DNA of 64,000 nucleotides from Bacteroidetes bacterium GWF2_40_14. GTDB taxonomy: Bacteria > Bacteroidota > Bacteroidia > Bacteroidales > UBA932. A model generated the notes under the pieces. The model saw nothing but the letters and a program-made list of their open reading frames with translations. It did no database searches and was not told where the DNA came from. Each line of letters starts with the position of its first letter. The stretch's first letter is position 1. The stretch lies in the NCBI GenBank assembly GCA_001769195.1, contig MEOK01000032.1:1-64000 (forward strand). The letters run 5' to 3'. The translations under genes were made by a program, and so were the position numbers. Positions 1 to 64,000 of this stretch are shown here, piece after piece.

Positions 1-177
1 AGCTGCTTTTACTGATGTCATATCCTTTTATTTTAAACGCAAAATTAAGGATCACAAATACATATAAAAAGGCGGGGCTCAATGAACGGTTACTGCATTC
101 AAGACAAAATTGTTCCGTAACCAGCAGATAATGTGCACAATGTTAAAACAACTGGCAGTTGAAATTTGCACCAATAG

Positions 178-225
178 AACCCGCCAAGCCTCTTAACAAT
201 GCTCAAATAGGCGGGTTGTTTTTTT
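178..225. terminator. Rho-independent-like terminator
   Basis: Inverted repeat AACCCGCC ... GGCGGGTT followed by a T-rich run (gtttttttgt). Confidence 0.6.
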
Positions 226-384
226 GTACTGCACAATTAGTCTCTCTTCTTTTTTATTGGACGAATTCTGTTAGTAACCATAAACATATGTAATGCTGAT
301 ATAAGTTTCCAAGACAATGATTTAACATGGTTTCAGGTAACGCTTCCAATACATCCGGCTTTTATTCAAATAAAGCCATTATTA

Positions 385-627
385 TTGAATGAAATAATCG
401 AAAAGGCAGGCATTACAAGAACAGGAGGTATAGTTACCAGCCAAGAAAGTAATCAAGTTGAATTGCCACAATATTCTGATATTCAAATCTTAGATGTTTT
501 TAAATTGATCGCAGGTAATCAAATTAGTGCCATAGCTGGAGGTATAGCTGGAGGTATAGTTAACAAGTTTATTTGGGTTTTGGAAAACGCAGCGGCAGCA
601 AAAAAGCCGAAAAGAGATACTCAATAA
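385..627 (+). CDS. hypothetical small protein with Gly/Ala-rich hydrophobic segment; possibly a fragment
   Basis: 80 aa ORF; hydrophobic AIAGGIAGGIVNKFIWVL segment; no family recognised. Confidence 0.25.
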   Translation: MNEIIEKAGITRTGGIVTSQESNQVELPQYSDIQILDVFKLIAGNQISAIAGGIAGGIVNKFIWVLENAAAAKKPKRDTQ

Positions 628-689
628 ACTAAATCTGGTAAACAACGCAAACAACTTTGAAACCTATATACAGCCATTGGTAACCCTAA

Positions 690-925
690 ATTGGCTCACA
701 ATTACTTTAACACTCTAAAGGACAGGTTGATACTTGGATTTTTAAAAAAAGCAAAATGGATCAAACTGTAGGAAGCCAAATTGATTTGAAAGAAGGGTTT
801 AAGGTGACTATTTGGAGGACTACTATACAAAAGGATTCTATTGATGACCGGACAAGTACCGGACAAGTACCGGACAAGTGTCAGAGTTGGCTAGAGAAAT
901 ATTAATTGCCCTTAACTTTATAATG
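690..925 (+). pseudogene. Probable decayed 3' end of an AlbA_2/RecG-like ATP-binding protein (TGQV-repeat tail)
   Basis: Out-of-frame pieces: NPKLAHNYFNTLKDRLILGFLKKAKW, then GSQIDLKEGFKVTIWRTTIQ, then TGQV repeats, then QVSELAREILIALNF, in different frames. Confidence 0.4.
847..879 (+). repeat. 11-bp tandem repeat (accggacaagt) x3
   Basis: Three exact copies at 847-857, 858-868 and 869-879. Confidence 0.95.
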
Positions 926-1011
926 TATTTTATATAGTATTTCTTTATTTTTACACACTTTATAATTGTTTTTAAAATTTAATTTATACCTTTACATCAA
1001 ACTTATAAGAA

Positions 1012-2022
1012 ATGAAAAGTCCAATTACCGGCAAAGAAATGGTTCTGATTAGAGAGAACAGGACCTTGTCGTTCCGCAAAGAGGAATTCGAAGTTGTTTA
1101 TCATCATTATAAATGTGAAGAAAGTGGAGAGTTCTTCACAACAACAGAACTGGACGAAATTAATCTCAATCAGTTGTATAATCAGTATAGAGCAGAGCAC
1201 AAGCTGCCTTTTCCTGAGGAGATTAAGCAGATAAGGGAAACGTATGATTTGCCAGCATCAAAAATGTCCGAAATACTTGGTTTTGGTGTAAACAGTTATA
1301 GAAATTATGAATCCGGTGAGGTTCCTAATCAGTCCAATGCAAAACTAATTCAGTTGGCTGCCGACCCAAAGGAGTTCAGAAAACTTATCGAACTAAGTGA
1401 TGCTTATCAGGGAAAGGCATTGGATAAAATATTGCATTCTATTGATAGTCTTATACATGAGCAAAAGCAAAGTAAAGGTAAAACTCAAATCGAAAATTAT
1501 CTGATAGGGCTAAAGGCTCCATGTTCAATAACTGGGTTCAAAAGGCCTGATTTTGAAAAATTTACTGAGATGGTAGTATTTTTCACTGCAAAGCAGGAGC
1601 AATGGAAAACAAAACTAAATAAGTTATTATTTTATGCCGACTTCTCTATGTACGCCCAAAGCGGAATGTCTATAAGCGGAGTTCAATACAGGGCAATACC
1701 AAAAGGACCCGTTCCTAAAAATTATCAGGGTTTATTTGAATATCTGGTCAGTAAAGAGGATATTATCATAGAATACGAAACATTCACCAGTGGTAATATG
1801 GGTGAGTTGTTTAAACCAAATCCAAATCGACCTTTCAAATCAGATCTGTTTTCCCAAAAAGAGTTACTCGTTCTTGAGGAAATTTCCCAACGATTCAGCA
1901 AGACAACAACACAGGAAATAGTAGATGCCAGTCATAAAGAAAAGGCCTGGATAGAAAATTCTGAAGGGAATAAGATTATTGATTATAAGTATGGGTTTGA
2001 GTTGAATTATTTGCAATTGTAA
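1012..2022 (+). CDS. HTH (MqsA/XRE-like) protein with C-terminal Panacea/SocA-like (DUF4065) domain; type II antitoxin-like
   Basis: N-terminal HTH region (IRETYDLPASKMSEILGFGVNSYRNYESGEVP) and Panacea-like C-terminus (KLNKLLFYADFSMYAQSGMSISGVQYRAIPKGPVPKNY). Confidence 0.8.
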   Translation: MKSPITGKEMVLIRENRTLSFRKEEFEVVYHHYKCEESGEFFTTTELDEINLNQLYNQYRAEHKLPFPEEIKQIRETYDLPASKMSEILGFGVNSYRNYESGEVPNQSNAKLIQLAADPKEFRKLIELSDAYQGKALDKILHSIDSLIHEQKQSKGKTQIENYLIGLKAPCSITGFKRPDFEKFTEMVVFFTAKQEQWKTKLNKLLFYADFSMYAQSGMSISGVQYRAIPKGPVPKNYQGLFEYLVSKEDIIIEYETFTSGNMGELFKPNPNRPFKSDLFSQKELLVLEEISQRFSKTTTQEIVDASHKEKAWIENSEGNKIIDYKYGFELNYLQL

Positions 2023-2103
2023 TTCTTGTTGATTTTGAAATCGGGGAGTGTGTTGTTTATCCGAGGGGATGTTTCTGAAGCCAAAAAAATCAATTTGATT
2101 TTT

Positions 2104-2111
2104 TATCTTTG
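2104..2111 (+). promoter_or_regulatory. Bacteroidetes -7 element TATCTTTG upstream of the sce7726-family gene
   Basis: Matches TAnnTTTG; ATG at 2137. No good -33 TTG seen. Confidence 0.4.
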
Positions 2112-2136
2112 TAATAAGAAAGATAGCAAATCAATA

Positions 2137-2874
2137 ATGGATTATTCAGCTTTAGCAAAATCATACAATACATTAGATTATCCTTATAAACTTAGGGAGA
2201 CGCTTAAAGCTTTTTATAAGTCTGATGATTACAACCATTTGACTAAATACGAGTTGATTAAAACAATTAACAAAACCCTTATCAATAATTATGAGGGGGA
2301 GCAGGTTATAAAATATAAACTTGCTAAGGAGTTTATAAAGAAAAATTATGTCGCCGCTTTTGAAGTCAGAGCAAAAAATAGTCGAGCAGATTTTCTTGTA
2401 ATAAACGGTTTTACTCAATCATTTGAGGTTAAGTCTAAAATTGATAATTTGAACCGATTAGGTAAACAAGCTAGTGCTTATGGCGATGTGTTTGAATTTA
2501 ACACAGTTGTTACGGATCCTATACACCTTGATGCGGTAAAAGGCATATTACCTGCACACTATGGAATCTGGTGCTTTGAAGGGAAAAAGAAAATTGTTTA
2601 TCGGGAGGCAAAATTCAGTCCAAATTTATGCTCAAGAGAACAATTATGCCTTTTTAATAAAAAGGAGCTATACTTCCATTTTAATCAAACAGACATAGAA
2701 TTAATAGTGGAAAGATCATCAAAAGAAGAGATAAACGCAAATTTAAAAGCTGCTCTCAAAAAAAGATATAGTGCAAGGTGGACTTTTGTTCAGTCAAATT
2801 GGGGTAGAATATTTCCTATAGATGTTCAATTTTTTTTTAACACAAACATCCGACCGGAGTTGATTTATAGCTGA
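2137..2874 (+). CDS. sce7726 family protein
   Basis: Characteristic segment AAFEVRAKNSRADFLVINGFTQSFEVKSKIDNLNRLGKQASAYGDVFEFNTVV (nuclease-like D...ExK arrangement). Start moved to ATG 2137; the track ORF starts at TTG 2026. Confidence 0.75.
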   Translation: MDYSALAKSYNTLDYPYKLRETLKAFYKSDDYNHLTKYELIKTINKTLINNYEGEQVIKYKLAKEFIKKNYVAAFEVRAKNSRADFLVINGFTQSFEVKSKIDNLNRLGKQASAYGDVFEFNTVVTDPIHLDAVKGILPAHYGIWCFEGKKKIVYREAKFSPNLCSREQLCLFNKKELYFHFNQTDIELIVERSSKEEINANLKAALKKRYSARWTFVQSNWGRIFPIDVQFFFNTNIRPELIYS

Positions 2875-3965
2875 TGTGATAATTGGTCAACTCTTATTTT
2901 TTCACGCATACAATATAGGTAGTGATCCATAGCAATTTTCTTAAATTTTGCCTGGCTCTTACCACTTTCTAAACCATTATTAATGTTTAATAGAGTTATA
3001 TATCCCTGATTGTTCTCTGACAAATAAACAGGAGATGAGTTTAACATCCTTTGAGTGGCCGGAGATGAGAGAACATCTGGAACTATCGTGTTTTTAAATT
3101 CAGATAGATCCTTTTTAATACTAGCTTTAAATCCATAATATTGGTTTTCAACAGCGTCGTAATAAATAAAACCAGGGCTTATAGTTCCTCCCGCTGTCAA
3201 ATCGTCTTTTTTAATCCCCACATAATCACCCGTCACATTTACACCAAATCCTTCAATAATTTCGTTGTCTATTTGGCTATTATCTGCTTCAAAAACAACC
3301 TGAGCATGCTCTAAATTAACATTTTGAATTTCTGTATTTATTGCACTTCTCAATAGGATTTTGCAACAACTAGTGAAGCCTTTTAACACAGCAACAATTG
3401 GACGTAATGGAGGGCTTTTATAATATGGTATTATTTGGTCAAGATCAATTATTATAAAATCATCTTCTCTTACTAACCCTTGAACAACAGGAAAATCAAC
3501 ACTGAAAGTTTGGGGGTATAATCTAAATGCTATCGAGTTGAACTTTGGTCTAATTAAACCTTCCTGTTTCTGAATTGTATTTTCCTCCCCCGTCTTAAGC
3601 AAGTATGATGAAATAACTGGAATTATCTTATGTTTTTGAGAACTTAGATAATTAATGTATTGACAACGCTTTTCGATATTATTAATGACACCTAATGAAA
3701 AGGACACAACTTCGTCTTTCATTGAACCAGATTCTTTAAGATAAACAGGTAGGTCAACAAAAACACGTTTAGCTTTGATGTTTGTAATTAAATCTAAATG
3801 AATATCCTTAAATGATCTTTGGACATCTGATTTACGTGATCGATCATGTTCCTTAATTATTTCTAAAAGTGGATAGATTCTATCCTGGAAATCAAATGAT
3901 CGTAAAACAATATTCTCCTGTTGTCTTACCCTGAATGTGGGCATATAAACCAAGTTAGTTTCCAT
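2865..3965 (-). CDS. beta family protein (Beta_protein/T4 beta-like)
   Basis: N-terminus YMPTFRVRQQENIVLRSFDFQDRIYPLLEIIKEHDR and internal IIIDLDQI resemble the beta family as I recall it. Confidence 0.65.
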   Translation of the reverse strand: METNLVYMPTFRVRQQENIVLRSFDFQDRIYPLLEIIKEHDRSRKSDVQRSFKDIHLDLITNIKAKRVFVDLPVYLKESGSMKDEVVSFSLGVINNIEKRCQYINYLSSQKHKIIPVISSYLLKTGEENTIQKQEGLIRPKFNSIAFRLYPQTFSVDFPVVQGLVREDDFIIIDLDQIIPYYKSPPLRPIVAVLKGFTSCCKILLRSAINTEIQNVNLEHAQVVFEADNSQIDNEIIEGFGVNVTGDYVGIKKDDLTAGGTISPGFIYYDAVENQYYGFKASIKKDLSEFKNTIVPDVLSSPATQRMLNSSPVYLSENNQGYITLLNINNGLESGKSQAKFKKIAMDHYLYCMREKIRVDQLSHQL

Positions 3966-4803
3966 ATGAAATCTTTAATTGTTGAATACTTGTAATGAAC
4001 TCGTCTGTCGCCTCAAAATTCTCATCTAAGAAAGCCAGGGTTTCTGTATATGTATCTATGAAGGCATTGAATTCCTTGGCTAACCATTGGTATTTTGAAT
4101 AAATTCTCTCGCTTTCAGCATTCTTTAGTAAGTTTTCTTTAATGTTCGTATAGTAGCTTTCAAAGAATTCTTCTTTATTTTCTACTTTGAAAATATGATT
4201 GAAAACATTGAGATACTTCACTTCGCAACTTTTTTTTATTAGCGAATCTATTAATATCGAATAGTAAGGGCCATCATTATCAATAGAGTAAACCTTAAAT
4301 TGTTTTACAAAGTTATTTGAAAGTACAATTCTTGGAAAAACAGACTGACTAGTTTCAATCTTATACGCTTCGGCTAAAGGTGTACCTAGGGCTATTGATG
4401 ACTTATCAATAAATAATCCATAATCAATCCCTCCCCTTAGAAAATAGCCCTTCTGAACAAATTCAAAATAAAGTTCAGAGATTACAAGCAATAATTCTAA
4501 AAGTGATTTTTCTTTACTTGAATTAATATTGTTCGCGGTAATACAAATATTGTCACTAAAAAGGTAGTAACTAAATTTATCTGGGTTTAACTTTGAGATA
4601 GCAGAATTAAAAGTCTCAATAAAGTCATTTGCCATACGAGAATAATAAAACGAGTTCCCATTATCTTCAGATTGTTCGTCAATGTGGGAGTCCTTAAAAT
4701 TTACAGCTTCACGCTCAAATTCCAAAAGTTTAGATTGAAACCCTAAAACATCTAAGAACGCTACAGCTCTTTCTCCATAAATGTATTCGTAATCATTCGT
4801 CAT
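3955..4803 (-). CDS. Minimal class III nucleotide-cyclase-like protein
   Basis: Motifs in order: VAFLDVLGF, YYLFSDNICIT, YFLRGGIDYG, GTPLAEAYKIETSQS. ATG 4803 preferred over 4836. Confidence 0.65.
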   Translation of the reverse strand: MTNDYEYIYGERAVAFLDVLGFQSKLLEFEREAVNFKDSHIDEQSEDNGNSFYYSRMANDFIETFNSAISKLNPDKFSYYLFSDNICITANNINSSKEKSLLELLLVISELYFEFVQKGYFLRGGIDYGLFIDKSSIALGTPLAEAYKIETSQSVFPRIVLSNNFVKQFKVYSIDNDGPYYSILIDSLIKKSCEVKYLNVFNHIFKVENKEEFFESYYTNIKENLLKNAESERIYSKYQWLAKEFNAFIDTYTETLAFLDENFEATDEFITSIQQLKISYGN

Positions 4804-4951
4804 AAACACTTTCTTCCTCAAACTGTTACACCGCATAAAGATATAAATTTAATACGAAACAGGAAAGATATTATCTGATTTATATTCCAAATGTTTTTTG
4901 TTTACGATTATTCAATGGATGTTATCAAATCCAAACACAATAATGTTGGTA

Positions 4952-6052
4952 CTATGTTTTCCCTGACAAATCTACTGGTACCAGAAACCTTTTCCCGACG
5001 TTGTATTTGATGAGTTTTTTATGCTGTAGTCTTCCGACTATCATTGCGGGATGGGTATTTATTTGATTTGCATATTCCAGAATATCAGGCTCTGTCAGTA
5101 TCCCTTTTGCCAGTAACTGCTTCTCTTCCGAGATCGAGAATGTCCATTTTACAGCAAAATTATCGGCTTCCTGCTCTTTGTCGGGACTCACTTCACAATT
5201 CTCTACATTTTCCAGAAATACATCCTTCTTTCCATGCAGTAAAATGTGACCTATCTCATGGAAAAATGTGAACCAAAAGCTGTCGTTCCTTTTGTATCTA
5301 CCCGATATCTGGATTACCGGATTATTATTAATCCATCGGGTTGCGCCACTTACTGGAGCATGTGGCAGGCATGGCGTAAATATGATTTTAACCCCTACTT
5401 TCAGACATACAGCTTGCAGCTTTACAAAAAAATCATCCGGATGTTTTGCCATTAACAGTTTAAGTTCCGGAAGTATGGCTCTCAATCCTGCTTCCGAATA
5501 ACAATTGCTCTCCATTTTGGCAGCAGCTACTTCACCATGACGCAACCATGCAGAAATCGAATGAGGCTGTTGGGTATTTTTTAAAGAAATTCTGAAAGCT
5601 GTTTTTAACTCCTGATTCAGATAGTAGTCCTCCCATGCCTTATGATTACTTATACAAAAAAATGACAACAACTCCTTAGTCTTTTCCTCCCAATCCTGCT
5701 TTTCTGAAATCCAGCCAAGCTTAACCATCTCCTTAATGGGAAATAATTTAGCCCAGACAATAGAGTTTCCTACTAACCTGTTATTTTCTAGTCTGGCAAG
5801 ATATTCATCGAACTCACTCTGCTGTTTCAGCCAAAAATGAGCAGGAATTTTAAGAACATGCTCAAATTTAACCGCCATTTCCGGCGTGATAGAGCTTTTC
5901 GCAGACAATACCGCAATGATGGTTTTCTCCGGCTTGTTTGTCCTGACAGAAAACTCCTTTGGCCCCATACCCAATTCTTCCAGCTTCTCAGCCAGAGTCT
6001 CACCCGGATGAAATTGAATCTGAGGAAGGTATTGATTTGATTTTGTTGCCAT
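4952..6052 (-). CDS. higA: HigA-family antitoxin fused to ImmA/IrrE-type metallopeptidase
   Basis: HigA-like start (FHPGETLAEKLEELGMGPKEFSVRTNKPEKTI) and HEIGH zinc motif (FWFTFFHEIGHILLHGKKDVFLE). Confidence 0.9.
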   Translation of the reverse strand: MATKSNQYLPQIQFHPGETLAEKLEELGMGPKEFSVRTNKPEKTIIAVLSAKSSITPEMAVKFEHVLKIPAHFWLKQQSEFDEYLARLENNRLVGNSIVWAKLFPIKEMVKLGWISEKQDWEEKTKELLSFFCISNHKAWEDYYLNQELKTAFRISLKNTQQPHSISAWLRHGEVAAAKMESNCYSEAGLRAILPELKLLMAKHPDDFFVKLQAVCLKVGVKIIFTPCLPHAPVSGATRWINNNPVIQISGRYKRNDSFWFTFFHEIGHILLHGKKDVFLENVENCEVSPDKEQEADNFAVKWTFSISEEKQLLAKGILTEPDILEYANQINTHPAMIVGRLQHKKLIKYNVGKRFLVPVDLSGKT

Positions 6053-6063
6053 GGTTCTGTTTG

Positions 6064-6399
6064 TTATTTATGATAATCTGTTATTTCTATTATTTCTATT
6101 CCTTTGATCTCACACCAGATGCAAATTCCATTTGCATCTTCGGGGACAGGATCTTCATGAGGCTCAAATATAAGGCGATACGGCTGCTCAAGATCGCATG
6201 CCCATTGTCCTTTTCTATTTTCAGTAAGTTCATGAAAGTGTCCCGGTAAATTTCTGACATCCTCTAACGTAACAGCTAATCGCAATGCCTCTAACCGTAT
6301 TTGAAAACGTTTAGCACAAGTTGTTCCCAGCTCTTTATGACATTTTGCGGGGTTATTTGCTATTCGCTCGAGCTTATTAGTTCTAAACGTAATATTCAC
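6064..6399 (-). CDS. higB: HigB/RelE-ParE-type toxin
   Basis: 111 aa; LRLAVTLEDVRNLPGHFHELTENRKGQWACDLEQPYRLIFEP; immediately upstream of the HigA-like gene. Confidence 0.85.
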   Translation of the reverse strand: MNITFRTNKLERIANNPAKCHKELGTTCAKRFQIRLEALRLAVTLEDVRNLPGHFHELTENRKGQWACDLEQPYRLIFEPHEDPVPEDANGICIWCEIKGIEIIEITDYHK

Positions 6400-6401
6400 A
6401 A

Positions 6402-6409
6402 CAAAGATA
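6402..6409 (-). promoter_or_regulatory. Bacteroidetes -7 element (TATCTTTG on the minus strand) for higBA
   Basis: caaagata on the plus strand, just upstream of the higB start. Confidence 0.45.
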
Positions 6410-6422
6410 ATTAAACATTTTT

Positions 6423-6443
6423 GACTTACAACATGTGTAAGTC
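6423..6443. promoter_or_regulatory. Palindromic operator candidate GACTTACA-N5-TGTAAGTC upstream of higBA
   Basis: Perfect 8-bp arms, 5-nt spacer, located just upstream of the -7 element. Confidence 0.6.
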
Positions 6444-6567
6444 ATTTTATAATAGGCAACCACTGTGTAAAGATAGCAACAAACTATTTAATAGCTGATT
6501 GCCTCCTTTGTAAATATAGAATATTAAAAAATATTTTGCCGATTTTGAATAATGAAATACTTATCTG

Positions 6568-8547
6568 CTATATTATCGGCATTCCAACTTTCTTCAAATA
6601 TTCAAATGTTGTATTATAAAACTCTGGTTTTCTTGTGTGGTCTTCCGGATTTCCTTCTGGAATTACAATAACCATTCCTTGTCTTGCTCGTGTAAGTAGT
6701 ACGCGGTAGGCATTTATGAGATATTTTTTTCGTTCGACGCTATTTATATTTTGCCATTTGTTGCCTTTGAATGAGAATGTCTTCCAACCATTTTCAGAGT
6801 ATCGTAAATCACCATCCCACGTAACACAGGCCCAATCGAGTTCAAGTCCCTGTACATGAAATTCTGTGGCAACATCTTCAAGAAAATATGAAGAACGAAC
6901 ATCATCACGATCTTCAAGGAACCAATGTACAGGATCCATTGGAGACTTAACATTTATTGCAAGTGGCTTTAGTCGTTCTGCTTGGGAAGATACAACAATA
7001 CCATATCGCTCACTTCCTCTAGCCTTCTCTTTTAACCACACTTTCGCTTTTGACAAATCTCGAGTAAGTACTATCGGATAGTTATCAGAAATTTGCATCA
7101 ACACTTCATGAGCTTTCTCCAAATCTAAATCAAGTAAGCGTTTTACAAAAAGAGATAGATTCTCTGCTCTGAAGGATCGCATAGAGACAGCGAGATGAAG
7201 GTCATCATTATAGTTGACTTTGTTTTTTATTTCAAGAGTTTTAATTGCCTCAACAGCACTATATTCTGAGTCTGTCAAATTCGGTGAAATATAAACTTCC
7301 CATTGTTCAAAAAGGTGTTCAATAGCTGTCAGCCACTCTGAAATACCAGCCTCTCCCGTATTTATTTCCTGCCCTCCCCCTACTAAACAAATAACCACAG
7401 CCCAATCTTTATGTCTATCCAAGCATGAAATTAGAAATTCAGGTTCAGAATGATCAAAGTTGGGCTGACCCTTTTTCATCCTCATGAACTTTACGGTTTG
7501 CTCTTTATTCCATGCTCTCTGAGCTTCATCAAAAATTGCCACATGGTCATATGGTGCTTCCTTATTAACTAAGTATGCATCCCGATAATGGTGAATAATT
7601 TGTATAAAAGACTTAACCGCTTGTCTTGCTGATTGTTTAGAAACCTTATTTCCCAAATCTGCTTCGCGCCTTACTTTATCCCTTGATAGGGCTTCTTGTA
7701 AAATGGCAACCAAAGGAGCATTCCCAGAAAGATATACGCTAGCATGACCCTTATCATTATCGAGATGAGAAGTTGCTACTTTTAGCCCGACAAGTGTTTT
7801 TCCAGCACCCGGCACTCCTGTTACAAAGCATATTACCTTCTTCCGTTCCGACTTGGCGTATTCTATAATGTCAGAAATAGCATTTGTTGTTTTTGTTAAG
7901 TTGATCGCTCCCGCATCACTTCGTGTGATTTCTTCTACGCTGTGATTATTGTATAAAGAGATTGCAGCTTCTATTATTGTTGGTGTTGGAGAGTAACTCC
8001 CATTAGCATACGATTCTCCGAGTATGTATTTATTTGACAAACAATAAAAATCGAGTGTTTTATTAATTATTGTAGCTAAGCCAAATTTGTTTGTCTTAAT
8101 TGGCAATAAAAGGTTGTCATTATGAGATGTCGTTGAAATTATTTCATATGAATGCCTTGCTTCTGTAGCGACTAAAACAGGGACAATCAATGCAGAATGG
8201 CTTGGTTTATGAAAATTCTTTAGATCGAGCGCATAATCCCATACCTGCTCAATATTTGCTGAAGAAAATGATGTTTCACCGACTTTAAATTCTATAACAA
8301 ATACTACATCATTTATAATTACAATAGAATCAACCCTCTTCCCCATTCTTGGTATAGAAAATTCAAAGAAAATGGAACCAGAATGACCTTCAAGTGCTCC
8401 TTTGAGAATTGGAATTTGCTGCTCCCAGGACTTATTTTGCAATAAAGTTGAATCGAATTGATTAGCAATTGTAATTGCTCCGATTATTTCATCTGTGTTT
8501 TTTTGTAGGAACGACTCAATGGAAGATTGGTAGTAATAGTTATTCAT
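6568..8547 (-). CDS. DUF2075 (Schlafen group 3-like) DNA/RNA helicase with N-terminal PD-(D/E)XK-like nuclease region
   Basis: Walker A VTGVPGAGKTLVGL, AIFDEAQRAW, C-terminal NAYRVLLTRARQGMVIVIP; N-terminal GKRVDSIVIINDVVFVIEFKVGE. Confidence 0.9.
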   Translation of the reverse strand: MNNYYYQSSIESFLQKNTDEIIGAITIANQFDSTLLQNKSWEQQIPILKGALEGHSGSIFFEFSIPRMGKRVDSIVIINDVVFVIEFKVGETSFSSANIEQVWDYALDLKNFHKPSHSALIVPVLVATEARHSYEIISTTSHNDNLLLPIKTNKFGLATIINKTLDFYCLSNKYILGESYANGSYSPTPTIIEAAISLYNNHSVEEITRSDAGAINLTKTTNAISDIIEYAKSERKKVICFVTGVPGAGKTLVGLKVATSHLDNDKGHASVYLSGNAPLVAILQEALSRDKVRREADLGNKVSKQSARQAVKSFIQIIHHYRDAYLVNKEAPYDHVAIFDEAQRAWNKEQTVKFMRMKKGQPNFDHSEPEFLISCLDRHKDWAVVICLVGGGQEINTGEAGISEWLTAIEHLFEQWEVYISPNLTDSEYSAVEAIKTLEIKNKVNYNDDLHLAVSMRSFRAENLSLFVKRLLDLDLEKAHEVLMQISDNYPIVLTRDLSKAKVWLKEKARGSERYGIVVSSQAERLKPLAINVKSPMDPVHWFLEDRDDVRSSYFLEDVATEFHVQGLELDWACVTWDGDLRYSENGWKTFSFKGNKWQNINSVERKKYLINAYRVLLTRARQGMVIVIPEGNPEDHTRKPEFYNTTFEYLKKVGMPII

Positions 8548-8786
8548 TTACAAAATTAAATTTGTTGTGAATTTATGAATTATTTATTAGCCATCAAGAT
8601 TTTATGATTTAAATAATAAAATAATTATATCATGGTCTATCTAGAGTCTATAACATTCTGTCAATCTTACTTAGTATGTTTCTAGTAAACCGATAACATA
8701 ATTTGATCAGAGGGAACAAAAATTCCGAAAACATATTTTGTATCACACTATTATTTTTAATCTTACTCCTTGGGATATCCAGCGTG

Positions 8787-8817
8787 TTGTCCACTAATAG
8801 AATTAATACTAAATTTG
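8787..8817 (+). promoter_or_regulatory. Bacteroidetes-type promoter (-33 TTG, -7 TAAATTTG)
   Basis: TTG 8787-8789, 20-nt spacer, TAAATTTG 8810-8817; ATG at 8848. Confidence 0.5.
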
Positions 8818-8847
8818 TCCAAAACCAGTAGAAAAATTTCAAATCAA

Positions 8848-9315
8848 ATGAAAACTGCCACAAAATTCTTCTCTTCAATATCCCTTCTAATCACCACAAT
8901 ATTTTTGTCATCTACATCTTCTTTTGCTCAGTATCAGAATCAGCAGGAGGAGAAGCCGAAGACTCCGGTTGAGATTGCGGCGTTGCAGGCCGACAAGTAT
9001 CAGAAAGATCTTGGGCTTAACGATGGGCAGACATTTCTTGTGGATTCTGTATTGCAGGTGAATATTGGCGGGGTTTATTCCGATTTTGAGAGGATGAAGA
9101 AGGGCGGGGTTCAGACTCAGGAGAGCTACCGTGCCGTGCAGGAGTTGTGGATGAATAAGACTGATGCTGCCTTCAAGAAGATTTTCACCCCCGAGCAATA
9201 TCTTAAATATGAGAAGCTTTCCGGGTTGTATGCCAAGAGGATTAAGGAGGAAAAAGCGAAGGCCAAACTAGAGAAGGAGAAAGCAAAAAAGCTGGATAAA
9301 AACAAACAGCCCTGA
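8848..9315 (+). CDS. Small exported protein, possibly Spy/LTXXQ-like
   Basis: Signal peptide MKTATKFFSSISLLITTIFLSSTSSFAQ; helical charged C-terminus; start moved to ATG 8848. Confidence 0.6.
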   Translation: MKTATKFFSSISLLITTIFLSSTSSFAQYQNQQEEKPKTPVEIAALQADKYQKDLGLNDGQTFLVDSVLQVNIGGVYSDFERMKKGGVQTQESYRAVQELWMNKTDAAFKKIFTPEQYLKYEKLSGLYAKRIKEEKAKAKLEKEKAKKLDKNKQP

Positions 9316-9614
9316 AATTTTTTAGGGTCAATTGAAAAGTAGTTAGAGCCGATTATGTTAAAGTCATAATTGAGCAAAAGTGTGGTAAAAGCAGATCCAG
9401 GTGTGGAATTTGAAGGATGCTTGCATGAGAGGGTTTGGGTACCCACTATGTGAACGGAGCGCAAGAAAATCGAGTGCAGACCCGCGAGCTGATCTGCAAA
9501 AGCACAATATCGGGGCTGCCTTTGATTTTCAGCGGAGAGAACATGAAGTGGGTAAACTCGGTGCAGCATCCAAAAATCTACACCTGGACTGAAAATAATC
9601 CAGACTTATCCCTT

Positions 9615-10427
9615 TTAACGATGCAGGTGAATTTTAGTGAATTGCGCCTCTCTGTTTTTGTAATGAGTTATGTAGCGGAAGCCGCAGCTTCTGATTACCT
9701 CTGTGAAATGGTCGAACTTCTCGCCTATTCGTTCGGGGTCGTGGGCATCGGATCCGAGGGAGATTGCTTCGCCACCCAACTCTTTGTATCGTTTTAACAC
9801 GGCGGTGTCGAGTACGGGGATTGTTCCGTTTTTCTTTCTGTAAGTGTTTGTGTTTATCTCCAGGGCTTTCCCATTTTGTATAAGGAACCTGAATATCTGG
9901 TCGAGTATGTCTCCGAACTTAGAGTGGTGTATGATTCTCTCAGTAAACGGGGCGTATCGGGTTATATAGTCGTAGTGGCCAAGAATGTCGAAATCTGTGT
10001 ACTCTTGAATGCACAGATAGATTGTCTCTAGGTATCTTCCGTAGGCGGTGTCCTGATCCTTGCCTACATAGTATTCGCCATAGTACGGGTCAATGCCGTC
10101 TACAAAGTGCACCGACGCAATTATCTGGTCGAACTTGTGTCTTGCGACAAATGATTTGACCTCGGCCATTGTATGCAGCTGCATTCCTACCTCTATCCCT
10201 TTGAGTACCTCAATAGGGTGTAAGGAGTTAAGTAATTCTACCTTTTTCTGTTGTTCAAGAGGGTCGAACAGAAAGCTGTCGTCGCCCTTTGGAGCCCTTA
10301 TATCGAGGTGATCGGTAATTATAACACCGCCCAGACCGGCTGCAATAGCCTGACTGACCGCCTGTTCCATTCGCATTCTGGAATCGGGCGAAAATTCGCT
10401 GTGGGTATGTGAGTCTGTAAGTTTCAA
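9615..10427 (-). CDS. PHP-domain histidinol-phosphatase (HisJ family)
   Basis: MKLTDSHTHSEFSPDS, ITDHLDI, SLGSDAHDPERIG motifs. Confidence 0.85.
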   Translation of the reverse strand: MKLTDSHTHSEFSPDSRMRMEQAVSQAIAAGLGGVIITDHLDIRAPKGDDSFLFDPLEQQKKVELLNSLHPIEVLKGIEVGMQLHTMAEVKSFVARHKFDQIIASVHFVDGIDPYYGEYYVGKDQDTAYGRYLETIYLCIQEYTDFDILGHYDYITRYAPFTERIIHHSKFGDILDQIFRFLIQNGKALEINTNTYRKKNGTIPVLDTAVLKRYKELGGEAISLGSDAHDPERIGEKFDHFTEVIRSCGFRYITHYKNREAQFTKIHLHR

Positions 10428-10444
10428 TTGTAACTATTTTGTTG

Positions 10445-10855
10445 TTAGCTTCCGAGTTCGGAAACACACCAGTTTTTATCTATCTTAATCAACGATATAG
10501 TGTTCTCAATGCCTTGAGGGAAGTTGGGCAAAATCACCTTGTAGACCACCTTTGCAGTGTCCTTTCCCTTACCCGGGTCCACAGAAACTATTTCGGTTTT
10601 TACCTCCTTTGAGTTCTTTTCAAGCATCTCCCTCACTTCCGGCTCCAGGCTGTCCAGACTCTTGAGATAGTTAACCAGCTCTTCGCCAAGCTCTTTTGTA
10701 CATAGCTTGCTCGCCGCCGTATAGTCTATTGCAAAATATGCGTTAAGGAACTCATTGGTTTTCTGAGTGACAGCACTTTCTCTGCTTGCGCAGGATGCCA
10801 GAACCAGTACAATGGAGAGCATAAATGCCCCAATCAGTAAGTTTTTCTTAATCAT
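10445..10855 (-). CDS. DUF4878-like lipoprotein
   Basis: Lipobox VLASCAS; small exported fold with ...AKVVYKVILPNF...ISLIKIDKNWCVSE. Confidence 0.6.
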   Translation of the reverse strand: MIKKNLLIGAFMLSIVLVLASCASRESAVTQKTNEFLNAYFAIDYTAASKLCTKELGEELVNYLKSLDSLEPEVREMLEKNSKEVKTEIVSVDPGKGKDTAKVVYKVILPNFPQGIENTISLIKIDKNWCVSELGS

Positions 10856-10979
10856 ATTCAATTTGTTATTATTAGGATATAGCGATTATTGTAATTTTTT
10901 TCCGTTGTTTATGATGTGACGTTTCGATGATTATGATGTGGTATTTTGTTCATTATGATATGGCATTTTGCTATATATT

Positions 10980-13517
10980 TTACAATAAAGAGACAACCGT
11001 AATTCCCGAGCCACCCATCTCCAGGTATTCGTCCCTCATCTGGCCCACTCCTCCTACCGTCTTAAGGTATTTTCTTATCTCCTCCCGCAGGACTCCGTTC
11101 CCTTTGCCATGCAGAATCTTCACCTCAGATACACCTAACATCAACGCATCATCAATAAAATGGTTCACGCTGTCCAGGGCCTCTTCCAGCCTTTCACCCC
11201 TAATGTCTATTGTTGGTTTAAAGTTGAGTTTTCTTTCTGTCACGCCAAGATCCTGATATGTACTTGTGGTCCTCAGTTGGCTTTTTGCAGCATTCTGATA
11301 CTCCTTGCCCGATATCCGCTCCACCTTGTCCTTGGCCATCTTGCTCATTATGCTGCCAATAGCAATGTTCACGTCGCCCGAATCTACCCTCAGAATTTCA
11401 CCAATAAGGTCGCCCCCCTTTATACGAACCTTGTCGCCAACCTTAAGCGGCTCCTGGGCGACTGTCTTTACAAACTCCTTAGCTAAAGCCGGGCTATTAG
11501 CTGCATTTTGCTGATTTGTATTCCGCTCACGGTTTCGCTCCTCGCGGCGTTCCTTCCTGCGGACAAGCTGCTCCATCTTGCGGGCAATCATCTCATCATC
11601 CGAACTTTGCTTTGCGTCGGCCAGCTCCTTGTTAAACACATCCAGCTGCTTGCGCAGCTCCTTTGTCTTCTCCTTCTCTGCCTGACTCTCGCGAATCTCC
11701 TTTATTGTAGTCTCTATTTTTCTGTTGGCATCGGTGAGAATGCGCTTGGCCTCCTCCTTTGCCTCGGCAATTATGCTCTTTTTAAGTGTCTGAATGTCCG
11801 ACAACTCCTTCTGGTACTTGTCAGTTATATTTTCCAGTGTTCTGTCGGTAGTCTTTATTCTTGCAACCTTCTCCTCCCACATCCTGCGGTTCTTCGCAAT
11901 CTTCTTAAGGTGCTTCTCCAGATCTACAAAGTCCGACCCTGCTCTCTCTTCGGCAGCCTTTACCACAACCTCCGGCAAACCCATCTTTCTGGCAAGTTCA
12001 AAGGCAAAAGAGCTTCCCGGCGTACCAATCTCCAGCTTGAAAAGTGGCTTTATGTTGGCAACATCAAACTGCATCCCCCCGTTTATCACCCCCTTACTGC
12101 TGCTCGCATAGAACTTGAGGTTGCTGTAGTGAGTGGTGATAACCCCAAATGCGCCACGTGTCTCAATCTCGTTAAGTATCGCCTCAGCAATTGCTCCACC
12201 AGCTGTCGGTTCTGTTCCTGCCCCGAATTCGTCTATAAGCACAAGTGAACGGCTGTCTGCACCGGAGAGTATGTCCCTCATGTTTTTGAGGTGCGAGCTG
12301 TATGTACTCAGGTCATTTTCAATTGACTGCTCGTCGCCAATGTCTATGAATATCGAGTGGAATATTCCCAATTCTGAAATTTCGGAGGCTGGTATCAAAA
12401 AACCGCACTGCAACATGTATTGAAGCAGACCGACGGTTTTGAGGCAGACCGACTTGCCGCCGGCGTTTGGTCCGGATATTAGCAGTATGTGTTTGTCCCT
12501 GCTTAGGTTGAGCGATAGCGGCACTATCTCCCTTCCCTCTCTTTTAAGTGCCGCCTCCAGCAACGGATGCCGGCCCTTTACCAGAACAAGCTCCTGATCT
12601 TTGGACAAAATTGGCTTTCCTGCCTGCATAGAGACTGCCAGCAGGGCCTTTGCCCTTATGAAGTCTATTTCGCCCAAAAAGTCTGCTGCTGCAAGAAGCT
12701 CAGGCAGATACGGACGTAAAAAATCTGAAAAGGCAGCCAGTATCTTAAGTATCTCACGCTGTTCTGCAAAGTGCAGCTCCCTCACCTGGTTGTTGAGTTC
12801 TACAATCTCCATCGGCTCTATGTAGGCGGTCTTGCCCGATGCCGACTCGTCGTATATGAAGCCCGATATCTTTCTTTTGTTTGCTGCGGAGACAGGTATG
12901 AGTACCCTGCCGTCCCTCACGGAGACTGTTGCATCCTCTTCGGCCAGCCCCTCGGACTGTGCTTTCTTCAGGATGTTGCTGATTCTCTTTGAGATTGTCC
13001 CCTCCTTGTCATGTATCGATTTGCGGATAGTTGCAAGTTCCGGGCTGGCGCTGTCCCTTATCTCACCGAACTTGTCCAGAAGCGACTCAATGCGGCGGGT
13101 AATCTCCGGGAAAAGCACAATAGGTTCTACGAGAAGCTTCAGATTCGGATAGAGACCATCTTTTGTGTTTTTGAAGAACGATACAATGGCACGGGTGGTT
13201 TCAAGCGACTGCTTGAGTCTGCTTATAGAGAGAACATCGAGATATGCCGATGCTACTTCAAGTTGTTTAAGGAAAGGCAATGTGTCTACAAAACCGGAAT
13301 CGGGAAATGCCGACTCGAACATGGTTATTACACGCATCTCGTCTGTTTGTGCGAGCCTCTTCTCTATCTCTGAATGTGATGTAAGGAATTCTGCTTCCAG
13401 TACCCTGGTTCTGGCCAGTGATGTTGAACATCTGCCCTCTGCCAGCGACCTTATGCGGTCGAACCCCAGTTTCTGCTCCAGTCTCTCTCTGCTTGTCATA
13501 ATCTCTCTGCTTGTCAT
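10980..13517 (-). CDS. mutS2: Endonuclease MutS2
   Basis: LISGPNAGGKSVCLKTVGL, LVLIDEFGAGTEPTAGGAIAEAIL, C-terminal Smr domain (DIRGERLEEAL...VKILHGKGNGVLREEIRKYL). Confidence 0.95.
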   Translation of the reverse strand: MTSREIMTSRERLEQKLGFDRIRSLAEGRCSTSLARTRVLEAEFLTSHSEIEKRLAQTDEMRVITMFESAFPDSGFVDTLPFLKQLEVASAYLDVLSISRLKQSLETTRAIVSFFKNTKDGLYPNLKLLVEPIVLFPEITRRIESLLDKFGEIRDSASPELATIRKSIHDKEGTISKRISNILKKAQSEGLAEEDATVSVRDGRVLIPVSAANKRKISGFIYDESASGKTAYIEPMEIVELNNQVRELHFAEQREILKILAAFSDFLRPYLPELLAAADFLGEIDFIRAKALLAVSMQAGKPILSKDQELVLVKGRHPLLEAALKREGREIVPLSLNLSRDKHILLISGPNAGGKSVCLKTVGLLQYMLQCGFLIPASEISELGIFHSIFIDIGDEQSIENDLSTYSSHLKNMRDILSGADSRSLVLIDEFGAGTEPTAGGAIAEAILNEIETRGAFGVITTHYSNLKFYASSSKGVINGGMQFDVANIKPLFKLEIGTPGSSFAFELARKMGLPEVVVKAAEERAGSDFVDLEKHLKKIAKNRRMWEEKVARIKTTDRTLENITDKYQKELSDIQTLKKSIIAEAKEEAKRILTDANRKIETTIKEIRESQAEKEKTKELRKQLDVFNKELADAKQSSDDEMIARKMEQLVRRKERREERNRERNTNQQNAANSPALAKEFVKTVAQEPLKVGDKVRIKGGDLIGEILRVDSGDVNIAIGSIMSKMAKDKVERISGKEYQNAAKSQLRTTSTYQDLGVTERKLNFKPTIDIRGERLEEALDSVNHFIDDALMLGVSEVKILHGKGNGVLREEIRKYLKTVGGVGQMRDEYLEMGGSGITVVSLL

Positions 13518-13532
13518 TATTTAAGCCTGTGG

Positions 13533-14315
13533 TTATTTGTATGAGTTCTCAATTGCCAGACGGAGCTCGTTTATACTGTTTATCTTCTTAATTTCGCCGT
13601 TCTGCACATACGATATCTGACCGTTCTGTTCAGATACTACAATAACGTTTGCATCGCTCAGCTCCGATATTCCCATTGCCGCCCTGTGCCTCATTCCCAA
13701 ATGTGCCGGTATATGCGGGTTCTCAGATATTGGCAGGGTGCATCTTGCTGCAACAATTTTGTCGTTTGCTATAACCATCGCCCCGTCGTGAAGCGGCGCA
13801 TTTTTAAAGAATATGTTCTCTATGAGCCTTCTGCTGATTATTGCGTCAATCCTGTCGCCTGTCTCTATAATGAACTCAAGTGAAGAGCTTTTGGCTATGA
13901 CAATTAGTGCTCCTGTTTTTTTCTCCGACATTCGCCGGCAGGCGTGCGTCACTTCGTCGAGCAACACGAGCGAGACTCCTTTGTTCTTGATGCCCAGGAA
14001 GGCGTTCACAAGCCTCAGCTTTTGCCCGGAGTCCATGTAGCGGGTGCCCAGTCTCAACAGGAACCGTCTGATCTCCTGCTGGAAGACAATTATAAGGGCC
14101 AGCACGCCCACACCTATAACCTGACCAAGAATGGCGCTCAGAAGCTCCATTTTTAGTGCCCTCACTATTATCCAGATAAAATAAAAGACAATGATTCCGG
14201 TGAATATGTTCAGGGCCGCCGTGCCCCTTATAAGCTTATATGCCTGATAGATAAGCAACCCTACCAGTGTGATATCTATGATATCTATTAACTCTATCTT
14301 TATAAAATCGAACAT
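13533..14315 (-). CDS. cdaA: Diadenylate cyclase (CdaA type)
   Basis: DGA (LHDGAMVI) and RHR (LGMRHRAAMG) motifs; N-terminal membrane segments. Confidence 0.93.
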   Translation of the reverse strand: MFDFIKIELIDIIDITLVGLLIYQAYKLIRGTAALNIFTGIIVFYFIWIIVRALKMELLSAILGQVIGVGVLALIIVFQQEIRRFLLRLGTRYMDSGQKLRLVNAFLGIKNKGVSLVLLDEVTHACRRMSEKKTGALIVIAKSSSLEFIIETGDRIDAIISRRLIENIFFKNAPLHDGAMVIANDKIVAARCTLPISENPHIPAHLGMRHRAAMGISELSDANVIVVSEQNGQISYVQNGEIKKINSINELRLAIENSYK

Positions 14316-14337
14316 AAACTTGTGCAAACTTACTAAA

Positions 14338-15012
14338 TTATTCAACATACGCGAGTGTAACAATGCTCAGCCGGCACCCCTCCTGCTTTAAAATATGTTG
14401 ACCGCAGGCCTCTAAAGTCGCTCCGGTTGTAAGAACATCGTCTACCAGAAGTACATGTCTGCCTGTGAATTTTGAACCATTTTTAATGGAAAACGCCTCT
14501 GCTACGTTGTCCCACCTGCCAATGGAATCCTTTTTTGTCTGTGTAGATGTAAATTTCTTTCTTCGAAGCACCCTCTCCTCAACCGGCCTACCCATTGCCT
14601 TGCTCAAGGCTTCTGCAATTATGGTTGCCTGGTTGTAGCCTCTTTTCCACCTCTTTAACGGGTGCAGGGGCACTGGTACAATTACGTCTATGTCGTTATA
14701 AAGGCCACTCTCCAGAAGTCTCTTTGCGAGCATCTCTCCCATGTGTCGCCCCAGACCTTTGCAGCCGTTGTACTTGAATGCGTGTAGTATCTTTCTGTAG
14801 GGGCTCTCCTCTCTGTATATGAGAAGCGAAGCTGCCCTTTCAATGTGCAACCTGCCCCAGAAGCATACCTCTGCGGGGTTGTTTGGCCATGACCAGAAGA
14901 AGGAGAACGGAAGGTCGGCAAGGCAGCTTAAACAAAGATATCTCTCCCTCCTCAACAATAATCTCCCACACACCGGACACACCCTTGGAAAAAGCAAATC
15001 CAAAATGGCCAT
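14338..15012 (-). CDS. comF: ComF family phosphoribosyltransferase
   Basis: CPVCGRLLLRRERYLCLSC zinc finger; VLLVDDVLTTGATL PRPP motif. Confidence 0.92.
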   Translation of the reverse strand: MAILDLLFPRVCPVCGRLLLRRERYLCLSCLADLPFSFFWSWPNNPAEVCFWGRLHIERAASLLIYREESPYRKILHAFKYNGCKGLGRHMGEMLAKRLLESGLYNDIDVIVPVPLHPLKRWKRGYNQATIIAEALSKAMGRPVEERVLRRKKFTSTQTKKDSIGRWDNVAEAFSIKNGSKFTGRHVLLVDDVLTTGATLEACGQHILKQEGCRLSIVTLAYVE

Positions 15013-15024
15013 TACATACCGTTA

Positions 15025-16641
15025 TTATTTTATCAGATTTATACTTGCCGCGCTCTTTACCTGAAGGTCGTTTCTGAGAATGCTCTCAACTCTTCCTCTC
15101 TGGTAATAGTATCTGTTCACAATCTCCTCCTCGAGCAGCGATTTTATCTCTGTCGCATTTCTCTTCAACACATCCTCCTTGCTCAGCTTCACCCTCTTTT
15201 CGAGTGCATCTATCTCTCCCTTGAAGTCGTTGTATAACCCCTCTCTCTTTGTTGTAGCTATGAATTTGTCCATGTCAACATCCGATGCGGTTCTGCTGTC
15301 AAACTCCTTTTGCGCAGCGAATTTCACAAAATCCTCGTACTCTGCTGCGGTAAGTTCGAACTTGCCGGCGGGGGCGATTGTAAGGTGATCCTTAAAGTAA
15401 CCGATTGAATATTCATGTAGAATCTCTCCATACACCAGCGAAAGTGCCGGTCTTGAGAATATCTGCTGTGGCAGTGTTACGTCAGGAGCTATGCCCCCGC
15501 CGTCATAAACTGTTCTCCCTTTTGCTGTCTTGAACGGCTTCATCAATGAGTCAGGAATTGCTCCTACGCTGCCGTCCTCGTTTCTGGTGTTGTAGTCAAT
15601 CGCCTGTACGCATCTGCCGCTTGGTGTATAGTACTTTGCTGTTGTGAGTTTGATTTTGTTGTTGAAACCCACGTCCCTTATAGACTGAACCAACCCTTTG
15701 CCAAATGTGCGTGTTCCTGCAATTGTTGCTCTGTCAAGGTCCTGCATCGCTCCTGCTACTATCTCCGATGATGACGCCGAAGACGAGTTAACGAGTACCA
15801 CCAACGGTAGTTGTGTGTCCACAGGTTCATCTTTTGTATAGTAAATCATGTCGGCCTGTCTTACCCTACCCAATGCCGACACTACTTTTGTCCCCTTTGG
15901 CACAAACAGCGACACCAGGTTGACGGCCTCGTCAAGTAGTCCTCCGCCGTTGCCTCTCAGGTCGATTATCAGCTTTTTGAGGGTTCCTTTGCTCTTTAGC
16001 GCCAGGAGCTCTCTCTTTACGTCTTTGGCTCCACCCATGGTAAAACCTGTTACCCGTATATAACCGAGTGTGTCATTTATCATTCCGCTGTAGGCTACGT
16101 CCGGGAAGTGTATCTTATCGCGTACAACCTTGAAGTTTACCGTGTCGCCCCCTCTGAGCTTCTTGATTACAAAGCTCACCGATGTTCCGGGGATGCCTTT
16201 CATCTTTGCGCTGCAAGAATCCACGATCATTAAAGCTGTGGAGAGGTTGTCTATTTTAAGTATTACGTCTCCTGCCACTATTCCTGCCTTGGCTGCCGGA
16301 GAATTTTCCGTAACCTCCGATATCAGAACTCCTGTGCCTGATTTTCTGATGATTGCACCAATTCCTCCGTACGATCCTGTGGTCATTAGTTCGATACTCT
16401 CATTGTCCTCTTCCGGAATAAACACAGTGTATGGGTCAAGCGACTCAAGCATTGCCTCTATGGCGGTTGTTATAAGTTTGTCTATCTTGATGCTGTCTAC
16501 GTAAAACATGGAGAGTTCTCTCAGTACCGAGAACTGGACGTCGAGGCTTTTGCCTGTCTTGAACTCTTTCGTCTGTGAGAAAGCAGGGGCTATTATGGTG
16601 AGGACCAGAATGGTAACGATGATTTTTACTATTTTGTTCAT
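15025..16641 (-). CDS. S41 family C-terminal processing peptidase
   Basis: PDZ region; LIIDLRGNGGGLLDEAV; VNSSSASSSEIVAGAMQD...AGTRTFGKGLVQ. Confidence 0.93.
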   Translation of the reverse strand: MNKIVKIIVTILVLTIIAPAFSQTKEFKTGKSLDVQFSVLRELSMFYVDSIKIDKLITTAIEAMLESLDPYTVFIPEEDNESIELMTTGSYGGIGAIIRKSGTGVLISEVTENSPAAKAGIVAGDVILKIDNLSTALMIVDSCSAKMKGIPGTSVSFVIKKLRGGDTVNFKVVRDKIHFPDVAYSGMINDTLGYIRVTGFTMGGAKDVKRELLALKSKGTLKKLIIDLRGNGGGLLDEAVNLVSLFVPKGTKVVSALGRVRQADMIYYTKDEPVDTQLPLVVLVNSSSASSSEIVAGAMQDLDRATIAGTRTFGKGLVQSIRDVGFNNKIKLTTAKYYTPSGRCVQAIDYNTRNEDGSVGAIPDSLMKPFKTAKGRTVYDGGGIAPDVTLPQQIFSRPALSLVYGEILHEYSIGYFKDHLTIAPAGKFELTAAEYEDFVKFAAQKEFDSRTASDVDMDKFIATTKREGLYNDFKGEIDALEKRVKLSKEDVLKRNATEIKSLLEEEIVNRYYYQRGRVESILRNDLQVKSAASINLIK

Positions 16642-16684
16642 TTTATGGTAATTATAATATCAGTTTACAAAAATAAAGTTTTAG

Positions 16685-16692
16685 TATCTTTG
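16685..16692 (+). promoter_or_regulatory. -7 element TATCTTTG upstream of rdgB
   Basis: TAnnTTTG match, 16 nt before ATG 16709. Confidence 0.45.
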
Positions 16693-16708
16693 ATGCAATA
16701 TTGTTTTT

Positions 16709-17362
16709 ATGGAAATTATTTTTGCCACGTCAAACAGGCACAAGCTGGAGGAGGCCCAGGCGATACTGGGAAAGGGTTTCAAGCTCATTTCGCCACGCGA
16801 TTTGAACCTTTATGATGACATTCCAGAAGACGCAGACACACTGGAGGGCAATGCGCTTCTTAAGGCTCAGTATATCTGGGACAGGTTTCATCTGCCTTGT
16901 TTTGCCGACGATACCGGGCTCGAGGTTGATGCTTTGGGCGGGGCTCCGGGTGTATATTCGGCCAGATATGCCGGCGAGGAGCAAAATTTCCTTAACAATA
17001 CTAACAAACTACTCAAAGAACTTTCCGGTATAAAGCAACGCGGTGCAAGGTTCAGGACCGTTGTTGCTCTTATAATCGACGGCAATATTAACTATTTTGA
17101 CGGAGTTCTCAATGGAACAATTGCCGAGGGTCCGTCCGGTTTTGGTGGTTTTGGCTACGATCCGGTGTTTATTCCAGATGGTTACACAATCACTCTTGCT
17201 GAACTCTCCCCTGTCCAAAAGAATTTAATCTCTCACAGAGGCTTGTCTATGAGCAAGTTGTCTGACTTTCTCCACAAAAACCGTTCAGTCGACACTCTTC
17301 CCCTCAACAACGCCTCTCTCAACAACGCCTCTCTCAAGAAAACCTCTCTCAAGAAAACCTGA
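16709..17362 (+). CDS. rdgB: RdgB/HAM1 non-canonical purine NTP pyrophosphatase
   Basis: IIFATSNRHKLEEAQAIL, CFADDTGLEVDALGGAPGVYSARYAG, FGYDPVF, SHRG. Confidence 0.95.
   Translation: MEIIFATSNRHKLEEAQAILGKGFKLISPRDLNLYDDIPEDADTLEGNALLKAQYIWDRFHLPCFADDTGLEVDALGGAPGVYSARYAGEEQNFLNNTNKLLKELSGIKQRGARFRTVVALIIDGNINYFDGVLNGTIAEGPSGFGGFGYDPVFIPDGYTITLAELSPVQKNLISHRGLSMSKLSDFLHKNRSVDTLPLNNASLNNASLKKTSLKKT
17303..17362 (+). repeat. 15-bp tandem repeat x4 forming the rdgB C-terminus and stop
   Basis: ctcaacaacgcctct x2, ctcaagaaaacctct, ctcaagaaaacctga; encodes (LNNAS)2 LKKTS LKKT*. Confidence 0.95.
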
Positions 17363-17363
17363 C

Positions 17364-18089
17364 ATGTCCCAAAAACTCCAGATAATAGTTTTGCATACTA
17401 TCAAGTACAGAGACTCGAGCCTGATTGTGCAGGGCTACTCAAATCTTGGTGGCCGGCAAAGCTTCGTCGTAAGGACAGGGAAGGGTTCCAAAAACTATGC
17501 CGCCCTTGCTCAGCTACATCCGTTAGGCATTATTGACGCTGAACTGGTTGCCGGCTCATGGGGCGATATGGCTACCATCAAGGAGTATACGCCTGCATAC
17601 AAGCTGGCGGAGATTCGTACCAACCTTCATAAGAGTTCCATTGCAATCTTTATCAGTGAACTTATTTACAGGACAGTCAGGGAGGTTGAGCAGAATGATG
17701 AGTTATTCAACTTTATAAAGCGTTCGGTGCTTCAGCTGGAAACTCTAGAGAGTGGGGTTGCCAACTTTCATGCTTACTTTATTGTAGAGTTGTGCCGACA
17801 GATAGGATACACGCCTGAGGATAACTATTCTGAAAGTGATCCTCTCTTCGATATTCTCACAGCAAGCTTTACAAATTTACCAACTTTGGCAGATCTTAGT
17901 CTTTCTTTGAGGAGTTCTTTTATTCTGGCAGCAATTTTGAATACAAAACCTGAGTATCTTTGCACCCTCAAAATAAACGGAAACGAGAGATACGTTTTTA
18001 TAAAAGATATGATAAAATTCCTTAACCACCACATCGGGTACCCTGTAGAAATCCGCTCTCTCGATGTTCTGCACGAGGTTTTTGAGTAG
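17364..18089 (+). CDS. recO: DNA repair protein RecO
   Basis: IIVLHTIKYRDSSLIVQGYSNLGGRQSFVVRTGKGSKN N-terminal OB domain. Confidence 0.85.
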   Translation: MSQKLQIIVLHTIKYRDSSLIVQGYSNLGGRQSFVVRTGKGSKNYAALAQLHPLGIIDAELVAGSWGDMATIKEYTPAYKLAEIRTNLHKSSIAIFISELIYRTVREVEQNDELFNFIKRSVLQLETLESGVANFHAYFIVELCRQIGYTPEDNYSESDPLFDILTASFTNLPTLADLSLSLRSSFILAAILNTKPEYLCTLKINGNERYVFIKDMIKFLNHHIGYPVEIRSLDVLHEVFE

Positions 18090-18118
18090 CAAACATACAG
18101 ATAACAGAAAACACTAAA

Positions 18119-19645
18119 ATGTCTATAACGACAAAATTATTTGGTCAAATATCGAAGGGTCGCCTGAAACTCCTGGAAAAAAGCAGGTACACCCCGGAAG
18201 TTTTCCAGGCCGACTGGTTCAGGGAGCTTATTTTGTCGGGCTCCGAAACCTCTTTCGGCAAGGAACATAACTTTGGTGCAATTGAAACCATAGGTGATTT
18301 CCAGAAGTTGGTGCCTCTTCGCGATTATGATGCGTTTGAACCTTATATAGAGAGACTTAGGGGCGGTGAGGATTATGTCCTCTGGAACAAAAAGGTTAAG
18401 TGGTTTGCAAAATCTAGCGGCACCAGCAACTCAAAAAGCAAGTTTATCCCTATTACTGATGACTCTTTAAATCTCTGCCACTTCGAGGGTATGAAGAAGA
18501 TGTTGGCAAGCTATATAGATACTACTCCCGGTTCTCAGATTTTTGACGGAAAGGCTCTCACTCTTGGGGGAAGTTCCAAAATAGATGAAAAAGGTGGCGG
18601 CAACAGCTATTATGGCGACCTGTCGGCCATCATGCTAAAGAACTCTCCACTCTGGGTTGAGTTAAGACGTGTTCCTGAGCGTTCTGTCGCTCTTATTCCT
18701 GACTTTGAGGAGAAAATGGAGAAGATTTGTCGCTCGGTCTATAACCAGAATGTTACAAATTTTTCCGGAGTTCCTTCATGGAACCTTGTGTTGATGAATA
18801 AGATACTGGAGTATTCCGGCAAGGACGACCTAACTGAGATATGGCCTAACCTCGAACTCTTTATGCATGGAGGTATCAACTTTGAGCCTTACCGCGAAAG
18901 TTATAAAAGACTCATTCCTAAAGCAGACATGAATTACCGCGAAAACTACAACGCCTCAGAAGGGTTCTTTGGTTTTCAGGACGACCCTGCCGACGAATCA
19001 ATTTTGCTTCTGTCAAACAATGGTATATTCTATGAATTTATACCTATGGACCTGCTTGACGATGCTCTCGATGGCAGCTATACCTCTTTTGAAACCATGG
19101 AAAGTGTGCAGAAAGATGTGAATTACGCAATGGTAATAACAACTAATGGTGGCTTGTGGAGATACCTCCTGGGCGACTGTGTGTCATTCCCATCGCTCAA
19201 ACCTCACAAGATTGTCATAACCGGGCGCACACAACTCTTCATAAACGCCTTTGGCGAAGAGTTGATGATCAACAACGCCGAACGAGCTCTGGCGAAAACC
19301 TGCGAAGAGGACAGCTCAGTTGTGGTTTCTAATTACACAGTCGCACCACTCTTTATGGAAGGTTCCGGAAAGGGCTCCCACCAGTGGCTCATAGAATTTT
19401 CCACACCCCCTGCCAGCATCGAGGCCTTTGCCGACCTTCTCGACAAAAATATCTGTCAGCTAAACTCCGACTACGAAGCCAAACGTTCTAAAAACGCCAC
19501 CATGAAGCGCCTCACCATCACCGCCTTACCAGAAGGCACCTTCTACCAATGGATGAGCGACCGCGGCAAACTTGGCGGCCAGAACAAAGTCCCCCGCCTC
19601 TACAACAAACGCGACTACGTAGAGCAGCTGCTGGCGATGAAGTAG
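18119..19645 (+). CDS. GH3 auxin-responsive promoter family (acyl-adenylate/thioester-forming) protein
   Basis: WFAKSSGTSNSKSKFIPIT, NYNASEGFFGFQ, YRNKRDYVEQL-like ending. Confidence 0.9.
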   Translation: MSITTKLFGQISKGRLKLLEKSRYTPEVFQADWFRELILSGSETSFGKEHNFGAIETIGDFQKLVPLRDYDAFEPYIERLRGGEDYVLWNKKVKWFAKSSGTSNSKSKFIPITDDSLNLCHFEGMKKMLASYIDTTPGSQIFDGKALTLGGSSKIDEKGGGNSYYGDLSAIMLKNSPLWVELRRVPERSVALIPDFEEKMEKICRSVYNQNVTNFSGVPSWNLVLMNKILEYSGKDDLTEIWPNLELFMHGGINFEPYRESYKRLIPKADMNYRENYNASEGFFGFQDDPADESILLLSNNGIFYEFIPMDLLDDALDGSYTSFETMESVQKDVNYAMVITTNGGLWRYLLGDCVSFPSLKPHKIVITGRTQLFINAFGEELMINNAERALAKTCEEDSSVVVSNYTVAPLFMEGSGKGSHQWLIEFSTPPASIEAFADLLDKNICQLNSDYEAKRSKNATMKRLTITALPEGTFYQWMSDRGKLGGQNKVPRLYNKRDYVEQLLAMK

Positions 19646-19802
19646 ACCTTGCCACAGTTTTTTGCAACTACCTATTTGTCAGATATAAGCGGACCTCATT
19701 TGTTTCTGTTATTGATTGTGTTGATTGGAAAACTCTGTTGACACTGGCAGATCGACAAGGAAACTTCAAGGAAGATTTTTTATCATATATTTGCACCACA
19801 AT

Positions 19803-19853
19803 ACCCCATTACCCCATTACCCCATTACCCCATTAGCACATTAGCACATTAGC
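19803..19853. repeat. 8-bp tandem array (accccatt x4, agcacatt x2, agc) abutting a start codon
   Basis: Units read directly; ATG of the LuxE-like gene at 19854. Confidence 0.95.
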
Positions 19854-20999
19854 ATGATCAACCCCAACAAGATATTCGAAATCAATTCTCCCGACCAGTT
19901 TGAAACTGTCGCGGTGGAGATTTTCAGGTTTCAGGCTGAGCATTGCGAACCTTACAAAAGGTATCTTTCGCTATTGGGCACCGACGTCTGCAAAGTTGTC
20001 GGTATAAATGAGATACCTTTCTTTCCGATACAGTTTTTCAAGACAGAAAATGTAATTTGCGACAGAAGAGGTGTTTGCGGCACACATTTTAATTCAGAGC
20101 ACATTACAAAGTCTGAACAAAATAAGAAGCCTGATCAAAATACAATATCTGACCAAATTTTAGCTCCCTACCAAAGTGTAAACGCACAAGAAGTGCTCCC
20201 TCAGAAAATATTCACCAGCAGCGCAACCACCGGGATGACCCCTTCGAGACATCCGATTGTAGACTTATCGATATATGAGAGAAGCTTTTCAGACGGATTC
20301 CGGCTTCAGTACGGCAATCCTTCGGAATATGCCATCCTTGCCCTTTTACCGTCATACCTGGAACGCGCAGGTTCCTCGCTTGTCTATATGACCGAAAGCC
20401 TCATGAAGCAGTCGGCAAATCCTAACAATGGCTACTATCTTTACAACCATACAGATCTTTATGATATGCTTTACAGGCTAAGGGCCGACGGACAGAAGAC
20501 CATTCTCATAGGGGTAAGTTTTGCTCTTCTGGACTTTATATCCGCGCTTAAACTGGAAACAGGGCATAGACCAGAGTTCCCGGATTTGATAGTTGTGGAG
20601 ACCGGCGGCATGAAGGGACGGGGCGAGGAGCTATCGCGGGAAGAGCTGCATAGTAGGCTGAAGGAGGGTTTTGGTGTTGACAAAATTCACTCAGAATACG
20701 GGATGGCCGAACTTCTTTCACAGGCATGGTCCAAGGGCGATAGTCTTTTCTTCACCCCTCCATGGATGAAGATCCTTATCCGAGACCTCAACAACCCATT
20801 CCACCTTTTGTCAGACGGCGAAAGAGGGGGAAATGACAGCAAAAGAGGCGGTATCAACATAATAGACCTCGCAAACGTATACTCCTGCTCATTTATTGAA
20901 ACAGAAGACATGGGCATGACCAGTTCCGACGGTGGGTTCAAAATATTCGGACGAATCAAAAACTCAGAACTCAGGGGATGCAATTTTCTAATTTGCTAA
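19854..20999 (+). CDS. LuxE-like acyl-protein synthetase / adenylate-forming enzyme
   Basis: KIFTSSATTGMTPSRHPI, SEYGMAELLSQAWSKGD, IFGRIKNSELRGCN. Confidence 0.8.
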   Translation: MINPNKIFEINSPDQFETVAVEIFRFQAEHCEPYKRYLSLLGTDVCKVVGINEIPFFPIQFFKTENVICDRRGVCGTHFNSEHITKSEQNKKPDQNTISDQILAPYQSVNAQEVLPQKIFTSSATTGMTPSRHPIVDLSIYERSFSDGFRLQYGNPSEYAILALLPSYLERAGSSLVYMTESLMKQSANPNNGYYLYNHTDLYDMLYRLRADGQKTILIGVSFALLDFISALKLETGHRPEFPDLIVVETGGMKGRGEELSREELHSRLKEGFGVDKIHSEYGMAELLSQAWSKGDSLFFTPPWMKILIRDLNNPFHLLSDGERGGNDSKRGGINIIDLANVYSCSFIETEDMGMTSSDGGFKIFGRIKNSELRGCNFLIC

Positions 21000-21021
21000 T
21001 ATGCGAATGTGCGAATACCGG
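20982..21021. repeat. Degenerate 8-bp tandem array overlapping the LuxE-like stop codon
   Basis: aattttct aatttgct aatatgcg aatgtgcg aataccgg; stop TAA at 20997-20999. Confidence 0.75.
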
Positions 21022-21345
21022 AATGGGTTCTGCCAGAATCTCTGCCAGAGGTTTAGTACTTTCTTGATTTACAAATACTTGAAAAATGGTCTGAGAATCA
21101 AGCAAATATGCAATATGCAGATTATCTGATAACTAAAAGCTGTTTTTTGTCAGAGTAGTTGGCAAAAAATAAATTAGTAGACGAATATGTATAGCCAGAC
21201 TCACCTATCCCTGCACGAGACTTTAATACGTACTGATAATGTTGCACTCTACCATGTGGGAAACTTCAGATTCTCAGTGTAATCCTATGTGAAATGAATG
21301 CGTCGACAATTTCCCCCTATTTACGCGCCAGCGGCCTCCACTATT

Positions 21346-21401
21346 CCCCCATTAGCACATTAGCAAATCAGCACATTAGCACATTAGCACATTAGCAAAT
21401 T
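21346..21401. repeat. 8-bp tandem array (agcacatt-type x7) overlapping the DUF2723 stop codon
   Basis: cccccatt agcacatt agcaaatc agcacatt agcacatt agcacatt agcaaatt; minus-strand stop at 21400-21402. Confidence 0.95.
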
Positions 21402-24400
21402 ACCCCTGAATCCCTTTAATCACATTCTCGATTCTCTTTTCCAGTTCGGTGGCTTTTGCTGCCTCGCCCCTGTTCTTAAGAATTTCTGACAGATGGAAGA
21501 TGTAAGCAACGTTCTGCTCAATATCGGAAACCGATAAGAACTGAGCACCATACTTCTTTGAGAAGAGGGTTATTCCGTCAAATGTTTCGTCAAGAAACGC
21601 ATCCATAAGAGAAAAACCTTTCTCTTTTTCACCAGCCAGCAGATAGATGTCTATTGCCTCCATTACAGAAAATTCGTTAAGCGAAGACATTGTAGAACAG
21701 TTCAATGGCAGCTGGCTCGGAATCGCCACCTCTTGCATGCGGTCAAGAACCTCAACGGCCTCTTTGAACTTACCCTTAAGAGCAAGCGATCTTGCTGCCT
21801 GTGTATGTAAGTTTCTGACAGACATTACAGCATTGAAAGTAAGCAAGTTCTGATAATCAACATTTATTGTAGGATCGTTAAGGTTGCCCCAGCGATAAAC
21901 GGTCATAAGTCTTTTGTACAGGTTCTCTGCATTAACTCTTCCAGGATTACCCACAGATGTCTTGCTCTTGATTGGCACAAACTTGTAAGCAAAGCCGTCA
22001 TATTCCAGATACTCCTTAATTCCTATTTCAAGGTCACCACCCATGGCCACAAAATATATTGGCCTGTCCCATTTGTAGTTTGCCAACAAATCAAGAACCA
22101 TCATTTCGGTTTTGGTAATAACTCTCTTCCCTTCCGGAATAGTCAGTTCGATAGAGTCAGGAACAGAATCTGCAGCCGATATTATACCACAAGCAATTGC
22201 ATTCTGAACGTTTACCGGAAGAATCAGCTTTCTTGAAGCAAAGAAACTGTAGCTCTTACCATTCTCTGCCTTCATCTTTGCGTCAGGGTTCGAAATAAGG
22301 TCAATTACAGCCTTAATAGGGACCGGCTTGTTGAGCCTGTCCACAATCTGAACCATGTCGTTGGTTCCATACAGGTAGTCCTTTTTAGGAATCGATAATG
22401 GAAGAGGTTTGGAGTCGTACACCTGATACTTCATCTGGTCTATGTACCAGTCAGTTCCAAGAAGCGAGGTGTTCATGATGCGGACATCTGTCCTCACCCC
22501 TTCCACCTCCTGAATGTACCATAGAGGGAATGTATCGTTGTCGCCGTGAGTCACCAGAATGGCCTGCGGGTCACAACTGTTAAGATAGTTGTAAGCAAGG
22601 TCACGGGCAGTGTACCGGTTGCTGCGGTCGTGGTCGTCCCAGTTTTCTCCGGCCATCTGAAAAGGCACAACCAGACATATAGTTCCCACACCCACTGCGG
22701 CAACGTTAGCTGGTAGTTTCGCCCGGTTCTTCATGAAATCGTAGACCGCCATAACTCCAAGGCCCACCCATATTGCAAATGCATAGAACGACCCCGCATA
22801 GGCATAGTCCCTCTCGCGAGGCTGGAAAGGAGGCTGGTTTAGGTAGAGAACAATGGCAACTCCAGTCATCAGGAAAAGCAGCATTGTAACCCACCAGTTT
22901 CGTTTGTCTTTGCCAAGCTGAAAGAACAATCCGAAAATGCCCAGCAGCAGAGGAAGCATATAGTAGTGGTTCTTTGCCTTGTTGTTCACGATATAATCGG
23001 GCCCTTCGCGCTGGTCGCCCAACCTTGCCCTGTCTAAAAATCCGATTCCCGACTCCCAGTTACCCCTGAAAATTTCACCTGGAGTAGTAGAATGAATGTC
23101 ATTCTGACGCCCTGCGAAGTTCCACATAAAGTATCTGAAGTACATCCAGTCTAGTTGATAACCAAAGAAATAAGCCAGGTTGTCGCTAAAAAGCGGCATC
23201 TTCTGATCCGATCCCACAATCGACCTCCCTCTGCCCTCAGTATATCTCTGGTAAAATTTGACATGTTCATCTGACGCGCTCCACATCCTTGGGAAAAGCA
23301 TTTTTGCATCAGAAGCATATACGGCCCTTATCGGTCCCGGTACCTTCTGGTACTTGTCGCCCAGTCTTGCATAATATTCGTCCTGAACAATATCATAAGG
23401 CGAAGCATATGTCTCTCCGTAAACAAGAGGATTGCTGCCATACTGTTCGCGTCCGAGATATCTTACAAGCGTAAACGGATTATCGGGCGAGTATTCGTTT
23501 GTAGGGGTGTTTGCCGACGATCTGATAACTACAACGGAGTAAGCCGAATAGCCTATCACTATCATCATGAAACAGTACATTATTGTGTTAAGCAGCACCT
23601 TTCCCTTTTTATAGGAGTACCATATCGCAAATAAGGTGGCTGCCAGTATAACCAGCATGAAGAATGTTGCTCCTGAGTTGAACGGCAATCCAAAAACATT
23701 TACGAACAGAAGATCGAAGTACGATGCAATTTTTGGAAGGTAAGGTATAATTCCAAACAGGATTATAGCTATCAAAGCTGCAGACATTAGAAATACGTAG
23801 AAGCTCCTTTTAACCGTAACATCGTATTTTTTATAGTAGTATATGAAAACTAGTGCTGGTATTGCAAGCAGGTTAAGAAGGTGAACACCTATTGAGAGTC
23901 CCATAAGGAAGGCGATAAGTATTATCCATCTGTTTGCATATGGCTGGTCTGCCTGCTCTTCCCATTTAAGCATTGCCCAGAACACCGCCGCCGTAAAGAG
24001 CGACGACATTGCATAAACCTCTCCCTCCACTGCCGAAAACCAGAATGTGTCGGAAAATGTATAAACCAAAGCTCCTACAAGACCCGATGCCAATATTGTT
24101 ATTGCACCGGCTAGTGTTTGTTCCTTTGATGTTTTCTCCGAAATTCTCCTTGCAAGGTGAGTGATTGTCCAGAAGAGGAACATGATTGTAAACGCAGAAC
24201 ACATTGCGCTCATTGCATTCACCATCATTGCAGCGTTGTCTTTGTCTGCAAACAGTGTAAAGAATCTTGCTATTACCTGGAAAACCGGATTTCCCGGCGG
24301 GTGGCCCACTTCCAGTTTGTATGACGAAGCAATAAACTCGCCGCAATCCCAGAAACTGGTTGTCGGCTCAATTGTAGATAGATAGACTACCGAGGAGATA

Positions 24401-24456
24401 ATGAGAACCAGTATACCTAGCAGGGTATCCAACAGTTTGAATTTCTTCTGTTCCAT
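21400..24456 (-). CDS. DUF2723 (TMEM260-like) multi-pass membrane protein
   Basis: STIEPTTSFWDCGEFIASSYKLEVGHPPGNPVFQ; many hydrophobic helices; THGDNDTFPLWYIQEVEGVRTDVRI. Confidence 0.92.
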   Translation of the reverse strand: MEQKKFKLLDTLLGILVLIISSVVYLSTIEPTTSFWDCGEFIASSYKLEVGHPPGNPVFQVIARFFTLFADKDNAAMMVNAMSAMCSAFTIMFLFWTITHLARRISEKTSKEQTLAGAITILASGLVGALVYTFSDTFWFSAVEGEVYAMSSLFTAAVFWAMLKWEEQADQPYANRWIILIAFLMGLSIGVHLLNLLAIPALVFIYYYKKYDVTVKRSFYVFLMSAALIAIILFGIIPYLPKIASYFDLLFVNVFGLPFNSGATFFMLVILAATLFAIWYSYKKGKVLLNTIMYCFMMIVIGYSAYSVVVIRSSANTPTNEYSPDNPFTLVRYLGREQYGSNPLVYGETYASPYDIVQDEYYARLGDKYQKVPGPIRAVYASDAKMLFPRMWSASDEHVKFYQRYTEGRGRSIVGSDQKMPLFSDNLAYFFGYQLDWMYFRYFMWNFAGRQNDIHSTTPGEIFRGNWESGIGFLDRARLGDQREGPDYIVNNKAKNHYYMLPLLLGIFGLFFQLGKDKRNWWVTMLLFLMTGVAIVLYLNQPPFQPRERDYAYAGSFYAFAIWVGLGVMAVYDFMKNRAKLPANVAAVGVGTICLVVPFQMAGENWDDHDRSNRYTARDLAYNYLNSCDPQAILVTHGDNDTFPLWYIQEVEGVRTDVRIMNTSLLGTDWYIDQMKYQVYDSKPLPLSIPKKDYLYGTNDMVQIVDRLNKPVPIKAVIDLISNPDAKMKAENGKSYSFFASRKLILPVNVQNAIACGIISAADSVPDSIELTIPEGKRVITKTEMMVLDLLANYKWDRPIYFVAMGGDLEIGIKEYLEYDGFAYKFVPIKSKTSVGNPGRVNAENLYKRLMTVYRWGNLNDPTINVDYQNLLTFNAVMSVRNLHTQAARSLALKGKFKEAVEVLDRMQEVAIPSQLPLNCSTMSSLNEFSVMEAIDIYLLAGEKEKGFSLMDAFLDETFDGITLFSKKYGAQFLSVSDIEQNVAYIFHLSEILKNRGEAAKATELEKRIENVIKGIQG

Positions 24457-24491
24457 TTGTGTATTTTTCTGACTTTAATGAGAATATTAGG

Positions 24492-24499
24492 CAAAGATA
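24492..24499 (-). promoter_or_regulatory. -7 element (TATCTTTG, minus strand) for the DUF2723 gene
   Basis: caaagata on the plus strand, ~36 nt upstream of the minus-strand start 24456. Confidence 0.45.
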
Positions 24500-24519
24500 C
24501 TATTTTGAATTTTTCTACA

Positions 24520-24527
24520 TAACTTTG
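24520..24527 (+). promoter_or_regulatory. -7 element TAACTTTG for the SUI1-family gene
   Basis: TAnnTTTG match, ATG 24544. Confidence 0.45.
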
Positions 24528-24543
24528 CAGCAAAATTATTACA

Positions 24544-24891
24544 ATGGCGGAGAACGATTGGAAAAGCAGACTTGGAGTAGTCTACTCTACAAATCCTGAT
24601 TTCGGATATCAGGCTGAGGAGGGCGATATGACAAGTGATACTCTTCCTACCGACAAGCAACGTCTCATTGTATCAATTGACCGCAAGCACAGGGCGGGTA
24701 AACAGGTTACTCTGGTTTCCGGATTCGTTGGCAGAGAAGAAGATCTGGCAGATCTTGCAAAAATTCTTAAAAGCAAATGTGGTGTAGGCGGTACTTTAAA
24801 GGATGGAGAAGTACTTATTCAGGGCGATTTCAGAGATAGAGTTATAAGCATTTTACAGACATTGGGTTATAAAGCAAAGAGGGGAAACTGA
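24544..24891 (+). CDS. SUI1/eIF1-like translation factor (YciH)
   Basis: RKHRAGKQVTLVSGFVG...LKSKCGVGGTLKDGEVLIQGDFRDRV. Confidence 0.9.
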   Translation: MAENDWKSRLGVVYSTNPDFGYQAEEGDMTSDTLPTDKQRLIVSIDRKHRAGKQVTLVSGFVGREEDLADLAKILKSKCGVGGTLKDGEVLIQGDFRDRVISILQTLGYKAKRGN

Positions 24892-25700
24892 TGATTATTA
24901 ATGATACCCTTTACATTACCGACAGCCTTTCGTGCAAGTATATTCTTGTAGATCTGGATACATCGCAGCAGCAGGTATTTCTGCCTGTGGACAATCTTTT
25001 TGGGCATCAGACTCTCACAAAGGTTACCGCATCCCCGGCGTCACATGTTTCTGCCGGTTATAAGCAGAATGATGAGATTCTCTCTACACTAGTACTTGCC
25101 TTTTTTATAATAATGGTAATCTTCTCCCGGGAGATTATTAATGTATTGCCTGCTGCCCTCAACTCTCTTTTTAGCCTGAAAAACCATTACAAACTGGAGG
25201 AAAAACTTGCTCTTTCCGGTCAGAGAAATGTGGTGACAGCAATTTCTGCCCTCTATTTTCCTGTTTTACTCACTTTAATGAACAGTAATTATCTTTTTGA
25301 TTCATTTGAATTGCTCCCCCAATACTTTCTCCTTCTGTGTATTTTATCTCTTTTTGCCTTATGGCTTGTAAGGAAGGGTATCTACGATTTATTATCGTGG
25401 CTTACAAAAGACAAGAATACTTTCAAATTAATAGAGAGAATAGGGTACAATCATATGATAATTTCTGTTATTTTCTCTTTACCTGCAATTTTACTCAGAT
25501 TTTTTTGGCCTGAAACTGACGCCTCTTCTATTTTGATTGTACTGCTAATTAGCATTTTATTCGTTTTTTTAATTTATTTAGTGAGGGGGTATCAAATAAT
25601 TATTTCACATCGCTATTCACATTTTTTTTATATTTTGTATCTTTGCTGCATTGAACTGTTACCAATCGCACTAATATCGAATTTTATACTCTCTTACTAA
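24891..25700 (+). CDS. DUF4271 membrane protein
   Basis: Multi-pass hydrophobic protein in the SUI1-DUF4271-hemD order I associate with Bacteroidetes. Confidence 0.65.
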   Translation: MIINDTLYITDSLSCKYILVDLDTSQQQVFLPVDNLFGHQTLTKVTASPASHVSAGYKQNDEILSTLVLAFFIIMVIFSREIINVLPAALNSLFSLKNHYKLEEKLALSGQRNVVTAISALYFPVLLTLMNSNYLFDSFELLPQYFLLLCILSLFALWLVRKGIYDLLSWLTKDKNTFKLIERIGYNHMIISVIFSLPAILLRFFWPETDASSILIVLLISILFVFLIYLVRGYQIIISHRYSHFFYILYLCCIELLPIALISNFILSY

Positions 25701-25704
25701 GACT

Positions 25705-26442
25705 ATGAAAATTAAAAAGATACTGATCTCTCAACCCGCTCCGACTAATGGATCTCCCTATACAGAACTTATTTCAAAGTATAAGCTTAACATAGATTTC
25801 GTCCCTTTTTTCAAGGTTGAAGCTCTTCAGGCAAAGGAGTTCCGCCTGCAAAAAGTGAACATTCTGGAATATTCGGCTGTTGTTTTTACCTCCAGGACAT
25901 CAATAGATGCTTTCTTTAAAATATGTGAGGAACTAAGGATAGCTGTACCTGAGACAATGAAGTATTTCTGTGTTTCTGAGGCTATTGCACTTTATCTGCA
26001 GAAATATATTGTCTACAGGAAGAGGAAAATCTTCTTTGGAAGCGGCACAAATGCCTCAATTATTGAGACTATTGGTTCTAAACATAAAACTGAACATTTT
26101 CTTATCTGTGTAGCAGATAGTTGCAAGGCTGACATTAATAAGTTTTTTGTAAAAGCTAAATTAAAGCACACAAGTGCAGTTTTCGTAAAGACTGTTCACA
26201 GCAATATTACCAACATAGATATTTCTGCTTACGATATGCTCGTTTTCTACAGCCCTTCCGATATCAAATCGTTGCAGGAAAATTTCCCCGAATTCAAACA
26301 AAACGACATCCAATTTGCAACCTTCGGGCCTGCCACTCTTAAGGCTCTCAAAACCGCAAAATTAACATCAACAGTAGTAGCTCCCACCCCGGAAGCCCCC
26401 TCAATTGCCAAAGCACTGTCAAACTTCTTTGAGCAAAAGTAA
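25705..26442 (+). CDS. hemD: Uroporphyrinogen-III synthase family protein
   Basis: KILISQPAPTNGSPYTELISKY; AVVFTSRTSIDAFF; FYSPSDIKSLQ; ATFGPATLKAL. Confidence 0.85.
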   Translation: MKIKKILISQPAPTNGSPYTELISKYKLNIDFVPFFKVEALQAKEFRLQKVNILEYSAVVFTSRTSIDAFFKICEELRIAVPETMKYFCVSEAIALYLQKYIVYRKRKIFFGSGTNASIIETIGSKHKTEHFLICVADSCKADINKFFVKAKLKHTSAVFVKTVHSNITNIDISAYDMLVFYSPSDIKSLQENFPEFKQNDIQFATFGPATLKALKTAKLTSTVVAPTPEAPSIAKALSNFFEQK

Positions 26443-26455
26443 CCGGACATATGAA

Positions 26456-26941
26456 ATGGAAAAGCCATCCAAGCCCAATGATTTATCCGAAGCCTCTTCA
26501 ACAGAAGTCGTTCCTCATCATTTGCCCATAAAAATTTCAACCAGGTTTCCCAAAGAAGAAAAGCTGACCTCTATAATAAGAATTCAGGAGATTTTTGACA
26601 AAGGAACGGTTCTGTTTATCCATCCCATTAAAATATACTACTTGTCTAATGATTGCACCTATAACAGGGTTTTGATTACAGTACCCAAACGACTTCATAA
26701 AAAGGCTGTCTCCAGAAACCTCCTTAAACGACGGATTCGGGAAGCCTATCGTCTTAATAAGGGCGTTCAACAGATACATATACCCGCTCCCACTTTTGTC
26801 GACATAAATATCGTATATATCAGCGGCGATATAATGGAATTTAAGCCACTAAACAACAAAATATCAAATGCACTTGCAAAAATGCAAAAAAACATCAACA
26901 TGGCTGCAAAACCTAATGATGCACCTGCTAAACGCACTTGA
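26456..26941 (+). CDS. rnpA: Ribonuclease P protein component
   Basis: [31 protein letters not shown]. Confidence 0.88.
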
Positions 26942-27191
26942 ACTAGCAGCAGGTCTGGTAATCAGGGTCTTGAAATGGACACTTTCCCTCCTTTTCCTGA
27001 TCTTGATCAGGTTTTATCAGTATGTAATCTCACCACTGAAACCCCCATCTTGCCGCTACACCCCAACTTGCTCTTCCTACGCAATAGAAGCCATTAAAAA
27101 ACATGGTCCCTTCAAAGGGTTCTACCTGGCAGTCAGACGCATTTCACGCTGTCACCCGTGGGGTGGCCACGGCTACGACCCTGTTCCATAA
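26916..27191 (+). CDS. yidD: YidD membrane insertion efficiency factor
   Basis: [61 protein letters not shown]; start uncertain, overlaps rnpA 3' end. Confidence 0.95.
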
Positions 27192-27211
27192 GCAGCAAAA
27201 TCTACCCGCCT

Positions 27212-27281
27212 GCCTATTGCCTAATGCCCAATGCCCATTGCCCATTGCCTATTGCCCAATGCCTATTACCTAATGCCCATT
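27212..27281. repeat. 7-bp tandem array (GCCYAWT x10) overlapping the acyltransferase stop codon
   Basis: Ten heptads read directly (one starts acc); minus-strand stop TAG at 27270-27272. Confidence 0.95.
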
Positions 27282-29075
27282 CCCCTCTATCCCAAATCGT
27301 TTGTAGACTTTTTCTTTGTTTGGTTCATCTTTGGCGAGTGCCATAACCTCCTGACGGGAGATTTGAGTGAGGTCCAGAAGCACCAGCCCATCAACACAAT
27401 AGTTGAAGTCAGGGTCTACATTGAACCTTATCATTTTTGAATTTATCTTAAGGTACTTCTTAACGAGTGTCGGAAGTCTGTATTCGTTGTTGCTCAAGCG
27501 GAGAAGGTAACGGTCAAATTTTTCTATGCTATCCATCTTGTTTTGCATCAGATCGTCCACATAAACACGCAGATAGTCAGGAAAGAATGGGTTACGGGGA
27601 GTTACCATATTTTCCATCTCCTTTATTGAGTGATATTTCTCCAGATAATAGATCATCAGGCTCCTGTAGAATTTTGGATACCACGAGCTTATGCTTACCG
27701 GTCCAAGCAGATACCTTACCTCGTTGTTGTTGAGAACGGAGTAGAAGAGCCCCTTGATTAAAAGAACCAGAGGAAGTGCCTCCTTCTGATAATCAAGGAC
27801 AACAAACGAACGACCCAGCTCAATAGATTGGGAAAGAACTTTTAAGAAAGGTTTTTCATAACTGAAAAGCGAGTTGGTATACATACCCTTTATACCCTTC
27901 TTGTCTATGATCTCTTTGCCAAAACCCAGCCGGTATGCCCCGACCAATCGTGTTTTCTGCTTATCCCAAAGAATTAGGTGCTTGTAGTATTCGTCGTATT
28001 CGTCCAGGTCCAGCGGACGTCCTGTACCCTCACCCACTGCCCTGAATGCCTCCTCCCTTCTCCTACCCAGCTCGTGCATCATAAGAGGGATAGATTTGTA
28101 ATCGGCCAGATAACAACTATAGTGTCCGGTAGTGAATAACAGTTTGTTAGGCGGAAGTGAGTTTATCTCCTTCTGCAAAGCCCTGCGGTTTTTTGGCAGA
28201 GCAATAGGTACTGAACCGCTGTTGGCAACCTCTTTTTTCTCCTCCTTGATATTTGCCTCAAGAGCATATGTGCGAGATCTCAAAAAAAGACCCAGTGTCT
28301 TGAGATCTTCATATTCCGACATTTCATTTACGGTGATAGGCTTGCCTATTCTCACCTTGATGGTTTTTCCCCCTTTATTGAGAAGTTCCCGTGGCAATCT
28401 TACTGTTCTGAGTACTGGATGAAGCTTGCCCAACCAGTGGAAAAAGTTAGAGTTGCCTCCATGACAGTAGACAGGAACCACAGGCACACCTGAGTTTTTT
28501 ATCAGTTTTATTATTGCTGGCTGCCACTCCTTGTCCTGTATAATGGAAGTACCGTAATTGGTAGATACCTCTCCAGCAGGAAACAGGCCAAGACACCCAC
28601 CTTTACTCAGATTATCAGTCGCCATCCTGAGGCCGGCAAAACTTCTGGAGAGCCCCGGTTTGTCGGAAAAAGGATTCACCGGAAAAAAGAAGTCCTTTAA
28701 ATTTGGAATGTGCGAGAGTATGAAATTTGAGATTACCTTGATATCTGGTCTGACAGAGCTGAAGATGTTGAGAAGAATAATGCCGTCCACTCCTCCGTAG
28801 GGATGGTTGGCAACAAAGATAAAAGGGCCGTCCTGAGGAATGTTTTCAAACTCCTTGTCGTCAATTTCGAACCTGATATTGAACTCCTTGAGAAGTGCGG
28901 AGGTGAACTCCCTCCCTTTGTGCTGGGCACATTTGCTGTATTTCTTGTTTATCTTGTTGAAACCAAGAATATATGAAATCAAAGGGGCCAGCATATCGCC
29001 TGAAAATCCCTTTAATCTTATTGCATTTTTTATGTCCTGCTTGGTTACAACTTTAGTCTGCATACTAATTGACAA
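27270..29075 (-). CDS. Fused PlsC-type acyltransferase + OlsB/hemolysin-like N-acyltransferase (OlsF-like)
   Basis: PlsC motif VANHPYGGVDG, FPAGEVS; C-terminal LVGAYRLGFGKEI, ELGRSFVVLDYQKEALPLVLLIKGLF, LLGPVSIS. Confidence 0.85.
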   Translation of the reverse strand: MSISMQTKVVTKQDIKNAIRLKGFSGDMLAPLISYILGFNKINKKYSKCAQHKGREFTSALLKEFNIRFEIDDKEFENIPQDGPFIFVANHPYGGVDGIILLNIFSSVRPDIKVISNFILSHIPNLKDFFFPVNPFSDKPGLSRSFAGLRMATDNLSKGGCLGLFPAGEVSTNYGTSIIQDKEWQPAIIKLIKNSGVPVVPVYCHGGNSNFFHWLGKLHPVLRTVRLPRELLNKGGKTIKVRIGKPITVNEMSEYEDLKTLGLFLRSRTYALEANIKEEKKEVANSGSVPIALPKNRRALQKEINSLPPNKLLFTTGHYSCYLADYKSIPLMMHELGRRREEAFRAVGEGTGRPLDLDEYDEYYKHLILWDKQKTRLVGAYRLGFGKEIIDKKGIKGMYTNSLFSYEKPFLKVLSQSIELGRSFVVLDYQKEALPLVLLIKGLFYSVLNNNEVRYLLGPVSISSWYPKFYRSLMIYYLEKYHSIKEMENMVTPRNPFFPDYLRVYVDDLMQNKMDSIEKFDRYLLRLSNNEYRLPTLVKKYLKINSKMIRFNVDPDFNYCVDGLVLLDLTQISRQEVMALAKDEPNKEKVYKRFGIEGNGH

Positions 29076-29111
29076 ATATAGGATAATTGTTACTTTTACA
29101 AAAAATAAATC

Positions 29112-30911
29112 ATGAATTTAAGATTCCGGGAATGGATAAAACTACTCCCAGCCCAACCGGGAGTGTATCGTTTTTTAAACAAAGAGGGTACTATCATATA
29201 TATCGGAAAGGCGAAAAATCTAAGGAACAGGGTTTCGCAGTATTTTCAGACACCTGAGTCACTGACGGTGAAGACCAGAGTGATGGTTTCAAAAATTGAG
29301 AATATTGAGCACACGATTGTTGAAAGCGAAGAGGATGCACTGCTTCTTGAAAATAATCTTATAAAAAAACATCAGCCCAGGTATAATGTAATGCTAAAGG
29401 ACAGCAAGACCTATCCCTGGATATGCATTAAAAATGAACCATTCCCCCGCGTTTTTATCACTAGAAAATATGTGAGGGATGGATCTGTTTACTTTGGTCC
29501 GTACAGCTCAGCATCATATGCATACAATCTAATTGAACTCATCAACTCGATTTTCTATCTGAGAACCTGCAAGCTTTCCCTTACAGACGATAATATAAAA
29601 AGCAAAGGGTTCCGTCCCTGCCTCAACTATCACATTGGCAAATGCAAGGCACCATGCATAGGAGCATATAATGCAACGGAATACCATCATCAGATTGAAA
29701 GTATAAAATCTATCCTCAAGGGCGAGTCGGCTGAGATAATGAAGGAGTTCAAAGTTGCCATGCTGCTTGCTGCCAAAGATTTACGATTTGAAGAGGCTCA
29801 GTTGTACAAAGAGAGAATTGAGCTCATAGGCCGACATTACAGCAAATCGTTGGTTGTCAGCCAGACAATTACAAATGTAGATGTTTTCACCCTGGCTTTC
29901 GAGAACAACTTTGCCTTTGGAAACTACATGCGGGTGGTAAACGGATGCATCATACAATCTGTTAACCTGGAGTTTAAAATGCCTATCGAAGAGGAGCAAT
30001 CTACAATACTAAGCCTTTTCATTGGCGAGATACGGTCAAAGTTCGGTGAGCTCTCAAACGAGATTCTTGTGCAGTTTATGCCTGAGGATATTTTCAATGT
30101 AAAGAACATCCACATACCCCAGAGAGGTGATAAGCTAAGTCTGCTGGAGCTGAGTCTGAAAAACGCAAAGTTCTTCAAGCTGGAAAAACTCAAACAGGAG
30201 GAGACACTGCGGCCGGAAGAGCATAAGAACAGGATAATGACAGCTCTTCAGAGAGATCTTGAACTCCCGGAACCTCCCGTGCACATTGAGTGTTTCGATA
30301 ACTCAAATATTCAGGGCAAGTTTGCCGTTGCTGCATGTGTAGTTTTTAAAAACGGAATTCCTTCAAAAAGCGACTACCGCCACTTCAACATAAAGCGTGT
30401 TGTTGGAGCCAACGATTTTGCAACAATGAAGGAGGTTATAAACCGAAGATACTCAAGGCTTCTGTTAGAAAAAGAAGAGTTGCCTCAGCTGATAGTTGTA
30501 GACGGAGGAAGGGGTCAGCTTAACTTTGCCTATGAAGCCCTGCAGGAGCTTGGACTTAACAAGACAATCAAGATTATAGGAATTGCCAAGAGGCTGGAGG
30601 AGCTAATAATTCCCGGTGACCCTCATCCTCTATTCCTCGACAAAAACTCTGCATCGTTAAGGGTGATAATGAACCTGCGCGACGAAGCGCACCGTTTTGG
30701 TATTGGACATCATAGAAACCAACGAAGCAAGGCACAGACCGAATCGGAACTCAGATCAATAAAGGGAATCGGCGAAAAGACAGAGCAGAAGCTTCTATCG
30801 CGGTACAAGAGTCTCAAGTCTGTCAGAAAGGCACCTTATGAGGATATCAAAGCGTTGGTCGGTGTAAAAGCTGCTGAAATTATAAAAAACTATTTTTTGG
30901 AAGACAAGTGA
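29112..30911 (+). CDS. uvrC: Excinuclease ABC subunit C
   Basis: LPAQPGVYRFLNKEGTIIYIGKAKNLRNRVSQYF; ECFDNSNIQG; LIVVDGGRGQLN. Confidence 0.97.
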   Translation: MNLRFREWIKLLPAQPGVYRFLNKEGTIIYIGKAKNLRNRVSQYFQTPESLTVKTRVMVSKIENIEHTIVESEEDALLLENNLIKKHQPRYNVMLKDSKTYPWICIKNEPFPRVFITRKYVRDGSVYFGPYSSASYAYNLIELINSIFYLRTCKLSLTDDNIKSKGFRPCLNYHIGKCKAPCIGAYNATEYHHQIESIKSILKGESAEIMKEFKVAMLLAAKDLRFEEAQLYKERIELIGRHYSKSLVVSQTITNVDVFTLAFENNFAFGNYMRVVNGCIIQSVNLEFKMPIEEEQSTILSLFIGEIRSKFGELSNEILVQFMPEDIFNVKNIHIPQRGDKLSLLELSLKNAKFFKLEKLKQEETLRPEEHKNRIMTALQRDLELPEPPVHIECFDNSNIQGKFAVAACVVFKNGIPSKSDYRHFNIKRVVGANDFATMKEVINRRYSRLLLEKEELPQLIVVDGGRGQLNFAYEALQELGLNKTIKIIGIAKRLEELIIPGDPHPLFLDKNSASLRVIMNLRDEAHRFGIGHHRNQRSKAQTESELRSIKGIGEKTEQKLLSRYKSLKSVRKAPYEDIKALVGVKAAEIIKNYFLEDK

Positions 30912-31576
30912 ATCCAGGTGTACCAGCCGTTAAGCGAATTTGCAAGGTAGAATATCCACATAATAACCATAAGCATAGAGTGTGCATCGCCTCTTAAGAA
31001 TGCAATTATCCACATTATCACGCTTATAATGTTCACAACAACCCAGAGAGACCATTGTTCCATATATGTCCTAACCATCAGATACATGGCAATTACTGAG
31101 AGCACCGTAGTGGCCGAATCCTTGTAAGGCTGAGGGTCTTCGAACTTGTCAAGTATAAAACCAACTATCGCAACCATTGCAACGGAGAAGAGAATAAGAA
31201 TAATTCTCTGACTTGTATTCATTGTTTTTGAAGTGACTGTAACAGAGTCGTTTGCTTCTCTCTTTTTTATCCAGTTGAACCAGCCGACAAATTGCATGGG
31301 TACATAGTAGGCGGCATTCAGTACTGCATCGCCGTAGAGCTCAGACTTAAAGGATATATATGCATACAGAGATACATTAACCAAACCGAATATGTAGTTG
31401 AGTATGTTACCCCGGGCGACCATAACAACGCAAATTACCCCGCTCACTGCAGCTACAGAACCAATGAAATCTATCTCCTTCTGTAACACCGAATAGACAA
31501 TATTCAGAACCACTATTCCTGTTATCAGAAACCAGTCGAACGGCTTTAGAGTGTTTATTTTTTTAAAGTGTTGCAT
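30890..31576 (-). CDS. pnuC: Nicotinamide riboside transporter PnuC
   Basis: NYIFGLVNVSLYAYISFKSELYGDAVLNAAYYVPMQFVGWFNW; WSLWVVVNIISVIMW. Confidence 0.93.
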   Translation of the reverse strand: MQHFKKINTLKPFDWFLITGIVVLNIVYSVLQKEIDFIGSVAAVSGVICVVMVARGNILNYIFGLVNVSLYAYISFKSELYGDAVLNAAYYVPMQFVGWFNWIKKREANDSVTVTSKTMNTSQRIILILFSVAMVAIVGFILDKFEDPQPYKDSATTVLSVIAMYLMVRTYMEQWSLWVVVNIISVIMWIIAFLRGDAHSMLMVIMWIFYLANSLNGWYTWIHLSSKK

Positions 31577-34488
31577 TACATTGGCAGTTTAAACAAGAAC
31601 TGATATAAGTTAAGCCCCTCTTTTGTCCTTGCATATCTTACACCCGCAGAAAGCGGCAGATATATGTTGAGAATATTGAAATCCAGAAGCAGGTCGGTGC
31701 CTGCCGACAACATGTGTGTATCTTCCTGAGCACCCTGATTGTAGGCCCAGTCCACAAACGGAATCACTTTCAGTCTCTTGAAATATATAAGGCTGGATAT
31801 GCTTACATCGCCGAGATAAACAGGAAAGGCATAGTCGGCAGATAAAGCGACAAAGTTTTTTCCATAGAGTTGGTCATAGCCCCTTGGCGAACTTGCCAGA
31901 TTCGAAAAAAGATAGTTTTTATCTCTGTAGTTTTGCATCTGGTGTACAAAAGAGAGTCTAAGGCCGTGGTTTGCCAGAATTCCCGGCAGGTATGCGTAAA
32001 TATTAGAATATATGAGAGAGCCGAAGTTCTCCTCTGAAAACGGCATGCTGTTCATCTGGAAAACAACTCCCAGCCCCCATTTTGGAAAAATATCCCTTCT
32101 TGAACTGTTGAGTATGTTATAATAGTGAAGACCAAAGGAGAGATACTGGTAATCTCTGTATCTGCCACTGTTTACAGAATAATAGGAGTCGTTGCTGTAC
32201 TTCCATAAAAGCTTGGGGATAAGCCCTCTGTCCCAACCCCCGCTGCTGAAGTTCAAGGGTAGGTAAAAAAGAAAGGAGGTGGAAAAATAGGATGAGTTTA
32301 GTACTGGCGTTACTATCTGTATTTTTTCTCCGTGAATATCCCTCATAAGGCGAATTTCATTGCTGCTCCTCTCATTATAGTCTACCTTAACATCAATCAC
32401 AGGATATAGCCCGCTGTATGTGAACTTAAGGTGACCGGCATGAAATCCGTTCGCGTAAGAGTATGCAAGCATGGCAGTTGCTGTGCTAAGCGTGTTCTGT
32501 GAGTATACTGTAACTCCAGGCGAGAGTATTTCATAAAAGTTCGAGTAAGAAATGTTCTTTATCTTGTCTACATTATAATAAAATGGAGCCCAAGAGTGTG
32601 GGCGGAAGAGGTTTGCTATTTTACTGTATGGTTTTGACTCGTATTTTCTGTTGGTTCTTACATTTACTGTATCTATCGAATATCCTGCAACCTGCGAGAG
32701 AATGTCTGCTTCGTGATATTTGTACTTGTTTTCAAATGTTGCGGGTTGCCAGAGAAGATTGTCCAGCCCGGCCGATACTGCTCTATATCCATCCTTGTCA
32801 TATTCAGAGTAGTAAAGTGTCTGTTCTTTATCATCTACATCAGGAGCAAATGCTCCGAATCTTGAATTTGTTAGCCTTTGAAGATATTTGATCTCCGGAC
32901 GGTAGCTGTAGATGTTGTTTGTGCCACTTAGGTCGCTCTCAAAGAAAAGACCATCGCTATAACCTCTTAGTCTTGTAATGTAACGATCCTGCTCCGCTAT
33001 CTCCTTGGTCCATTGCCGGGTATTAAGATTAAGTCTGTAAAGACCCATTCCCTTGTCTGTTATCACGGTAGAGAATATTGCGTTTCCAAAAAAAACGGAT
33101 TCCTTTATCTGCCCATGATCCGGAGCCTCAAAAAAAACCATCGGCTTATAACCCATTGTGTCTAGTAAAACAAGACGAGTGTCACCCTCTGGCAAATACT
33201 CTGCCACAGCAATTGTGTCTCCTGCAAGAGAGATTGCGGGATTTGAGTAGCTACTCCGGAATGTGTTGACAAAAACTTCTCTCTTTTTTATGTCATAATG
33301 TTTTAAAACAGAAAAACTCTCCTGCTCCCACCTTGTGGAATAAACCTGCTCTGTCCAGTATATTTTCCCTTTTCTGAATGTCAGGAAACTGCTCAGGTTT
33401 CCCATGTACGCAATTCTTTTCTCGCTGCCAGACGAGTCAATAAGCACCAACCTTGTGGGATCGTTCATGTCCCATTTTATAGCATAAACCGAGTCCGGTG
33501 AGACCGACACCAGAGACTTGTAAGAGGCATAATCCCTGCCACTGTTGCTGACTGCCGTAAAAGGGGTGAATGGTGTTTTAAGAGAGTCCTCTATTTCCCA
33601 CCTTCTGCCAAGAACATTCTTTATATCATCAAAGTGGTCTATAATTGTTTTACCTGTTGCTCCTATGTATGCCTTTCTGGAACCTGATGGATTATAGAAG
33701 TGCTTTATGAGATACTCTGTGAGGTCGCCCATGTAGTTATAGTTTCCGGAAGATAGTGTTATGAATGAGTTTACAAGATAGCCAAGGCTGTATATGTCCG
33801 GAGTATACTTTTTTCCGGAACCGAGTTTCCACTCTTTCCAGCTGCGGTACTCTCCTGCCAGAAATGCAGCTTTAAAAAATATCAGATGCTCCGGGTCGCG
33901 CCCTCTGCCTGTTTTTGAGAACTGTGTTTCTGAAACCACAGCGTCTCCCTCCAGGGCCCACTTGTCTATGTAAAGACCCACGCCAATTCCCTGGGACTGT
34001 TGTCCAATGAGCCACGACAATGGCTTGAATATTCCGTGTTCGAACTTGCTTATCTGTGCCGTATGTCTTATTTCGTGAAGGACAAGTTGCTTCTCCCAGT
34101 TCTGGGAGTATCCCCCTAAGGCAAGTGGTTTTGTAATGAATTCCATACGTTTGGGAGCCCACGTAACCATTCCGTTGCTCATGACATTGAAAGGGTGCAG
34201 TACTACCTGTATAGGTTTAGCCTTTATCTTAAGGGGCTTCTGAACCCAAACATTTGCACTCTCCATCAATTCTGCATACCTCCTGGCAAGAGAATCTATA
34301 CCTACCGGATATATAATCTGAAAGTTTTCTGTTGTAATTGATTGCCATTTCACTCTTGTGGGTTCGTTTCCCATAGAATAAAACTGTGCACTCAGCTGAC
34401 TGGCGGAAAAACCAAACAAAAACTGAACAAACAATAGAAACCTGACTTTTGTTATAGTACTTATTTTTAAAAAATTGGAGAAGTTCAC
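31576..34488 (-). CDS. Large outer-membrane protein with HExxH motif, propeller-like middle and barrel-like C-terminus
   Basis: Signal peptide; QLVLHEIRHTAQISKF; beta-rich repeats; C-terminus with alternating hydrophobic strands ending NLYQFLFKLPM. Confidence 0.7.
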   Translation of the reverse strand: MNFSNFLKISTITKVRFLLFVQFLFGFSASQLSAQFYSMGNEPTRVKWQSITTENFQIIYPVGIDSLARRYAELMESANVWVQKPLKIKAKPIQVVLHPFNVMSNGMVTWAPKRMEFITKPLALGGYSQNWEKQLVLHEIRHTAQISKFEHGIFKPLSWLIGQQSQGIGVGLYIDKWALEGDAVVSETQFSKTGRGRDPEHLIFFKAAFLAGEYRSWKEWKLGSGKKYTPDIYSLGYLVNSFITLSSGNYNYMGDLTEYLIKHFYNPSGSRKAYIGATGKTIIDHFDDIKNVLGRRWEIEDSLKTPFTPFTAVSNSGRDYASYKSLVSVSPDSVYAIKWDMNDPTRLVLIDSSGSEKRIAYMGNLSSFLTFRKGKIYWTEQVYSTRWEQESFSVLKHYDIKKREVFVNTFRSSYSNPAISLAGDTIAVAEYLPEGDTRLVLLDTMGYKPMVFFEAPDHGQIKESVFFGNAIFSTVITDKGMGLYRLNLNTRQWTKEIAEQDRYITRLRGYSDGLFFESDLSGTNNIYSYRPEIKYLQRLTNSRFGAFAPDVDDKEQTLYYSEYDKDGYRAVSAGLDNLLWQPATFENKYKYHEADILSQVAGYSIDTVNVRTNRKYESKPYSKIANLFRPHSWAPFYYNVDKIKNISYSNFYEILSPGVTVYSQNTLSTATAMLAYSYANGFHAGHLKFTYSGLYPVIDVKVDYNERSSNEIRLMRDIHGEKIQIVTPVLNSSYFSTSFLFYLPLNFSSGGWDRGLIPKLLWKYSNDSYYSVNSGRYRDYQYLSFGLHYYNILNSSRRDIFPKWGLGVVFQMNSMPFSEENFGSLIYSNIYAYLPGILANHGLRLSFVHQMQNYRDKNYLFSNLASSPRGYDQLYGKNFVALSADYAFPVYLGDVSISSLIYFKRLKVIPFVDWAYNQGAQEDTHMLSAGTDLLLDFNILNIYLPLSAGVRYARTKEGLNLYQFLFKLPM

Positions 34489-34589
34489 AAAAAATATTTA
34501 GTAATACGAAGATAATAAATAACTCCGATTATTGATTGACATAATTTTATGCTATATATTTGTATAAATATAATCAGCCTAAACTTTTT

Positions 34590-36275
34590 ATGGATGTAGT
34601 CTTTCAGGTGTTAAAACTCCTCGGTTCGCTCGGTCTTTTTCTTTATGGAATGACCCTTATGAGCGAGGGTCTTCAGAAGGTGGCCGGTGATAAAATGCGA
34701 AGCATTTTGGCCGCAATGACCTCAAACTCTTTCAAAAGGGTACTTACTGGTCTCTTTATTACATCCATAATTCAGTCTTCCAGTGCCACCACTGTAATGG
34801 TTGTCAGCTTTGTCAATGCAGGGCTTTTATCTCTTACACAATCTGTTGGAGTCATTATGGGGGCAAATATCGGAACAACGGTTACTGCATGGATTGTTAC
34901 TTTGCTTGGTTTCAAAATGGACATCTCTGCAATATCTATTCCTCTGGTCGGTTTTGGGTTTGCACTAATGATGTTCAAATCAAAAAAGAGAAAGTCACTG
35001 GGCGAACTTATTATAGGTTTTGCCCTTCTTTTTTTAGGTCTGGCATTTCTAAAAGATTCTGTTCCTGACCTGCAATCTACACCTCAGGTTCTGGAGTTCC
35101 TGAAAGAGTGGACAAGTTACGGTTTTGGCTCAGTATTGCTTTTCGTAACTATAGGAACTCTTCTTACCATAGTATTGCAATCTTCCAGTGCCACAATGGC
35201 CCTTACCCTTGTTATGTGCAGCTACGGCTGGCTACCGTTTGAAATGGCAGCAGCAATGGTTCTTGGAGAAAACATAGGGACTACCATTACAGCTAACATA
35301 GCTGCCTCTGTTGCCAACGTCTCGGCGAGGAGGGCCGCTCTTGCCCACACTGTGTTTAATGTATTCGGTGTCATATGGGTACTTACTTTCTTTAAACCTA
35401 TCCTGTTTGTAGTTTCAAAAATTGTCCTCTCTGTTTTCGGAGCTGATCCCTTTATTTCTTCAACTGCAATATTGTTCGGAATATCAACGCTTCATACTCT
35501 TTTCAATACTACCAACACCCTTATTATGGTGTGGTTCACGCCTCAGATTGTCAAGCTGGTGACCTATGTGATTAAAGCTTCAAACACAGAAGAGATTTTC
35601 AGACTTCAGTTTATTCAGAGTGGTCTTTTATATACTTCTGAACTTTCTCTCACACAGGCAAAACATGAGATTGTTAACTTTGCCAGACTCAGCAAGAAGG
35701 AGTTCGAGTATGCCCGTAAGGCTGTTCAGGAGTGCGAAAAAGACTCTTTCGAGAATTTGTACCTTAAGCTCGAACATTATGAACAGATTACAGACAAGAT
35801 AGAGCTCGAAATTGCTAGCTATCTCAATAAAATTGCAGAGGGAGAGCTCAGTGAAGAGAGTGGCAGAAGATTACAGGCCATGTACAAGATAATCAGCGAA
35901 ATAGAAAGTATTGGCGATTCCGGTTTCAGCATTGCCAGAATACTGGAGAGGAAGAGGACCCAAAACAAGAAGTTCGATGCTGAGATGATTAATAAGCTTG
36001 ACCCAATGTTTGTTCTTCTCGAAAAGGCCTTTGACAATATGATCGAAAACCTTGATCAGGGCTACACAAAGGTTACAAATATTACTGATGCTGAGAACTC
36101 GGAGACAGACATTAACATATATCGCAACAAACTTAAAGACGAGCATCTGGAGAACCTCGAAAACAACACATATGGTTATCAGACAGGAGTTTTCTACATG
36201 GACATCGTTGCCGAGTGCGAGAGGGTCGGAGATTACATTATAAATGTATCCGAAGCTATAGTTGAGATACAATAA
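34590..36275 (+). CDS. Na/Pi cotransporter family protein with PhoU-like C-terminus
   Basis: LFLYGMTLMSEGLQKVAGDKMRSILA; two QSSSAT motifs; helical C-terminus. Confidence 0.93.
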   Translation: MDVVFQVLKLLGSLGLFLYGMTLMSEGLQKVAGDKMRSILAAMTSNSFKRVLTGLFITSIIQSSSATTVMVVSFVNAGLLSLTQSVGVIMGANIGTTVTAWIVTLLGFKMDISAISIPLVGFGFALMMFKSKKRKSLGELIIGFALLFLGLAFLKDSVPDLQSTPQVLEFLKEWTSYGFGSVLLFVTIGTLLTIVLQSSSATMALTLVMCSYGWLPFEMAAAMVLGENIGTTITANIAASVANVSARRAALAHTVFNVFGVIWVLTFFKPILFVVSKIVLSVFGADPFISSTAILFGISTLHTLFNTTNTLIMVWFTPQIVKLVTYVIKASNTEEIFRLQFIQSGLLYTSELSLTQAKHEIVNFARLSKKEFEYARKAVQECEKDSFENLYLKLEHYEQITDKIELEIASYLNKIAEGELSEESGRRLQAMYKIISEIESIGDSGFSIARILERKRTQNKKFDAEMINKLDPMFVLLEKAFDNMIENLDQGYTKVTNITDAENSETDINIYRNKLKDEHLENLENNTYGYQTGVFYMDIVAECERVGDYIINVSEAIVEIQ

Positions 36276-36284
36276 ACCTGTTAT

Positions 36285-37160
36285 ATGAAAAAATATCTCT
36301 TATTGCCCATGCTTTTATTAAGCACGGCTTTTGCCGGTGTGCAAAGTGACTCTGCAACACTTGTTAATGCAAAATGGAGCGAGAAGGATATTGCTAAGGG
36401 AGTTGTATACAAATCTGTTCACTTTATCAATGAGGAACTGTTTAAGTCCAATCAATACATCTCAATTATTGAGGTGAGAAGCAAATCAGGGGCAAAACTT
36501 GAGATATTTCCCTCTCCGGTTTTAAAGGAGACAAGCAAAATGGCAGAGGAGAAGGGAGCAGATGCTGCTATCAATGGTTCGTTTTTTAAGTTCAACTACG
36601 CCCATAACACAGAAGATTACAACTCTGTGGATTATATCCGCAAGGACAACAAGAGACTGGCTCCAAACACCATAACAGAGACAAATCAGAGGTCGATGCA
36701 TCAGTTGGGTGCCCTTGCAATTCTTAACGGAGAGCTCTATATTTTAAAAGCCGATGAACTAAAAAGCTGGGAAAACTACATTTTTGCTCCGGAGATTCTT
36801 ACAACTGGGCCTATCCTAAGGGTAGCAGGCAAAGATGAGAAGCTTCATAATGCCTCATTCTATACAACCCGCCACCCAAGAACAGCCGTTGCAAAAAAAG
36901 GTGACGGTACAATCATGCTTGTGACAGTAGACGGCAGAGCAAGGGAATCTGCAGGAGTGAGCCTTGCAGAGCTGCAAAGTATCCTTAAATGGTTAGGCGG
37001 AGAGTACATAATAAATCTTGACGGTGGTGGTTCCACAACAATGTATATAAAGGGATTTTCTGACAACGGTGTAGTAAACCACCCTACAGACAACAAGGTT
37101 TTTGACAATAATGGTGAGAGAAAAGTGGCGAACGCGATTCTTTTATACCTAAGCAAATGA
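36285..37160 (+). CDS. Phosphodiester glycosidase (NAGPA-like) family protein
   Basis: AAINGSFFKF; TTGPILRV; RHPRTAVAKKGDGTIMLVTVDGRARESAGVSLAELQSILKWLGGEYIINLDGGGSTTMYI. Confidence 0.92.
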   Translation: MKKYLLLPMLLLSTAFAGVQSDSATLVNAKWSEKDIAKGVVYKSVHFINEELFKSNQYISIIEVRSKSGAKLEIFPSPVLKETSKMAEEKGADAAINGSFFKFNYAHNTEDYNSVDYIRKDNKRLAPNTITETNQRSMHQLGALAILNGELYILKADELKSWENYIFAPEILTTGPILRVAGKDEKLHNASFYTTRHPRTAVAKKGDGTIMLVTVDGRARESAGVSLAELQSILKWLGGEYIINLDGGGSTTMYIKGFSDNGVVNHPTDNKVFDNNGERKVANAILLYLSK

Positions 37161-38275
37161 AAAAACATCTTTTAATTCTATTGGCAATTTCTCTTCTTTC
37201 GTGCGAAGGGAGAAATTCCCGCATGATTTCTTTCTCGGTTCAGGATCGTCTTAGTGGCCAGACAGATGTTGTTGAGCTTGCTTGCGAACCGATAGACACC
37301 GTAGATATTGCTATTATCGGACTGGGTGCTCAAGGGCAGGATGCTGTCAGGCGGCTCTCGCTGGTCAAAGGCACCAGAGTGAAGGCAATTTTCGACAACT
37401 TTTCTGAGAACCTTGCCAATGCGCAGACAACGCTTAAGGAGATGAAAAAAACCTCTCCCGAGGAGTTCAGTGGTGATGAGGAGTGGAGGAAAATGTGTGA
37501 GAGAAACGATATTGATCTGGTATATATTTGTGCCCCTGAAGAACTTCGTTCCACAATGGCTGTTTATGCCATGGAAAACGGCAAGCATGTTGCCATAGAG
37601 CCTCCTGCTGCAATTTCCATTGAACAATGCTGGGAACTGGTAAATACTGCCGAAAAAACAAGAAGGCACCTTATCATGCTGGAGAAAAGCTGTTATGACA
37701 CATATGAACTGACGACCCTCAATATGGCACAGCAGGGTTTTTTCGGCGACATTGAGTCTATCGAACGAGGCAGTATTAACCCTGCCCTGGGAATTGGTCC
37801 TGCAGCACAGGTTCTGAACATTCACAGAGGCGACAAAATGAATTACCTGTTGTCAGTATCCGGTGCAAACAATATAGTAATCAAAACGGAAAAGGGCAAA
37901 ACCATTCTTGTAAGATACGATACTCTATATCGTCAATCAGATATCACACCATACAATATAAGTGGGTCTGCAGCTTTGATAAGAAAAATCTACACACCAG
38001 ATTCTACATTGGATTCACTTCTGCTTGTTTACAAACACCCTATTTTAAAGGAGTTTGGGAAAAAGGATCTTGTAATGGATTACCGTCTTATTTACTGCCT
38101 TAAAAATGGCCTTCCTCTGGACATGGATGTTTATGATGCTGCGGAGTGGTCTGCAATTGAGGCACTTGGCAGGGTGTCTGCAGAAAATAACGGAAAACCC
38201 GTGAGTATTCCGGATTTTACTCGTTCGTCATGGGACAAGGTAAAGGGTTACAAGCAATATAAAAATGACCGGTAA
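37157..38275 (+). CDS. Gfo/Idh/MocA-fold lipoprotein, GH109-like
   Basis: Lipobox LLSCEG; IIGLGAQGQD NAD motif; LEKSCYDTYELTTLNMAQQGFFGDI. Confidence 0.85.
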   Translation: MKKHLLILLAISLLSCEGRNSRMISFSVQDRLSGQTDVVELACEPIDTVDIAIIGLGAQGQDAVRRLSLVKGTRVKAIFDNFSENLANAQTTLKEMKKTSPEEFSGDEEWRKMCERNDIDLVYICAPEELRSTMAVYAMENGKHVAIEPPAAISIEQCWELVNTAEKTRRHLIMLEKSCYDTYELTTLNMAQQGFFGDIESIERGSINPALGIGPAAQVLNIHRGDKMNYLLSVSGANNIVIKTEKGKTILVRYDTLYRQSDITPYNISGSAALIRKIYTPDSTLDSLLLVYKHPILKEFGKKDLVMDYRLIYCLKNGLPLDMDVYDAAEWSAIEALGRVSAENNGKPVSIPDFTRSSWDKVKGYKQYKNDR

Positions 38276-39272
38276 AAGGCTTCTTTTTATCTATACACGT
38301 CTTTCCACATTTGTGAAGGGCGACATAGACATTCTTGAAAAATCATACAGAGTAACTCCTTTTTGTGCAGAGAACAGATCAAAGGGCAGACAGCTTCTTG
38401 GTCTGACCAGACTCTTTTTCTATCTGCTGTTCAATACATACAAATTCGATATTATCTATGTCTGGTTTGCAGATTACCACTCTTTTCTGCCTGTATTGTA
38501 TGCAATGGTTTTCAGAAAAAAGTGTTTTGTGGTGATTGGCGGGTATGACGTATGCCGCATCAAAAGCATTAAATATGGCAGCTTTGTAAATCCTGTTAGA
38601 GGATTCATGGCAAAGTACTCTATGAACAATGCTACTCTGTGTCTATGCGTTTCCTCACATGTTGAACGGATTGTAAGACATATCGCATCAAAATCACTTC
38701 GTGTTGTGCTGCATAACGGAGTGGTATTAAGTGCTTCTTCTACTCTCCCAAAAGAGAGATGTGTTCTCTCTGTTGCTCTCTCTTCTACAAAACAGAGTTA
38801 TTACGTAAAAGGAGTAGACAGGTTCATAGAATTGGCGCGTTTTGCTAAAGATCTTAATTTCACAATAATAGGTCTGGACAAAACTTCTATTGCCGGTCTG
38901 ATTGGTGACGTTCCTTCCAATCTGGAGATAATTCCCAGGATTCCACAGGAAGAGCTTTCTAAATACTACTCGCGGTCAGCTGTATATTGTCAGTTGTCCA
39001 GAAGCGAAAGTTTTGCTGTGGCGCTTGCCGAGGCAATGTTTCACAACTGTGTCCCGGTTATTGCAAGTACCGGAGGCATGTCTGAGGTAACAGGTAAAAA
39101 TGGTTTTATTGTAAAAGGCGATAATCCTGAAGAGACTGCGGCCGTAATAAGAGAGGCAATGGACTTGCCCCCTTCTGACAAATACAGGGAGAGAATCCTT
39201 GAAAACTTTACGATTGAGATACGAGCGAAGCAACTTTTAGCAATATTAAAAGGCTCTTCCGGTAAATCCTGA
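38265..39272 (+). CDS. GT4-type glycosyltransferase
   Basis: VLHNGV; IPQEELSKYYSRSAVYCQLSRSESFAVALAEAMFHNCVPVIASTGGMSEV. Confidence 0.9.
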   Translation: MTGKRLLFIYTRLSTFVKGDIDILEKSYRVTPFCAENRSKGRQLLGLTRLFFYLLFNTYKFDIIYVWFADYHSFLPVLYAMVFRKKCFVVIGGYDVCRIKSIKYGSFVNPVRGFMAKYSMNNATLCLCVSSHVERIVRHIASKSLRVVLHNGVVLSASSTLPKERCVLSVALSSTKQSYYVKGVDRFIELARFAKDLNFTIIGLDKTSIAGLIGDVPSNLEIIPRIPQEELSKYYSRSAVYCQLSRSESFAVALAEAMFHNCVPVIASTGGMSEVTGKNGFIVKGDNPEETAAVIREAMDLPPSDKYRERILENFTIEIRAKQLLAILKGSSGKS

Positions 39273-40212
39273 ATAAGGTTTTATTCCTCATAGAGGCAAG
39301 CTTTAATACAATCTGATACTGCATTTTAGGTTCAAGTCTCTCACCATTTCTTATTGCAGAATCAACTTCAGGAAAAAGCCCGAACATCTGCTCCTGTGTC
39401 ATTTCCGGTTTTGGGTGCATAAGTATCTTCCTTTTCGTGTTCGCCTTGTATCTTAGAAAAATATAGGTGTAGTCCAGTCCTTTACTTATAAAGAATGCCT
39501 CCAGATGTACAAGTGCGTTGCCCACAAACGGAAGGTGGTTAAAGCTGAATGTTCCTGAAGCTGTGTTATATTGTACAAAATGTGTCATTGCCTTATGTAC
39601 AAAGGCAATTCTCGTGGCATGAAATACAAGTAGGGGAGTTACTGAAAGATCGTCCCTCATGTTGTTGTGAAAAAGTATATTATTATTGAGATAAACCTCT
39701 CTTTTAACCAGTTTGTTCCAAGGAGCACACCCTTTTACCGATGTCAGCATCTCCTTTATATACCTCTCTTTGTCTGCAAATTCTGTTATCAGATCCTCTT
39801 CGAAAGTGTCCTTAGAATAAATCGATACTCCACCGGGCATCTCTCTTATAAAATCCGATATTACAAGGTCGGCATTGTGTCTGACTGCGGCATTATAGAG
39901 TTCCTCCAGTAGATTTGGCTCAAAGAAATCGTCGGAATCCAGGTATATCATGTACTCACCCGTTGCCGCTGCCATTCCGGTGTTTCTTGAGAATGCAATA
40001 CCCATGTTCCTTTCATGGACAATGTATCGGCTTCTCTCTGCCAGAATAGATTGTTCTGTAATCTTTTTCGCCTTTTCAAATGCTCCGTCGCCTCCGCAGT
40101 CGTCTATAAGAATGAATTCAAACGATTGAAAGGTCTGGGCAATGAGAGAATTGATGCATCTCTCCACATATTCCAGCTCTCTGTAGACAGATATTATAAC
40201 TGTAATATCCAT
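39208..40212 (-). CDS. GT2 family glycosyltransferase
   Basis: DITVIISVYRELEYVERCINSLIAQTFQSFEFILIDDCGGDG; YMIYLDSDDFFEPNLLEEL. Confidence 0.95.
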   Translation of the reverse strand: MDITVIISVYRELEYVERCINSLIAQTFQSFEFILIDDCGGDGAFEKAKKITEQSILAERSRYIVHERNMGIAFSRNTGMAAATGEYMIYLDSDDFFEPNLLEELYNAAVRHNADLVISDFIREMPGGVSIYSKDTFEEDLITEFADKERYIKEMLTSVKGCAPWNKLVKREVYLNNNILFHNNMRDDLSVTPLLVFHATRIAFVHKAMTHFVQYNTASGTFSFNHLPFVGNALVHLEAFFISKGLDYTYIFLRYKANTKRKILMHPKPEMTQEQMFGLFPEVDSAIRNGERLEPKMQYQIVLKLASMRNKTLFRIYRKSLLILLKVASLVSQS

Positions 40213-40259
40213 TGCTTGATTATTATAAAAAAAGCTGCCCAAAAATTGAAGCAGCTTTG

Positions 40260-40330
40260 TTGACCTACCAGGATTCGAACCTAGACTGACAGAACCAAAA
40301 TCTGAAGTGCTACCATTACACCATAGGTCA
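40260..40330 (-). tRNA. tRNA-Gln (anticodon TTG)
   Basis: Minus strand TGACCTATGGTGTAATGGTAGCAC...CAGA TTTTGGT TCTG...GGTTCGAATCC...TAGGTCA A. Confidence 0.93.
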
Positions 40331-40353
40331 GTATACCCAATCTTTTTATTTTG

Positions 40354-40424
40354 TTGACTTACCAGGATTCGAACCTAGACGGTCAGAGCCAGAATCTGAA
40401 GTGCTACCATTACACCATAAGTCA
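40354..40424 (-). tRNA. tRNA-Gln (anticodon CTG)
   Basis: Minus strand TGACTTATGGTGTAATGGTAGCAC...CAGA TTCTGGC TCTG...GGTTCGAATCC...TAAGTCA A. Confidence 0.93.
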
Positions 40425-40479
40425 ATAATATCCCGTTTGGGGATGCAAAGATATTCCTTTTTATATAAAGTCCAAAATT

Positions 40480-40947
40480 TTATAAAAACTTAAAGTTTAA
40501 CACGGCTTCACCAAAGTAGTGATATAGTACTGCCCAGAAAGCAAATCTGACGGCTTTGCCCAGAAGCATGTATATTGCACACTTTGTAAAGTTTACTTTG
40601 TAGAATCCCAGACCCACTGCAAGTACATCTCCAAAAAACGGAACCCAACTGAAAAATGCTATCAGGCTGCCATATTTTTCAATTCTTACTTTCTGTTTTA
40701 TAAGGCTCTCCTCCTTTACCCTGAACCACTTCTCTATCCACTCCCACTTACCAAGGAAGCCTACACCATATGAAGTAAGTCCTCCCAGCCAGTTACCAGC
40801 TGTTGCAACTAAAAATGATATCAACGGATTTCCTCCTGCCAGAAGAACTCCTACAAAGAGTACGTCGGAGCTGAAAGGAACAATGGTTGATGCCATAAAG
40901 GATCCCAGAAAAAGTCCGATATAACCTAGGCTTTCCAGAAACTCCAT
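40480..40947 (-). CDS. YqaA/VTT (DedA-like) family membrane protein
   Basis: ESLGYIGLFLGSFMASTIVPFSSDVLFVGVLLAGGNPL; GGLTSYGVGFLG; FFSWVPFFGDVLAVGLGFYKV. Confidence 0.88.
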   Translation of the reverse strand: MEFLESLGYIGLFLGSFMASTIVPFSSDVLFVGVLLAGGNPLISFLVATAGNWLGGLTSYGVGFLGKWEWIEKWFRVKEESLIKQKVRIEKYGSLIAFFSWVPFFGDVLAVGLGFYKVNFTKCAIYMLLGKAVRFAFWAVLYHYFGEAVLNFKFL

Positions 40948-40971
40948 ATTAAATTTTCTTTATTCTGTAAA

Positions 40972-41406
40972 TTATCTTTTCCTTTTAAAAAACCCGCTTA
41001 CAATCTCTCCGCACTTATCTGCATTTATGCCCTTTATTACCTCGCATTTAGGATGAAGAAGAGTTGGTTCAAAAAGGGTATAACCTCTCTTGGGGTCACT
41101 GGCTCCATATACCAAAGCCTTCAGTTGAGCCCAGTTTAATGCAGCCGCACACATTGGACAGGGTTCTAAGGTAACATACAATGTGCAATTATTCAAATAT
41201 TTGCCACCGAAAGTGTTAGTTGCCACTGTTATTGCCTGCATCTCAGCATGTGCTGTTGGGTCGTTAAGCGTTTCTGTGAGGTTATGCGCCCTGGCTATTA
41301 TCTTCCCGTCACATACAACCACGGCGCCAATAGGTACCTCATCTTTTGCAAGTGCCTTATGTGCCTCCTTAAGGGCCTCGTCCATAAATTTCTCGTGTGT
41401 ACTCAT
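40972..41406 (-). CDS. tadA: tRNA-specific adenosine deaminase (TadA)
   Basis: DPTAHAEMQAI; LYVTLEPCPMCAAALNWAQLKALVYGASDPKRG. Confidence 0.92.
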   Translation of the reverse strand: MSTHEKFMDEALKEAHKALAKDEVPIGAVVVCDGKIIARAHNLTETLNDPTAHAEMQAITVATNTFGGKYLNNCTLYVTLEPCPMCAAALNWAQLKALVYGASDPKRGYTLFEPTLLHPKCEVIKGINADKCGEIVSGFFKRKR

Positions 41407-41426
41407 AACTGATGCTTGTTAAAAAA

Positions 41427-42857
41427 TCAGAACAACAACATGTAAACCGCTGCTCCGGCAAAGTAACCGAGAAGAGCCAGAGGTGTGAATCTCTTTAGGT
41501 AATATCCGAATGATATCTTTTCCAGACCCATTACGGTTACACCTGAAGCTGAGCCAATAATAAGAATACTCCCCCCAGTTACTGCACAATATGCAAGAAA
41601 TGTCCAGAAGGTGCCATCGATCATGAATGGTCCGGCAGCAGCTATTGGATACATTCCTATTGTTCCGGCAACAAGGGCAACGTTATCCAGAAAGGATGAG
41701 CACAATCCAAGAATTATGCTTATAAATTCAGGATTTGGAACTGCCTTGTTAAGGATTTCAGACATTGAGGTAAGCTGTCCTGCCGATTTAAGTGAGGCGA
41801 CCGACATAAGAATTCCAAGAAAGAACAATACTGTTGGCACATCTATTCTGGTAAAAACTCTGTTTACCCTTAGCTCCTGCAAACCATTTGCTTTTCTGTT
41901 GTAGTAAAGCCTGTCTGTAAGTATCCACAATACTGTAAGACCAAGCAAGACACCCATAAAAGGTGGAATATTCAGAAACAACTGAAAAAAAGGCACCATA
42001 GCCAGAGATAGTATTCCAACTATCAATATTGTTCTTTTGAAGCGTGGGTCTATGTGTGACAGAACATAATCATCTGCATTCTCTTCAAAATAGATAGAGA
42101 TGTCGTCTTTCTTAAACATATAGGTAACAAATATCAAAGGCACAACCAACATTGTCAATGCAGAAAGGATAAGGTGATAGGTCTGGCTCCAGACAGTTAT
42201 GTTCCCGCCCGTCCATAACAACAGTGTGGTCACATCGCCAATCGGAGACCAGGAACCCCCGGCATTTGCAGCAATTATTATCATTGAGGCAAATATGAGC
42301 CTGTCCTGTTTATAGAAGATCAATCTTCTAACAAGGGCTATTACAACTATTACAGTAGCCAGGTTACCAAGTATCGCTGACAATGCAAATGTAAGGAACG
42401 AAAATATCCATAATAGCTTTCTCTTCTGTCTGGTTTTTATAGCGTTGACTATTATATCAAAACCTCCGTGAGAATCTACGATTTCTATTATTGCCATTGA
42501 TGCGAGGACAAAGAACAGCGTAGTTGAAACATCTCCTAATGATTCTACAAGAGAATACTCCACAAAAAGATTAAATTGCTCTCTGACTGACATTTGCAAA
42601 AATGATGGATACACGCCCTCCAGAGCATTAATTACAGAATTAGGATGTCCGGCAAAGATAGATTCTCCACCCACTATATATATTCCCCAAAGCAGGATGC
42701 TCATACCTATTGCAACAGCCGCTTTATTGATCCTTATTTTGTCCTCAAAGGCAATTGCAATAACACCTATTATAAATATAACCGGCATCAATGAAAATAA
42801 CATATCGATAGGTTTTAAAAAAGAGTTGTCAAAGGTAATAATATTTCTATTGAACAA
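41427..42857 (-). CDS. nhaD: NhaD-type Na+/H+ antiporter
   Basis: Multi-pass; NAGGSWSPIGDVTTLLLW; SSFLDNVALVAGT; start may be ATG 42803. Confidence 0.9.
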   Translation of the reverse strand: MFNRNIITFDNSFLKPIDMLFSLMPVIFIIGVIAIAFEDKIRINKAAVAIGMSILLWGIYIVGGESIFAGHPNSVINALEGVYPSFLQMSVREQFNLFVEYSLVESLGDVSTTLFFVLASMAIIEIVDSHGGFDIIVNAIKTRQKRKLLWIFSFLTFALSAILGNLATVIVVIALVRRLIFYKQDRLIFASMIIIAANAGGSWSPIGDVTTLLLWTGGNITVWSQTYHLILSALTMLVVPLIFVTYMFKKDDISIYFEENADDYVLSHIDPRFKRTILIVGILSLAMVPFFQLFLNIPPFMGVLLGLTVLWILTDRLYYNRKANGLQELRVNRVFTRIDVPTVLFFLGILMSVASLKSAGQLTSMSEILNKAVPNPEFISIILGLCSSFLDNVALVAGTIGMYPIAAAGPFMIDGTFWTFLAYCAVTGGSILIIGSASGVTVMGLEKISFGYYLKRFTPLALLGYFAGAAVYMLLF

Positions 42858-42966
42858 TCATCTGCCTTTACGACAATTTGTCAGTATGCTCCTTTGGCAC
42901 CCGTTTTGCGTTTAGAGGTTTTAGAAACATAAATTTATAATCATAAATAACTAAAAATTCTAAATC

Positions 42967-44923
<1,957 letters not shown>

Positions 44924-44952
44924 GCCTTCAATAAACACTATATATATTTGCG

Positions 44953-44987
44953 AAATGCTGTCCTGTTGGTTCAGGGCAGCATTTTTT
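44953..44987 (+). terminator. Rho-independent terminator after groEL
   Basis: AAATGCTGTCCTG-TTGGTT-CAGGGCAGCATTTTTT. Confidence 0.8.
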
Positions 44988-45048
44988 ATGCCGAGGGGCA
45001 TAATTTTTGAAGTATTCTTTGTTTTTCAACCACCTGTCTAATAATCAT

Positions 45049-46734
45049 ATGCTAAAAACAGCTGCAAAGTCTCTTTTGTTTCTTTCGGTTCTTTTGCTCT
45101 CTTCCTGTAATAATAGGCAGAGGGCTGTTCATCAAAAACTTAGCGCATGGGATAAAAATCTGGATAAAACCCCCGGGGTAATTCTTGACAGCCTTAAATT
45201 ACTCGATACTGCTGGTATATCAAAAAAAAATAATGCATATTACTCTCTGCTGACAATAATTGCTAAAAATAAATCCGGTTATTCAGAGCGTAGAGATTCT
45301 GTAATAACCGCTGCTGCCTCATTTTTTGAAAAGGAAAACGACTACGACAACTTGTGCCGCTCCTTGCTATACAAAGGAATCATACTGTACAATCTAACAC
45401 GTCCCTCAATAAATATTTACACATCACTCAAAAGCGCAGAGGAGGTCTATAATAAACACAAACTTGACAATCCCCTGGTTGAGGCACATATATACAGATA
45501 TATCGGAAAGACACTACGCAACAGCAGAAATTTTACAGAATCCGAACCATATTTAATAAAGAGCGTTAGAATCTGCGACAGTATAAACAATAAAACGGAG
45601 GCACAACTAGCTCGTCTGGAACTTTTCTGGACATACCATTTGCAAAAAAAGAAGCGGGAAGCATACTCCAGTCTGTTGGCAGTCTCTCAGCACGACACGA
45701 TCTCTCCCATTGTAAAATACAATTTCTACAACTCCTTTGCCCGCTACTTTTCAGATGATAGAAAATACGATTTATCCAACAAATATTTGAAAAAAATGAT
45801 AGGGATAAAGGATCTTAAAGAACTTAAAAATTTCGATCATTCGAGCATTTACTATTCAATTGCTAATAATTTCAAACGTGTTTACGAAACGGATAGTGCA
45901 ATAGTTTACGGACTCCTGGCAATTAAAACTACTTCCAGTAATTATTTCAATACTCCACCAAATTATAACAATCTGTTAGGAGAGATGTATGCAAAAAAGG
46001 GTGACTATAAGAGTGCTTGTGAGTATTACCATGAAGGGTCCAGATCATCCGGTAGTTATTTGTCCTATAACACATGGGTTCGGGATCCTGAAGTTGACAT
46101 TGCTTACGAATTGTCAAAAAGGGAATCAAAACTGGACAAAGTAAGATGGCAGCTAAAAGTTCTTTATGGATTTATCGCCTTCCTTACCCTCCTCGTTTTA
46201 TCTGCAATAGTCGTTATCCGTTTTGGCAGACGAGCCTATAGGCAATGTATGGAAGACAAGGATAAGCAAAGTGCAGCCATAGAAGCAGAATTAAAAAGAT
46301 CACGTTTTATCAATCTTATCCATGAAACTTCTGTTGGTGTCCTTCCTAAGCTGGTAGATGATGTGAACAAGCACGCCAACAGAAGCAGAAAATTTTCCAG
46401 CGAACTTTCTGATGACCTTAACGACTCAATAAACAATATCCGTACATTCTCTAAGAACAACCTCTCAGCAATTGCCCAGAGTGAAACTTTTCTGGCCGCC
46501 AATCCGAATGTAAAATATCTTACTTCGCTGTCCGATCTGGAGATTATAATTTTAATTCTGGTAGACCTTAAGTTCAGCACAAAGGAGATTTCCGACCTTC
46601 TCAACAATACTCAGGCGAGTGTGAGGGCAATCAAGACAAGGATCAAAGATAAAATTCTTACAACGGAAGGGCTTCCTTTCAACCCTCAAAATACCTTCCT
46701 TATCTTCTCAAAAGAACAGAATCACCGCTGCTAA
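45049..46734 (+). CDS. TPR-containing lipoprotein/membrane protein with C-terminal HTH (LuxR-like)
   Basis: Lipobox LLLSSCNN; TPR-like helices; TM VLYGFIAFLTLLVLSAIVVIRF; C-terminal LVDLKFSTKEISDLLNNTQASVRAIKTRIKDKI. Confidence 0.75.
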   Translation: MLKTAAKSLLFLSVLLLSSCNNRQRAVHQKLSAWDKNLDKTPGVILDSLKLLDTAGISKKNNAYYSLLTIIAKNKSGYSERRDSVITAAASFFEKENDYDNLCRSLLYKGIILYNLTRPSINIYTSLKSAEEVYNKHKLDNPLVEAHIYRYIGKTLRNSRNFTESEPYLIKSVRICDSINNKTEAQLARLELFWTYHLQKKKREAYSSLLAVSQHDTISPIVKYNFYNSFARYFSDDRKYDLSNKYLKKMIGIKDLKELKNFDHSSIYYSIANNFKRVYETDSAIVYGLLAIKTTSSNYFNTPPNYNNLLGEMYAKKGDYKSACEYYHEGSRSSGSYLSYNTWVRDPEVDIAYELSKRESKLDKVRWQLKVLYGFIAFLTLLVLSAIVVIRFGRRAYRQCMEDKDKQSAAIEAELKRSRFINLIHETSVGVLPKLVDDVNKHANRSRKFSSELSDDLNDSINNIRTFSKNNLSAIAQSETFLAANPNVKYLTSLSDLEIIILILVDLKFSTKEISDLLNNTQASVRAIKTRIKDKILTTEGLPFNPQNTFLIFSKEQNHRC

Positions 46735-46890
46735 AGCACAGCACAAGCGCAACAAAACGCTGCAAGAATTTTTTATATAACTAAATATGTTGTTGTTACA
46801 GCGTCAAAAAACGCAACAAAACGCAACAAGGGCGTTCGCTGTCATTTTTTGTTGATATTCTATGTAGATTTGAACAACACCAACAAAGCT

Positions 46891-46993
46891 GTCCGGTGTT
46901 CTTGTAAATAGTGTTATTCTGGTTTAAAATAGTTGTGGGTTATTTGCGTAAATCACTTTTTTGTCAAACACTATAAAGTCAAGAACACCGGAC
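46891..46993. repeat. Imperfect long inverted repeat (arms 46891-46915 and 46967-46993)
   Basis: GTCCGGTGTTCTTGtaaATAGTGTT vs AACACTATaaagtCAAGAACACCGGAC. Confidence 0.9.
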
Positions 46994-47069
46994 ATTCTGT
47001 TCTGAATATTGTTTCGCTTACCCAATTGCAAACTTTTTGCCAGCCAGATTGTTATATAAATAAAAAAAC

Positions 47070-47513
47070 ATGTTAAAGAAAGGAGATAAGGCGCCCGATT
47101 TCATGGGCAAAGACCATAATGGTAAAGATATTAAACTCAGCGATTTTAAAGGGAAAAAACTTGTTCTTTACTTCTATCCAAAGGACAACACTCCCGGTTG
47201 CACTGCAGAGGCTTGCGATTTAAGAGACAATTACCAAAGATTTGAATCCCTGGGATACAAGATTGTAGGCGTTAGCAAAGACAACGAGAAGTCACATAAG
47301 GGATTCATAGAGAAGTTTAACCTGCCATTCCCTCTTATTTCAGATACCGATACAGTAATTTTGCAGGCATACGAAGCCTGGGGAGAGAAAAAATTCATGG
47401 GCAGACAATATGTTGGAATAATCCGCAAGACATTTGTGATTGACGAAAACGGCATAATTTTCGACATCATAGAGAAAGTGGACACCAAGTCACACACAGC
47501 ACAGATACTTTAA
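47070..47513 (+). CDS. bcp: Thioredoxin-dependent thiol peroxidase (Bcp/PrxQ)
   Basis: KGKKLVLYFYPKDNTPGCTAEACDLRDNY; VGVSKDNEKSHKGF. Confidence 0.97.
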   Translation: MLKKGDKAPDFMGKDHNGKDIKLSDFKGKKLVLYFYPKDNTPGCTAEACDLRDNYQRFESLGYKIVGVSKDNEKSHKGFIEKFNLPFPLISDTDTVILQAYEAWGEKKFMGRQYVGIIRKTFVIDENGIIFDIIEKVDTKSHTAQIL

Positions 47514-47517
47514 TAAG

Positions 47518-48153
47518 CTATCCTACCAGCCAGGCCATTACATGACCCTCAAACACTTCGTACTGAAGTTCGAATTCTAACTCCTCACCATCTTTTTGAA
47601 TGAATGTTGCCTCAAGCTCTCCTTCATCTTTTGGGGAAAACCTCTTAATCTCAATCTGTTTGGCAAAGTCAACGTCGGAAAGTGACATTCTTTTGTATAT
47701 GGCCTCTTTGGCACTCCAGTAGATTGCAAGGTGAAGGTTTCGGTTTTTTTCGCTAAGGTTTTCTATTTCATATGGCGAGAGAGCCTTTTTTTCGACAGCA
47801 GAGAAATTTCTGTCCAGAGATTCAATATCTATACCCACACTGTCATCAGGGTGAGTCAGAACAGCCGCAAATCTCTTTGTGTGAGATATGCTAATTTCAA
47901 TCAAGCTGTTTTGCAGGAATGGTCTGCCATTGTCGTGGTGACCAAGGTAAACCTTACCGTCGAAGAGTTGGTTGAGAAGAGCTCTTACCGCCAACCGTTC
48001 ACGACGACGATCTACGCTCCTGATAAGCTGAAGCTCTTCAAGTTCATCATTTGGAACAGAGCATAGAGAGAGAAGTTCCTCTTCACTCTCAACAATTTCC
48101 CATACGGATACTGTTGCTCCCCCATCAAGGTCTCTGCTAAAAAAAAGTGCCAT
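47518..48153 (-). CDS. 4'-phosphopantetheinyl transferase family protein
   Basis: EISISHTKRFAAVL...VGIDIESLDR; WSAKEAIYKR. Confidence 0.93.
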   Translation of the reverse strand: MALFFSRDLDGGATVSVWEIVESEEELLSLCSVPNDELEELQLIRSVDRRRERLAVRALLNQLFDGKVYLGHHDNGRPFLQNSLIEISISHTKRFAAVLTHPDDSVGIDIESLDRNFSAVEKKALSPYEIENLSEKNRNLHLAIYWSAKEAIYKRMSLSDVDFAKQIEIKRFSPKDEGELEATFIQKDGEELEFELQYEVFEGHVMAWLVG

Positions 48154-48154
48154 T

Positions 48155-49141
48155 TTATTCGTTTGTGTCTGTTTCGTCCGATATTTCACCTACAATCTCT
48201 TCAAGGATATCGTCAAGGGTTACTATTCCGTCTGTTCCTCCATACTCATCGGCCACAAGGGCAAGATGCATCTTTTTCTGACGGAACTCCTCCAGAAGGT
48301 CGTTGATTTTTTTGCTGCCCGGTACAAAGTATGCCTCACGGATATGTTTGTGCCAGTTAAAGTCTGTAGCTTTTCCCCTCAGATAACCAACCAGATCCTT
48401 GATATACAAGAATCCTATTACGTTGTCGGGACTCCCGTCATATACAGGAAGACGTGAAAATCCACTTTCAATTGCTTTTTCTATAACCTCCCGTGAGGTC
48501 ATTTCCATATCGAGAGAGACTATTTCTACCCTCGGCTTCATTATCTGAGAAACACTGGTAGTGTTGAGACCGACAATTTTTTTAAGAAGTTTCTTCTCTT
48601 CCACCTCTTCCGAATCGGTAATATCAATAACTTCTGTATACTCCTCCATTGATTGTGCGTCTCTCTCCTCCCTGGTTTCGCCAAAAACTTCAATAAATGC
48701 AGAAAGTATCCTGTTGAATGGTCTCGCAAGGAAAAGCAGAAAAGAAAAAGACCTGCCGGACATCTGTGCGAATCTTATGTATCGGTCATTTTCTGAAAGG
48801 TATCTGGAAAAAACATTTCCTGTATATCTTAGCATGACAGATGTAGAAAACAGTATTGCAATTGCCCAAAGCAACAAGTAATCCGATGGTGAAAAAATTA
48901 TGATGTAAAGTTCAGAGATAAGTGATATGAGTGCTATCTGAAGTATTGTTTCAAATAAAAGTATTGTTCCGGCAATAGCATCAGGGTCGGAAAGATGTTT
49001 TACCGTTGTTTTTGATTTTTTGTCCTGACTGGAAAAAAAGGAGTATTCACTGCCCTTCAAAAGGGCATAAGAGAAGAGGATGAGGATAAGAGATATCCCC
49101 ACGGAGACGTAATCATCTAGTAAACTACTGGGAGGTTCCAA
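48155..49141 (-). CDS. gldE: GldE-like membrane protein with CBS pair
   Basis: N-terminal membrane segments; IMKPRVEIVSLDMEMTSREVIEKAIESGFSRLPVYDGSPDNVIGFLYIKDL; LALVADEYGGTDGIVTLDDILEEIVGEI; followed by PPTase. Confidence 0.8.
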   Translation of the reverse strand: MEPPSSLLDDYVSVGISLILILFSYALLKGSEYSFFSSQDKKSKTTVKHLSDPDAIAGTILLFETILQIALISLISELYIIIFSPSDYLLLWAIAILFSTSVMLRYTGNVFSRYLSENDRYIRFAQMSGRSFSFLLFLARPFNRILSAFIEVFGETREERDAQSMEEYTEVIDITDSEEVEEKKLLKKIVGLNTTSVSQIMKPRVEIVSLDMEMTSREVIEKAIESGFSRLPVYDGSPDNVIGFLYIKDLVGYLRGKATDFNWHKHIREAYFVPGSKKINDLLEEFRQKKMHLALVADEYGGTDGIVTLDDILEEIVGEISDETDTNE

Positions 49142-49177
49142 TTCTCTAAGCTAAAATGTTTTCAGTCGCAAATATAA

Positions 49178-50065
49178 TCAAAATAATCTTGTAGCATATT
49201 TTTCTTGCATGAAAACAGGATAATAAGACTCTTTTGCTGTTCTGAGCCCTTCGTTGCCCGTATCATCCTCTCTGTTTATGTATGTGCACCCTTCTGTCTC
49301 TCTTTCTGCAAACTCTCTGTTAATCATAGGATATGAGCCTCTTACATCTGCAAAAGCCTTTTCTATGTGCACTATGAAGGTGTCCGAATTAATCCTTTCC
49401 CCTACTGTGTATGCAACGATTCTCCCCTTAACCCTAAGTATGCCACCCTTTAGGTTTAAGTAGCGATAATGTGCAAGACACTTGGCAACTGCACATGCCT
49501 CCCAACCAAGAGAATTGTTTTTATTGCAGTCCAAATCTTTGCACCATTCAGCGTTAAAGGCAATGATTTCCGGTATTTTATCCTCTGTAAGTTCTTCGTA
49601 GGTCCAATCGTTTAACTCCTTGAATTTATTTATGTGGTTACGCTTGGGTTGAAGCTTCTTTCCGGAAAGAGTCACAAGCTTCTCCCTTTCATAGATATAG
49701 TCAAAGCTGTCCCTTACGGGAACAAATTCAAATTTGCCAGGCAGGAGTTCCGAAATCTCATTAATTGCAGCAGGTGTCACCCCAATCATAACAAACTTAA
49801 CCTTTCTCTCCTCTGAGTCCCTTATGAGCCATTCTATAGCCTCTCTTTTGTCGCCTTTCCCGGCAGGATAGAGATAGCGGGTATTATCTCCCTCTCCCGA
49901 TATTAGAAACAGGAAGTCCTTATATCTTGCAATCCTTGATTTGTATATACTGTCCCAGATGAAAAGATTTGTGAAGCAATACTCAGCTCCTCTATAGTCA
50001 GAAAATTTTAACAACTCGTCTATCCATGCTTTGTCGGATAACTCAATCTGTTTGAATTCAATCAT
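49178..50065 (-). CDS. DUF2156 (phosphatidylglycerol lysyltransferase-like) protein
   Basis: DYRGAEYCFTNLFIWDSIYKSRIARYKDFLFL; RNHINKFKELNDWTYEEL; EFAERETEGCTYINREDDTGNEGLRTAKESYYPV. Confidence 0.9.
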   Translation of the reverse strand: MIEFKQIELSDKAWIDELLKFSDYRGAEYCFTNLFIWDSIYKSRIARYKDFLFLISGEGDNTRYLYPAGKGDKREAIEWLIRDSEERKVKFVMIGVTPAAINEISELLPGKFEFVPVRDSFDYIYEREKLVTLSGKKLQPKRNHINKFKELNDWTYEELTEDKIPEIIAFNAEWCKDLDCNKNNSLGWEACAVAKCLAHYRYLNLKGGILRVKGRIVAYTVGERINSDTFIVHIEKAFADVRGSYPMINREFAERETEGCTYINREDDTGNEGLRTAKESYYPVFMQEKYATRLF

Positions 50066-50074
50066 AAAATATTT

Positions 50075-51385
50075 TTAATGGGCAAGCCACCTGTTGAGAG
50101 TTTCAACGGCTCTCTTTTTCAGATCTTCCGGCATTGTACTTATGCGTGATCTGTGGCTTCCTTTCGGTTCAACAAGAACAACAACATTATCGTTTTTTGG
50201 TTCATTCACCTTTACAGAGCTCCATGGGTCAAACTCACCATATATGAATAACATTTTTTCATCTGTTGTGGCAACGAATTTTTTTAGTTTTTTGTAAAGT
50301 GCCTTGTCAAACTTGAATTCTGCTCCACGAGGAATGAAAAGCTTACCCATGTAACCTTTGGAGTTTTTTATCTTAAGCAATCCCTTAAACGGCTTGGTGT
50401 CATATCCGTAATAGCCTAACTCTCTGTTTGCCTGAACAAAAAATGCAGCAGTGGGACTGTTGTTTATAAAGTAATCCGGCGAGCTTGTCTTCATCCAATA
50501 CTTGAAGATCTCAGCTGTAACCGCACCCTCTCCGGGAACTTCCGCAATAGGACTCCCCCACTGCCAGAACGAAAAAGGTAGCTCAAGTATAGAGTAGTCA
50601 TAGATCTCCTCCAGGGGAAGGTTGAATTTATACCCTTTGACATTACACAGAGAATCGAATTTTGGCTGAAGCTCACCTCTTCGTTTTAGAACTTCCTTCT
50701 GGAAATTTGTAAGGATTTCTCTCTCCTGCTGCGTACCTGCAAAATTTCTCAGGAACGGTTCATGCCTGCCATCTTCTCTCCCTTTGCAAAGCGGAGCCAC
50801 ATATGGAACCGAAACATCCACATCATCGGGAAAGAAAGCCCTGTATATGAGTGCTGTTTGTCCTCCTTTACTTATGCCGGTTGCTATCCATTTGCCTTTG
50901 TATAATTGTTTGAATATAGTTGTTACATTGTGGAGGTCGAATGCCGAATTTTCTGCCGTAAGATACTTCCAGTTCAGAGGTTTTGGCGTAGACTCCAGAA
51001 AGTACCTGTGTTCGACAAAAATAATATTTGCATTCAGAAGCCTCGAAATTTCATCGCGGTATCTGGGCGATGCAGCATAAGCAGCTCCGTAGCCCTCTGT
51101 TACAATTACAGTGGGACGATCCTCGCCAGCATTCATAACAAAAATTCTCTGCTTGAAGCTTCCGGCAGAGGGATTTTTCTGATCAAGAGGCTGCTCAATA
51201 AACAGCACGTATTTATCTTTGAACTGGGTACTTTCCAGTCTTTGTACGCTGCTCACATTTTTAAGAGCGGCAATTTTTAAAAGAAGAGAGTCTGTAACGG
51301 CAGCCCATAGAGAAGACGTTCCTATCGAAAACGCTGTAAACAGGAGTAATACCCGTAGTAATTTAAATGTCTGTTTCATATACAC
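50075..51385 (-). CDS. Exported serine peptidase, S28/S37 (PS-10)-like
   Basis: Signal peptide; [31 protein letters not shown]; nucleophile region [25 protein letters not shown]; start may be 51379. Confidence 0.82.
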
Positions 51386-51430
51386 AAAAGTAAAGAAAAA
51401 ACCTTACTTTTGCCTAAAATTAAATGGGAA

Positions 51431-52720
51431 ATGAGCAACTTCGTTAAAGAACTCACATGGAGAGGCATGATCCACAATATCATGCCGGGGACAGAGGAGC
51501 AGTTACAAAAAGAACATACAGCAGCATATGTAGGTATCGACCCTACAGCAGATTCGCTTCATATAGGTCACCTTGTAAGTATAATGATGCTTAAGCATTT
51601 TCAGGCATGCGGACACAAACCTGTTGCGTTAGTTGGCGGGGCCACAGGAATGATTGGCGACCCATCTATGAAGTCATCGGAGAGAAACCTGCTTGACGAA
51701 GAGACTCTCAGACATAATCAGAATTCTATAAAAGCCCAACTCTCCCGTTTTCTGGATTTTGATTCAGACGCTCCCAATGCTGCTATTCTTGTTAACAACT
51801 ACGACTGGATGAAGGATTATTCCTTCCTCAACTTCATACGAGACATTGGCAAGCATATCACTGTCAACTACATGATGAGTAAAGAGTCGGTAAAGAAGAG
51901 AATAACCGGCGACGAGAGAGAGGGAATGTCATTCACGGAGTTCACATATCAGCTTGTTCAGGGGTATGATTACCTTTTCCTCTATCAGAACCATAACTGC
52001 AAGCTGCAGATGGGTGGAAGTGACCAGTGGGGAAACATAACAACAGGCACAGAGCTTATTCGCAGGAAGACAGGAGGAGAAGCTTTTGCCCTCACCTGCC
52101 CGCTGATAACAAAGGCAGACGGCGGAAAATTCGGCAAGACTGAGAAGGGAAACATATGGCTGGATGCCAGATATACAACTCCTTATACATTTTACCAGTT
52201 CTGGTTGAATGTAAGTGACGACGATGCCAAAAAGTACCTGAAAATTTTCACAATGCTTGGCAAGGAGGTGATTGATGCCGCAATTGCAAGGCACGAGGAG
52301 GCTCCGCATCTGAGGGACCTTCAGAAGCTTCTTGCCAGGGAGGTAACAGTAATGGTGCATGGTGAGGTTGAATATCTGAATGCCGTTGAGGCCTCTCAGA
52401 TTTTGTTTGGTCAGTCAACATCGGACAAACTTAAAACCATAGATGAGCAGACATTTCTCTCTGTTTTTGACGGAGTTCCTCAGTCTGAGATTTCAAAAGC
52501 AGACCTTCCTGTGAATATTATAGAACTGCTGGCAGTCAAAAGCGATATCTTCCCGTCAAAAGGCGAGTGCCGTAAAATGATTCAGGCAGGTGGTGTAAGT
52601 ATAAACAAAGACAAGTGCGAATCGGTGGATTCCATGGTAAGTGATAAGGACCTTCTTAACGGTAAATACATTCTTGTGCAGAAGGGCAAGAAAAATTACT
52701 TTATAATTAAAACAATTTGA
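51431..52720 (+). CDS. tyrS: Tyrosyl-tRNA synthetase
   Basis: [60 protein letters not shown]. Confidence 0.97.
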
Positions 52721-52722
52721 AA

Positions 52723-53067
52723 ATGGAAGGAGAAAGCACAAGACAACAGAAGGTTGGAAAACAACTTCAAAAGGATCTGGCGGAGATTATCCGAGAACGC
52801 GGAATGTCGGCTTTTGGCGGTGCACTCGTATCCGTTACATCTGTAAGAGTGAGTCCGGATCTGGCCGTGGCAAAGGTGCACCTGAGCATCTTTCCGTCGG
52901 CAAAGGCGCAGGAGGTTTTAAAGCTTGTTGAAGCTGCTTCAAAATCCATAAGAGGCGAGCTGGGCAAAAGAGTTTCAAAGCAATTGAGAATAGTGCCCGA
53001 CATGGTCTATTTCATTGATGACTCCCTCGACTATGTAGCGAGAATTGATGAGCTTCTTAAAAAGTAA
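52723..53067 (+). CDS. rbfA: Ribosome-binding factor A
   Basis: STRQQKVGKQLQKDLAEIIRE; VTSVRVSPDLAVAKVHLSIF; LRIVPDMVYFIDDSLDYVARIDELLKK. ATG 52723. Confidence 0.95.
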   Translation: MEGESTRQQKVGKQLQKDLAEIIRERGMSAFGGALVSVTSVRVSPDLAVAKVHLSIFPSAKAQEVLKLVEAASKSIRGELGKRVSKQLRIVPDMVYFIDDSLDYVARIDELLKK

Positions 53068-53081
53068 AACCATCAAGGCCG

Positions 53082-54293
53082 TTGAAACTACCTTTTTTTA
53101 TAGCCCGACGCTACCTTTTTGCGAAAAAATCGCACAATGTTATTAACATTATATCTTTGATAAGTGCGAGCGGCATTGCTTTGGGCACAATGGCACTTAT
53201 AATAATACTCTCTGTCTACAACGGGTTTGAAGGTCTAATAAAGTCACTTTACAAAACACATGAGTCGGACCTGCTTATTGTTGCCAGAGAGGGTAAAAGC
53301 TTTGTTCCTCACTCAGATAGTTTCGACATCATAAGAAGTTCCCACAATGTGGCAAGTTTCTGTGAAATTATTGAGGAGAACATTTTCATAAACTATTCCG
53401 GGCAAGAGTCAGTTGCCACCATAAAAGGGGTTGATTCAAGTTACCAGGCCGTTACAAAGATCAAAGATTATCTGGTGGATGGCGACTTTTCACTCTACCA
53501 CGGCGAGGTGCCCCAGGCAATTATAGGCAGAGGCGTTGCAAATAATCTGGGGTTAAATATCAATTTTGTAGATGGTTTGTTTCTTTACTTCCCATCACGG
53601 AACAGGCCCATATCATTTGTAAATCCTGCATCTTCGCTAAATCAGGAGAGGGTTTTTCCAGCCGGTGTGTTCTCGGTGGAACAGGGTTTTGATAACAAGT
53701 ACATATACATCCCTATAGAAATTGCAAGAAATCTGACAGAATATGACGACAAGGTTACATCAATAGAGCTTTATGTCAAAGAGGGAACAGACATTAATGC
53801 TCTTAAGGATAAGTTCGGGAAAGTTCTGGGCAACGGATTCATTGTAAAAAACAGATATGAGCAGAATGAAACCCTTTATAAGATGATGGGGTCGGAGAAG
53901 CTCTCTATATACATTATCCTTCTCTTTGTAATAATAATAATATCATGTAATCTTTTTGGCTCCTTATCTATGCTAATCATAGAGAAGAGAGAGGATGTGG
54001 AGAGCCTGAAGAGCATGGGAGCAAATGACAACCTTATAAAACAGATTTTTCTTCTGGAAGGGTGGTTTATCTCAATTCTGGGCATTATTGCCGGTACGGT
54101 GACAGGTATTGCAATCTGCTTTATTCAAATGAAATTCGGCATTGTACCTATGCCGGGCAACTTTGTTATTGATTCTTATCCTGTAGTGCTTAAATTTTCC
54201 GATGTTGCCCTAACTATCTGTGGTGTAGCCATCATAGGCTATCTGGCAGCAAAGTTGCCATTGCTGATTTTAAAAAAAGTGGAAAATTTTTAA
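53082..54293 (+). CDS. FtsX-like ABC permease (LolC/E-like)
   Basis: MKLPFFIARRYLFAKKSHNVINIISLISASGIALGTMALIIILSVYNGFE; apparent TTG start. Confidence 0.92.
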   Translation: MKLPFFIARRYLFAKKSHNVINIISLISASGIALGTMALIIILSVYNGFEGLIKSLYKTHESDLLIVAREGKSFVPHSDSFDIIRSSHNVASFCEIIEENIFINYSGQESVATIKGVDSSYQAVTKIKDYLVDGDFSLYHGEVPQAIIGRGVANNLGLNINFVDGLFLYFPSRNRPISFVNPASSLNQERVFPAGVFSVEQGFDNKYIYIPIEIARNLTEYDDKVTSIELYVKEGTDINALKDKFGKVLGNGFIVKNRYEQNETLYKMMGSEKLSIYIILLFVIIIISCNLFGSLSMLIIEKREDVESLKSMGANDNLIKQIFLLEGWFISILGIIAGTVTGIAICFIQMKFGIVPMPGNFVIDSYPVVLKFSDVALTICGVAIIGYLAAKLPLLILKKVENF

Positions 54294-54358
54294 ATTTTCT
54301 GCAACATTTTTTATACTTCATGCATCTAATAGATGTAGGTTTAGGTTTTAGTACACAA

Positions 54359-54396
54359 AAAAGGGCTGATTTCTGTAGCAGGGAGTCGCCCTTTTC
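54359..54396. terminator. Stem-loop AAAAGGGC...GCCCTTTT, terminator-like
   Basis: 8-bp arms 54359-54366 / 54388-54395 with T-rich 3' side. Confidence 0.5.
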
Positions 54397-54438
54397 ATTT
54401 TCATTATTGCTATATTTGGACAACAAAATATTTGTCTG

Positions 54439-55515
54439 ATGAAAAAACTTACCCCCTTAATCTCTTTTCTGCTCTTATCCCTATCTCTTTGGGCCAACAC
54501 AGCCAATTCAACTCAAAGGCCCAGGATTGTAATTCTTGCAACAGGCGGTACTATTGCCGGCTCTGCAAGCAGCTCAACCCAGGCATCATACAAGCCCGGG
54601 GTAATAAGCGTGGAGCAAATAATTGCAACAGTTCCAGACATAGAAAAAATTGCAATTCTTAAAAGTATTCAGGTGTGCAATATATCCAGCCAGAATATGG
54701 AGCTCTCAATCTGGTTTAAGCTTTATAATACAATAGATTCTCTTTTTTCAAATGACTTGTGTGACGGAGTTGTAATAACTCATGGTACAGACACCATGGA
54801 AGAGACCGCATATTTTCTCAACCTTACAATAAAACATTCCAGGCCGGTGGTTCTGACGGGAGCGATGAGACCTTCTACATCGCTTAGTGCCGACGGACCT
54901 TTCAATCTGTTCAATGCTGTTTCTGTGGCGGCTTCACAAAAAACAATTAACCGCGGGGTGATGGTTGTAATGAACGACTTCATCCTTTCTGCCGACGATG
55001 TTACCAAGACCAATACGGTAAATACAGCCGCCTTTTCATGTCCCAACTATGGGCCATTAGGTTATATACGTGATGGTGAACCCCGATTTTTCCGTGAGAG
55101 CGTCGCCAAACATACAGTAAACAGCGAATTTGACATAAAGGGGATGAATACTCTTCCTCCGGTAGAGATTATCTACAGCTATACATTCTCTTCCATTATT
55201 CCGGTAAGGGCGCTTATTGAGGCAAATGTAAAGGGAATAGTCGTTGCCGGTGTTGGTCATGGCAACTACAGCGCAGCAGTGAAAAATGAGTTGGAAAAGG
55301 GCTCCAGGAAAGGTGTCGCTATAATCCGTTCAACTCGCATTGCCTCCGGAGGTGTAGATTGTGCTGCCGAAGATTATGACCCATCCTGGCCTGTAGCATA
55401 TCTGAAAAACCCTCAGAAAGCCCGGATTCTGCTGATGCTTGCTCTTATCAAAAGCAGCAAATCATCAGAAAGCCTAAATCCAAAGGAGATTCAGAGAATT
55501 TTCACCGAATATTGA
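54439..55515 (+). CDS. Type II asparaginase
   Basis: Signal peptide; VILATGGTIAGSASSSTQASYKPG; VVITHGTDTMEETAYFL; VLTGAMRPSTSLSADGPFNL. Confidence 0.95.
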   Translation: MKKLTPLISFLLLSLSLWANTANSTQRPRIVILATGGTIAGSASSSTQASYKPGVISVEQIIATVPDIEKIAILKSIQVCNISSQNMELSIWFKLYNTIDSLFSNDLCDGVVITHGTDTMEETAYFLNLTIKHSRPVVLTGAMRPSTSLSADGPFNLFNAVSVAASQKTINRGVMVVMNDFILSADDVTKTNTVNTAAFSCPNYGPLGYIRDGEPRFFRESVAKHTVNSEFDIKGMNTLPPVEIIYSYTFSSIIPVRALIEANVKGIVVAGVGHGNYSAAVKNELEKGSRKGVAIIRSTRIASGGVDCAAEDYDPSWPVAYLKNPQKARILLMLALIKSSKSSESLNPKEIQRIFTEY

Positions 55516-55529
55516 CCCAATCTTTATTC

Positions 55530-57011
55530 CTATTTGATAAGATTGTCATAATCTGTTTCGAGTGGCTTCTTGTTGATAAAATCGTACAAAGTAAGGTTTC
55601 GCAGGTTGTAGAAGAAGTTCCAGTAATTCTGCAATGACTGAACGTATGCCCTCTTGTTCTGGTCCTTCTTTGCATCGGCATTGTTCAACTCCAGTACTGA
55701 AATTTTCCCGATAAGAAATCTCTGCTTTGTCACTTCAAACATTTTCTGAGCAACGGTATCGGATTTTGCTGCAATTTTCACCTGTGATGCCTGCAGATTG
55801 AACTGTTCAACATCAAGTGAGAGGTTTTGCTGAAAATCTACTATGGCCTGTTGTGACTGAACCTGTGCAAGTTCCAGACTCGACTTTGCCATTTTGTATT
55901 TGCCTCTGCCCAGGCCCCAATCCAAAATTGGAAAAGAAAAACCTATCCTTATTCTCTGTTGTTGATTCGGATCGGAATATGCAAGTCTGAAATTGGGGTC
56001 CTGGTCGCGTAATCCAAAGGATGCAACAAGGTTTGCATTAAGCCCTCTTTCTGCTTTTGCCTGCGCCACATTACTCTGGGCTGCGAGCAATTTAAGTTGC
56101 TGGTTGAGTATCTCGGGGTTATTTGCCATTGCAAGATCGAAAACCTCTCGTGTACTCACCTGCAAAGAAGGAATTTCCGTAGGGAGTATTAGTTCAAGCC
56201 TTACATTTTCATTATAGCCCAGAAACGACCTCATTCTTATCTCTTTGTCCCTCAAATTTATCTCTGCTTCCTTTCTTGATGTCTCCGAATTTAACCACGA
56301 AAGCTGCATCTGCAATAATTCATCTTCTGCAATTGTACCAAGTTCGTACCGTCCCTTGGATATCCTCCAGAGTGTATCAGCATTTGAATAGTTCATATCT
56401 GCAATCTGCTTGTTGATCTGCGCAAGTGAAAGCGAGAAAAAATTCATAACTGCCTGCTGATGTACAGATTCAATACTTGCAAGAAAGGTTTTTCTTGCTG
56501 CCTCATACTTTATAGGTTCTATCTTCTTCTGCCACTTTAGTGCATTGTACCGGAACAGTGGTTGTGTCAACCCTATACTTATAGGAGAAGAGATGTATTT
56601 ATGTGAATCATTCTCAAAATCGTTGAAGAGTGTCAGATCGGAGGTAAGTGATATTGATCCTCCGGTGAATCCGATATTCTGCGACAAAACCAGTGATGCA
56701 TTGTTGTTTATTGTATTAGTCGCTTTATAATCCCACCTTTCAAACTGGGAATTCCAAACTTTATCATAGGCGGTGCTGTAGTCGGGAGTAGTTCCGTTAA
56801 GGGTAAGCGATGGTCTGTACTGTGCAACAAATGTCCTGTAGTTCCAGTAACTTGCCCTATATGTGTGTTTAGCCATAAGGGCATTGGGTGATTGTTCCTC
56901 TGCAAGCTTAATAACCTCCTGAAATGTGAGCTTTATAACCTCCTGAGCATTGACTTTCTTTGTCGAAAAAGTAAGCAATGCAATTATCGTAAATAAAAAT
57001 ATTCTCTTCAT
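55530..57011 (-). CDS. TolC family outer membrane efflux protein
   Basis: Signal peptide; long helices; AAQSNVAQAKAERGLNANLVASFGL; FSFPILDWG. Confidence 0.9.
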   Translation of the reverse strand: MKRIFLFTIIALLTFSTKKVNAQEVIKLTFQEVIKLAEEQSPNALMAKHTYRASYWNYRTFVAQYRPSLTLNGTTPDYSTAYDKVWNSQFERWDYKATNTINNNASLVLSQNIGFTGGSISLTSDLTLFNDFENDSHKYISSPISIGLTQPLFRYNALKWQKKIEPIKYEAARKTFLASIESVHQQAVMNFFSLSLAQINKQIADMNYSNADTLWRISKGRYELGTIAEDELLQMQLSWLNSETSRKEAEINLRDKEIRMRSFLGYNENVRLELILPTEIPSLQVSTREVFDLAMANNPEILNQQLKLLAAQSNVAQAKAERGLNANLVASFGLRDQDPNFRLAYSDPNQQQRIRIGFSFPILDWGLGRGKYKMAKSSLELAQVQSQQAIVDFQQNLSLDVEQFNLQASQVKIAAKSDTVAQKMFEVTKQRFLIGKISVLELNNADAKKDQNKRAYVQSLQNYWNFFYNLRNLTLYDFINKKPLETDYDNLIK

Positions 57012-57020
57012 TTTATAAAT

Positions 57021-58394
57021 TTATTCATATCTCAATGATTCTATCGGGTCTCTTTCCGATGCTCTCTTTGCCGGGGAGTAACCAAATATTACCCCTATGC
57101 TTACAGACACCCCAAATGCAATAAAAACAGAAAAAAACGATACTATTGTGGTAATTCCCGCCACCTGTTCAATCAGTTTAGCCATTATAACCCCAATGAA
57201 CACTCCTATAAATCCCCCACTCACACTAATCAGAACAGCTTCTGCAAGAAACTGAACGACTATATCCATCTTCTTGGCTCCCAGAGCCATTCTTGTGCCG
57301 ATTTCCTTAATTCTTTCCATAACCGATGCAAACATTATGTTCATGATACCTATGCCCCCGACAATAAGAGAAATGCTTGCTATAGCTCCAAGAACAATAT
57401 TGAAAATGTCTTTTGTCCGCTGTTGTTGTTTAAGTAGCAACTCCGGTACTGTTATCTCAAAATCCTTCACGCCTGTATGACGCCTTGTCAGCATACGGCT
57501 AAGAACTTCTGTGGTGGTGGCAAGTTGCTCTGTTTCATTTACCTGCACCACAATTCGGTCCAGCTGGTTGTAATTTGTTTCAGTATCACTTGATGCATCA
57601 GAAGTGTTAATGACAATCCTACCCATGCCTCCTCCACCGAAAAATTCTATAGAACTAGCCTCTGAAACAAGCTTTGTATTAAGAAGGGCTCTGTTTTGGT
57701 ATCGCAATAACAAAGTCTGGATTGGTATATAGATGTTGTCATTATAGACGTTTACTCCCTTTTCCTCAAATCCGGTGAGGGTGACATTTGTTTTCTGGAG
57801 CACACCTATTACCTTAAGCCAGATACCGTTGAATTTTATATACTGGTTAAGGGGATCGATTTTCCTAAAGAATTTTGCCCGTATATTTGCTCCAATTATA
57901 CAGACCTGTATGCCATTCTTTTCCTGATAATCGTTAAAGAATACACCTCCTACCAATGGAAGATTGTAGAGGTGAAAATAATCATTTGATACTCCAACAA
58001 GCTTGGCGTTGTATTTTACACCGTTGAGCATTGCAGTAGAAGTAAATGATATTTCCGGGCTTATTCTCTTAACAGATGGTAATGTCTCCTTTATGGCGTC
58101 TACATCAAGAAGGTTAAGTCCCCGGGAGAATTTTTTCTGCTGTTTTTCTCCCTCTTCGCTTGAGGAGGCTTTGTCGGGAATTATTGGGTTAATAATTATG
58201 TTGTTTACCCCTACCATCTTCATCTGTTCCATTATCTCCTGCTTGGCCCCCTTTCCTATGGCAAGCATAGCTATTACTGCAGCAACTCCGAATATTATTC
58301 CAAGAGCCGTCAGAATCGACTTTAGTTTATTGGATACTATCGATTCTAATGCAATTTCTATATCATGAAAGTATCGAAATATAAAGCTAAACAT
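57021..58394 (-). CDS. MacB-like ABC permease without ATPase domain
   Basis: ALESIVSNKLKSILTALGIIFGVAAVIAMLAIGKGAKQEIMEQMKMVGVNNIIINP; GGIGIMNIMFASVMERIKEIGTRMALGAKKMDI. Start 58394 fits HlyD stop; 58460 is the longer alternative. Confidence 0.92.
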   Translation of the reverse strand: MFSFIFRYFHDIEIALESIVSNKLKSILTALGIIFGVAAVIAMLAIGKGAKQEIMEQMKMVGVNNIIINPIIPDKASSSEEGEKQQKKFSRGLNLLDVDAIKETLPSVKRISPEISFTSTAMLNGVKYNAKLVGVSNDYFHLYNLPLVGGVFFNDYQEKNGIQVCIIGANIRAKFFRKIDPLNQYIKFNGIWLKVIGVLQKTNVTLTGFEEKGVNVYNDNIYIPIQTLLLRYQNRALLNTKLVSEASSIEFFGGGGMGRIVINTSDASSDTETNYNQLDRIVVQVNETEQLATTTEVLSRMLTRRHTGVKDFEITVPELLLKQQQRTKDIFNIVLGAIASISLIVGGIGIMNIMFASVMERIKEIGTRMALGAKKMDIVVQFLAEAVLISVSGGFIGVFIGVIMAKLIEQVAGITTIVSFFSVFIAFGVSVSIGVIFGYSPAKRASERDPIESLRYE

Positions 58395-58395
58395 T

Positions 58396-59898
58396 TCAAT
58401 TGCTGTTTTGAGGGCGTTGCTGGAAGTTTCGTCTTGTTCTGGCAGAAGTATCTCTTTCACTGCTCTCTCCTCTTGGTTGTCTGTTCCTGTTGTTCTGGAA
58501 TTGCTTCATCATTTCAGGAGTGACGTTCATCATTCCTCCTCTGCTGGCTTTAGCTTTAGCTTCGGCATCGGTTTTGGCTTTTTCTGCCTCCTGCCTTATA
58601 CGAACCTCTTCTGCCTTTAGTGCTTTTTCCTTATCCTTAATTACAGATATTAACTCCTTACCAACAAGGTTAAAGCTTTCCGGATCTTCAGGAACGCTGA
58701 GAAAAATTTTTGTTCCTGGTTCAAGACCCTGTTCTATAATTACATTGTTTTCATTCGATTCTCCCATTACTACTATCTGTTTTTTCCCGTTTTTCATATA
58801 AACAAAAGGAATACTGTCCGTTCCTGCCTGTACGCATTCCAGCGGGATATAGACAACATCGGCAATGGTCTTGGTAATTATCTTGTTGCCCGTTGTCATT
58901 GATGGTCTTAATATTGGGTCAGATCCGTCAACCTCTATGTTTACCTCAAATACTTTAGCGTCGGTATTTGGTAACTGCTCCCCAATATTGGCTACGCTTC
59001 TTACAATTCCCGTATAGGATTTTTCAGGAAATGCATCTACCATTATTTCAACCTTCTGTCCCAGCTTTACTTTGCTTACATCAATTTCGTTTACATAGGT
59101 CTTCGACATCATCGACGACATGTCGGGAAGGGTTGCAACAACATTGTCCCAGGGGCTTATGGAAGAACCAATTTTTCTCTTTGACCCTCCTCTGTCTCTC
59201 TTATAAATAATCATCCCCGCCGATGGTGCTTTTATGACGAAATTCGACAATACCTCCTGTAGGTCGCTTACTTTTGTGCGTTGGTCCATAAGGCTGGTCT
59301 TTAAGGTTCTGGTGTCTGATTTTGCCTGTTCAACCTTTAAAGCATAGCCTCTTATTGACTGATCCAGTGAGCGCTTTGCTTTGTCGAGAGCAAGTTCTGC
59401 CTGACGTATTGTTGTGGGTGGTTCATATTTCGACTGCTGTAGTGTTATTTCCGATTCCTCCACTGTGTATCGGAGATTTTTTATATTATCCCTTAAGTTA
59501 CTAAGATTGACGGCCGTATCTAGTACTTTCATCTCCATATTGGTTTCAATTGACCTCAGCTTCTCAAGCTCTTCCTTGAGGCTGTTATCAAATGATGTCC
59601 GGTCAAGTGTTGCTACATAATCGCCTGGATTAACCTCTGTTCCCTCAGGAACCATGTCGGTAATCTTAATGTCCATAGACCTGAAGTTTCTTCCCTGTGC
59701 CAGTTCCGGGCCGTAAATATCGGTCGACTGCTTTGCCTGCAACTCTCCTGTGGTTGTAACAATTATGTCAAACTGACCTTTTGTAGATTCGGCATAAAGG
59801 TTTGTTGTGTCTTTCTTTGATACTACCTTGTTGATGACAACAAGGGAGATGATCGCTGCGGCTAATATTATGCCGGTGATTATTAATGTTCTTTTCAT
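58396..59898 (-). CDS. HlyD/MacA-like periplasmic adaptor
   Basis: N-terminal TM; FVIKAPSAGMIIYKRDRGGSKRKIGSSISPWDNVVATLPDMSSM; coiled coil. Confidence 0.93.
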   Translation of the reverse strand: MKRTLIITGIILAAAIISLVVINKVVSKKDTTNLYAESTKGQFDIIVTTTGELQAKQSTDIYGPELAQGRNFRSMDIKITDMVPEGTEVNPGDYVATLDRTSFDNSLKEELEKLRSIETNMEMKVLDTAVNLSNLRDNIKNLRYTVEESEITLQQSKYEPPTTIRQAELALDKAKRSLDQSIRGYALKVEQAKSDTRTLKTSLMDQRTKVSDLQEVLSNFVIKAPSAGMIIYKRDRGGSKRKIGSSISPWDNVVATLPDMSSMMSKTYVNEIDVSKVKLGQKVEIMVDAFPEKSYTGIVRSVANIGEQLPNTDAKVFEVNIEVDGSDPILRPSMTTGNKIITKTIADVVYIPLECVQAGTDSIPFVYMKNGKKQIVVMGESNENNVIIEQGLEPGTKIFLSVPEDPESFNLVGKELISVIKDKEKALKAEEVRIRQEAEKAKTDAEAKAKASRGGMMNVTPEMMKQFQNNRNRQPRGESSERDTSARTRRNFQQRPQNSN

Positions 59899-59921
59899 TT
59901 GAAATATATATTCTTACTATT

Positions 59922-59984
59922 GCCTAATGCCTAATGCCTATTGCCTATTGCCTAATGCCTATTGCCTATTGCCTAAAGCCTATT
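59922..59984. repeat. 7-bp tandem array (GCCTAWT x9) overlapping the PEGA-protein stop codon
   Basis: Nine heptads read directly; minus-strand stop TAG at 59980-59982. Confidence 0.95.
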
Positions 59985-61299
59985 TCAACCTCGTCCTCAT
60001 GTCCCCTACTACACTCTTGTATGTTTCCAGAACTCTTTGCCATTCTGTATACAAGCTGTCGTCATTTGAGTTTGAGCCGCTTCTTCCCGATGATTCACTG
60101 CACAACTTGACCACATATTTTAACGTACTACTGTCTGCCACCTTAACAATAAGCCTGGTACGTATAGTATTATTTGGAAAAACCTTTACTGCCCAGGCAG
60201 TTCTGAGATATCCTGTTGTCTTGTCCGTAATTTCAAGGACATCAAAATAGGTCATGACTATCTGACTCATTATCTTCCAGGCTTCGTCCTCCTTAATGTT
60301 GGCATTTATCTCTATTATATTGTTCGTGTTTACAAAATCCGCAGGTTCCGAAGCAGCAAATGACTCATCTGCAAATAATTCAATCTGGTCCATTATTGGA
60401 ATCACCGGAGCATTATCCTGATTTATATACTTTGTACGGACAGCGATGAAGCCCTCTTTTTCAAGAAGCACCTCTACTGTCTCTCCCTTTGCCACTTTAA
60501 CATTAAATTCCCCATTGGCAACAAATCTGCCGTTGATCTTAATAGAAACTCCTTCAGGAGAGGTTCGCAACAAAACAATACGATCAGTCAGCAAAAATGA
60601 TTCATTAATTGGCAATTCAGGAGATTCTTCTCTGTTCCAATAGGTCTTTTCCAGGTCGGCATATCCCTCTTTTACAATTTTTACATTAACACTTTTATCC
60701 AATTGCACAACAACCATACCATTTCCTGTGCCGATAACCTGGTTATCCGCAATAATCTTTGCATCTGAGGGTATGGCAACTATTTGAATTATCTTATCCG
60801 ATAACTTAATCTCATCATTTACAGGCGGTAAGTCGGTTCCTGGTTGATTGGAATATATCTTTTTTACCGGAACATAGCCACTCTTTTTTATCTCAACATT
60901 AATCCGCTCACCATCCTTCACAACAATTTTTGCTGTTCCTTTTTCAAGTTCTGAGTTATTTACAAATATTCTGGCATCCTCTGGCCATACTTTAAGTGCA
61001 ACCATCCTGTCCTTCATTGTAAGAAAATCTTCCTTGGGCAGCTTTTCTTCTGTCTTGGTACTATAGACTTTCTTTAAATCGGCAAAGCCGGGTTTTTGTA
61101 TGATAATGGCTGTTTCCGAATTTTTCTGGACAATAACAACAGCAGTTCCTGCTCCCAACGGCTTCATTATATTTGTCGCCGGAACAATCTCATAAATTGT
61201 TGCATCTGCAGGTATTACATGAACGGTAACTTTTTTTTGAGCTAAAACCGGGCTCGCTATAATCAGCAAGCACGCGATTATTATGCTTAAGCTTCTCAT
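59980..61299 (-). CDS. PEGA-like repeat exported protein
   Basis: Signal peptide; four repeats of PxDAxIxxN...G...VxV...GYxxxxKxY. Confidence 0.7.
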
Positions 61300-61309
61300 T
61301 TTTATTCAA

Positions 61310-61906
61310 TTATCGGAGTTTTATTCCCAAAGTCACATTAACTCCGCTATCCCAGCCAAGTTGGCGTATCTGTTCATTCGTCGTGCTGTTGATATCAACA
61401 GAATAACGGACATCAAGAGTTATAAACCCTAAAACATCCACTCCTCCACCTGCCTGAAGCGCAAAGTTGCTTTTTTTCCTGTCCGGGTCTGTTACACTCT
61501 CTTTAAGAAGAAATGAGGCCGTTGGTCCGGCCATAAGATGAGCACTTACGACTTTGAGATTCAACAGTCTTACGCCAAACATCATAGGCACCTTTAAGGT
61601 ATTCACTGTTACTTCATCATTTGCATTACCATAATTTTCTTTGTGGGTACGATAATAAAACTCAGGTTGAAAATAAAATGTCCTTCCGAACTGCAGGAAA
61701 AACCCAATCTGATAATTAGATTTAACCTGTGCTGTAATCTCATCCTGATCAACTGTTGGAGTCAGCAGGTCGACACCCACCTTAGGACCATACCAGAAAC
61801 TAGGATTTTTTTTAATTGGATTTTGTGCACTTTGCTGATTTTGAGCATAAGACACGGTAGAAAAAACGAACAAACCTACAATCAGAGTCGATAGAAATTT
61901 TTTCAT
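61310..61906 (-). CDS. PorT-like outer membrane beta-barrel protein
   Basis: Signal peptide; FWYGPKVGVDLLTP; FFLQFGRTFYFQPEFYYRTH; LKVPMMFGVRLLNLKVVSAHLMAGPTASF. Confidence 0.85.
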   Translation of the reverse strand: MKKFLSTLIVGLFVFSTVSYAQNQQSAQNPIKKNPSFWYGPKVGVDLLTPTVDQDEITAQVKSNYQIGFFLQFGRTFYFQPEFYYRTHKENYGNANDEVTVNTLKVPMMFGVRLLNLKVVSAHLMAGPTASFLLKESVTDPDRKKSNFALQAGGGVDVLGFITLDVRYSVDINSTTNEQIRQLGWDSGVNVTLGIKLR

Positions 61907-62046
61907 AATAAGTTTTCCTTTATTTTAGGTTATTGTCTTCAAAATTAGCAATTATTAATTTAAATCTCAATTTTATAATAACTGAGGAAATAAATATATT
62001 CGTACATTTATGATAACAAAAAATTTTCTGACAATTACTCTTTGGT

Positions 62047-64000
62047 ATGAAAAATTTTTATTTTAAAATAATCCTCCCTACTATACTGTCGGTTCTGTTG
62101 TTTATTCTTACAATTTTTTTCATAATAATTCCTCGCTTTCAGGAGAATATTATGAATGGCAAGAGAGAGATGATAAAAGAGCTAACCAATTCTGCCTGGA
62201 GTATTCTGGCAGAATATGAAGCAGATGAAAAAGAAGGAATTCTTTCCCGGAAAGAGGCTCAGATGACAGCCATGTCAAAAATTCAACACTTGAGATATGG
62301 AGAAGAAAATAAAGATTATTTCTGGATAACAGACATGACCCCTACAATGATCATGCATCCCTACCGAAGAGACCTGGATGGTAAGGATTTATCAAATTTT
62401 ACTGATCCTCACGGAAAAAGGTTGTTTGTAGAATTTGTAGAGACCGTTAAAAGATCAGAACAGGGATATGTAGATTATATGTGGCAATGGAAGGATGACT
62501 CACTTCACATAGTTCCCAAGCTGTCTTATGTTAAAATATTAAAATCCTGGAACTGGGTCATAGGAACCGGTATCTATATTGAAGATGTAAAAAAAGAGAT
62601 CTCGGCACTCACAAAAAGGATGCTCTGGATATCAATAAGTATCTCCTTCTTAATTGCTTTTCTTCTTTTATATATTTTTAAACAAAGTCTTAATATAGAA
62701 CGCAAAAGAATCAAGGCCGAAAATCAATTACATGAGTCCAAAGAAAGATACCGAACTCTTGTAGAGGCATCAACTGATGGTTTAATAATGCTAATAGACG
62801 GGAAAATAAGTTTCTCGAATAATGTTATAAGTCTAATGACCGGTTATGAAAACAACGAACTTGTCAACCTTTCAATCGGAGAGATAATCAGCGAGAACAA
62901 TAATAATGATATTATTGAGATTTTTTTAAAAAATTCTGTAATTAAAGAAGGACAGTTTGAATTAAATATTAAAAAGAAAAATGGAGGATTTGTAGAGACT
63001 TTAGTTAAATCATCAACCGCTCTTTTTTCAGGTAAAACCGTCAATATCATAATTGTCAAAAACCTAAGCGTAGACCAAAGCTTGAATTATTCCAATATCG
63101 ATTATCAAAAATTAATCAGCATTTTAAACTTGGGGGTTTTTAAAACAAGTCTTGACTCCAGAGGTAAGTTTATTTATGCCAATGAAAAGGCAATTCGAAT
63201 ATTTGGTTTTGATAATTTCAATGACCTGTCTGAGATGAATTTTTTTAAGTTATTTGTTGACTCCCAGGAAAGAGAAAATATCAGACAACGCCTAAAGACA
63301 GATGGTTATATAAAAAATAAGGTTCTTAAAATCTTTAATAAAAACAAAGACTGTTCAATTGTAGCTCTCACTCTTGTAGCTTTTAACAATGAAAATTCAG
63401 AATACTTTATTTGTGATGGAATAATTGAAGATATTACTTCACAGGAAAATGAAAAAAATGAAACAAGTAATCTCATTGCAGAACTAAAATCAAATGGGTT
63501 TTTAATTGAGCAACCCATTAAAGATTATTTAATTCCTTTTTATTCAGTAGATAATGATTCTACAATAAGCGATTCTATTGAAATATTATCGAAACGAAAA
63601 ACTGACAGTTTATTGCTGACAAAAAATGAAAAGGATTTTATTGGAATTATAACAAACAGTGATATTCAAAAACGAGTGCTATCACTAAAGCTAAGTTTAG
63701 AAAACCCTGTTTTCTTAATTATGAGCTCTCCCATTATTTATTGTAGTGCGGCTACTCCGGTGGGAGATGCAATATCTGTTTGTGACGAAAATAATATAAA
63801 TCATCTGGTTGTAAGAGATGAGACAAACAAAATCATTGGAATATTTAGTACTAAGGAAATTTTTAAAAGCTTAACAAATTCTCTTTCCTTTTTAATTGAC
63901 AAGATAAAAAAATCAGAAACAACAGAAGAGCTTAAGCAATGTTACAAATTGCTTCAATTATTTATAAAACCATTAATTAACAGTGATATCTCCGTTAAGC
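62047..64000 (+). CDS. Membrane sensor protein: sCache-like domain, two PAS-like domains, CBS pair; 3' end cut by the window (possible DUF294 nucleotidyltransferase continuation)
   Basis: Manual translation is open from ATG 62047 to the window end: KDYFWITDMTPTMIMHP, ILKSWNWVIGTGIYIEDV, ERYRTLVEASTDGLIMLIDGKISFSN, CBS-like FIGIITNSDIQKRV and HLVVRDETNKIIGIFSTKEIFKSL. Not in the ORF track because it has no stop. Confidence 0.8.
   Translation, partial: MKNFYFKIILPTILSVLLFILTIFFIIIPRFQENIMNGKREMIKELTNSAWSILAEYEADEKEGILSRKEAQMTAMSKIQHLRYGEENKDYFWITDMTPTMIMHPYRRDLDGKDLSNFTDPHGKRLFVEFVETVKRSEQGYVDYMWQWKDDSLHIVPKLSYVKILKSWNWVIGTGIYIEDVKKEISALTKRMLWISISISFLIAFLLLYIFKQSLNIERKRIKAENQLHESKERYRTLVEASTDGLIMLIDGKISFSNNVISLMTGYENNELVNLSIGEIISENNNNDIIEIFLKNSVIKEGQFELNIKKKNGGFVETLVKSSTALFSGKTVNIIIVKNLSVDQSLNYSNIDYQKLISILNLGVFKTSLDSRGKFIYANEKAIRIFGFDNFNDLSEMNFFKLFVDSQERENIRQRLKTDGYIKNKVLKIFNKNKDCSIVALTLVAFNNENSEYFICDGIIEDITSQENEKNETSNLIAELKSNGFLIEQPIKDYLIPFYSVDNDSTISDSIEILSKRKTDSLLLTKNEKDFIGIITNSDIQKRVLSLKLSLENPVFLIMSSPIIYCSAATPVGDAISVCDENNINHLVVRDETNKIIGIFSTKEIFKSLTNSLSFLIDKIKKSETTEELKQCYKLLQLFIKPLINSDISVK

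Follow-up and report, generated by a model that had tools for sequence, protein, structure and literature searches.

A gop-beta-cII-like gene unit of Bacteroidota with a class III cyclase-fold protein in the toxin slot

The window, a stretch of 64,000 nucleotides from Bacteroidetes bacterium GWF2_40_14, contains a three-gene unit that reproduces the layout of the gop-beta-cII system of satellite phage P4, with a predicted class III nucleotide-cyclase-fold protein (282 residues, 3955..4803, minus strand) in the slot occupied by gop. The gene that follows on the same strand encodes a Beta family protein (366 residues, 2865..3965), a relative of P4 beta, of the C component of PD-Lambda-2 and of sce7725, and it runs tail to tail into a gene of the sce7726/P4-cII family (2137..2874, plus strand). 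This arrangement suggests an unrecognised version of gop-beta-cII defence, and the reading that the unit is an anti-phage module of the gop-beta-cII type in which the cyclase-fold protein has replaced gop is assigned a probability of about 60%. The initial annotation had proposed a signalling or defence pair comprising the cyclase-like and Beta genes. The coupled pair stands and lies in a defence-island setting, whereas the unit as then drawn was incomplete, lacking the convergent third gene at 2137-2874.

The cyclase-fold protein is encoded by an open reading frame at 3955-4836 (minus strand), for which the ATG at 4803 was adopted in the initial annotation and an alternative ATG lies at 4836. 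Its product contains the class III motifs originally quoted, FLDVLGF, FSDNICIT, LRGGIDYG and GTPLAEAYKIE, and these are not fortuitous: in an alignment of 50 relatives, Asp18, Asp84, Arg123 and Gly124 are invariant (50/50), with further conservation at Arg158 (48/50), Lys237 (49/50), Trp240 (48/50) and Glu150 (47/50). Asp18 and Asp84 are the metal aspartates as assigned by motif alignment. An AlphaFold model based on the same 50-member alignment has a pLDDT of 90.1 and a pTM of 0.87, and class III cyclases, whether adenylyl, guanylyl or cytidylate, account for every one of the best 49 PDB structure matches to this model (best E-value 2.8e-5; TM-score, normalised by target, up to 0.61). On the strength of this model, the fold is that of a class III nucleotide cyclase. 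Hhalign of the family against PF00211 domains of the same phylum aligned the four motifs collinearly at an E-value of 0.0032 with a probability of only 9.9, and therefore the structure search was relied upon instead. One of the 50 family members reaches PF00211 with an E-value of 0.005, and the window protein itself has no match in Pfam, NCBIfam or PADLOC at E-values up to 1. The PDB was also searched by sequence, both with the window protein by itself and with a profile of the 50 members; neither gave a meaningful match, and the best hits of the profile were short stretches in designed repeat proteins. The protein does match one PHROG, phrog_23933 (function unknown), at 2.5e-21.

The replacement of the canonical transition-state Asn and Arg by Ala and Lys, at positions 144 and 148, characterises the family as a whole and is not peculiar to the window protein. 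The Asn column of the 50-member alignment holds Val, Ile, Ala, Thr or Asn and the Arg column Glu, Lys, Leu or Thr, whereas in canonical PF00211 cyclases of the same phylum the Asn site is nearly invariant and the Arg site invariant. Because both residues are unconserved throughout the family, classical cyclase activity is doubtful. Judged by this contrast with the canonical set, either other residues would perform the chemistry or nucleotides would be bound without cyclisation. The latter option leads to a tentative yet appreciable alternative, in which a catalytically inactive, nucleotide-binding cyclase-like protein controls Beta and the putative nuclease through protein contact; apart from the family-wide loss of Asn and Arg, it is favoured by the overlap of the cyclase and Beta genes, which suggests stoichiometric co-synthesis. 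Against it, the metal aspartates together with Arg12, Arg123, Glu150, Arg158 and Lys237 hardly vary even among very divergent relatives, which suggests that some chemistry has been retained.

The identification of the second gene product as a beta-family protein agrees with its match to Pfam PF14350 (Beta_protein, E-value 1.3e-16). Its predicted model is of moderate quality (pLDDT 75) and weakly resembles a TIM barrel, with structure matches at E-values of about 2e-3. Compared with viral predicted structures, the model gave weak TIM-barrel-type matches alone, none of them named P4 beta. The protein has no match to the PADLOC beta model, and PADLOC PD-Lambda-2_C models match members of the Beta_protein family at other loci. 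A search of phage and plasmid records with the window Beta yielded none, and a scan of viral contigs using the Beta alignment did not find true relatives. The product of the convergent gene at 2137-2874 belongs to the sce7726 family (NCBIfam NF033832, 1.7e-27) and matches the PADLOC 'cll' model at 8.8e-15. In an alignment of P4 cII, sce7726 and window proteins, Asp85, Glu97-x-Lys99 and Gln111 (window numbering) are invariant. RecB, Cas4 and other PD-(D/E)XK nucleases are recognised by this D ... ExK ... Q pattern, which makes the protein a putative PD-(D/E)XK-type nuclease.

The three genes form a conserved unit. Relatives of the cyclase-like protein were collected by scanning 85,462 species, one genome each; because the scan relied on a single peptide pattern, built around FxDxLGF, it may have overlooked more distant copies. 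The scan returned 11 close relatives with 43-68% identity, separated by a gap from the remainder, which have at most 33% identity with the exception of one short segment. In all 11 close relatives Beta comes after the cyclase gene, and a convergent sce7726 gene runs tail to tail into Beta; neither Beta nor sce7726 occurs at any of the 69 more distant cyclase-family loci of the same scan. Counting near-identical records once and including the window, there are 11 distinct three-gene copies. The 11-nt overlap between the cyclase stop and the Beta start (3955..3965), which had already been reported, recurs exactly in eight of nine intact relatives, the ninth having a 2-nt gap. The tail-to-tail overlap of Beta and sce7726 (10 nt in the window, 2865..2874) measures 4-17 nt in all copies. 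In the reciprocal search, which started from Beta and covered 396 genomes of the phylum, members of its subfamily were present in exactly two, the window genome and G482, both of which carry the cyclase gene.

The paired cyclases have also evolved together with their partners. Full-length paired cyclases form one clade (n = 9, support 100/100), the protein distances of the three genes correlate with one another (r 0.96, 0.90 and 0.92; Mantel p ≤ 2e-4), and dN is far below dS for all three genes in close pairs. Near-identical three-gene copies occur in Marinifilaceae and Flavobacteriaceae along with a near-identical HsdR. The three genes are thus co-inherited, under purifying selection and horizontally spread between Bacteroidota families. 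These data bear on the proposal that the Beta/sce7726 pair alone is functional and the cyclase-like gene is merely carried along. In its favour, the first slot of some Beta/sce7726 pairs is empty of annotated genes. In one copy (L070/L165, the latter in genome G482; L070 positions 6977-7866), moreover, an in-frame TAA interrupts the cyclase gene some 180 codons from its start, with both partner genes remaining open; this copy may be able to do without the cyclase, or the metagenome-assembled genome may contain an error. Yet elsewhere the cyclase gene is retained under purifying selection with its conserved 11-nt overlap, and over at least five Bacteroidota families its divergence parallels that of Beta (r 0.96), which makes such a passenger role highly improbable.

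The closest validated system is gop-beta-cII of P4. There, gop (133 residues) precedes beta (355 residues), followed by the convergent cII (264 residues); in RefSeq the latter two carry the names 'beta family protein' (beta) and 'sce7726 family protein' (cII), and the PADLOC gop, beta and cll models match the P4 proteins. The system protects E. coli from lambda and P1 (Rousset et al. 2022, PMC9122126), and the same study cites the toxicity of gop without beta. Both loci thus contain a Beta gene, a tail-to-tail convergent sce7726/cII gene and one small gene directly upstream of beta on the same strand. They differ in that the slot holds the 133-residue gop in P4 and the 282-residue class III cyclase-fold protein in the window, and the P4 Beta and cII proteins are only remotely similar to their window counterparts, with alignment identities of about 20% in each case. 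Since the window gene upstream of Beta has no PADLOC gop match and encodes a cyclase-fold protein, the unit is regarded as a variant of gop-beta-cII and not as a member. The P4 gop sequence has two hydrophobic N-terminal segments; gop and the cyclase-like protein have no visible similarity, and an equal position need not mean an equal role.

Other Beta/sce7726 loci carry different genes in the first slot: HTH and ImmA/IrrE genes at three loci (L163, L164 and L200), and a small gene with an XRE regulator at two (L195 and L197). In the Rac-SA53 prophage, an E. coli plasmid and Rhodococcus plasmids there is no annotated same-strand gene upstream. The shared core is thus Beta with convergent sce7726; what occupies the first slot can be exchanged. 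A core of this kind, one version of which includes a cyclase-fold protein, offers a test of Beta as a general regulator and links the Beta/cII family to nucleotide-based defence. The sce7726-sce7725 pairs (NF033832/NF033831) share with the window the nuclease-like family and a Beta-related partner; unlike the window genes, theirs are co-directional, lack a cyclase and are followed by a HEPN/RES-like gene. This third arrangement was seen at L144, L145 and L146, where sce7726 and a co-directional sce7725 are accompanied by a small Cys-rich gene that weakly matches HEPN/RES.

The resemblance to Pycsar that was proposed initially did not hold up. The unit shares with Pycsar a class III cyclase fold, both metal aspartates, a partner gene and a location in defence islands. 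Whereas Pycsar has a PycTM or PycTIR effector, the unit has no TM, TIR or cyclic-nucleotide-binding effector; the absence of a TM or TIR segment from the partner had been noted correctly, and Beta is instead weakly TIM-barrel-like. The canonical Asn and Arg are missing, and the partners are Beta and a convergent nuclease-like gene. Membership of Pycsar was rejected on these grounds, there being neither a PycTM/PycTIR-type effector nor the catalytic Asn/Arg. A related mode of action, in which infection prompts an active cyclase to make a cyclic mononucleotide, with Beta or the sce7726 nuclease as receptor or effector, is a separate matter. The fold argues for it, as the Elizabethkingia cytidylate cyclase 8jsf is among the structure matches of the model (E-value 6e-4) and the cytidylate-cyclase PycC of this kind has been described from Pycsar (PMC11224242). 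The invariance of both metal aspartates and the defence-island setting point the same way. This mode of action is nevertheless rather doubtful: Asn and Arg, near-invariant in canonical cyclases, are missing family-wide, no TM or TIR effector is present, most cyclase relatives have no constant partner able to serve as receptor, and in PADLOC the window protein has no match at E ≤ 1 and the 50 relatives only two, both marginal and non-Pycsar.

We infer a defence role for the unit because Beta and sce7726 are homologous to proteins of validated systems. Under the preferred reading of a gop-beta-cII-type module, translational coupling would ensure co-production of the cyclase-like protein with Beta, which would serve as regulator or brake. 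Infection would disturb the cell and thereby activate the cyclase-like protein, which may either sense nucleotides or act on them, in the latter case as a toxin or as a maker of signals. Its activation would render the sce7726 PD-(D/E)XK nuclease active, probably via Beta, and this putative effector would bring about an abortive response. The division of labour and the order of events are proposals; the 2022 papers apart, a limited literature search found no mechanism for Beta, sce7726 or gop-beta-cII. In a bolder, unlikely version, a class III enzyme that has diverged to the point of lacking the usual Asn and Arg would rely on other invariant residues to make a nucleotide signal on infection, which Beta reads and which switches on the sce7726 nuclease. 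If true, this would constitute nucleotide-signalling defence with a new class of receptor and effector, and gop-beta-cII systems would be explained as a modular platform with exchangeable triggers.

The module resides in low-GC defence islands, often after restriction-modification genes. In the window its GC content is 32% as compared with 45-48% beyond 10 kb, and restriction-type genes, mostly of type I or III, immediately precede six other copies. The window copy is flanked on one side by an MqsA/Panacea antitoxin-like gene and on the other by HigB and HigA-IrrE genes and then a helicase. Position 1 of the window is the contig end, on the left side of the island. The helicase gene (6568-8547, minus strand) encodes a Schlafen group 3/DUF2075-like protein that matches PADLOC PDC-S41 over its whole length (1.9e-288) and is a further candidate defence gene of the island. 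Directly upstream of sce7726, an MqsA-type HTH is fused to a SocA/Panacea antitoxin domain (1012-2022, plus strand). In L070, too, sce7726 is preceded by a Panacea gene (9805-10359), and these two copies raise the question of whether Panacea restrains the nuclease.

The HigB-like toxin gene (6064-6399, minus strand) and the HigA-ImmA/IrrE gene (4952-6052, minus strand; PD-Lambda-2_B model, 7.8e-34) together occupy 4952..6399 on the strand of the cyclase gene, 115 nt upstream of its open reading frame. As described by Vassallo et al. 2022 (PMC9519451), PD-lambda-2 combines a HigB-like protein and a HigA-peptidase fusion with a third component, which is related to a P4 phage antitoxin and required for defence. 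The succession of HigB, HigA-ImmA/IrrE, cyclase and Beta in the window resembles PD-lambda-2 with a cyclase inserted: a Beta relative is the last gene and HigB and HigA-IrrE genes lie directly upstream on the same strand, whereas the cyclase-like gene intervenes and both HigB and HigA-IrrE are absent from the other module copies. A merged PD-lambda-2-like operon is possible in the window and is not general, because HigB-HigA/IrrE adjoins the window copy only. For the same reason these genes were rejected as a general part of the module; they are possibly linked to it functionally in the window genome only.

These flanking genes also bear on the suggestion that the unit is a toxin-antitoxin or selfish stabilisation module of mobile islands, defence being incidental or absent. 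The window copy stands between HigB-HigA/IrrE and MqsA-Panacea genes, P4 gop-beta acts as a toxin-antitoxin pair (PMC9122126), and sce7726 could be toxic by itself. The same Beta/cII core is, on the other hand, validated as anti-phage in P4 (PMC9122126) and PD-lambda-2 defence requires the Beta relative (PMC9519451), so a purely selfish role is unlikely; moreover, toxin-antitoxin function and abortive defence are not mutually exclusive.

Beyond the module, the cyclase-like protein belongs to a widespread, unnamed family of cyclase-fold proteins without a Pfam family of its own, found in prophages and restriction islands. Among the loci examined, this wider family has no constant partner. The members of phrog_23933 are phage-borne representatives of the same family; unlike the window, the viral loci examined contained no Beta or sce7726 genes. 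In three viral contigs (L017, L018 and L027) a distant family gene begins 0-8 nt after a neighbouring gene or overlaps it, and the product of this neighbour begins like a ParA-type ATPase (KIITLYNHKGGVSKTTTT), the two forming a recurrent prophage pair. At three further loci (L022, L073 and L134), as judged by eye, distant members apparently sit inside type I restriction operons, with specificity- and methylase-like genes as their neighbours.
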